IMG/VR virus record: IMGVR_UViG_3300010885_010604
Coordinates: 1 to 33,232 of that record
Length of the DNA: 33,232 nucleotides
Reading direction: 5' to 3' (one strand)
DNA from: a virus
A program made the translations under genes and the position numbers. Of the stretch, positions 1-33,232 are shown piece by piece. The notes under the pieces were generated by a model. That model was not told the DNA's origin and did no database searches. It worked only from the letters and a program-made list of their open reading frames with translations. Each line of letters opens with the position of its first letter. The stretch's first letter is position 1.

Positions 1-123
1 AAAGCCCAGGTTGCCAGCAGGTGCAGGCATGGGATAAACGTCTGTGGCTGGATCAAACTTAGAATCAAGGATAAAGATAGCTGCTTCGCCGTCTTGCATC
101 ATTTCAAAGTCTACTTTGTCTGG
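1..123. repeat. Terminal direct repeat, left copy
   Basis: These 123 bases are identical to 33110-33232. The repeat lies inside the portal coding sequence and the portal frame stays open when the two ends are joined. This is the usual signature of a circular or circularly permuted genome assembled as a linear contig with overlap. A physical terminal repeat cannot be excluded from sequence alone, but a repeat in the middle of a gene makes assembly overlap more likely. Confidence 0.95.
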
Positions 124-1530
124 CTTGACACCTATTCTTGGAGTTGCGGTCAGCAAGCCCAGAAGGATTTCAGCACGGTGACCCGCAGTGGCATATTCTT
201 GCATGGGCACAACTGACTCTGCCACACTCATACCATAGAAGTTGCCAGGCAAGGGTTTTGGACACATATTGGCCACTGGGATAAACTCTACTTCTTTGGC
301 GGATATAATATATTGACCACTGAATACTATTTCAACTAATTCCAATTCACCATCGCCATCAATGTCATAGCGATCCCAAACTGTGAGAATGGTAACTTGG
401 CGACTATCTGGATCTGCTCCAACACCAGACTCAACTGGTATGCCCATTACTGGCACTGAATCACGTGCGTGAATAGCCAAGTTGTTTAACACACTGCCTG
501 CTTGGTATGCACCATTTTGGTTATACTCTGCGAATCTGCGAAAGTCTTCCATGTGGTCTTGTAGTTCAGGATACAATTGCACTGCTTCTTGAATGCTCAC
601 AGGATCATAGAATCCACAAAAGGCTTGGTCCTTCATTTGTTGCACAGTAGGATCACAGATCCAATAGTGTTGTGCAATGTTGCGGAATTTAACTTGTAAG
701 TTCCAGCCTGTTAGTTTATACTTGGCTGAATAGATTGTGTTGCGATTAATGGCATCAGTTAATTCCGTTACTGTGTCATCCAGACTTTGTTGAGTATGTG
801 CGGCAAGATCATTGGGGCCTGGCTCTTCAAAGCCTGAATCTATTTGACTGTTGACATTTTCCAGGTGCTTGTCAATCATACCTTGCACATGATCTGCTTG
901 CATGCCTGGCATGTTAGAACTCATTTCACTCATGACCTTGTCCATTTCAACATGGATCTTACGGCGGCTTTGACGTAGTGGAGTTAGTCCAGCTTCTTCT
1001 GCCTGGCGTTCAAATGCACGTAGTTGATCTAGTGTGCCTTGTGTTGTGATATAACGAACTGTTTGTTCGCGGGTAGGCAATACCATTAGCATGCCATTTT
1101 TGTGCATTACTGCATCCATGATCCAACGTTGTAGTATAAAGTGTGGATCGTTGTCTTGGTTGATCACACGACTAACCATTGATGTAGCTTGACGTGCAGC
1201 TTCATCATCATATTCATTGTCTGGAACAAACTCAAAGTTTATTTCGCCATTGGGCATCAAACCCTTGGCAATAACAGCAGTGGCATAATCAACACAGGGT
1301 TTGACCACTGGGTGAATGTAATCAATGCCATTTACAGGTGCAGTAGAATCATATACTGCCAGGCACAAATAGTGATAATCGCTGGCCCTGTTCACTGCAT
1401 TCTTTGTGCCCAAATAACGCAAGTAGCTGGCACATTTAGTATCAAGCTGGCCTTTGAGCTTGACGAAGCGCGCCAACGTTTGATTGTTGGTGTTTAAGTT
1501 GGCAATAACTTTGTTCTTAATTTGAAGCAT
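1..1530 (-). CDS. Portal protein, N-terminal two thirds (continues at right end of window)
   Basis: First 510 codons of a 762-aa portal protein. The gene runs off position 1 and continues from 33109 down to 32351 on the circular molecule. The portal is the dodecameric ring at the capsid vertex through which TerL pumps DNA and to which the tail attaches. I translated the strand by hand and it is open throughout. Visible landmarks are an EF-hand-like DIDGDGE at about residues 389-395 followed by an ELVEIV strand, and a PLPGNFYGMSVAESV segment near 427-441 that fits portals of podoviruses. The start ATG at 1530 has only a weak GGAA upstream; a nearer ATG in another frame closes at once. It sits downstream of TerL and upstream of the scaffold and capsid genes, the normal portal position. 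Confidence 0.88.
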   Translation of the reverse strand, partial: MLQIKNKVIANLNTNNQTLARFVKLKGQLDTKCASYLRYLGTKNAVNRASDYHYLCLAVYDSTAPVNGIDYIHPVVKPCVDYATAVIAKGLMPNGEINFEFVPDNEYDDEAARQATSMVSRVINQDNDPHFILQRWIMDAVMHKNGMLMVLPTREQTVRYITTQGTLDQLRAFERQAEEAGLTPLRQSRRKIHVEMDKVMSEMSSNMPGMQADHVQGMIDKHLENVNSQIDSGFEEPGPNDLAAHTQQSLDDTVTELTDAINRNTIYSAKYKLTGWNLQVKFRNIAQHYWICDPTVQQMKDQAFCGFYDPVSIQEAVQLYPELQDHMEDFRRFAEYNQNGAYQAGSVLNNLAIHARDSVPVMGIPVESGVGADPDSRQVTILTVWDRYDIDGDGELELVEIVFSGQYIISAKEVEFIPVANMCPKPLPGNFYGMSVAESVVPMQEYATAGHRAEILLGLLTATPRIGVKPDKVDFEMMQDGEAAIFILDSKFDPATDVYPMPAPAGNLGF

Positions 1531-1589
1531 GTTCGTGGGATTCCATTAGTAGTATATTTAGTGTGTATGATAAAACCCAGGAATCAAGG

Positions 1590-1805
1590 CTATGGGTTGG
1601 CAAAGAAGTCTGCCCAACGTAACAAGAACGCAGTCTTTTGTGGATCATCCTTAGGCCATATCAAGTTGGCAAACTCACCAACTGTGCAAGGACGCCCTGC
1701 AAACATCCAAGTTGGAAAAGGGTCACGCGGCGTGCTCATCCAAGTAGGCTTGCCCGCAAATGGGCCAGGTGGCGGATACATATTCCAACGTGTTGAATTG
1801 GTCAT
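1590..1805 (-). CDS. Small hypothetical protein between TerL and portal
   Basis: A 71-aa ORF filling the space between TerL (stop at 1815) and the portal start. It has a good ribosome site, AAGGAA a few bases before its ATG. The protein is rich in Pro, Trp and Phe (WNMYPPPGPFAG near the N terminus, LLRWADFF near the C terminus) and has no signal peptide or membrane segment. I do not recognise a family. Its tight place in the packaging operon and its ribosome site argue that it is expressed, perhaps as a small head or packaging accessory protein; that role is inference only. Confidence 0.7.
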   Translation of the reverse strand: MTNSTRWNMYPPPGPFAGKPTWMSTPRDPFPTWMFAGRPCTVGEFANLIWPKDDPQKTAFLLRWADFFANP

Positions 1806-1814
1806 TTCTATTCC

Positions 1815-3428
1815 TTATTGTCCTGCTGTATAAACTTTCTTCCACGCAGGCTTTTGTGATTCGTCTTTTCTGATATAACGGTCACGTTGGGCCAACATAC
1901 GTTGTTTAGGCGTGCGATTATCCCATGGTTCAGCTAGGTCATTCAAGCAACCTAACAATGCATAACGAGCACTGTCAATGTGATCATCTGGATCACTAAA
2001 GCGTCCACTAGGATCAACATAGTAGTTTTGTGCTTCTTTTAAAAAGCCTGTGCAGTTCTCATTGATCATAAACGTGCCAGCTTCCATCATTTGGCGCATC
2101 ATATTGATACCGTAGGCTTTGTGATTGGTAACACGGCCTTGTGAGTCTGGTGGATTCATAATAGGGCGATCGTGGACATTGAGTTCATACTCTACAAACA
2201 ATTCACGTATGCTTTGACTGCTCATTGTATAACGGCCCTGTGTGCCTGCATCAGCGGGTAATACTATAGGTGTTCCAAACACTTCTGGTCTTTGTAGGTG
2301 TTGTATGTAGTTTACTGGATTGGCTTCTTCAGTTCCTTGCACAGCTATTTGGCGATGTAACCAAGCCTGGCGTTCTTGTGGATGCCAATACATTAAACTG
2401 ATCACAGTCTTGTCATTGACCAAGCCCAGGTCAAGTGCAATGATACGATGCACACCACGCATTTCACGAAAGTTGTAGTCGCCTGTGGTATAGGTTGGCC
2501 ATTCACGTATTTGAAATACTGCACCTTTGCCCATAACAGGTTTGCCAGCAATACGTGCTTCACGTTCATGCGGCAAGTAATCACGTTCAAGTTGACGGCG
2601 TGTGGCGTTTAATAAGAATGGTTCGTGCCACGGATCATATTCTGGCACGTCCTCCCAACTGACACGAACAAAATCGTAACCAGGTTCTCTGTTCCAGAAC
2701 TTACTGACAAGCCCATTAAGACCTTTAAGCGGTGTGAAACTACACAAAACAACACCCTGGGTGGTTGCTGTCCTTGTGACAATCTCACTAAAAAAGTCAT
2801 CTGGTGGTTGCTCGTCAAATACTGCTAGGTTAAGTTTAAATCCCTGCATCTGGCGGACTTCTTGAGTGTAGTTGGCAAAGAGCAAATAACTTTTACTGCC
2901 TGAGCAGTGTAGGACTTCAACTCCAATGCAGTTTGCTCCATCTCCACGCATAGTATCCATGACAACGCAATCCCTAGGGATAGCACCAGTGCCAATGTGG
3001 TCTTTGAGTTTAATGTCTTGTGTTCCAAGTAATTCATTTTGTAATACCAATGCTACTTGGCTCCATCCTTCACCAGCGACCATTGCAGTGATAGCGTGAT
3101 CAAAACGATAACCTTCCCACCAGTCTGGATATTGGCCAGTAAGGTGCATGGCAGTTTCATAGCACGTTGATACTGTCTTACCAATCCTGTTGGCAGCCAG
3201 TATGCCACGCCTGGGTGCCGCTGAGGTCTTGAAGAAAGCCAGCTGATGCTTAAAGGGCCTAAAGTAGCGAAGTGCATTGAACTGCATGTCCTCAGACACA
3301 GCAATGGCAAAGTCTTGAAACTTGGTTTGTGTGTCAGTGTCAAACTGCTTTAATGCCTCTGGTGTGAGTTTGTTACTTTCGCAGACCCAGCGTATGGCCC
3401 GTCGCATCAAGGTGGCAGGATCTATCAT
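1815..3428 (-). CDS. terL: Terminase large subunit (TerL)
   Basis: This 537-aa protein is the packaging motor: an ATPase that drives DNA into the prohead through the portal and a nuclease that cuts concatemers. A Walker A motif, ILAANRIGKT, lies at residues 76-85. A Walker B with catalytic Glu, LNLAVFDEQP, lies at 199-208 (DE at 205-206), and a motif III-like CSFTPLKGLN at 229-238. The nuclease half opens with IIALDLG, its Asp at 333, and ends with an acidic SDPDDHIDSARYAL segment that can supply further metal-binding Asp residues. Length is normal for the family. The ATG at 3428 overlaps the methyltransferase stop by 4 nt (ATGA), so the two are probably translationally coupled. Confidence 0.95.
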   Translation of the reverse strand: MIDPATLMRRAIRWVCESNKLTPEALKQFDTDTQTKFQDFAIAVSEDMQFNALRYFRPFKHQLAFFKTSAAPRRGILAANRIGKTVSTCYETAMHLTGQYPDWWEGYRFDHAITAMVAGEGWSQVALVLQNELLGTQDIKLKDHIGTGAIPRDCVVMDTMRGDGANCIGVEVLHCSGSKSYLLFANYTQEVRQMQGFKLNLAVFDEQPPDDFFSEIVTRTATTQGVVLCSFTPLKGLNGLVSKFWNREPGYDFVRVSWEDVPEYDPWHEPFLLNATRRQLERDYLPHEREARIAGKPVMGKGAVFQIREWPTYTTGDYNFREMRGVHRIIALDLGLVNDKTVISLMYWHPQERQAWLHRQIAVQGTEEANPVNYIQHLQRPEVFGTPIVLPADAGTQGRYTMSSQSIRELFVEYELNVHDRPIMNPPDSQGRVTNHKAYGINMMRQMMEAGTFMINENCTGFLKEAQNYYVDPSGRFSDPDDHIDSARYALLGCLNDLAEPWDNRTPKQRMLAQRDRYIRKDESQKPAWKKVYTAGQ

Positions 3429-4579
3429 TCAAATAACTCATTGTATGTAGTTGGATTATGTTCAGCGATCCAGGCCGCAATACGACGGCAGGCTATATCA
3501 ACATACTTGGGATCCAATTCAATGCCCACATATTCATAGCCTAATTCCACTGCGGCACAACCTGTTGATCCAGAACCATTGAATGGGTCAAGCACACGAC
3601 CGCCCTTGGGTGTGATCAACTTGATCAGATACTTCATTAGTTCTATGGGTTTGACCGTGGGATGGTTGTTGCCTACTGGATTCATCTTACGAATCTTATC
3701 CTGTAGTCTGCTTACACTGCTTCCAATGCTTTCGTCCCACAGTGGATGATCTTTTACTTTACCAGGATCGTTAAATTCATTGGTTGGAACATCATTTAAA
3801 TCATAACCAATGTGTCGTTCTCTACGGCTGACTTTTGGGCAGTAGAAATACTTTTGGTAGGGTTCAGCAATCTCACCTATGACATTGGCAGGGAAGCGGG
3901 CCTCTTCTTGATCTCGTTCTATTCTGGTAGCATCAATGTTAAGAGCACCTACACCATACTTCAAGCAGTTCTCACGGATACTGGTCTTAATAGGCTTACG
4001 GGCTAGACAGATTGGTTCGTGTGCGGGTTTGAGAGCAGTGCCCCAACCAGACCAGGCATTGTCAATGGTGATGATTTCTTCAAAGATATATCCATAACCT
4101 TCACCCTCGTGACTCTTTTCCAATCTATCGCCATTGATATCTGGTAAGATTCTATATAGTTTCTTATTTGTGTTATGGCGATAGTTGTCGCCATCTTTAG
4201 TCATTTCATCTTTGCTGTAGCGTTGTTTGTCTGGCTTGCCGTTTGTTTTCTTATGTAGTTGGCGACCCACATCTTGACTCTTGGGAAAGCCTGAACTATA
4301 GATCCACATTATCTGATCACGGATCTCAAAGCCTGCCTGTTCCAAGGTAATGGCCAAGTGATGGTAGGTTCGTGCGGCACTGAAGGCTAATATATGCCCA
4401 CCTGGTTTAAGCACACGCAAGCACTCTTGATAAGTCTCCAGGGCTCCTACATTGGCATCCCAGGCTTTGCCCAAAAAGTCTATGCCATAGGGCGGATCTG
4501 TGACTATGCTGTCAAAGTAATTGTTGGGAAAAGTTTTGAGAACATCACAGTTGTTCCCAGTTAAGATTTGATATTTCAT
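3425..4579 (-). CDS. DNA methyltransferase, beta class (probable N6-adenine)
   Basis: A 384-aa S-adenosylmethionine-dependent DNA methylase. The catalytic motif IV, TDPPYG, is near the N terminus (residues 27-32). The SAM-binding motif I, LDPFNGSGSTG, is near the C terminus (about 330-340), followed by YVGIELD. This IV-before-I order defines the beta class, and DPPY is usually seen in N6-adenine enzymes. The middle 300 residues would hold the target-recognition region; no specificity can be read from them. I chose ATG 4579 because AAAGGA lies just upstream; a longer in-frame start at 4663 would run far into the preceding gene. No restriction enzyme gene is nearby, so it looks like an orphan methylase that may protect phage DNA or regulate it. 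Confidence 0.92.
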   Translation of the reverse strand: MKYQILTGNNCDVLKTFPNNYFDSIVTDPPYGIDFLGKAWDANVGALETYQECLRVLKPGGHILAFSAARTYHHLAITLEQAGFEIRDQIMWIYSSGFPKSQDVGRQLHKKTNGKPDKQRYSKDEMTKDGDNYRHNTNKKLYRILPDINGDRLEKSHEGEGYGYIFEEIITIDNAWSGWGTALKPAHEPICLARKPIKTSIRENCLKYGVGALNIDATRIERDQEEARFPANVIGEIAEPYQKYFYCPKVSRRERHIGYDLNDVPTNEFNDPGKVKDHPLWDESIGSSVSRLQDKIRKMNPVGNNHPTVKPIELMKYLIKLITPKGGRVLDPFNGSGSTGCAAVELGYEYVGIELDPKYVDIACRRIAAWIAEHNPTTYNELFE

Positions 4580-4895
4580 TTGTGTCCTTTGTAGCAAATA
4601 TCTTAGTGTCACCAACGTTGGTATAAACGTTGTATATGGATTCAACGGCCTTGGCCAAGTCACTGAGTTCTAGTGCAGTCATTTTCCATGTTCCAGGCGT
4701 GTCAATGACCACACCATTGTTCTTGTCCAAGCCCGCTTGTAGTCGTTCTGTTAACAAGCGTAGCACATGTTCAATTTGACTGGGAAAGCGATTGCGAAAC
4801 ACTGCACTTTGTCCAAGTGCAATCTTTTCCGCTATTTTATAATCCGCTTTTACTTTGTCATTGGCAACGTGTGCGTTTATGCGTGGGGCACTCAT
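4545..4895 (-). CDS. Hypothetical protein upstream of methyltransferase
   Basis: A 116-aa, largely helical, charged protein that I do not recognise. Its ATG overlaps the stop of the upstream gene by 4 nt and its 3' end overlaps the methyltransferase start by 35 nt, which indicates tight coupling in the packaging operon. The N-terminal half (roughly residues 15-55) is rich in Lys, Arg and Leu and could be a DNA-binding helical bundle. It is therefore a second candidate for the small terminase subunit, besides the gene at 7176-7532. No diagnostic motif supports either role strongly. Confidence 0.75.
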   Translation of the reverse strand: MSAPRINAHVANDKVKADYKIAEKIALGQSAVFRNRFPSQIEHVLRLLTERLQAGLDKNNGVVIDTPGTWKMTALELSDLAKAVESIYNVYTNVGDTKIFATKDTNEISNLNWEQL

Positions 4896-5731
4896 AGATT
4901 ATCTGAATCCCATGGATCACTGATAACGCCACGGTTCATTGCACCAAAGTCACGATCAATCCACATATCCCAATAATTGGTGTTGTTGATACGCAGGCTC
5001 TGCATCATTGGCTTGAGGCGTTTACCAATGGGTGTGAGTTCACCTGTGGTGCGAACCAGCACCTGCTCACCCGTGCGTGGATCATTATACTTGATGATCT
5101 CTGGACGCTCACGACCATACTTGTCTATCTTGTTGCCCACAGGATACTTTTCCAGGGGGCCAATGACTTCATAGCTGATCATACCATTGGTATACTTGCG
5201 AAACTCCACGTGACACTTCTTACCACGCTGACGATACTCTTTGTCTGGATGTGGCACAACAGGACTATAGAATTGATTCTGAATATGCTCGTGTGTGGGC
5301 AAGCTTGGATCTCTTGGTGGGGTGTCACGCACAGGATCTTCTGGAACCATATCCGCACGGTCCAAGTATGGATTGTCAGAGCCAACAAACACTGGATCTA
5401 CGTCCTGTCCATTCAGCACATCCAGGGCCACTTGATACTTTAGTTTGTTGGCACGACCTTTTAGATTCAGCACCACGCCTGTTTGATCATACACAAAGCG
5501 TTCCAGGTCTTTGGCAGTGGGGAAGTCTGTCATCAATCCTTCCATGTCAAAGTCATTGGATGTTGGGCGTATACGCAATTCTAGTTCAGGCTTGTGTTCT
5601 GGTTCAGCGGGACGGATCACACGGCCAACATCAACGGGCTCTATGACTTCTGACTCATCTAGTTCCCATGACATATTGTCAATGGTTGTTGCTTCTGGTG
5701 TCTCTGTGACGGGGGTAGGTTTTTTACTCAT
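4892..5731 (-). CDS. Hypothetical phage protein
   Basis: A 279-aa soluble protein without a recognisable domain. The first 60 residues are acidic and Pro/Glu-rich, probably disordered. A compact helical stretch follows (about 75-110), then a charged Pro-rich linker, and a basic beta-rich segment (about 165-235). There is no membrane segment or signal peptide. A hairpin lies between this gene and its upstream neighbour, while the downstream gene overlaps by 4 nt, so this may be the first gene of a packaging sub-operon. A packaging or head role is inferred from position only. Confidence 0.75.
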   Translation of the reverse strand: MSKKPTPVTETPEATTIDNMSWELDESEVIEPVDVGRVIRPAEPEHKPELELRIRPTSNDFDMEGLMTDFPTAKDLERFVYDQTGVVLNLKGRANKLKYQVALDVLNGQDVDPVFVGSDNPYLDRADMVPEDPVRDTPPRDPSLPTHEHIQNQFYSPVVPHPDKEYRQRGKKCHVEFRKYTNGMISYEVIGPLEKYPVGNKIDKYGRERPEIIKYNDPRTGEQVLVRTTGELTPIGKRLKPMMQSLRINNTNYWDMWIDRDFGAMNRGVISDPWDSDNL

Positions 5732-5757
5732 TTCATTTCCTTTAGATTCAAATCAAT

Positions 5758-5786
5758 ACCTGTGTGACCATTGCAGTCACACAGGT
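5758..5786. other. Strong intergenic hairpin (11-bp perfect stem)
   Basis: ACCTGTGTGAC and GTCACACAGGT pair perfectly around a 7-nt loop in the 73-bp space between the genes ending at 5805 and starting at 5731. In the direction of transcription (minus) the 3' side continues ATTGATTTG, which is not a clean U-tract. An RNase processing site, an mRNA-stability element or a weak attenuator is therefore as likely as a terminator. Confidence 0.6.
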
Positions 5787-5804
5787 GGTATAAAGTTCTA
5801 GTCT

Positions 5805-6155
5805 TTATTTTTTCTTACTGGACTTGCCAGCGTTGCCTTTGGTAGGTCCACGCCCAACATTGGTGTTGCTGTGAATGCCTTCTACTGCTGGGTCAATGTG
5901 CGACTTCATACCATCACCACGCATCTTATAAGCTGACAGAATCATGTCGCTGAGTGCAGACTTTTCACCAGAGCTTTTCTCTTTGATGAACGTGTCACGC
6001 TTTTCAGGAGTGCCTGTGTTGCCTGCAGTGGGACCACGACCTTGGTTGGTGTTGTCACGCCATTGCGGATTGTCATTTTGTTTACCTGAGCGTGTGCCCA
6101 TTTTGTAAGCTGCAGTATCTAGGACACTGCTGTTGCCTGCTATTTGTTTTGCCAT
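5805..6155 (-). CDS. Hypothetical protein with two GRGPT(K/A)GN motifs
   Basis: A 116-aa hydrophilic, Gly/Asn/Lys-rich, probably disordered protein. It carries GRGPTAGN at residues 39-46 and GRGPTKGN at 101-108 and ends in a basic tail (SSKKK). The same motif occurs once in the protein encoded at 6522-7004. Two YKMG/YKMR copies (residues 17-20 and 76-79) hint at an internal duplication. The start at 6155 is chosen for its GGAAAG ribosome site; the frame extends upstream to 6212, but that would overlap the next gene. Function unknown; a virion or DNA-associated role is a guess from basicity and operon position. Confidence 0.75.
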   Translation of the reverse strand: MAKQIAGNSSVLDTAAYKMGTRSGKQNDNPQWRDNTNQGRGPTAGNTGTPEKRDTFIKEKSSGEKSALSDMILSAYKMRGDGMKSHIDPAVEGIHSNTNVGRGPTKGNAGKSSKKK

Positions 6156-6168
6156 TTTATTTCTTTCC

Positions 6169-6519
6169 TTATCTGATAATGCCAGGAGTGATATACACAT
6201 TGGCCACGCCACTGGCAGTGATCACTGCAAAGTATACTTTGGCAGGCACACTATAGTCTCCGCCTGTTTGCAAATACAATGTGTCATTGTGTTGAATTGT
6301 CACACTGTTGCCTGTGGCAGTTGCGTTGGCAATAGTTGCCGCTACATTACTATTGACACTGTAATTAATAAACGCATCAACATTGGCATTGTTGACGTTG
6401 TCAAGCTTGAATGTAACTGGACCGCCTTGACCACCTACGTTGATGGCCACGTTGCCTGTTACGCCAGCAGTGTTACCACTGACAAATGTTGTTGGACCTG
6501 TTGGTTGGAATGTTCTCAT
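6169..6519 (-). CDS. Small beta-rich protein, possible virion decoration protein
   Basis: A 116-aa protein rich in Thr, Val, Asn and Gly with alternating hydrophobic strands throughout, no charged clusters and no signal peptide. Composition and size fit a beta-sandwich capsid-decoration or tail accessory protein, but no specific family is recognisable. Its VSGNTAGVTGNVAINVGG stretch echoes the VTGN-rich style of the large fibre encoded at 24666-28169. It sits between the two genes that share the GRGPT(K/A)GN motif, 2 nt from the upstream gene. No clear Shine-Dalgarno site precedes the ATG, so coupling from the upstream gene is likely. Confidence 0.72.
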   Translation of the reverse strand: MRTFQPTGPTTFVSGNTAGVTGNVAINVGGQGGPVTFKLDNVNNANVDAFINYSVNSNVAATIANATATGNSVTIQHNDTLYLQTGGDYSVPAKVYFAVITASGVANVYITPGIIR

Positions 6520-6521
6520 GA

Positions 6522-7004
6522 TTAATATTGACGGCTTGGACCAAAGTTAATTGAATCTGGATCAACAGGCTTCTTGGCAGACTTCTTGTCACCATAGCTC
6601 TTGCCACCAGGGTTAGTGGGATTCTTGGCAGGGTTGATCATATCTGGATTGCTGGGCTTACGCACACCAGTGCCACCTGCACCACGTTGTTGTGAACCAT
6701 AGTTGATCTTGTCAACGTTCTTTGGATATGCACGCTCTGTGGGCACGCCTGCCACTTCAGCAATGGTCATACGGTGTGGATCTTTTGTTGGGTTACCAGT
6801 GGCGTTCTTTGTAATGGCACTGCTGGAAGCATTGCCTTTGGTTGGACCACGACCAAAGTTTACTTCACGTCCATCATTGAGATGACCACTCCAATGGTTG
6901 GTGTTGTAGTTGGGTTTACTGGCAGGACGCTCATTGGTCATACCATTGAATGTCATGTTGCGATCGTCTTGATCACGTGCGGGAGACTTACTTTTGTTCG
7001 TCAT
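6522..7004 (-). CDS. Hypothetical disordered protein with GRGPTKGN motif
   Basis: A 160-aa protein dominated by Asn, Gly, Pro, Lys and Ser, predicted disordered by composition. GRGPTKGNA lies at residues 51-59 and is shared with both copies in the protein at 5805-6155. Repeated short PDxIN elements (PDMIN, PDSIN) and two INxG-type segments occur in the C-terminal half. The ATG overlaps the stop of the 56-aa upstream gene (ATGA). No enzyme signature is present. Shared motifs in near-adjacent genes suggest duplication and a common binding partner, which I cannot name. Confidence 0.75.
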   Translation of the reverse strand: MTNKSKSPARDQDDRNMTFNGMTNERPASKPNYNTNHWSGHLNDGREVNFGRGPTKGNASSSAITKNATGNPTKDPHRMTIAEVAGVPTERAYPKNVDKINYGSQQRGAGGTGVRKPSNPDMINPAKNPTNPGGKSYGDKKSAKKPVDPDSINFGPSRQY

Positions 7005-7171
7005 TTTGATTTTCCTTTGGCTTTGGCCTTTGAGGGGGATTTACCTTTGCTGGCATCACGTTGTGTTGCATAGGCAATGGCCACGGCTTGCTTAATGGGC
7101 TTACCAGCGGCACGTTCTTTGGCAATGTTCTCACCAAAGGCTCGTTTACTTGTTGATTTAACTAGAGGCAT
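7001..7171 (-). CDS. Small basic phage protein
   Basis: A 56-aa gene, MPLVKSTSKRAFGENIAKER at the N terminus, then AAGKPIKQAVAIAYATQRD and a Lys/Ser/Ala-rich basic tail. The central NIxxExxAGKPxKQAxAIAY pattern recurs in short proteins of many phages, as far as I recall, without known function. Its stop overlaps the next gene's ATG by 4 nt and it begins 4 nt after the upstream gene, so it is firmly in the operon. The basic tail suggests nucleic-acid binding, which is inference. Confidence 0.78.
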   Translation of the reverse strand: MPLVKSTSKRAFGENIAKERAAGKPIKQAVAIAYATQRDASKGKSPSKAKAKGKSK

Positions 7172-7175
7172 AACT

Positions 7176-7532
7176 TTATTTATCAGACTCTGCTGAACCT
7201 AGGTTTACTGAGATTCCAGCTATCTTGGCAATGGCTTCAGCAAAGGCAGTTTGGCGATTACGCACAGTATCATCACCTTCTATTACTTCTACTTCTTGGC
7301 GATCTGCTACAATCTTATTAAGGAATGCACGGTCATAGTTTTCAACCTTGCTCCAGTCTTCACGGTCAATGGCACTTACATAGTTAATGGCCAGTCGTTG
7401 TGTATAAGGCATTCCTATTTCAGCTTCAATGTCTATCAACAAGTCTTCAAGCTTGATCTTATGGCCTGAACCTTTGGGGCGACCTGCATTGGGTCTTGCA
7501 CCACCCCAGTTGGGACTTTTAGTATTCTTCAT
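7176..7532 (-). CDS. Putative terminase small subunit
   Basis: A 118-aa protein beginning MKNTKSPNWGGARPNAGRPK. The GGxRxNAGRPKGS signature opens many phage terminase small subunits and related DNA-binding phage proteins. A helical body follows (about residues 25-105). TerS recognises the packaging site and regulates TerL. It is the first sizeable gene of the leftward packaging operon, but eight genes and 3.7 kb separate it from TerL, which is unusual; the 116-aa gene at 4545-4895 is the alternative. No Shine-Dalgarno site is visible before the ATG at 7532. Confidence 0.55.
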   Translation of the reverse strand: MKNTKSPNWGGARPNAGRPKGSGHKIKLEDLLIDIEAEIGMPYTQRLAINYVSAIDREDWSKVENYDRAFLNKIVADRQEVEVIEGDDTVRNRQTAFAEAIAKIAGISVNLGSAESDK

Positions 7533-7576
7533 AAGAATATTTATGCAGATTGCTAAATTGATTGAGATTCAAGTGA

Positions 7577-7648
7577 CTACCGTTGTGGTAAGGGATTTGG
7601 ATTGGGAAATGTTCGTTTGCTTGGCATTCTTACTGGACCTGCACCCAT
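7577..7648 (-). CDS. Candidate 23-aa micro-ORF with strong ribosome site
   Basis: A 24-codon ORF, MGAGPVRMPSKRTFPNPNPL and three more residues, preceded by AAGGAG seven bases before the ATG, the best ribosome site in this leader. It is Pro/Arg-rich with no membrane segment. It lies in the leader between the leftward terminator and the TerS candidate. It could be a genuine small protein or a leader peptide coupling translation to downstream expression. The evidence is the ribosome site and position only. Confidence 0.45.
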   Translation of the reverse strand: MGAGPVRMPSKRTFPNPNPLPQR

Positions 7649-7680
7649 GATATGACTCCTTGTATAAAGGTGCCTCCTAG

Positions 7681-7749
7681 ACCCCAGCACCACGGGGTTA
7701 ACAAGAATTACTATATGGTAATAACACACCAGGAGTTGTGTAGTATTAC
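7681..7749 (-). promoter_or_regulatory. Structured leader with competing hairpins
   Basis: Three pairings lie between the terminator and the micro-ORF: ACCCC/GGGGT (7681-7685 with 7694-7698), ATTAC/GTAAT (7707-7711 with 7718-7722), and GTAATA/TATTAC (7718-7723 with 7744-7749, extended by ACAC/GTGT). The last two share the same GTAAT strand, so they exclude each other, as in an attenuator. I see no convincing promoter in 7533-7829, so this leader may be reached by readthrough of the upstream terminator. Confidence 0.4.
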
Positions 7750-7759
7750 TTATAGTCGT

Positions 7760-7785
7760 AAAAAAGCCCACGTATAAGGTGGGCT
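7760..7785 (-). terminator. Rho-independent terminator (leftward)
   Basis: On the minus strand AGCCCAC and GTGGGCT form a 7-bp stem around a 7-nt loop and are followed by six Ts. It lies 45 bp past the stop codon of the 49-aa gene at 7830-7979. A second perfect stem, AAACCTAG/CTAGGTTT (7787-7794 with 7809-7816), sits immediately before it. Together with the promoter at 8012-8040 this closes a one-gene transcription unit. Confidence 0.85.
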
Positions 7786-7829
7786 GAAACCTAGGCCTTG
7801 GGAGATTACTAGGTTTTCATTCTGCGGAC

Positions 7830-7979
7830 TTAATCTACAAAGTTGCGAAGTGAATGAAATGGATTAAGTTCTTCACTTAATTTTTCTGCCTTTTCAAGCA
7901 CATCTGGGTCATTTTCCCAATCAAGTTTTGCTACTTCTTGATAAAACTTTTCTTGTGCGATTTCAAAATCTCTTTTCAT
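7830..7979 (-). CDS. 49-aa protein, first gene of leftward arm
   Basis: A short acidic helical protein, MKRDFEIAQEKFYQEVAKLD at the N terminus, ending SLRNFVD. It is too short for ordinary ORF cut-offs but has an AGGGATAG ribosome site and its own near-consensus promoter (8012-8040) and terminator (7760-7785). Heptad-like spacing of hydrophobics suggests one or two amphipathic helices. I do not recognise it. As the only gene between a strong promoter and a terminator that precedes the whole packaging and structural operon, it could be a regulator such as an antiterminator or anti-host factor; this is inference from layout. Confidence 0.75.
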   Translation of the reverse strand: MKRDFEIAQEKFYQEVAKLDWENDPDVLEKAEKLSEELNPFHSLRNFVD

Positions 7980-8011
7980 TTCTCTATCCCTTTGTTTGTT
8001 GCTATGTGTAT

Positions 8012-8040
8012 ATTATACTGCAATTGCGATTGCGAGTCAA
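8012..8040 (-). promoter_or_regulatory. Leftward sigma70-type promoter
   Basis: On the minus strand TTGACT (8040-8035) and a perfect TATAAT (8017-8012) are separated by exactly 17 bp. The predicted start lies about 25 bp upstream of the 49-aa gene. It is read by host RNA polymerase if the host uses a standard housekeeping sigma factor. It lies within the divergent region between the leftward and rightward arms. Confidence 0.85.
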
Positions 8041-8094
8041 TGCCGTTTGATAACCCAGAGTTTTATAGGGTTATTATTGTGGTTTAAATACAAC

Positions 8095-8502
8095 ATGCCA
8101 AAATTAAAGAATTATTACACTCCTGTAAGTGCGGCAGAATGGGATCATTTGTGTGCCACAGGTGACTTGGTGCCAACAAGACTAATGCTCACAGGCCGTG
8201 ACTGGCGAGTTGGACGATTACTACGTGGAATTTGTTTGGTGAATCGTCCTGAGTGGGCAGATGATCTGGCACGTGACCATTTCCGTATACCAGGGCGTAT
8301 TAAAATAGTCCAAGTGCCTGATCGCCAACTGCCATACCGTCCTACTTTGCCTTGTTGCGATTACTCACCAGAAAAGTTCGCCGCAGAGCTACAGGCCTGG
8401 GTCTACACAGACACCATACATCTTACCACTTCAAAGTATATGGAATACGAAGTTCGTGAGGTGGATCAAAAGTTCGCCAATATCATTGACATTAATATCT
8501 AA
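8095..8502 (+). CDS. Hypothetical protein, first gene of rightward arm
   Basis: A 135-aa soluble protein, not recognised. It is Trp-, Arg- and Asp-rich with two adjacent Cys (LPCCDYS near residue 90) and no membrane segment. The ATG at 8095 is favoured over an upstream in-frame start at 7996 because the latter would lie across the leftward promoter. No Shine-Dalgarno site is seen; an AT-rich TTTAAATA just before the ATG could be a -10 box giving a leaderless or short-leader transcript. A TAACCC/GGGTTA inverted repeat (8051-8056 with 8068-8073) in the upstream gap could be an operator. Confidence 0.75.
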   Translation: MPKLKNYYTPVSAAEWDHLCATGDLVPTRLMLTGRDWRVGRLLRGICLVNRPEWADDLARDHFRIPGRIKIVQVPDRQLPYRPTLPCCDYSPEKFAAELQAWVYTDTIHLTTSKYMEYEVREVDQKFANIIDINI

Positions 8503-8514
8503 ATAACATATACT
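8486..8514 (+). promoter_or_regulatory. Rightward sigma70-type promoter with consensus -35
   Basis: TTGACA (8486-8491), 17-bp spacer, TATACT (8509-8514). The -35 box lies inside the end of the gene at 8095-8502. The predicted transcription start, about seven bases after the -10, falls on or next to the A of the ATG at 8521, which would give a leaderless message for the next gene. Confidence 0.85.
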
Positions 8515-8520
8515 AACAGT

Positions 8521-8754
8521 ATGTTAACCACGGAAACTATGATGAATCAATTATTTGAAAGACTGCGTTTACAAACCCAAATCACCAGTTTGATACGTCG
8601 CTACGGTGATGTGGCTGCTATGGAACTCTTGGCCACTGCCATAGACGGAGCAGTTAAATACGCAGATAATGAACAAAGAAATAGTGCTTTGGAGAAGAAT
8701 AAAAGATCCCGTGTCAAAAGCTCCACTGTGGAAACCGCTGACACGACCCAGTGA
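8521..8754 (+). CDS. Small helical hypothetical protein, possibly leaderless
   Basis: A 77-aa protein that is helical from about residue 8 to 60 and carries a basic run, KNKRSRVK, near residues 59-66. I do not recognise it; a small DNA-binding or regulatory protein is possible from the basic segment. ATG 8521 coincides with the predicted transcription start of the promoter at 8486-8514. ATG 8539 and 8542 are later in-frame alternatives with a weak GGAA upstream. The 3' third overlaps another ORF in a different frame (8669-8842). Confidence 0.65.
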   Translation: MLTTETMMNQLFERLRLQTQITSLIRRYGDVAAMELLATAIDGAVKYADNEQRNSALEKNKRSRVKSSTVETADTTQ

Positions 8755-8842
8755 GCCCACACCAGCGGAGGTTCTGGCTTGGTTAGAATATTACCAAAAA
8801 CACCAGCAAATACCCAGACTTTTAAGTCATCTTGATAAATAA
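8669..8842 (+). CDS. Overlapping small ORF
   Basis: A 57-aa ORF overlapping the end of the preceding gene by 86 nt. It reads MNKEIVLWRRIKDPVSKAPL at its start and ends in a plausible helix rich in Leu, Tyr, Gln and His. Its composition looks coding (several Trp, Pro and acidic/basic residues) and it continues 88 nt beyond the upstream stop. No strong ribosome site is seen inside the upstream gene. It could be coupled, or simply an open frame; I give it modest weight. Confidence 0.4.
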   Translation: MNKEIVLWRRIKDPVSKAPLWKPLTRPSEPTPAEVLAWLEYYQKHQQIPRLLSHLDK

Positions 8843-8866
8843 ATTTGTTGTAGTAGACGGATGCCG

Positions 8867-8939
8867 CAATGTTATCATAACATTGTGAAATTCCTATATT
8901 CAAGTTCACTAGACATAAAGTCTATTAATATCATATTAA
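8867..8939. repeat. Three adjacent perfect inverted repeats
   Basis: CAATGTTAT-C-ATAACATTG (8867-8885), TAGAC-ataaa-GTCTA (8910-8924) and TTAATAT-C-ATATTAA (8925-8939) lie in an AT-rich gap between a small ORF and the rightward terminator. The first and third are symmetrical around a single C, the form of dimeric repressor operators. The cluster could also be an origin or RNA-processing region. I see no credible gene in 8843-9012. Confidence 0.6.
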
Positions 8940-9012
8940 GCCATAATATTAAATTAAAATCCTGTTAGGTATCCCTGCTACAACACCTTCTAATAGTTCA
9001 AGAAGTCCCTTG

Positions 9013-9042
9013 AAATACCCAGTTAGTTCTGGGTATTTTTTT
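9013..9042 (+). terminator. Rho-independent terminator (rightward)
   Basis: AAATACCCAG (9013-9022) and CTGGGTATTT (9029-9038) form a perfect 10-bp stem with a 6-nt loop, followed by four further Ts. It ends the transcription unit started at the promoter near 8486. A smaller TTCAAG/CTTGAA stem (8997-9002 with 9009-9014) overlaps its base. Confidence 0.92.
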
Positions 9043-9065
9043 GGCTCGTTTTTCGCCGTAAAAGC

Positions 9066-9094
9066 TTGCTTTTTTCGTTAATGTCATATATACT
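9066..9094 (+). promoter_or_regulatory. Rightward sigma70-type promoter
   Basis: TTGCTT (9066-9071), 17-bp spacer, TATACT (9089-9094), just after the terminator at 9013-9042. The predicted start leaves a leader of about 30 nt before ATG 9131, with AGAGAG as the ribosome site. It drives the paralogous pair that follows and, if nothing stops it, the structured region at 9814-10379. Confidence 0.72.
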
Positions 9095-9130
9095 ACACTA
9101 TGGCTTATAGTATTAGTAGAGAGAAAATTT

Positions 9131-9547
9131 ATGTCAATTGGCAACACCTATAATCAAACATCATTAGACATTGCAGCCGCCCAATATAAGGCACGGCTTA
9201 ATAGTCCATCACTAAAACAAAAGCAAACCTGGCATCAGGAGTTTTTGGAAAGCGGAGCACAATACCGTATGGCGTATTCTGTTTTCCTAAAAGAAAAAAT
9301 TCTCCAGTGGCAAGTAGAAAAGAAACTTCGCAACTGGATTTTTGGCGGTGGAAAATATCACGGTAAGAAAATCAAAGATATTATTAGAACTGATATTTCG
9401 TATATCAACTGGACTTTGACTAATAGTCCAAAAGGCAAAGTATCAAGACAGATTGTATTGTATTGTAGAAATAACAATGTTATACTTGATGTTGTTGAAT
9501 CTAATCCATATCTTAAAAACTTACCTAATCCAAAAACTAAAAGATAA
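9131..9547 (+). CDS. ExoX-C-like domain protein, first of tandem pair
   Basis: A 138-aa basic protein. Residues 72-110 carry GGGKYHGKKIKDII, then SYINW and SPKG, matching the small beta-alpha module I know from the C terminus of exodeoxyribonuclease X-like proteins (GKYxGkxIxxIixxDxsYixW). The N-terminal 65 residues are helical and Gln/Lys-rich. No nuclease catalytic domain is present, so it may be a nucleic-acid-binding accessory rather than an exonuclease. It ends TAATG, sharing one base with the start of its paralogue, which carries the same motif. Confidence 0.7.
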   Translation: MSIGNTYNQTSLDIAAAQYKARLNSPSLKQKQTWHQEFLESGAQYRMAYSVFLKEKILQWQVEKKLRNWIFGGGKYHGKKIKDIIRTDISYINWTLTNSPKGKVSRQIVLYCRNNNVILDVVESNPYLKNLPNPKTKR

Positions 9548-9813
9548 TGGCAAAAATGAACTACAACAGACCCAATAATGGCTATGAAAAACAGCCTTGG
9601 GATAAGTTTAGGCAAGACAATCAAAAAAAAGCAAAAGCATTTAACAACACAATTAATCAAGAATCTGTATTCATCAGCGGCAAATACTGGAACAAAGATA
9701 TAGGGCAAATAATTAATCAGGATCCATCTTATTGTGAGTGGATTTTGGTCAATCAGCCCAGAGGCATCGTAGCAAAACAAATAATCAAATATTTTAATAA
9801 AATTCAAAAGTAA
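9547..9813 (+). CDS. ExoX-C-like domain protein, second of tandem pair
   Basis: An 88-aa basic protein whose second half, GKYWNKDIGQII at residues 45-56, SYCEW at 61-65, PRG at 71-73 and IIKYF near the end, aligns by eye with the domain in the preceding gene. The N-terminal 40 residues are Asn/Gln/Lys-rich and look like a shortened version of the first protein's N terminus. The two therefore probably arose by tandem duplication and are co-translated through the TAATG junction. Function is unknown; a role on DNA or RNA is inferred from the domain and charge. Confidence 0.68.
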   Translation: MAKMNYNRPNNGYEKQPWDKFRQDNQKKAKAFNNTINQESVFISGKYWNKDIGQIINQDPSYCEWILVNQPRGIVAKQIIKYFNKIQK

Positions 9814-10379
9814 GATCCCAGCGACACATACCCTCTCTGTGCGTGGAAGAGTCCAAACCTTTGTTAGCCCTAAATCACTTAAACCACTTGTGGTCCTGAT
9901 TGGGATTTCTAACTAACAGCAACGACTATAAACGAACAAGCCTGGCCAAGGCAGACACCTGGGGCGTGTATATCTTTGGCCAGAGCTTTTAGCGTCTGAT
10001 ACACTATATCACGGGTTGAGCTTCCTTATCACGAAAGGTTTTAAAAATCAACTGGGGGAGGGGGTGATGTTCTCTCTTGAGTCTAACAACAAGTCATTTG
10101 TGAATAGGTATTTCACGTGACAACAACTAAAGGTCATCAGAGATGACCTATCAGATGTCAAAGATGACTGCGTCATCTATCTCTTGACATCTGATCTGCC
10201 GCAAAGCTCTCTTTTAATTAAACAACAAGTTTTAGATGAGACGCTTCAGCGGCGATATCTAAAACAGATGTCTCTTGACATCTCACATACATCTCAGTGA
10301 GTTACTCCAAACCCCACACGAAGATCTGAATTCAGAAAAACTCTCAAGGAGAGTGGTGGTATGTGAAATACCAAAAATC
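9814..10379 (+). ncRNA. Candidate large structured RNA or origin region (no gene for 622 bp)
   Basis: No credible ORF lies between 9814 and 10435. Perfect stems are packed here: CTGGCCAA/TTGGCCAG (9942-9949 with 9976-9983), TGATA/TATCA (9997-10001 with 10007-10011), AGGTCATC/GATGACCT (10131-10138 with 10142-10149), an 11-bp outer stem 10150-10160 with 10185-10195 enclosing AGATGAC/GTCATCT, GTTTTAGAT/ATCTAAAAC (10229-10237 with 10257-10265), AGATGTC/GACATCT (10266-10272 with 10277-10283), ACTCTC/GAGAGT (10340-10354) and TGGTAT/ATACCA (10357-10373). At the 5' end ATCCCA/TGGGAT (9815, 9901) and TGTTAG/CTAACA (9862, 9913) would cross, giving a possible pseudoknot. Size and setting resemble large phage-borne RNAs such as GOLLD or ROOL, but I cannot match it to either. 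Transcription would come from the promoter at 9066. A DNA-level origin is the main alternative. Confidence 0.5.
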
Positions 10380-10408
10380 TTGACAAAATCTTTGTAATAT
10401 TGTATACT
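10380..10408 (+). promoter_or_regulatory. Rightward sigma70-type promoter with consensus -35
   Basis: TTGACA (10380-10385), 17-bp spacer, TATACT (10403-10408), then a leader of about 20 nt with AAGGAG seven bases before ATG 10436. It is one of the two strongest rightward promoters in the window. Two hairpins (10340-10354 and 10357-10373) end just upstream of its -35 box. Confidence 0.9.
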
Positions 10409-10435
10409 GTGATAAATAACACACAAGGAGATATT

Positions 10436-10810
10436 ATGGCTAATATAGAACGTGGTATGAGGGAAATTGAAATTCTCACTGATTACCTAAACAATGTTAT
10501 TATTACAACTGGACGGCCCATTGATCGTGACAATCACACGCTGTGGAAGAAGTTCTTCCACCACTACGACAATGTAGATTGGACCAATATGATTGGTGCT
10601 ATGGACTTGATCAAAGAGCATTATCCAGAAGCATTCAAAATATTTCATAGTCAGGCCATTGCGGATGCTAGAGAAATACTCAGTGATCAAGATAATCAAC
10701 GCGGTAGAATCCTGGACACACGTCCACATAAGAATCGTGCTTGGAAAGCTGCCATGGCCATACGTGAAGTGGTCAACACAGTAAATGGCCTGGATATACC
10801 CAACAAATGA
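10436..10810 (+). CDS. Hypothetical early protein
   Basis: A 124-aa, mostly helical soluble protein with many His, Asp, Asn and Arg residues (for example WKKFFHHYDNVDW near residues 40-52). It has no membrane segment or signal. The start is fixed by an excellent AAGGAG site and by the promoter at 10380-10408. Its stop overlaps the next ATG by 4 nt. I do not recognise a family. A strong host-type promoter and first position suggest an early function such as host takeover, which is inference. Confidence 0.8.
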   Translation: MANIERGMREIEILTDYLNNVIITTGRPIDRDNHTLWKKFFHHYDNVDWTNMIGAMDLIKEHYPEAFKIFHSQAIADAREILSDQDNQRGRILDTRPHKNRAWKAAMAIREVVNTVNGLDIPNK

Positions 10811-11169
10811 CACCAAGACCACATGCACGCAAGCCACGCCCACACATATGGGTCACTGGTCCAGACCCAGAACTACACAAGAAGTTTTTGGTTTGGATAC
10901 AACAACGCAATCAAGCACAATGGCGTGAAGAAGGTTGGGATTTCAGCCTTGAAGATTGGATTGCGATGTGGGGACCATGGTATGCGCTACGTGGGCGTGA
11001 TCGTGGCAGTTATTGCATGACACGCAAGGATGTAGAACTTCCTTGGACCAAAGATAACTGCCATGTCGTCACACGCCAGGCTCACGCACGACGTCAAGGT
11101 CAGTTGGTCGCAGGTGGATACCGCAGTGTGGCACAGGAGCGTCGTAGAACTAAACTAGGATTGAATTGA
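10807..11169 (+). CDS. Hypothetical basic protein with Cys/His/Trp-rich C-terminal module
   Basis: A 120-aa protein starting in a 4-nt overlap with the upstream gene. The N terminus is Arg/Pro-rich. From about residue 60 it reads RGRDRGSYCMTRKDVELPWT and then KDNCHVVTRQAH. This cCLxRxDxxxPWxxDN...RxxH pattern recalls short phage proteins and parts of HNH- or AP2-type endonucleases, but no complete HNH motif is present. It is strongly basic, so nucleic-acid binding is likely. I leave the function open. Confidence 0.75.
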   Translation: MTPRPHARKPRPHIWVTGPDPELHKKFLVWIQQRNQAQWREEGWDFSLEDWIAMWGPWYALRGRDRGSYCMTRKDVELPWTKDNCHVVTRQAHARRQGQLVAGGYRSVAQERRRTKLGLN

Positions 11170-11170
11170 C

Positions 11171-11737
11171 ATGATCGTAGATAAACTTGCACACACAACG
11201 GATGATCCTTGGATCTGGCGTCAGGCCGCAGGGGATGATGTAGAGGATATGATTGCCATGTCAGAATATTATTTTCTTAATGACATAGCATTCCAAACAC
11301 CCAATCGTCGCCATTACTCAAAGAACCTAACACTGGCCATTGTTAATCAATATTACGAGCCACATAACTGTATGATATCAGTGGCACGTGAAAAAAGCAC
11401 TGGCGATTTGTTAGCATGGACTTGGATTGTGCGAAATGAATATGCTTGGTGGGGCAGTGATGAAATGGCTGGGGTAAGAATGGCACAAGTAGCATTGAAA
11501 CTATCAAAGCGAACAAGAATGCGATTAATAAGTCAAGAAATAGATTTGTGGGAAACATGGGCAAAGATCTGTAAAGTTCCAATAATTTTTAGCACAAGTA
11601 TACGTGAAAATCAACAAGCATTTTTACGATTGCATGAACTTCATGGTTATTTTGTGCGTGGCAATGTTGCATATCTACGTGTGCCTACCACACAGTTTGT
11701 GCCAGTGGACGCACCTAGTGGTATTATTACATTGTAA
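11171..11737 (+). CDS. Putative GNAT-like acetyltransferase
   Basis: A 188-aa protein with an overall layout like a GNAT fold: a helical N terminus, a beta segment near 65-95 (MISVAREKSTGDLLAWTWIV), a helical centre, and a C-terminal part with SIRENQQAFLRLHELHGYFV, which mirrors the NxxAxxLYxxxGF closing element of acetyltransferases. The canonical acetyl-CoA loop RxxGxG/A is not evident, so activity is doubtful. Similar GNAT-like genes occur near the structural genes of many environmental phages. An open frame continues past the stop codon in the -1 frame (see 11731-11844). Confidence 0.45.
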   Translation: MIVDKLAHTTDDPWIWRQAAGDDVEDMIAMSEYYFLNDIAFQTPNRRHYSKNLTLAIVNQYYEPHNCMISVAREKSTGDLLAWTWIVRNEYAWWGSDEMAGVRMAQVALKLSKRTRMRLISQEIDLWETWAKICKVPIIFSTSIRENQQAFLRLHELHGYFVRGNVAYLRVPTTQFVPVDAPSGIITL

Positions 11738-11844
11738 ATAGATCAGTTAAGCAACCAAGAGACTATCCAGGATCACGAGATTTTGTTGCTTTCACTCGTG
11801 GGTATCAAGGAATTGGCAAGCCAGCTGGTGTCGTCTCAACGTGA
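11731..11844 (+). CDS. Small ORF lacking an ordinary start codon
   Basis: The frame at 11719-11844 contains no ATG, GTG or TTG before its coding-like stretch VNRSVKQPRDYPGSRDFVAF followed by TRGYQGIGKPAGVVST and a TGA. The stretch looks real: ordered mix of charged and aromatic residues with Gly/Pro turns, no low complexity. Options are an ATT start at 11731 overlapping the upstream stop, a -1 shift joining it to the GNAT-like gene, or a start lost by a single substitution or assembly error. Its end overlaps the convergent holin-like gene by 9 bp. Confidence 0.4.
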   Translation: MVNRSVKQPRDYPGSRDFVAFTRGYQGIGKPAGVVST

Positions 11845-12099
11845 TAATAGGTGTATGATCATGCCACCAAGAGCCGTGATTACTACACCTGCCCAGGCCA
11901 AATACTTTTTGTATACTTCAGTATTGGTAGTTTGTAATGAAGTTTTTATTTCTATTAATACAGATTCTATCTTATCCAAGCGATTATCCACTTGATCAAA
12001 CTTGTTAATTAGTTGTAGGTAGCGTTGTTCACAAAGCTGAACATGCAGTGCTAGGTTATCACTTTCGCCTGGCAATGTTTCAATTATGTTATTGCTCAC
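11836..12099 (-). CDS. Holin-like coiled-coil protein with C-terminal membrane segment
   Basis: An 87-aa protein with a helical, heptad-patterned centre (LINKFDQVDNRLDKIESVLI, about residues 30-49) and one C-terminal membrane segment, YLAWAGVVITALGGMIIHLL, ending in SR. This plan matches XhlA-type holin accessory proteins and other single-pass phage lysis proteins. I prefer GTG 12099, whose GTGA overlaps the Dps stop; TTG 12123 is a longer alternative. It is the last gene of the leftward arm, a usual lysis position. I see no clear terminator after it. Confidence 0.62.
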   Translation of the reverse strand: MSNNIIETLPGESDNLALHVQLCEQRYLQLINKFDQVDNRLDKIESVLIEIKTSLQTTNTEVYKKYLAWAGVVITALGGMIIHLLSR

Positions 12100-12533
12100 G
12101 ATAAACTTGAGTTGATCATCCAAATGAACCGTTTGAGTTCAGCCAAACGATCTTGGCTGTGGTTGGCAATTTGTTCTTGATCATCGTCCGTGGCCGCAAT
12201 GATCAGTTGGTGATGTAGGTCAACCAGGGTTTGTAGATCAACGCAGACTTCTGTTAACAATTCATCTTCCGTGCCATCAATCACAGACATTTCATCTATT
12301 TGACTTAGGTCAGTTATGGCATCACTTGACATTGGCACAAATGCATCCAGGGTGCGAACGAACTCACCCAAAGTGTCAATGTCTTCAAAGTTAGCTTCAT
12401 AGATTTTTTGCAGTAACTTGTGCCAGCTATAAAAGTTTGGCCCTACTAGGTTTAGATGTGCTATGTGGCTACGTGTGTAGGCCACGTGTGTGGTTGCAAA
12501 CGTTTCTGTTAATTTGTCTACTAATGCTGTCAT
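12096..12533 (-). CDS. dps: Dps-like ferritin (DNA protection during starvation)
   Basis: A 145-aa protein of Dps size. HLNLVGPNFYSWH matches the Dps signature HWNxxGxNFxxxH, and DIDTLGEF matches the LDTxAER region. Ferroxidase positions agree in spacing with E. coli Dps: H26, H38, D53 and E57 correspond to H51, H63, D78 and E82; the D67 equivalent is Gln. Dps forms 12-subunit shells that oxidise and store iron and shield DNA. A basic N-terminal DNA-binding tail is missing, so iron or peroxide handling is the likelier role. AGGAAA precedes the ATG. It is co-transcribed with structural and lysis genes, so it is made late or packaged. Confidence 0.85.
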   Translation of the reverse strand: MTALVDKLTETFATTHVAYTRSHIAHLNLVGPNFYSWHKLLQKIYEANFEDIDTLGEFVRTLDAFVPMSSDAITDLSQIDEMSVIDGTEDELLTEVCVDLQTLVDLHHQLIIAATDDDQEQIANHSQDRLAELKRFIWMINSSLS

Positions 12534-12542
12534 TTCATTTCC

Positions 12543-13250
12543 TTATCTTATGGTTGGTTGTGCCAGGGCTTTTTTGGCAGCAGCTTCACGAATCATCATG
12601 TTTAATGCTTCTTGTGGGTTTGGTTGTGTGCGTAACAAATTACGTTGATTCATTGCACCAGCTTGAGCTTGAGTAGGTGCTTGTCCTCGTTGAACCATTG
12701 CAAATGGATTGTTTGCATATTCAGGTGCAGTAGGATTGGCACGTATTTTGTTTTGTTCATAGGCAGCCATATTGTAAGGTAACATTACTGCATTTTCTGG
12801 AGCGGTAACTGCACTGCCAAGAATACCAGCGGCACCACGTGCAATATTTGGTAAGTTAGTTTTTGCAATATTACTTAGTGTTTGGCCAATTGGTTGTGTA
12901 TAAGCACTACCAGTATATCTTTGTGCAAGTGCTTTAATACCTTCTCGTGTATTTTCAATTGGATGTGCAAAAACATCAGTCCACATTTCTGGAGTTGATT
13001 TTGCTACTACTCCAGCAAGATCTTTTGCTTCACGATAAACTGTTCCAGGTATGCCGCCATGAGTAGCACCATAATATCCGCCTACGGTTCTTGCCACTGG
13101 AGAAACTGCTCCAGCTGCAATATTTTGATCTACACTATTTGATTGGCTTTGTTGCGTGACAAAACGTTGTATTTCATCATCAGGAGTGCCATCAGGCACT
13201 TCTACTGTAAAACGTTCACCGTTATGTTCTACTGTTACTCTTTCAGTCAT
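12543..13250 (-). CDS. Putative internal virion/ejection protein
   Basis: A 235-aa protein. The N terminus, VTVEHNGERFTVEVPDGTPD then DEIQRFV, is a small beta-alpha module that I know from the start of many phage virion and injection proteins. The middle is Ala/Gly-rich and weakly amphipathic (about 45-165); the C terminus is Gln/Asn/Ala-rich. Its ATG overlaps the stop of the 830-aa transglycosylase protein by 4 nt, which suggests joint production and perhaps joint assembly in the virion core. No enzymatic motif is visible. Confidence 0.6.
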   Translation of the reverse strand: MTERVTVEHNGERFTVEVPDGTPDDEIQRFVTQQSQSNSVDQNIAAGAVSPVARTVGGYYGATHGGIPGTVYREAKDLAGVVAKSTPEMWTDVFAHPIENTREGIKALAQRYTGSAYTQPIGQTLSNIAKTNLPNIARGAAGILGSAVTAPENAVMLPYNMAAYEQNKIRANPTAPEYANNPFAMVQRGQAPTQAQAGAMNQRNLLRTQPNPQEALNMMIREAAAKKALAQPTIR

Positions 13251-15739
13251 TGTATTTTCTCACGTTTAATAATTTTAAATCCTTGACCAGGTTGTTTGTT
13301 GAAATCCCAATCAAGATCTGGTGCATATTTCTTATTAATTTCTTGAATAGTATTAAATGCGGCAATACGTGTTTGAATAGGCACTGTGGGATCAGCAAGT
13401 TGACCAGCGGCTGCTTTGTAACTGGCAACATCTTTGTCTGATTGTGGTCCAGAGAATCTTGGCACAGATTTAAGTATTCTATCGCCCAATACTTGTAGTT
13501 TAGCAGTTGCTTGTGCACCTTCTGTGCTATAACCAAATATGCCAGCAAGTTGATCAACTTTGGCACCAATGGCACTGCCAGTGGCTTTGGGCAATACATC
13601 ATTGATTTCTTTGACCACATCATAGATTTGTTCTGCACCATGCATTTTATCTGCTTCTTCACCAGATATCTTTTTGTTGGCTTCAATCACTTGATTACGA
13701 CGTGCAGCAAATGCAGTGGGTGATTCACCAAGTGCAGGTTGTGTTGGCACAGGAATCAATCTTGAACTTGCGGCAGTTGATACGCCAGCTGGTCCAGGAA
13801 CTACACCAGGTGCAGTTGCCGCGGCTTGTGGTTGTGCAACACCAGGTTGTGCTGGAATTTGTGTGCCAAATGTTTGTGTTGTAGGAGCTTGTGTGCCAAA
13901 TGTTTGTGCTGTAGGAGCTTGTGCAACACCAGGAGTAATTGGTGCACCACCAACAGGTGCAGTCATTGCAGGTTGTGCATTAATGACCTGTGAGTAATTG
14001 TAGTTTGTTCCATTAAGTGCATTGAACTTGGCCAATTCTTTAGCCGCATCAATATTAGGTTCGTTAAGCAATCTATTGCGTAATGTTTGTAGTTGTTCAA
14101 CATTCTTACGTTCAACGTCTGCACCAATGCCATAAGCCATTAGGTTAGAAGTTTTACCTTGGAATGGAACACCAGTTGCCATATTAACAATACGTGTTTG
14201 ACCACCGCCCATTGTTTGTTGAACGTATAGCTCACCAGTGTCTTTGTCTTTGAACGTTGCTGTATGTGCTTGTGCACCTTTGATACCAGCATAGTTACTT
14301 TGTAGTTTGGCAATAATTGAATCAGGAACTGCAGCACCAGATGAATCATAGGCTTTGGTAATATTACCTTGTCCATCAAGTCTAACTGCGTATTGTTGTC
14401 CATCTAAACTTGCAATTGAAGTTTGTGAACCAGCACCTAACTTTTGTTGTTCATTACGTGCAAGCTCTGTTAATCCTAAACGTGCAAACAAATAAGCTTT
14501 GACATAACTGCCTTCTGTATTTTCTTTGCGTAAATCACGCATTAATTCATTTGTTGCTTTTGTATCACCTGTTGCTGCGGAAGTAACAACTTTTTCTGCT
14601 TTTTGTTGTGCTTTAATTGCATCATAATAACCAGTTAAATCATCAATAGCTATTTTAGCAATCATTGGTGGAGTTGCTGGATTATATGCAATCTTGTGTA
14701 GTTCTTCTGGATTACCTTTGGCAGAATTTACAACATCTAATTCTTTGTTTATTTCATGACCTGGCATGTGTAGACCAGTGCCTTCAACAATCCAAGGACG
14801 AGTAACTGCTGGATTTTCAGCATTGGATTGCCCAGGCTTGTATCCAATAGTTTGTGCAAATTTACCAGCATAATTTTGTGTAGCCGCAGGCATATATGCC
14901 ATTGGATGACCACCTTCTGCTTGTGATCGTGCAATGGCTTTGTCCATTGTTCCAGGACCAGCATTGTAAGCGGCAGCTGCCAACACAGGATCTTGATAAC
15001 GTTGTTGCATTGCAGTGTAGTAATCACGTCCAACGCGATTTAATTCTTCTGGACTATTATTGGCAGCAGGTTTTACTCCATAACCAGGATCACGACTTGT
15101 GCTTGGCAATACTTGCATTGCACCACGTTCACCAGCTGCACCAACTGCGGCATTGGGATTAGCCATGCCACCAGTTTCATTCTTTTGTATAGCCGCAATT
15201 AAATTAGGAGGCGGTGCTTGAGTTGGGATTGGTTGTGCTCCTTGTGGGAACATACCAGCACCAGCTTGTGGCACACCACTCATTGCTCTTGACATGCCTT
15301 GTGGTTCAGTTTGTTGAACTGGTTGTTGAACAAATGCTTGTGGTGCAGATGGCACGCCTTGTGCAAATTGTTCTTGTTGTGCTAATCTTGCTGTTTCAGC
15401 TGCATTTTGATCTGGTGCAACTGGTGCCATTGGTTGTTGTTGTGTAGCATAACTTGCTTGACCAGGAGCGGACATATATGAATATGGATTAGTAGTTTTA
15501 TTAAGACTATAATCTACTGCAGGCATTTCATACTTGTTGATAATCTCTTTGCTACCATCATCATTGTGTTTAATTGTGGTTGTTTTAGGTTTGGTATTGC
15601 CAACTTGGTCTGGATTATTCAAACCCAAATCACCATACACTCTATTGGTCAAATAACCAGTAGGATCAGTAAATGCACCTGTGGCTTGCCCCACTCTGGC
15701 ACTCATATACTGATTGAATAAATCGCTGAAATCTGCCAT
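13247..15739 (-). CDS. Internal virion protein with lytic transglycosylase domain
   Basis: An 830-aa protein. Residues about 178-275 form a soluble lytic transglycosylase (SLT) domain: IAAIQKNETGG with candidate catalytic E188, GERGAMQVLPST at 203-214 and AAAAYNAGPGT at 254-264. Flanks are Pro/Gln/Ala-rich linkers; the C-terminal part (about 660-830) is helical. T7 gp16 is the known precedent: an ejected core protein that opens peptidoglycan during DNA entry. Being large, low-complexity and next to other virion genes, it fits an ejection protein better than a lysis enzyme. It is the only peptidoglycan-degrading domain I find in the genome. Confidence 0.85.
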   Translation of the reverse strand: MADFSDLFNQYMSARVGQATGAFTDPTGYLTNRVYGDLGLNNPDQVGNTKPKTTTIKHNDDGSKEIINKYEMPAVDYSLNKTTNPYSYMSAPGQASYATQQQPMAPVAPDQNAAETARLAQQEQFAQGVPSAPQAFVQQPVQQTEPQGMSRAMSGVPQAGAGMFPQGAQPIPTQAPPPNLIAAIQKNETGGMANPNAAVGAAGERGAMQVLPSTSRDPGYGVKPAANNSPEELNRVGRDYYTAMQQRYQDPVLAAAAYNAGPGTMDKAIARSQAEGGHPMAYMPAATQNYAGKFAQTIGYKPGQSNAENPAVTRPWIVEGTGLHMPGHEINKELDVVNSAKGNPEELHKIAYNPATPPMIAKIAIDDLTGYYDAIKAQQKAEKVVTSAATGDTKATNELMRDLRKENTEGSYVKAYLFARLGLTELARNEQQKLGAGSQTSIASLDGQQYAVRLDGQGNITKAYDSSGAAVPDSIIAKLQSNYAGIKGAQAHTATFKDKDTGELYVQQTMGGGQTRIVNMATGVPFQGKTSNLMAYGIGADVERKNVEQLQTLRNRLLNEPNIDAAKELAKFNALNGTNYNYSQVINAQPAMTAPVGGAPITPGVAQAPTAQTFGTQAPTTQTFGTQIPAQPGVAQPQAAATAPGVVPGPAGVSTAASSRLIPVPTQPALGESPTAFAARRNQVIEANKKISGEEADKMHGAEQIYDVVKEINDVLPKATGSAIGAKVDQLAGIFGYSTEGAQATAKLQVLGDRILKSVPRFSGPQSDKDVASYKAAAGQLADPTVPIQTRIAAFNTIQEINKKYAPDLDWDFNKQPGQGFKIIKREKIQ

Positions 15740-15748
15740 TATAGGTCC

Positions 15749-16471
15749 TTAAACTTTAAAACCAGCTTGATCTTGAGACTGGCTTGTGGTAACTGTTTGT
15801 CCAATTTGTGCAGGATTTGCAACATAGCTTGGAAGTTGGCCATACAATGCAAATAACTTTGCCAAGTAATCAGCTGAAACATTTGCCGCGTTGACGTTTT
15901 GTCCTGCGGCACCCAGGGCTTGTGTAAGTCCTGCTTGACCAAGTTGGCCCAATTGCCCTGCAACAGTTGCACGTTGACCAGCAATTTGTTGACCAATGTT
16001 GGCAGCCAATGTAGCTTGATTCATTCTGTTGGTGCCAGCAAGTTGTTGACTGGCCAGGGCCTGACGTGCTGAACCTAATTCACCTGCGCCACCATATTGT
16101 GCACCTTGATTGGCCAAGTTTTGCATATACTGTGCTTGTGCAGGTTGTAGTGCGGCCGTAACTTGTTGTTGTTCGTATTGAGGATTGAATAAACTTTCTA
16201 AACCAGTGATGCCTGTTCTTAATGCAGACTCACCAGTTTCACCTGCAGTTTGTTGAACTTGTTGTGCAGTGCCAGCTAGGTTTTGACCAGCTTGTGTAAC
16301 ACCAGGTGCGCTTGTATTATACAAATTAGTAGCACCTTGTATGCCTTGCATCCAAGTAGGTAATACAGTTCCTAACAAGTTACCAGTTTGTGCTGATATC
16401 TGTGCTTGCTCTTCTGGAGTTAATTTAGTGGTTACTGTATTTGTTCCACTTGATGTTGATGCATTTGGCAT
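15749..16471 (-). CDS. Ala/Gln/Gly-rich putative ejection protein
   Basis: A 240-aa protein almost entirely of Ala, Gln, Gly, Thr and Leu helices (for example IAGQRATVAGQLGQLGQAGL). Similar composition is found in podovirus internal core proteins such as T7 gp14-like and P22 gp7/gp20-like proteins, although I see no direct motif match. The start at 16471 follows AGGAAA; an upstream in-frame start at 16570 would overlap the next gene by 56 nt. It is encoded next to the transglycosylase protein, which supports a shared role in the ejection apparatus. Confidence 0.65.
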   Translation of the reverse strand: MPNASTSSGTNTVTTKLTPEEQAQISAQTGNLLGTVLPTWMQGIQGATNLYNTSAPGVTQAGQNLAGTAQQVQQTAGETGESALRTGITGLESLFNPQYEQQQVTAALQPAQAQYMQNLANQGAQYGGAGELGSARQALASQQLAGTNRMNQATLAANIGQQIAGQRATVAGQLGQLGQAGLTQALGAAGQNVNAANVSADYLAKLFALYGQLPSYVANPAQIGQTVTTSQSQDQAGFKV

Positions 16472-16514
16472 TATTTTTTCCTTTTGTATATTTAACTGAT
16501 CTGCAGATCTTTGC

Positions 16515-18251
16515 TTATTGTTGGGCTGGTGTAAAGATTGGCATTCCTGTTCCATCAACGCCTTGAACAAACCGTAACGGTGATCGCTGAGGCATCAAGT
16601 GCCTTCCAGGTATGTGTTGTTGTGCGACTCCAGGTCGTCCATAGCCTGGATTGTAGGTCATTGGTGGTGGCACTGGTGCGGAGGGTGGATTATAAACATT
16701 ACCAGGTATTTGATTATATTGATCTTTTAATTTTTGTAATATATCTGTTGGAACAGGTTGTCCATTTACAGAACCTGAATTTATAATACTTTGTAATAGG
16801 CCAGGCGTTGGCATTGGTTTTTGCCAAACTTTATTACCTGATAAATCATAACCATTTCTTTCACCAATTGGTAAAATATTAGACATAATGTTTGGTGGCA
16901 CTGGTGCGGCGGGTGGTTGCGATCCAGGTGTATATTCTTTAAATGTTGGTCTTTGACCACCTCCTATAACCACTCCAAATGGATTGTCAGGATCTTGTTG
17001 TGGCATTTCTTGTTGCATTATTTTACCAGAGTTTACATTAAGATAAGTTCCATTGCCTTGTGGTATGTAAAGTTGACCACCTGAATATATTTCACCACCT
17101 TTGCCATTATCTAATCCAGTATTCCAATCAATTCCACGGTTCCAATAATCTCCACTGCCATTTAATGGATTTTGCCCAGGATTATTTTTTGCATAGTAAT
17201 CGTTTATTTTATATTGGTTTAAAAATTGATCCGCTTGATTTTTCATAAATCCTTCTGGATTAGAAAAATATCTATCATTGGCTTCAGTTTTGCCATAACT
17301 GCCTTTTTGTTTATTAAATTCTTGATTCAAACGATCAGCATATTGGCCATATTGGGCAAACGGATTTGGTGATGGTGGTGGCACTGGCGCGGCGGGTGGT
17401 TGTTGATTTTCCAGTTGTATACGTCCTGCTGCACCACTTTGTGGCGGTGGTGGCACTGGTATTTGTCTTTGATATGCTCCATAGGCCTGTTGAGGAGACT
17501 GAATACCTGCAGGACTATTATTTTTAACCCAATCTGGATTATTTTGTAAAAATTGTTGATATCCTTTATCATATCCACCAGAACTAGAAACTACACCTGA
17601 TTCTATGCCCAGAAATTGTCCTGGGTCATTTGTGTTTGGTGTAGTTGGTGTAGATTGTTGACTGCCAGTCCCAGGACCACCCAGTTGTGTAGGGTTTCTA
17701 TAATTACCGCCAGGAGCAGCTATACCCGTAATACCTGTGGTTGGTGGTGTTTGTTGTGATCCAATATTCCAAAATGTTCCATCCTTGTTTACTCCTTGAC
17801 CTTGTTCGTTTGTATAAGGAGCTTGTGCAATATCAGATAAACTATTTTTTGTTGCAGTCCAGTTTGGATGTTGTGTTAATACTTGTTGATAATTGTTATC
17901 TTGATATCCTAAATCTAAATTTAATGGTGATGTAGTTGGTGGTTGTTGTTGCGATCCAGTCCAAGGACCAGCACCCAATTGTGCAGTTACACCAAATGGA
18001 CTTCCATAGTTGCCGCCAGGAGCAGCAAATCCACCGCCAGTTACACTAGACCAAGGTGATGATGCCAAAGGATTTGGAGTGTTTGTATTTTGACCAGAAG
18101 ATGATTGATTCATTGGATTACTAACCAATCCAGCCTGTGGTTGATAAATCTGATTATTTAATTTTGCCCAATCCGTTGAGGATGTTGTTGAACTGCTGGG
18201 TGGCAATGTTGGGTCATTAAAGTTACTTTGAGATTGAAAACTTGCACTCAT
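16515..18251 (-). CDS. Pro/Gln/Gly-rich low-complexity virion protein
   Basis: A 578-aa protein rich in Pro, Gln, Gly, Asn and Ser. Short imperfect repeats recur: IAAPGGNYR/FAAPGGNYG, TGSQQ, and PPAAPVPPP (three or more copies, roughly residues 280-460). There are few hydrophobic segments and no enzyme motif, so much of the chain must be extended or disordered. Position between two likely ejection proteins suggests a virion role. The start has GGATAAA just upstream. Not recognised as a family. Confidence 0.62.
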   Translation of the reverse strand: MSASFQSQSNFNDPTLPPSSSTTSSTDWAKLNNQIYQPQAGLVSNPMNQSSSGQNTNTPNPLASSPWSSVTGGGFAAPGGNYGSPFGVTAQLGAGPWTGSQQQPPTTSPLNLDLGYQDNNYQQVLTQHPNWTATKNSLSDIAQAPYTNEQGQGVNKDGTFWNIGSQQTPPTTGITGIAAPGGNYRNPTQLGGPGTGSQQSTPTTPNTNDPGQFLGIESGVVSSSGGYDKGYQQFLQNNPDWVKNNSPAGIQSPQQAYGAYQRQIPVPPPPQSGAAGRIQLENQQPPAAPVPPPSPNPFAQYGQYADRLNQEFNKQKGSYGKTEANDRYFSNPEGFMKNQADQFLNQYKINDYYAKNNPGQNPLNGSGDYWNRGIDWNTGLDNGKGGEIYSGGQLYIPQGNGTYLNVNSGKIMQQEMPQQDPDNPFGVVIGGGQRPTFKEYTPGSQPPAAPVPPNIMSNILPIGERNGYDLSGNKVWQKPMPTPGLLQSIINSGSVNGQPVPTDILQKLKDQYNQIPGNVYNPPSAPVPPPMTYNPGYGRPGVAQQHIPGRHLMPQRSPLRFVQGVDGTGMPIFTPAQQ

Positions 18252-18255
18252 AATT

Positions 18256-21200
18256 TTATCCGTTTATTGGTGATGAACTCACAGCCTGTGTGGCTGCCAA
18301 CGCATTGGCTGCATCTAAGAACTGCTGATGCGTCATTGGCGTATAAGGTGTGGGCTGTGACAACTGCACTCCGTGTGCTAATGCTTGTTGCGTTACATTT
18401 GGTCCATACAATGCATTTGTTTGCAATGTGGAAATGTCATTGTTTTTAACAATGTTATTGACAGTGCCATAATCACCTGTGTTCCAAGCATCATGCAATT
18501 GTGTTTGAATTGGATGTTGTGTGGAGGGTGTTCTTGTTGCCGCTGGAGTCACAGGACCAGTCAAGGCCTGTTGTGCGCCCCAGGGTGTAGCTGGAGCCTG
18601 TGGTGTATAGTTGTATGCACCAATATCAGCTGGTCCTATTGCATAAGGATGTTGTCCCCAATAAAACTTGCTTTGCACTGGATTGGTTGTTTGGTAAGCT
18701 GGTGTTGCTTGAATATATCCTGGATTTAATCCTGGGTTTACTAATGCACCCTGTGTAGTTGGCATTGCGAATCCGCCTGTGGTTGGTATTGTAACATTTC
18801 CAGTTACGCTGGGTTTTTTAGTAATAATAGGTATAAGGCTTCCATCTACTACTACGTTGCCATCTGTTACTACGTTGCCTTCTGTTACTACATTGCCAGG
18901 TGGCACAACTACGTTACCAGGTGGCACAACTACGTTACCAGGTGGCACTACTACATTGCCAGGTGGCACTACTACATTGCCAGGTGGCACTACTACGTTA
19001 CCAGGTGGCACAACTACGTTACCAGGTGGCACTACTACGTTACCAGGTATAGTTATATTGCCAGTGCCAGATATGCCAGTTCCGCCTATGTTGGCAATAG
19101 TATTACCAGTGCCGCTGATATTGCCCAGGACATTGCCATATGTGTTGCCTAATGTGCTGACTATATTACCCAATGGTGTTCCTGTATTAGAGGTGCTTAC
19201 AGTTGTAAGATTACCTGTGCTTGACACGCCTGTTCCACCAGTGCTACCACCAGAACCAGGAATATTACCAGTAGGTAAGTTTAAATTTAATCCTGGTGTG
19301 CTGAGGCCGCCTGTGGCCACTGGGCCAGTTGATATTGTTACATTACCAGTTGGTGTTACTGGTGTCGTTGCAATATTACCAGTTGGTGCTACAGGCGCAA
19401 CTGCAACATTACCAGTTGGTGCTACTGCAACATTACCAGTTGGTGCCACAGGTGCATTCACAGGTGGAATTGTTGGGTTAGTAGGACTTGATGTTGTTTT
19501 AGAACCTTGTGTTAATACTGGCACGCTTGTTAGTTGTCCAGTAACGTCCTTTGAAGATATAAACGTTGGTGGTTTAGAACTGCTGGTTACATCAAATCCA
19601 CCTGATGAATTTTGAACAGCAGTATTATAACTTACTTTCCCTGTGGCTGGATCATACACAATGGTATATTTGTATGGTGTTCCATCAGCTGTATTACCAC
19701 TTACATATGAACTATAATATGTGTGTCCTGGATCAGATTCAGAATCAACACTTTGATTTATGATCCTTTCGCCTGAACTTGGATCTATTGCTTGCATTTT
19801 ACTTGAATCAAATATTGCAGCATCTGTGGGATTGGTTGCCATCATTTGTCCCAGTGTCAATTGTGGTCTTGATGGAGGTGTCACAGGAGCCACTGGTTCC
19901 GCTGGAGCACTAAACATATTCTTAATAGTATCCAATAAACCAGCATTCATCACACCATTGACAGCGATTGGTTGCCCTGCGTTCATGGCGTTTTGTAGGT
20001 CTGTAGTTGATACAGTTTGGCCACCTGGCAATACTATATCACCATTTGGAAATATTGTGCCAGGAGGACTATCACTGGTGCCAGTTGGCGTAAGATTGAA
20101 TACTCCAGGTGCAACAGGACCTGTGGCACCAGTGTAACTTACTGGTGTATTTCCAGTATAGTTTATATTTCCAACTGGTGTTGCTGTTCCATCTATCACA
20201 GGCACATCACCACTGGTTGGTTGTGGTAATGCTCGTCCTGGTATTTCTGTGCCGCTGCCTGTGACTGGATTGCTCATAACACCGTATTGATTGGCAGTAT
20301 TGGTTAATCCCAAAGTATCTTTGACAAACGATGAACCTTGTCCTGCATTATAAGCAGTGGTGTTGACCAATGCTTGTGTGGCGGCATTGATATTGCCATT
20401 TGTTTGTAATAATGTGCCTGCACCAGCACCTAATGCTGTGCTGCCAGTGGCATTGGTAACTGCATATTGAACAATACTACCAGCCGCTGATGTTAATGCA
20501 TCTTTGCCAGTGCCACCTGCGGCCAATGTTGTGCCTGCTCGTGTAATTGCATTAGATGCCATTTGTAATGTATTTGGATCATTGATTAAACTGCTGAGTT
20601 GACTTGATACTGCACCAGATGCATCTAATCCTGCTGGACCTGCTAATGCACTTACAAGAATAGTCTTTGGATCTGCGCCACTGGCCAATTGCAATCCTGC
20701 TTGTGCCAATGCTGTTCCCACAGTGGTGCTTACGCCTAACTCTGTGGCCAATAACTCACCCACGCCAGGTAAGAAATAACTTGCCGTTGCCATTATGGCC
20801 ATGTTGGCTATTTGATTTACTCCTCCCGCAAAACCACCTGTGCTTTGATTTACACCAATATTGTAAGCGGCTGAAGTATTAACTGGAGCCAACAGACCAT
20901 TGTCTCCAACTTTGGTAGCAATTTGAATCATGCCACCACCCTGCACAGTAGGAATATTCACACCCAAATTACCATTCATATCTTGACGAATATCAATACC
21001 TTGTAATTCTTTACCTGTGGTTGTATCTGTTAAAAATATATGATCGCCATCATTGTTAAATTGTAAAGTTCCATTTTGTAAACCAGCAAACACATCTGGA
21101 TTTGCTTGTTGTGCGGCAGCAATTAGGGTTGAATCTGCTATACCATTATATGTGCCAGGCGATCCTGGATTTGTAGTTCCTATAAATGAACCTGAATAAG

Positions 21201-21558
21201 GAAGTGCAGGTGCCACTGGAGCCACAGGAGCAGGAGCAGGCTTGATTGCTTCTACTGGAGGTGGATTATAAACAGGTTCTGGTGCTGATGGATTATAAGG
21301 AAGATCCTGCGGCGGTGGAGTATACACAGGTTCTGGTGCAACGGCCACTGGAGCTGGTGCAGGTTCTGGTGCTGGAGCTACGCCAGCATCTTGGAAGATT
21401 TGACTTATAGTTCCAGAGTCAACGCCAGTTGCGGCCGCTATTTCGCTTACGCTTACGCCAGCTGCTGAAGCCGCTGCGGCAATGTCAGCATTACTTGCTC
21501 CATTGGCCTGCATGTCTGCAATAGCACTGGCTATTTCTTCTGCGGTATAATCTGACAT
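18256..21558 (-). CDS. 1,100-aa multidomain virion protein with VVVPPGN repeat
   Basis: Domains by eye: residues 1-65, two Ala-rich helix repeats (ASNADIAAAASAAGVSVSEI); 66-115, Pro/Ala linker; 116-240, a beta-rich region; about 250-400, a long Ala/Gly/Leu stretch with glycine spacing resembling membrane-active ejection proteins; 400-700, beta-rich with TGN turns; 700-860, tandem APTGNV units; then seven perfect GNVVVPP units and three decayed ones; and a Pro/Gln/Tyr-rich tail. AGGA precedes the ATG. A tail or ejection protein is likely. The DNA repeats make long antisense frames, which I regard as artefacts. Confidence 0.65.
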   Translation of the reverse strand: MSDYTAEEIASAIADMQANGASNADIAAAASAAGVSVSEIAAATGVDSGTISQIFQDAGVAPAPEPAPAPVAVAPEPVYTPPPQDLPYNPSAPEPVYNPPPVEAIKPAPAPVAPVAPALPYSGSFIGTTNPGSPGTYNGIADSTLIAAAQQANPDVFAGLQNGTLQFNNDGDHIFLTDTTTGKELQGIDIRQDMNGNLGVNIPTVQGGGMIQIATKVGDNGLLAPVNTSAAYNIGVNQSTGGFAGGVNQIANMAIMATASYFLPGVGELLATELGVSTTVGTALAQAGLQLASGADPKTILVSALAGPAGLDASGAVSSQLSSLINDPNTLQMASNAITRAGTTLAAGGTGKDALTSAAGSIVQYAVTNATGSTALGAGAGTLLQTNGNINAATQALVNTTAYNAGQGSSFVKDTLGLTNTANQYGVMSNPVTGSGTEIPGRALPQPTSGDVPVIDGTATPVGNINYTGNTPVSYTGATGPVAPGVFNLTPTGTSDSPPGTIFPNGDIVLPGGQTVSTTDLQNAMNAGQPIAVNGVMNAGLLDTIKNMFSAPAEPVAPVTPPSRPQLTLGQMMATNPTDAAIFDSSKMQAIDPSSGERIINQSVDSESDPGHTYYSSYVSGNTADGTPYKYTIVYDPATGKVSYNTAVQNSSGGFDVTSSSKPPTFISSKDVTGQLTSVPVLTQGSKTTSSPTNPTIPPVNAPVAPTGNVAVAPTGNVAVAPVAPTGNIATTPVTPTGNVTISTGPVATGGLSTPGLNLNLPTGNIPGSGGSTGGTGVSSTGNLTTVSTSNTGTPLGNIVSTLGNTYGNVLGNISGTGNTIANIGGTGISGTGNITIPGNVVVPPGNVVVPPGNVVVPPGNVVVPPGNVVVPPGNVVVPPGNVVVPPGNVVTEGNVVTDGNVVVDGSLIPIITKKPSVTGNVTIPTTGGFAMPTTQGALVNPGLNPGYIQATPAYQTTNPVQSKFYWGQHPYAIGPADIGAYNYTPQAPATPWGAQQALTGPVTPAATRTPSTQHPIQTQLHDAWNTGDYGTVNNIVKNNDISTLQTNALYGPNVTQQALAHGVQLSQPTPYTPMTHQQFLDAANALAATQAVSSSPING
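18896..19045 (-). repeat. 21-bp tandem repeat, seven copies (GNVVVPP)
   Basis: The + strand repeats ACGTTACCAGGTGGCACAAC plus one T, a 21-bp unit, with small third-position changes between copies (ACAACT or ACTACT; ACGTTA or ACATTG). Each unit encodes Gly-Asn-Val-Val-Val-Pro-Pro on the minus strand. Three degenerate units (GNVVTE, GNVVTD, GNVVVD) flank the array at its C-terminal side. The unit is a multiple of three, so copy number can change without breaking the frame. Confidence 0.92.
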
Positions 21559-21603
21559 TTATTTTGTTCCTAACTCAATATTTAGTGGCATGGGCGAAAA
21601 CCA

Positions 21604-22536
21604 TTATTGCTTGATTACCTGTGCGGTCAAGCTGCGAAGGCCTGTGGTGAATACTCCTGGAACAACGTCACCACTTACTACATCAAAACTTACTTCACAA
21701 ATATACCAATAGTAACCAAAGTTTGGTTTATCTAATACTGTGGTAAAGATGTTTTGGCCTGCACTGACACTTACATCTGTGCCAGCAGTTACATTATAGG
21801 TATGTGTTTGTAAACTTACTGTTCCAGATGGATTAAACAAATATTCAATACTATTTGGATTAGTTGTATCTAAAAATCCAACAAAACGATTAATAGCTAC
21901 TGTTACGATAAATTCACTGGGTAAAAGACATGTATATGTAAAATCCAATGCCAACTGAGCACTAATAAAAACTTGATCAGTTGGTCCATATATGGTTACA
22001 CGAGCATTACAATCTGTTGAATTAAATTGTGCGCTGGCATCTATTCCAATTGTGCCTCCACTTATATAGGTATTCCAAAGATACTCATTACCAGTTCTTA
22101 TTATTGCATAAGTTGTAGTGCATTCTACTATACCATATGGACGGCCATAAAATCCATTATATGCTCCATTGCCAGGTGGACCTGAATCTGTCACACCTGA
22201 AATCTGAACACCAGATCCAAGATTAAAAGGTGGATTGGCCAATGGGCCACCTGTAAATGTTATTTGAATATAACTAGACAATCCAGTAATTGGATCAACA
22301 TTTATTGGAGCAATATTACTAATAGAAATAGGAATGGTATACCATGGTGGTGGAAATACATTTACATTGTCAGCGGCAGTAATGCCATATGGTTTACGAT
22401 ATGTTCCTGAAATATACGCAGGAAGATAATCAGCAAAGCCTTGGAAGTTTTGTCCAAGTCCAGCTGGTCCACTTAGCAAATAGTTTAGGCCATCTACAAT
22501 TCCTAGTGTATCTTGATCATTTACTGGATATGTCAT
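21604..22536 (-). CDS. Beta-rich tail-associated protein
   Basis: A 310-aa protein, dense in aromatic and Thr/Val/Ile strands, with little helix, few charges and four scattered Cys. The two halves have different character: a turn-rich N-terminal part (PLANPPFNLGSGVQISGVTD) and a more regular beta C-terminal part. It could be a tail knob, baseplate-like or receptor-binding protein. The start shares one base with the stop of the upstream nozzle-like gene (TAATG), so they are coupled. No family recognised. Confidence 0.68.
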   Translation of the reverse strand: MTYPVNDQDTLGIVDGLNYLLSGPAGLGQNFQGFADYLPAYISGTYRKPYGITAADNVNVFPPPWYTIPISISNIAPINVDPITGLSSYIQITFTGGPLANPPFNLGSGVQISGVTDSGPPGNGAYNGFYGRPYGIVECTTTYAIIRTGNEYLWNTYISGGTIGIDASAQFNSTDCNARVTIYGPTDQVFISAQLALDFTYTCLLPSEFIVTVAINRFVGFLDTTNPNSIEYLFNPSGTVSLQTHTYNVTAGTDVSVSAGQNIFTTVLDKPNFGYYWYICEVSFDVVSGDVVPGVFTTGLRSLTAQVIKQ

Positions 22537-24656
22537 TATCTATCGTCTTCTGTTTGTGTATATTGCCAAGTAGTAGCACTACACATCCATGGTGCGGCAC
22601 TACTTGTATTTGTTATTTCAACTGTGTTAACACGATAAGCATTTTGATTAAACTGTGCCCAAGGATTAGCAGTGTTGCCACTTGCGTTGATTGGCACAAC
22701 AATACCTACTACAGAATCAGGACTACTACCAACTGAATTTGAACCTTCTAATGTCAATGTTATATTACCAACACCAGGATTCATTTCAATACCGTGATTA
22801 TCCAGGCTCACAACTTCTGGCAGTATGCGATGCACCAATAACTTGCCTGAATAATTGGCCAACATTTTGATATTGTCTCTGCGAAAACTACTTGATATTG
22901 ACACGGCATTGGCAACATTGGCAATGAATGTATTACCCATGTCTTTTTGTGCTAGACTTACATTAGCAACACCACGTGCGTAGACAATTGTTCTTGATGC
23001 AGGATCAAAGCCCCACGCAGGAACACTGATATTACCTGTGTTGGTCCATATAGGTGATTCACAACCCATTGTGGCACTGGCCACATCTCTTGGTGGTTGG
23101 AAAACATCTAGGTCATAACGATAGGCCAACATCTTGTTGGGCACACCATTTACGGCAGTGGTGGTTGGATAGTATATTTCTATTTGATTTTTTTCTGTAT
23201 TGGTTTCCATAAACACACGATCCCAATACACAGGATCCAGTTGATCAAAGAAATAATTCTTTACACGTTGGTTACCAAGTCCTTTGAAGTCACTGCCATC
23301 AAATACCCAAATATCACGTGCATCAATTCCATAAACTAATTTGTCTGTGTTAGCCCAACAGTTGCTGGATAACATGCCACGTCCTTGATTAAACAAACGC
23401 ACACCCAGGATTGGTGTTGAAGTTGTGGCATAGTTAATTGGTGTGAATATCACTGTGTCCCAATAACTGCAAAGGAATAACTGTCCATTGCTGGGAAAAC
23501 AATCTAATGCTGGCCCACGTAGTGAGACTTCAAGTTGGTTGGCCACGTTTGTGACCGTGGGCACCCATGTGGTTGGTGCTTGGTTAAGGCCAAATGATTG
23601 TGACCATTGCACAGTAGTTGGATAGTTAACAACTGTGTCGTCTAATAATGTCGCAGTTAAATTACCTGCAACTAAAATACATCCAACATTGGGTGTAGAA
23701 TATACACGCATGAAGTTGGCGTAAACACTTTTCCATTTTGGATTGTAGTTCCAAGTATATTTTGGTGCAACTGTTCCAGTGTTAGCAACATAGGTATAAC
23801 TTTGACTACTTGTATACGTAACACTCAAATAATCACAAGCAGTTACTACATATGTTCCATTGTAATAACTTGGATCTACATCATTGACAATAACATAACT
23901 GCCCACTGCAAACGGAGGATTTTTCCATATGGTTCCTGTTAAAGCAGTGGATCCTAGGCTTTGACTTGTATCAACTGTCCAGGTAGATCCACTGCCTGAG
24001 CCACTGATATTATTAATAATCTTAGTGCCAGCTACAACACTGCCACCTGACAAGTACATGTTGACATTTACGGTGCCAGAAACCAATGTTCCAATGGTCA
24101 ATGTTGTGCCAGATATACTGCTGCCAGTTGTGGTCGCTGGTCCACTAAAAGTAATAGTATTTGTTAGTGCCGCAACATTAGCGACTAAATTGTCAATATC
24201 AATAGGCACTTGGTTACTATACTGCACCAGCACTGCACCAGGTTCATCTGGTAAAAACATTGGTGGATTTAAACTGTCATTGAAAAACACAACGTTGCCA
24301 TTCCAACTGTCCATGATGTTGGTGGCCTGTGTGTAGCCTGTGAACGGAATACCACCTGGAGTGATATCATACCAATCCACTGTGTTGCCATTTGTGGCCC
24401 ACCAGCGACCTTCTACTGTGGCCGCTATAAACCAAAACTCACCATTGCGGCGATAACCACCACTGACAAATGTAGAAGTTCCTGGCACCGTTTTTAATAT
24501 TGGTTCATCACCATTGACAGATCTTACACCACGCACATCTGTTTCTACATTGAGCCCAGAATTGTATTCGTTGGGTTGAAGTGCCGTAGATGGCACATCA
24601 GGTGTAAATGTCATTTTAGTAAAAGGAACTCTTACTTCATCAAATTGTTTGGCCAT
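22536..24656 (-). CDS. Tail nozzle / tail tubular protein B-like
   Basis: A 706-aa beta-rich protein. Its N terminus contains VNGDEPILKTVPGTSTFVSG followed by YRRNGEFWFIAATVEGRWWA, and further on QWSQSFGLNQAPTTWVP, DCFPSNGQLFLCS, and LAYRYDLDVFQPPRD. These blade-like repeats with WxxG and aromatic turns fit the beta-propeller nozzle family of podoviruses (T7 gp12, P22 gp10). It would form the lower ring of the tail below the adaptor. Length is close to T7 gp12 (794 aa). It follows the fibre gene and is coupled to the next gene by a shared base. Confidence 0.72.
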   Translation of the reverse strand: MAKQFDEVRVPFTKMTFTPDVPSTALQPNEYNSGLNVETDVRGVRSVNGDEPILKTVPGTSTFVSGGYRRNGEFWFIAATVEGRWWATNGNTVDWYDITPGGIPFTGYTQATNIMDSWNGNVVFFNDSLNPPMFLPDEPGAVLVQYSNQVPIDIDNLVANVAALTNTITFSGPATTTGSSISGTTLTIGTLVSGTVNVNMYLSGGSVVAGTKIINNISGSGSGSTWTVDTSQSLGSTALTGTIWKNPPFAVGSYVIVNDVDPSYYNGTYVVTACDYLSVTYTSSQSYTYVANTGTVAPKYTWNYNPKWKSVYANFMRVYSTPNVGCILVAGNLTATLLDDTVVNYPTTVQWSQSFGLNQAPTTWVPTVTNVANQLEVSLRGPALDCFPSNGQLFLCSYWDTVIFTPINYATTSTPILGVRLFNQGRGMLSSNCWANTDKLVYGIDARDIWVFDGSDFKGLGNQRVKNYFFDQLDPVYWDRVFMETNTEKNQIEIYYPTTTAVNGVPNKMLAYRYDLDVFQPPRDVASATMGCESPIWTNTGNISVPAWGFDPASRTIVYARGVANVSLAQKDMGNTFIANVANAVSISSSFRRDNIKMLANYSGKLLVHRILPEVVSLDNHGIEMNPGVGNITLTLEGSNSVGSSPDSVVGIVVPINASGNTANPWAQFNQNAYRVNTVEITNTSSAAPWMCSATTWQYTQTEDDR

Positions 24657-24665
24657 TGTTGATCC

Positions 24666-27600
24666 TTAACTATAGGCTGGTGATACTGTGACCAAATAGG
24701 TTGTTGTGCCCGCTGATGTAGCATTACCATTTAATGTCAGTGCGGCTATCTCTAACTTGGTAACTGTATTTGCAGTTACTGCCACTGTGGAGTTGCCACT
24801 GGCATATTTGATTGCGGCATTGCCAGTGGGCAAGGTCACACCAAAATTACCAGTTGTGCCTTGATTCAAATAAACTCTTACAATGTCTTCTTGTTGGTCT
24901 TGATTTACACTATCAGTGGCACTGCTGACAAAGTTGGAAAATGTCACAGCAGTGATATTACCTGTTAGGTTGATTCTTTGAACTTGCCCATTGGTCTTGT
25001 CAATGGTCACGGCACCAGTGGTCGTGCCTGCAACATAGTTGAAGTTGGTATAACTGCGTAATGAACCCAGTTGATTTTGTGCCACTGCGTCATCATTGCG
25101 TAGGAAGTAATAGTTGTTGGCGGCACGAGCATTGTTGGCCGTTGATAAACCATAGGTTGCCACGTTGTTGGGCAAATAATAAGCATAAAAGTTACCAGTT
25201 GCTCCAGCTGCTCCCTGGAGATTAATAGCAGTTGCAAATCCCATAAATGTGTTGGCATTGCCACTAACATTCAACTGACTATACACACCTACAAAGTTAC
25301 CACCTGTGCTGCCTGGACTAACAGAACTTGCGGCTGCAAAACTGGCGGCGTGGCCAACAGTGGTATTGCCCATGGCCGCCAGGTTACCTGTTCCACCAAT
25401 TGTGACTTGACTTATAATAGCATTGACACCAAAAATTGAACCTACATTCAATGTATTGGCTGCTGAACCACCACCTACCTGCAGTAAGAATGTCCCTGCT
25501 GACTGGCGTGTGGTAGCAGTGGTAATATTTGCAGTATAGGTTGCATATTGTTGTGTAGCAATACCACGGGCCGCTGCACCTGCTGATCCTGTTACTGCAT
25601 TACCAAAATTATATGAATTCTGCACTAATAAACTTGCACCTGATCCACGGTTGATATCATAGTAAGGACTTACATTGCCAGGTATTGAAGCATTGCCAAT
25701 ATTGCCTGGTGATTGATAACCTGCACCAATTACAATACGACCTTGTGCGGCTATATTAGCGGCAGTGTTGGCAGACATTGGATCATAGATCAAATCAGTG
25801 GCGATATTTTGACCTGATATAATAATATTACCCAGGCCACCTGATAAGTTTCCAGTGCCAACAATTGTTTGTTGCCCAGAAGTTAAATTGCCAGCGGCAC
25901 TTACAACGCCTAAACTTAATAAATTGCCACCTGTGACATTGCCTGTTACGCTGGCCGTGCCTGTGTCTGTGATATTACCAAATGTCGCATTGCCTGTGGT
26001 GGATATTGTGTTTGAACCAAATGCCGCTAAGAATGTTGCAACATTGCTGTTACCATATGTTGCAGGTAATCCAGTTAGTTGTGATCCATTACCAAGAAAG
26101 TAGTTGCCAGTGACATTGCCAGTGGCACTTACAAGCCCACCAGTTAAAACATTACCAGCAGAAACATTGCCAGTGACGCTGGCACTACCTGTGTCTGTGA
26201 TGTTGCCAAATGTGGCATTGCCAGTTGTTGATATAGTATTGCTGCCAAATGCAGCTAATAGTGTTGTAACATTACTGTTACCGTAACTTGATACAATACC
26301 AGTTAGTTGGCTTCCATTACCTAAGAAATAGTTGCCAGTAATATTGCCTGTGGCAGAAATATTGCCAGGTGCTGATAGATTACCCTGGGCATCAAAAGTC
26401 CAGGTTGGATTGATATTGCCCGCGGTGTTGGTAGCTATGGCAACATAAGAATTAGCAAATAAGGCTGCTTCGCCAGTGTCATTGAAATAAGCACCAGTAT
26501 TGACCCCCACGGCATTGCCTGTGATAGTGATTCTTTGATCACCTTGTTCAATTATGCCACTGTTGTTGGTAAAATTAACAAGATTGGCTAATATAGTTCC
26601 ACCATATGTGGGCAAATAATTGGCTACATTAGCGTTGCCATATAATCCAGTTAATTGACTACCATTGCCAAGAATGTAGTTGCCACTTACGTTACCAGTG
26701 GCAGCAACATTGCCTGTTATGCCAAGAACATTGGCAGCAAAATCAAATGTTAAATTGTTGCTGGCACCTGCGTTGCCATTGTTATTGAATATGATATCTG
26801 TGTTGGCACCTGGAACTACAATGTTGCCAGAAATATTACCAAACACATTACCAATAAAATAGTTTGCCGTTACATTGCCTGGTGTGGTAATGTTGCCTGT
26901 GAGACTAGCATCACCATTGACAATCAATCCATTGCCAATCAAGTTATTGGCTGCAGTGATATTACCTGCATAACTTATGTTGCCTGTATAAGCAACATTG
27001 CTGATACCAAACTGTGTGTCCAATTGAACATAAGTCAAGAATGACCCATCTGCGACAGCAATATATCCATTGCCTTTGACATAAACGTTAAAAGTTTCTG
27101 CACCTGTGGTTGTTGCTATAAAACTACCAGATCCAGACACTAATAAATTATACAGTCTTGAGGTTGAATCTGCTGCATTTATAACCAAAACAGAATTTCC
27201 AATTTGTGCATTGGCACCATTGTATAATCCAAAAGAAATATTGTCCTGTGCCGCAGTATTTTTATTAATTTGACCAGTTACTGTTATGTTGAATAACCAT
27301 TGTCCTGGACCTGGCACAGTTGTGGTAATAAAAGGAGTGGCATTACTTGTTACATTTGCGTTGGCAGCGGCAGTGCCTGTGACCGCAGTAACTTCACCAA
27401 CTACAACTGGATTGCCGCCACCTGCTGGCAAATAGATATTGCCACTGACAATGACATTACCAGCTGAGACATTGCCTGTTGTTGATATTGAGTTACTGCC
27501 AAAGTTGGCAAGAAATGTTGCTACGTTGGCATTGCTGTATGTTGCTGGCAGGCCAGTTAATTGACTACCATTGCCTAAGAAATAGTTGCCAGTGACGTTG

Positions 27601-28169
27601 CCTTGTGCAGTTAAATTACCGTTGTTGTCCATTGACACAGATCTGACTGTGCCAGTGGTATTTGATTCAAACCAAGCACCTGAACTATCTACATAAAACC
27701 ATGAGCCATCACCAATGTCAGATTGATCCACTGGCGCCGTTGCTGAATTACTATATTGCAGTTGTGCCCAGTAATCGCTTTGTAGTGCAACACCATAACC
27801 ATTGTTGTATACAGCGGTTGTATTGACATTAGTGGCTGCAACATTACCTGTTGTTGATATTGAATTACTGCCAAAGTTGGCTAAAAAATCAGCAACATTG
27901 GCATTGCCATAATTTGATATAACACCAGTTAGTTGACTGCCATTGCCAAAATAATAGTCAGCAGTAATGTTGCCACTGGCAATGATATTGCTGACAACAT
28001 TACCGCCTGGGTCTGAACCTACTGACAAGAAGTTGGCCACATTGGCATTGCCATATGGATAAGTGATTGGAGTGTTGACCACTCCTGAATATAAACCCAT
28101 TGTATTGGCTGCTGAAACACTTGGCCCTGCCACGACGCTGTATAAACCTATTGTATTACCTGTTGCCAT
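24666..28169 (-). CDS. Long repeat-built tail fibre
   Basis: A 1,167-aa protein assembled from Gly-Asn-rich beta repeats. The module NYFLGNGSQLTG recurs five times (about residues 70-905), each followed by a YGNxNVxxFLxxFGSN segment and STTGNxT strands. The spacing TGN/GN every 6-8 residues suggests a triple-stranded beta-helix stalk. N-terminal residues (MATGNTIGLYSVVAGPSVSA) are duplicated once (NTMGLYSGVV) and may anchor to the tail. The C-terminal 280 residues lack the module and should form the tip. No enzymatic or autocleaving chaperone domain is visible. AAGGA precedes the ATG. Confidence 0.82.
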   Translation of the reverse strand: MATGNTIGLYSVVAGPSVSAANTMGLYSGVVNTPITYPYGNANVANFLSVGSDPGGNVVSNIIASGNITADYYFGNGSQLTGVISNYGNANVADFLANFGSNSISTTGNVAATNVNTTAVYNNGYGVALQSDYWAQLQYSNSATAPVDQSDIGDGSWFYVDSSGAWFESNTTGTVRSVSMDNNGNLTAQGNVTGNYFLGNGSQLTGLPATYSNANVATFLANFGSNSISTTGNVSAGNVIVSGNIYLPAGGGNPVVVGEVTAVTGTAAANANVTSNATPFITTTVPGPGQWLFNITVTGQINKNTAAQDNISFGLYNGANAQIGNSVLVINAADSTSRLYNLLVSGSGSFIATTTGAETFNVYVKGNGYIAVADGSFLTYVQLDTQFGISNVAYTGNISYAGNITAANNLIGNGLIVNGDASLTGNITTPGNVTANYFIGNVFGNISGNIVVPGANTDIIFNNNGNAGASNNLTFDFAANVLGITGNVAATGNVSGNYILGNGSQLTGLYGNANVANYLPTYGGTILANLVNFTNNSGIIEQGDQRITITGNAVGVNTGAYFNDTGEAALFANSYVAIATNTAGNINPTWTFDAQGNLSAPGNISATGNITGNYFLGNGSQLTGIVSSYGNSNVTTLLAAFGSNTISTTGNATFGNITDTGSASVTGNVSAGNVLTGGLVSATGNVTGNYFLGNGSQLTGLPATYGNSNVATFLAAFGSNTISTTGNATFGNITDTGTASVTGNVTGGNLLSLGVVSAAGNLTSGQQTIVGTGNLSGGLGNIIISGQNIATDLIYDPMSANTAANIAAQGRIVIGAGYQSPGNIGNASIPGNVSPYYDINRGSGASLLVQNSYNFGNAVTGSAGAAARGIATQQYATYTANITTATTRQSAGTFLLQVGGGSAANTLNVGSIFGVNAIISQVTIGGTGNLAAMGNTTVGHAASFAAASSVSPGSTGGNFVGVYSQLNVSGNANTFMGFATAINLQGAAGATGNFYAYYLPNNVATYGLSTANNARAANNYYFLRNDDAVAQNQLGSLRSYTNFNYVAGTTTGAVTIDKTNGQVQRINLTGNITAVTFSNFVSSATDSVNQDQQEDIVRVYLNQGTTGNFGVTLPTGNAAIKYASGNSTVAVTANTVTKLEIAALTLNGNATSAGTTTYLVTVSPAYS
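25892..26347 (-). repeat. Two tandem 228-bp fibre modules
   Basis: Two directly adjacent copies with a 228-bp period (76 codons), measured from CCTGTGTCTG at 25960 and 26188. They encode near-identical blocks running from NYFLGNGSQLTG through FGSNTISTTGNATFGNITDT to SVTGNV. Boundaries given are approximate. Differences are mostly synonymous, so the duplication is recent or kept uniform. Other, more diverged copies of the GNGSQLTG core are near 26647, 27553 and 27924. Confidence 0.85.
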
Positions 28170-28183
28170 TGTAGTATCCTTAA

Positions 28184-28924
28184 TTACTTAACTGCATATT
28201 GGCGTGCAATGCGTGGTTGGAATATGCTGGTCAATCTTGTATGTCCACCAGACCACTTGCCTTTGTTGTTTTGATCTTCTACTTGCTTCCAAGCATCATC
28301 AAACAAGGCTTTGTATACTGCGGCATCAGAATCATTGTGACGCTTGGTATAATAATATTGTAGTGTGCCATAGACATAACCTTCTGGCCATGTTTGCAAC
28401 ACTGCATTGTTTTGAATTGTGTCCTCAGTGTCTTCAATGGGTGTAAACAACAATGGCCATGCTTTGTAGTAGTATAAGTTGATGATGTCACCTTCGCCTA
28501 CAAAAGGAAGAAACTTGTAGTTTTGGCCTACTTCACTGAACTTGCCACGTATAACAATTGGCACATTCACTGGTGACAAATATAATTGTGCAACCATGCT
28601 TTGTGTAATGATATCACGATCACCAATGCGATCGTAAACTATCCAAGGTCCTTGTGTGCTTAATGTGCTGCCACCTGGATTGCCTTGTTTGAAGAACAAT
28701 ATTGGTTTATTCATGTCTCCTGGAATAGGAACCATGCCATATTGGTCAGCTACACCAAAACTTGAAGGATCATAAGGATCAGTGCGTAGTGCAGGCAACT
28801 CAATATTACGCATTGCCATTTCTGCCAGGAAGATACATTGGCGGATTTCTTCATCATTGGTTGAGCCTGTAAAACTTTTAACATAAGTGACCAGGTCGTC
28901 TGCGGTTGGTATTTGGAATGACAT
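28184..28924 (-). CDS. Head-tail adaptor protein (SU10-type / gp11-like)
   Basis: A 246-aa protein. Its N-terminal helices (DDLVTYVKSFTGSTNDEEIR) and the central LPFVGEGDIINLYYYKAWPL strand fit the adaptor ring of podoviruses that binds beneath the portal (T7 gp11, SU10 adaptor). A helical C-terminal part with WPEGYVYGTLQYYYTKR follows. Length matches the family (about 200-250 aa). It lies between the capsid and nozzle genes, the expected place. AAGGGA precedes the ATG. Assignment rests on recalled family style and gene order. Confidence 0.65.
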   Translation of the reverse strand: MSFQIPTADDLVTYVKSFTGSTNDEEIRQCIFLAEMAMRNIELPALRTDPYDPSSFGVADQYGMVPIPGDMNKPILFFKQGNPGGSTLSTQGPWIVYDRIGDRDIITQSMVAQLYLSPVNVPIVIRGKFSEVGQNYKFLPFVGEGDIINLYYYKAWPLLFTPIEDTEDTIQNNAVLQTWPEGYVYGTLQYYYTKRHNDSDAAVYKALFDDAWKQVEDQNNKGKWSGGHTRLTSIFQPRIARQYAVK

Positions 28925-28927
28925 TGT

Positions 28928-29509
28928 TTAGTGTCCCTTAAAAAACTTCTTCTCACCCACTTTGGCTGGGTAAGGCACATCAACGGGTATTGGTAAACGG
29001 CCGCCTGGATAGCACACGTATTGTGGATATTCTGCTTGCACCACACGATAGAATTGTGCTTTTAATGTGCGATCATTTTTAAGTGCAGCCCATGGTATTC
29101 CACCAAAGTATTGATCACTTATACGAATGCTGACCACGTTGGGTAAATCCATCCATTTCCAGCCAAGTTTGCCATCTGGCATCAACGGCGCCAGCGGATC
29201 TGGGATACCTTGTTCCGCAGCTTGTCTATAAAGCTTGCAACGCTCAGCCACAGCTTCAGCGTTATGTTGTTCACGGCGGATATAAAATTTGCCATCTTCT
29301 CGTCCTGTTGTTGTTAGTATATTCTTACTGGCATTCCAGTCGCTACGCCGCCAATCGCCCTTCATGGAATTGAATAACTTGTCATTTTGTAGCAATTTAT
29401 CAGCAACACCATTGTGTGCAGTGATCATACCACCGTTATCTTGGCGGAAATAGTTGTAATTCTTTTCTGGGTCTGTGTTATCCAGATATTCTCTGTCAGG
29501 TGTAGTCAT
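28928..29509 (-). CDS. Hypothetical protein between capsid and adaptor
   Basis: A 193-aa charged protein beginning MTTPDREYLDNTDPEKNYNY. Many Arg, Lys and Asp residues, a few Trp, and a C-terminal Pro/Gly/Lys stretch; no membrane segment. I do not recognise it; head completion or a capsid-tail connector is suggested only by position. ATG 29509 is preferred; a TTG at 29542 would overlap the terminator hairpin. No Shine-Dalgarno site is seen, so its expression may be low. Confidence 0.68.
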   Translation of the reverse strand: MTTPDREYLDNTDPEKNYNYFRQDNGGMITAHNGVADKLLQNDKLFNSMKGDWRRSDWNASKNILTTTGREDGKFYIRREQHNAEAVAERCKLYRQAAEQGIPDPLAPLMPDGKLGWKWMDLPNVVSIRISDQYFGGIPWAALKNDRTLKAQFYRVVQAEYPQYVCYPGGRLPIPVDVPYPAKVGEKKFFKGH

Positions 29510-29548
29510 AGTAGTATTTAGTCTGGGCTTAAAATAGCACAATACTCA

Positions 29549-29576
29549 AGACAAAAGGGCCGTAGCCCTTTTGTCT
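29549..29576 (-). terminator. 12-bp perfect hairpin downstream of capsid gene
   Basis: AGACAAAAGGGC (29549-29560) and GCCCTTTTGTCT (29565-29576) pair perfectly across a 4-nt loop. It lies 24 bp after the stop of the major capsid gene. The U-run (TTTT) is inside the 3' stem arm, as in bidirectional terminators. A partial terminator here would raise capsid message over the downstream tail genes, a common device in phages. Confidence 0.75.
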
Positions 29577-29599
29577 GTTTACATAAACCCGTTGGGTTA

Positions 29600-30778
29600 T
29601 TAAACGTAAGTGTTGCCAGAGCCGTAGTTTGTTCTTTGAACCAACGCACTTGGACGTTGTGTTGTAGGAGTATTACTACCTGTAGGCACGGAGATGTTGT
29701 TTAACAGACCAACGCCAGCTGGGTTACGAACAATCAATGTTCCTTCCATGATGAACTGATCCAATGAAGCGTCAGCGTTACTGAATACTTCGTTGTTAGG
29801 ACCTAGGTCACGCAATGAACCCCACTGCAACACTTCTTCATTTAAGAAGTAAATGCTGTTAGATACACCAGCTTGATCCATGATCCAAGAATCAAAGATT
29901 TCGTAAGTGTAGTTAAAGTCACCTTCGTAAGTTTGGATTGTGTCGCCACGTTCCACATTTCTACGGTTGATGCTGGTGTTTGATGTTCCAATCAAATCAC
30001 TGATGCTTGTTCTCAAACTTGTTGGAGCAACCATAGTGCGGATTTTAGCATTGTAACGCTCTTCAGCAACTGTAACTAACTGCTTGTAAGTGATAGGACT
30101 GAAAGCTTGGTTAGTAAATGTTCCTGTGTAGTATTGAGTTCCGTTGGATTGGATCTGCAAATTACCAACATTGGCTGTGGCACTGTCAGTAGAAGCATTG
30201 TTGGTGTAAGTTGTGATGTTGGCAACCAAACCTGATGTTGTATTGAATGATTGTGTTCCAGCGAAACTGCTCAATGAACCCATTCTACGACCAGATTGTG
30301 TGTTTCCACTGATACCACCAGCATTACCAGTTTGACCACCGTATTGTGTTCCAATTTGGTCATTACGAACCAATTGATACTCTACGTCAAACATTAATTC
30401 AATAAGTTGTTTTACTTGTTGATATGCTTGTGGGTCACCACCAGATTGCATTACTGCACGAGCTGTTCCAGATGCTGCAATTGTTGTTGCAAAAATCTGT
30501 GTGTAGTTTGCTAAGTTGTAACGACTGTTGCTTTCTGCGTCAGCAGTGGTAACAGTTGCACCTTCAACATAGGCCATTGTAGTTGGCAAACGATATAAGT
30601 CGTCTGTCCACAATGGTAAAGTTGAATTAACTTTACGCTTCTTAGACATTGCCATGTTAAGAACTGGGGTATCGTCTTTTACACGATTTGATACATCTAA
30701 ATCTAAGTCTTTGACAACGATATCTGTTGCATATGCCGTAGTTCCGTTACCAATTTGACTTGTTGTAATTTCTGCCAT
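29600..30778 (-). CDS. Major capsid protein (SU10/DUF5309-type, HK97 fold)
   Basis: A 392-aa protein that would form the icosahedral shell. Features that fit the SU10-like (DUF5309) family: an N-terminal DTPVLNMAMSKKRKVNSTLP stretch followed by W and YRLPTT, then NYTQIFATTIAASGTARAV and a long helix QVKQLIELMFDVEYQLVRND, the HK97 spine helix. The C-terminal half is beta-rich with a GSLRDLGPN turn. It has the clearest ribosome site of the operon (AAGGAGAA before the ATG), lies after the scaffold gene, and is followed by a terminator hairpin, all expected for the most abundant virion protein. Confidence 0.86.
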   Translation of the reverse strand: MAEITTSQIGNGTTAYATDIVVKDLDLDVSNRVKDDTPVLNMAMSKKRKVNSTLPLWTDDLYRLPTTMAYVEGATVTTADAESNSRYNLANYTQIFATTIAASGTARAVMQSGGDPQAYQQVKQLIELMFDVEYQLVRNDQIGTQYGGQTGNAGGISGNTQSGRRMGSLSSFAGTQSFNTTSGLVANITTYTNNASTDSATANVGNLQIQSNGTQYYTGTFTNQAFSPITYKQLVTVAEERYNAKIRTMVAPTSLRTSISDLIGTSNTSINRRNVERGDTIQTYEGDFNYTYEIFDSWIMDQAGVSNSIYFLNEEVLQWGSLRDLGPNNEVFSNADASLDQFIMEGTLIVRNPAGVGLLNNISVPTGSNTPTTQRPSALVQRTNYGSGNTYV

Positions 30779-30809
30779 TTTATTCTCCTTGAATATTATT
30801 ATAGGCTAA

Positions 30810-31976
30810 TCAACGACCACCTCGTTGTGCTCTTAGTTTGCTAAGTTGCATTACGAGTAGGTTGTCTGCGGCACGAATTCCTTCCTTGCCGCCTTTCTTG
30901 GCTACCTCACGAAGTTTTGTTATGTCTTCACTGCTGGATCTATTGTTGCCTGTGTTACTGCCACCACGTTTGGTAAGTGCTGCGATTGAAGCACCTGCGT
31001 TTTGTGTTCTTGGCTTGTCTCTAAACTTTAATCCATCTCTGATCAATCCTAAGATATGTTCATCTGATGAAATAAGGTCTATGTTTTTAATACCAGGCAC
31101 AATTTGTCCATTGGCACCAGTCCAACCTTTGGCAACTTTCTCACGCAGTTCATTGTAGACATATTCATTTTTCAAATCCTTGTCTTTGAACTGACGGCGA
31201 TTGTTGTCCAGGACTTCAGCCACTTGTTGTTGGCGAAGTTGACGGAATTGATCTATTGCAGGCCTTAGCTGATTGACCGTTTGGCCCATCCGCCCAAGAT
31301 ACTGTTCATTTTGTTGCATGTTGGCTTGTATACGAGCTCTCTGTGTGTGATCGCTGGTTTGAGCCAATTGCTGTTGAAAAGTATTTTGATAGCCTTGCAC
31401 TTTGATTATTTCATCATAGGCTTGTTGCAATCTTGGTTCAACTGTGAATTCCATTGCCAGTGATAATCCTTCTTGGTGAGCTTGAGTTGTTTTTAAGTAT
31501 TCATCAAACTCGCTGCGTTGTATTTTCAACTGACGTGCTTCTTCGTGTATAGCACTGCCTTGTCCAAGTATACTGGCTGCTTTCTTAGCATCTACGACGA
31601 TCTCTTGACCATTACGCATAAACTTAAATTTAGCGTTGGGGTTTGTTTCTGCAAACTCTATAAAGTCAATGAGATCATCTGCTGGGGAATTGTCTTGGTT
31701 GTCCGCACTTACCTGTTCAGGGGTGGGGTCAACGGACTCATCAGAATCAGTGTATTCTTCATCATGGGCGGTGCTATCTTCTGGCTGGGGTGCCACAGGC
31801 TCCTGGACTTCTGCCTGGTCCTTGGATCCTGGTGCAGTCTGTTCAGTAGCACGAATCTGGTTACGTAATGTTTCTTGTGTCATTGCGGCCATTTTCTCTG
31901 CTATTGCATCCAAACTTGGAACTGCGGGATTGACATTGGCCGCGTCTGAGACGTTAGGCATATCTGTTGTTATCAT
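30810..31976 (-). CDS. Scaffolding protein
   Basis: A 388-aa protein of typical scaffold composition. Residues 35-105 are very acidic and Pro/Glu/Asp-rich; about 140-275 are long helices rich in Gln, Glu, Arg and Leu (coiled-coil-like, for example QRARIQANMQQNEQYLGRMG); the C terminus is basic (SKLRAQRGGR), the end that usually binds the capsid protein. It has no protease motif. It starts in a 4-nt overlap with the upstream gene and lies directly before the major capsid gene, the standard position. Confidence 0.8.
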   Translation of the reverse strand: MITTDMPNVSDAANVNPAVPSLDAIAEKMAAMTQETLRNQIRATEQTAPGSKDQAEVQEPVAPQPEDSTAHDEEYTDSDESVDPTPEQVSADNQDNSPADDLIDFIEFAETNPNAKFKFMRNGQEIVVDAKKAASILGQGSAIHEEARQLKIQRSEFDEYLKTTQAHQEGLSLAMEFTVEPRLQQAYDEIIKVQGYQNTFQQQLAQTSDHTQRARIQANMQQNEQYLGRMGQTVNQLRPAIDQFRQLRQQQVAEVLDNNRRQFKDKDLKNEYVYNELREKVAKGWTGANGQIVPGIKNIDLISSDEHILGLIRDGLKFRDKPRTQNAGASIAALTKRGGSNTGNNRSSSEDITKLREVAKKGGKEGIRAADNLLVMQLSKLRAQRGGR

Positions 31977-32347
31977 TGGAGGGTTTCCTTGTTATTCTCG
32001 CTGGGGTCTGTAGAACCTTTCTGCAGACTTACCACGCGATTTTTATAATACACCGCTGCTTTAAGCGATGCTATAAAACTGTCAATGCCAGCAAGTTGGT
32101 TTGATAGGGCCACTCGCTTGTTGTTGGCTTCTTCGTTGTGACCACTAACAGCAGTTAATTGATCCGCAACGGAGAATTTGAATTGGTGCACAAACAAAGC
32201 CAAGTCACGATTCTTCAACAATGCTTCCGCGTTGCTGCCATGAGTGATCACGCGATCTTGCTCTGCTGGCCGCATGGTTTTGATGTTGTTTAAGTTAACA
32301 TCTACCAAACGGTTGTTGAATGCATCTATAGCTTCTTGTGTAATCAT
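31973..32347 (-). CDS. Small helical protein between portal and scaffold
   Basis: A 124-aa helical, soluble protein beginning MITQEAIDAFNNRLVDVNLN. It has no recognised motif. It is encoded 3 nt after the portal stop and overlaps the scaffold ATG by 4 nt, so it is fully embedded in the head-assembly operon. A head-assembly accessory function is the natural guess, but unsupported by sequence. Confidence 0.75.
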   Translation of the reverse strand: MITQEAIDAFNNRLVDVNLNNIKTMRPAEQDRVITHGSNAEALLKNRDLALFVHQFKFSVADQLTAVSGHNEEANNKRVALSNQLAGIDSFIASLKAAVYYKNRVVSLQKGSTDPSENNKETLQ

Positions 32348-32350
32348 ATC

Positions 32351-33232
32351 TTAGTTGTATACCTTAGGTGTGCCTTGGGCCTGTGCCATATAGTCAAGTT
32401 GTGCTTTGGCACTGGTGCCTTTGATCTCTGCTTCAATTTCTTCTGCACGTGCCTTGTCAAGTTCTGCTTTGGCTGTCTTGGCTTGATCATCTGGGCTTGG
32501 GCCCTTGGCTTTGGCAGCTTCTTGACCTTGTGCAATCATTGCTTTGACTTCATCGTCAGTGGCCAAATATGTATCACAATCTTTGACCCCCAACACATAT
32601 AATGTGTCTGCAAAAGGTTTCTTGATCTTTTGATACATTTCTGGAGTCAATGTTCCTGCTTGAACCATGGTCTGCACCACAGTGTATAAATCACTTTGGC
32701 ACTTTTGTATAATCTGTTGTCGTTGGATTTGATTCTCTTCACTCTTCATTCCCAGGGCCAACTCCAGGTGTATTTGCTTACGCTCACAGAAGTTCATGTC
32801 ATCCCAGGCCTGGTAATCCAAGAATACTGGCTTTTTATCTGGGTGATACAGGGCGGCCAACTTCTTAACACCATAGTCATCACCATACTGAATCAGGGTG
32901 CGCCATACAATCCAAATGGCTTCTTTTAAACCATCTGCACTATTGCGAACTGTGTTGTCTTGTATAAGTTGATTAGGACCCATGGCCAGGGCAAGTTTGG
33001 TTCCTGAATTACCAGCAGCCATTACTTCACTGTTGAATGTATCACCAGGTGTGGTCATACCAATCATTGCCATTGTATCTTGTTGGATACGTGTCATAGC
33101 ATTGTCAATAAAGCCCAGGTTGCCAGCAGGTGCAGGCATGGGATAAACGTCTGTGGCTGGATCAAACTTAGAATCAAGGATAAAGATAGCTGCTTCGCCG
33201 TCTTGCATCATTTCAAAGTCTACTTTGTCTGG
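32351..33232 (-). CDS. Portal protein, C-terminal third (start is at 1530 on circular map)
   Basis: Codons 511-762 of the portal gene (32351-33109), plus the redundant 123 bases up to 33232 that repeat codons 470-510. The segment opens with PAPAGNLGFIDNAMTRIQQD, a helical region, and LALAMGPNQLIQDN. After residue about 650 it becomes a long charged helix (EAAKAKGPSPDDQAKTAKAE) resembling the barrel or C-terminal helix of podovirus portals. The stop is 3 nt upstream of the next gene. An apparent internal ATG at 33211 is not the true start; the frame is open back to 1530 on the circular map. Confidence 0.88.
   Translation of the reverse strand, partial: PDKVDFEMMQDGEAAIFILDSKFDPATDVYPMPAPAGNLGFIDNAMTRIQQDTMAMIGMTTPGDTFNSEVMAAGNSGTKLALAMGPNQLIQDNTVRNSADGLKEAIWIVWRTLIQYGDDYGVKKLAALYHPDKKPVFLDYQAWDDMNFCERKQIHLELALGMKSEENQIQRQQIIQKCQSDLYTVVQTMVQAGTLTPEMYQKIKKPFADTLYVLGVKDCDTYLATDDEVKAMIAQGQEAAKAKGPSPDDQAKTAKAELDKARAEEIEAEIKGTSAKAQLDYMAQAQGTPKVYN
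33110..33232. repeat. Terminal direct repeat, right copy
   Basis: Identical to 1-123, base for base. Removing one copy leaves a 33,109-bp circle in which every gene is intact. Confidence 0.95.

Follow-up and report, generated by a model that had tools for sequence, protein, structure and literature searches.

The gene-free block and its neighbours

The virus record studied here is 33,232 bp long and was analysed as a whole (hereafter the window), and related contigs were gathered via the terminase, neighbouring proteins and DNA patterns. Its structural genes lie on the - strand, and a small cluster of + strand genes occupies about 8.1-11.7 kb of the window. Within this cluster, a gene-free block of 622 bp runs from 9814, directly after the TAA stop codon of the gene at 9547-9813, to 10435, directly before the ATG at 10436 (Table 1). 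That this stretch lacks a credible ORF, as the original prediction had claimed, is borne out by the ORF list, which contains no frame longer than 61 aa on either strand of 9814-10435, and by a six-frame comparison with the homologous block of contig L091, in which no frame is conserved and only short matches appear, in several frames. The same comparison recovered the neighbouring gene full-length as a positive control, and a hidden conserved protein, the counter-possibility raised at the outset, was rejected on its result.

Two small genes encoding proteins with an ExoX-like_C domain precede the block. The homologue of the first of them in L091 is 59% identical and is followed by the homologous RNA block. 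On the other side, the downstream gene has a homologue in contig L083 (62% identical) that lies just 3′ of the hairpin pair X-Y described below. At about 9015-9041, 5′ of both ExoX-like_C genes, lies an inverted repeat that resembles a terminator and includes a T-run (TACCCAGTTAGTTCTGGGTATTTTTTT), as would fit a transcription unit that begins near 9070-9130; the promoter previously proposed at 9066 fails a consensus scan. The intergenic stretch 8881-9120, which contains this repeat among several others, has the second most extreme fold z of the record (-6.5, on the - strand).

Table 1. Genes, promoter and predicted RNA elements around the gene-free block, in window coordinates
Feature	Position	Strand	Remarks
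Upstream gene, 138 aa, ExoX-like_C domain	9131..9547	+	Pfam PF20600, E 7e-8
Second small ExoX-like_C gene, 88 aa	9547..9813	+	PF20600, E 2.4e-4, weaker than the family cut-off
5′ domain of the predicted RNA	9814..10080	+	Sequence conserved, energy not unusual
Stem TGTTAG/CTAACA	9862..9918	+	Apparently GCGC/GCGC instead in L091
Hairpin CTGGCCAA/TTGGCCAG	9942..9983	+	Part varies with compensation in L091
Hairpin H1, AGGTCATC/GATGACCT	10131..10149	+	L091 version AGGTCGAC/GTCGACCT
Long hairpin H2, ATCAGATGTCAA/TTGACATCTGAT	10150..10195	+	L091 version ATCAGACGCCAA/TTGGCGTCTGAT
Hairpin X, GTTTTAGAT/ATCTAAAAC	10229..10265	+	Tandem 3′ signature; letters vary by lineage, pairing kept
Hairpin Y, AGATGTC-TCTT-GACATCT	10266..10283	+	Most relatives AGATCTC-loop-GAGATCT
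Near-consensus sigma-70 promoter for the next gene, TTGACA-17-TATACT	10380..10408	+	Consensus scan
Downstream gene, 124 aa, no assigned function	10436..10810	+	ORF list, synteny

Predicted fold

Where the original prediction had counted at least nine perfect or near-perfect stems, we find 12 inverted-repeat pairs, of which six are perfect. Not all of them can form together, as the pairings at 10150-10195 and 10266-10283 both use the AGATGTC motif. The dense pairing proposed between 10131 and 10283 is upheld, both by compensatory changes in H1 and H2 (see below) and by energy: 10119-10290 folds at -63.4 kcal/mol, compared with -32.0 +/- 3.5 kcal/mol for shuffled sequence (z -9.06), and 10081-10320 on the + strand, with a z of -8.15, is the lowest among 550 window-strand tests across the 33 kb. 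The 5′ part (9814-10080), in contrast, is no more stable than its shuffled versions (z -0.41). The idea of a large structured phage RNA outside Rfam is strengthened by the fold z-scores, the compensatory changes, the lack of a conserved ORF and the absence of a match to known families (see below).

As a whole, the block has a fold z of -6.4 on the + strand and -4.5 on the - strand, and the block of L091 even has a lower fold energy on the - strand than on the + strand. Fold energy thus leaves the strand undecided; gene order and the promoter 3′ of the block favour the + strand, and it is from gene order that we infer its transcription in this direction.

Within the 5′ domain, an invariant CCCAG near 9817 is able to pair with CTGGG near 10053. 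A pseudoknot suggested here (9815/9901 crossing 9862/9913) finds no support in the homologue: the arm at about 9901 lies inside a 43-nt stretch that is absent from L091. In the other stem, at 9862/9913, the letters are apparently replaced in L091 by GCGC/GCGC, which can still pair. No intrinsic terminator with a U-run is present at the 3′ end of the block on the + strand.

Conservation and compensatory change in a homologue

Searching with the upstream ExoX-like_C protein led to two near-identical contigs, L090 and L091, which both give the same match and carry the block at the same position, right after the stop codon of the homologous ExoX-like_C gene. Parts of the module are inverted in L091 relative to its neighbours. 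Between 9935 and 10062, the window and L091 are 78% identical, as compared with 66% at the DNA level in the adjoining gene, and conservation extends to unpaired stretches in addition to stems.

The comparison with homologues for which the original prediction had called yielded compensatory changes. When the window's own fold is taken as the hypothesis, 15 pairs have both partners altered in L091 and remain able to pair, against 6.6 expected, and none of 5000 shuffles that keep the substitution spectrum reaches 15. The reciprocal test is weaker (13 vs 7.9, P 0.04), and a consensus of the two sequences contains 11 pairs with both sides changed; all of these counts for the window core are based on two distinct sequences, the window and L091. 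The clearest compensatory changes fall in hairpins H1 and H2. Changes confined to one side of a pair in the consensus agree with G-U pairing on the + strand, although this signal is weak.

Further members of this RNA did not emerge from the sequences searched. A covariance model of the window core (R2) matches only the window and L091; one additional hit, of 19.9 bits in L109, was discarded, as it lies inside a coding gene. Running blastn with the window and L091 blocks returned only a 36-nt chance match in named phages and nothing in plasmids, protein searches with the flanking genes matched none of the named phages, and the pattern TAAAAATCAACTGGGGG was found, besides L090/L091, in unrelated viral contigs only.

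Tandem hairpins at the 3′ end

The block shares its 3′ end with a wider group of phages. In 11 lineages, each phage has exactly one copy of hairpin Y, AGAT[C/G]TC-loop-GA[G/C]ATCT; it invariably closes the slot considered below on the 3′ side, and hairpin X, whose letters are specific to each lineage, lies directly 5′ of it. The X-Y pair is carried by the window (10229-10283), by L091, by a second RNA class in small phages (see below) and by L083, which has neither core. Since X stems by themselves are mostly no longer than stems near random positions, the evidence for X-Y comes from Y being single-copy and fixed in position and from the flush spacing of the two hairpins rather than from X stem length.

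The next start codon follows hairpin Y within a few bases in L085 and L095. In the window and in L091, a near-consensus promoter (TTGACA-17-TATAAT at the same place in the latter) separates the block from the downstream gene. With a separate promoter following X-Y, the block is probably not the leader of the next gene, even though read-through may still occur.

An exchangeable slot

Many relatives carry a different non-coding block at the same part of the genome (L013, L084, L085, L092, L093, L095, L132, L134 and L139). These blocks align with one another and are referred to here as the second class. In an alignment of nine sequences, larger phages included, the 3′ core of this class shows strong covariation, with 95.6% of cells paired and both partners changed in 9 of 18 pairs; none of 500 shuffles scores as high, and slid controls lie far below. 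The core is also present in viral contigs of 11-372 kb (L107-L115), the large ones of which have neighbours quite different from those in the small phages, and it is found twice in a Yoonia MAG. The two Yoonia copies (L116:7270-7720 on the - strand and NZ_JAGYJK010000017.1 at about 822017-822468) are 97% identical and 14.7 kb apart, one of them just upstream of a phage integrase gene. No ExoX-like gene was seen next to the second-class RNA in L013 and L084.

Other relatives fill the slot differently. In L137 it is empty, a gene that begins like the one at 9547-9813 being followed by 35 nt and then by the next gene, and L139 has parts of the module in inverted orientation with respect to the neighbours. 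L088 (5049-5614) and L083 (5284-5505) contain further strongly folded, gene-free blocks (z about -6) in which no sequence match to the window core was found; the L083 block ends in the X-Y hairpins and that of L088 in a variant, GTATCTC/GAGATAC. As L088 resembles the window RNA in layout only (an H1-like hairpin, AGGTCGTA/TACGACCT, at a place similar to that of H1, a long hairpin, X and the Y variant), it was not counted as a member. The locus is hence an exchangeable slot that is occupied in different relatives by this RNA, by an RNA with an unrelated core, by other structured blocks or by nothing.

Two side observations concern the surroundings of the second class. In six contigs (L107, L108, L111, L112, L114 and L115), a permuted tmRNA gene is located about 1-2 kb from the second-class RNA (e.g. 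L112:2559-2980 on the - strand); it corresponds to RF04321, with 102-117 bits in the two contigs scanned, and has the tag AKASKFEYMTVDFSLEAADMVA. Moreover, a terminator-like hairpin of variable sequence lies 5′ of the second-class core, within a conserved TCTCCA/TGGAGA stem (L013:5035-5145 and equivalents in L084, L085, L092, L093, L095, L132 and L083). This element looks like a switch or an insulator.

Comparison with known and second-class RNAs

The window RNA and the second class of the small phages share the slot and the X-Y hairpins at the 3′ end, but their cores are not detectably related in sequence or structure. With filters off, a covariance model of the second-class 3′ core (R1) gives no more than 4.8 bits on the + strand of the window and one of the 5′ core (R3) no more than 4.1 bits, the values for L091 being 11.3 and 4.2 bits, respectively. 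Second-class members, in comparison, reach 78-108 bits (R1) and 49-158 bits (R3), and R3 finds members outside the model (L132, L139 and L134) at E 1e-13 to 1e-33. A search of the window with nhmmer and the second class gave only an E of 0.25, at the 3′ hairpins. Homology of the cores was thus not detected by either covariance model, and given these scores for the window and L091 we do not place the window RNA in the second class.

As to known families, Rfam gives nothing over the window at the gathering threshold and chance hits only over the block at E <= 10. GOLLD is a large, ornate phage RNA of unknown function with conserved and variable halves, and ROOL is a structured RNA of about 600 nt from phages and prophages without a known protein partner (PMC12286853). 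The predicted window RNA resembles both in being a large structured phage RNA, yet the GOLLD model (RF02032) finds nothing at E <= 10 in the window, L091, L085 and L110 records, and the ROOL model (RF03087) has none at E <= 10 in a search that also stayed silent in the control genomes. Furthermore, GOLLD and ROOL usually sit near tRNA genes (PMC12286853), whereas the 33-kb window contains none. A group I intron (RF00028) is not matched either, and the block sits between two intact genes. In our reading, the block represents a new class among the 'large phage RNAs' that lies outside Rfam.

Polynucleobacter-1 RNA (RF01718) is listed from Burkholderiales and fresh water (PMC2864571) and gives no hit in the window or L091 at E <= 10. 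Through its larger-phage copies, the second class shows a weak likeness to this family (28.7 bits against a cut-off of 37, E 4e-4 in 1 kb), and the full Polynucleobacter-1 RNA (61 bits) also occurs in the 372-kb and 172-kb contigs that carry the second class. Through this likeness, an orphan Rfam family becomes linked to a broader group of phage RNAs whose conserved core is much longer. As with the exchangeable slot and the common 3′ hairpins, it is not visible from the window alone.

A candidate trans-acting RNA and its alternatives

On balance, we lean towards a stand-alone structured ncRNA gene at about 9814-10285 on the + strand, the RNA of about 470 nt occupying the exchangeable slot and acting in trans. 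It would probably be co-transcribed with the two small ExoX-like_C genes just 5′ of it, end in the abutting hairpins X and Y, before the separate strong promoter of the next gene, and, perhaps after processing, accumulate as a molecule of its own. Its predicted fold would combine a sequence-conserved 5′ domain with a very stable 3′ domain, and it may work in the infected cell as an assembly of RNA alone or of RNA and protein, along the lines suggested for GOLLD or ROOL. The adjacent ExoX-like_C protein is a possible partner; for this partnership as for the trans function, it is the position of the block that provides the hint. An RNA gene is further supported by hairpin X, which varies in sequence and keeps its pairing across the 11 lineages, and by the second RNA with strong covariation in the same slot and in larger viral contigs. 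More tentatively, the slot could be a dedicated RNA-cassette locus at which the phages of one lineage swap structurally unrelated large RNAs flanked by similar upstream genes and the same tandem 3′ hairpins, the different folds all doing the same job.

GOLLD, ROOL and other large structured RNAs of phages rank with the most elaborate RNAs known, and none of them has an established function. A small phage (with a 33-kb record) that has an RNA of this kind, its relatives having a different one or none in the same slot, amounts to a natural swap experiment.

The main rival, which we consider rather unlikely, is a cis-acting intercistronic element whose hairpins stabilise or process the ExoX-like_C message or insulate it from the downstream promoter, with no trans-acting RNA involved. 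The start of the block right after a stop codon in both genomes, the closeness of Y to the following start codon in L085 and L095 and the separate promoter of the next gene would all suit such an element. About 470 nt with a conserved 5′ domain, however, far exceed what processing or insulation needs, and the core of the other slot RNA recurs in large viral contigs among quite different neighbours.

There is only a small chance that the window RNA belongs to the Polynucleobacter-1-like second class as a strongly diverged member that shares its ancestry and mode of action. The shared slot and X-Y hairpins, together with a similar stem followed by UUAAAAAUC, speak for such kinship, but they have to be set against the low scores of the window with both second-class models and against L083, where X-Y without either core suggests that the hairpin pair may be a feature of the slot rather than of the RNA.

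Less likely still, the inverted repeats could work at the level of DNA, forming cruciforms or offering sites to proteins during replication, packaging or cassette exchange. Such a role would account for the low fold energy on both strands, for a single-copy X-Y at the boundary of a variable slot and for the inversion of the module in L091 and L139; it is at odds with unpaired stretches that are conserved along with the stems, with the occurrence of the other slot RNA in very different genomes and, weakly, with the fit of single-sided changes to G-U pairs on the + strand.

That the hairpins arose by chance in a non-coding gap without function is highly improbable, for although the 5′ part is not unusually stable, this reading is already contradicted by the conservation data (part of the gap is more conserved than the neighbouring gene) and by the energy of 10119-10290 and the compensatory changes in L091.

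Other genes of the window

Two genes on the - strand of the window deserve mention in their own right. One, at 12096-12533, encodes a protein with a ferritin-like domain that is conserved in most relatives, and the other, at 18256-21558, encodes a protein of 1100 aa with about seven tandem GNVVVPP repeats.
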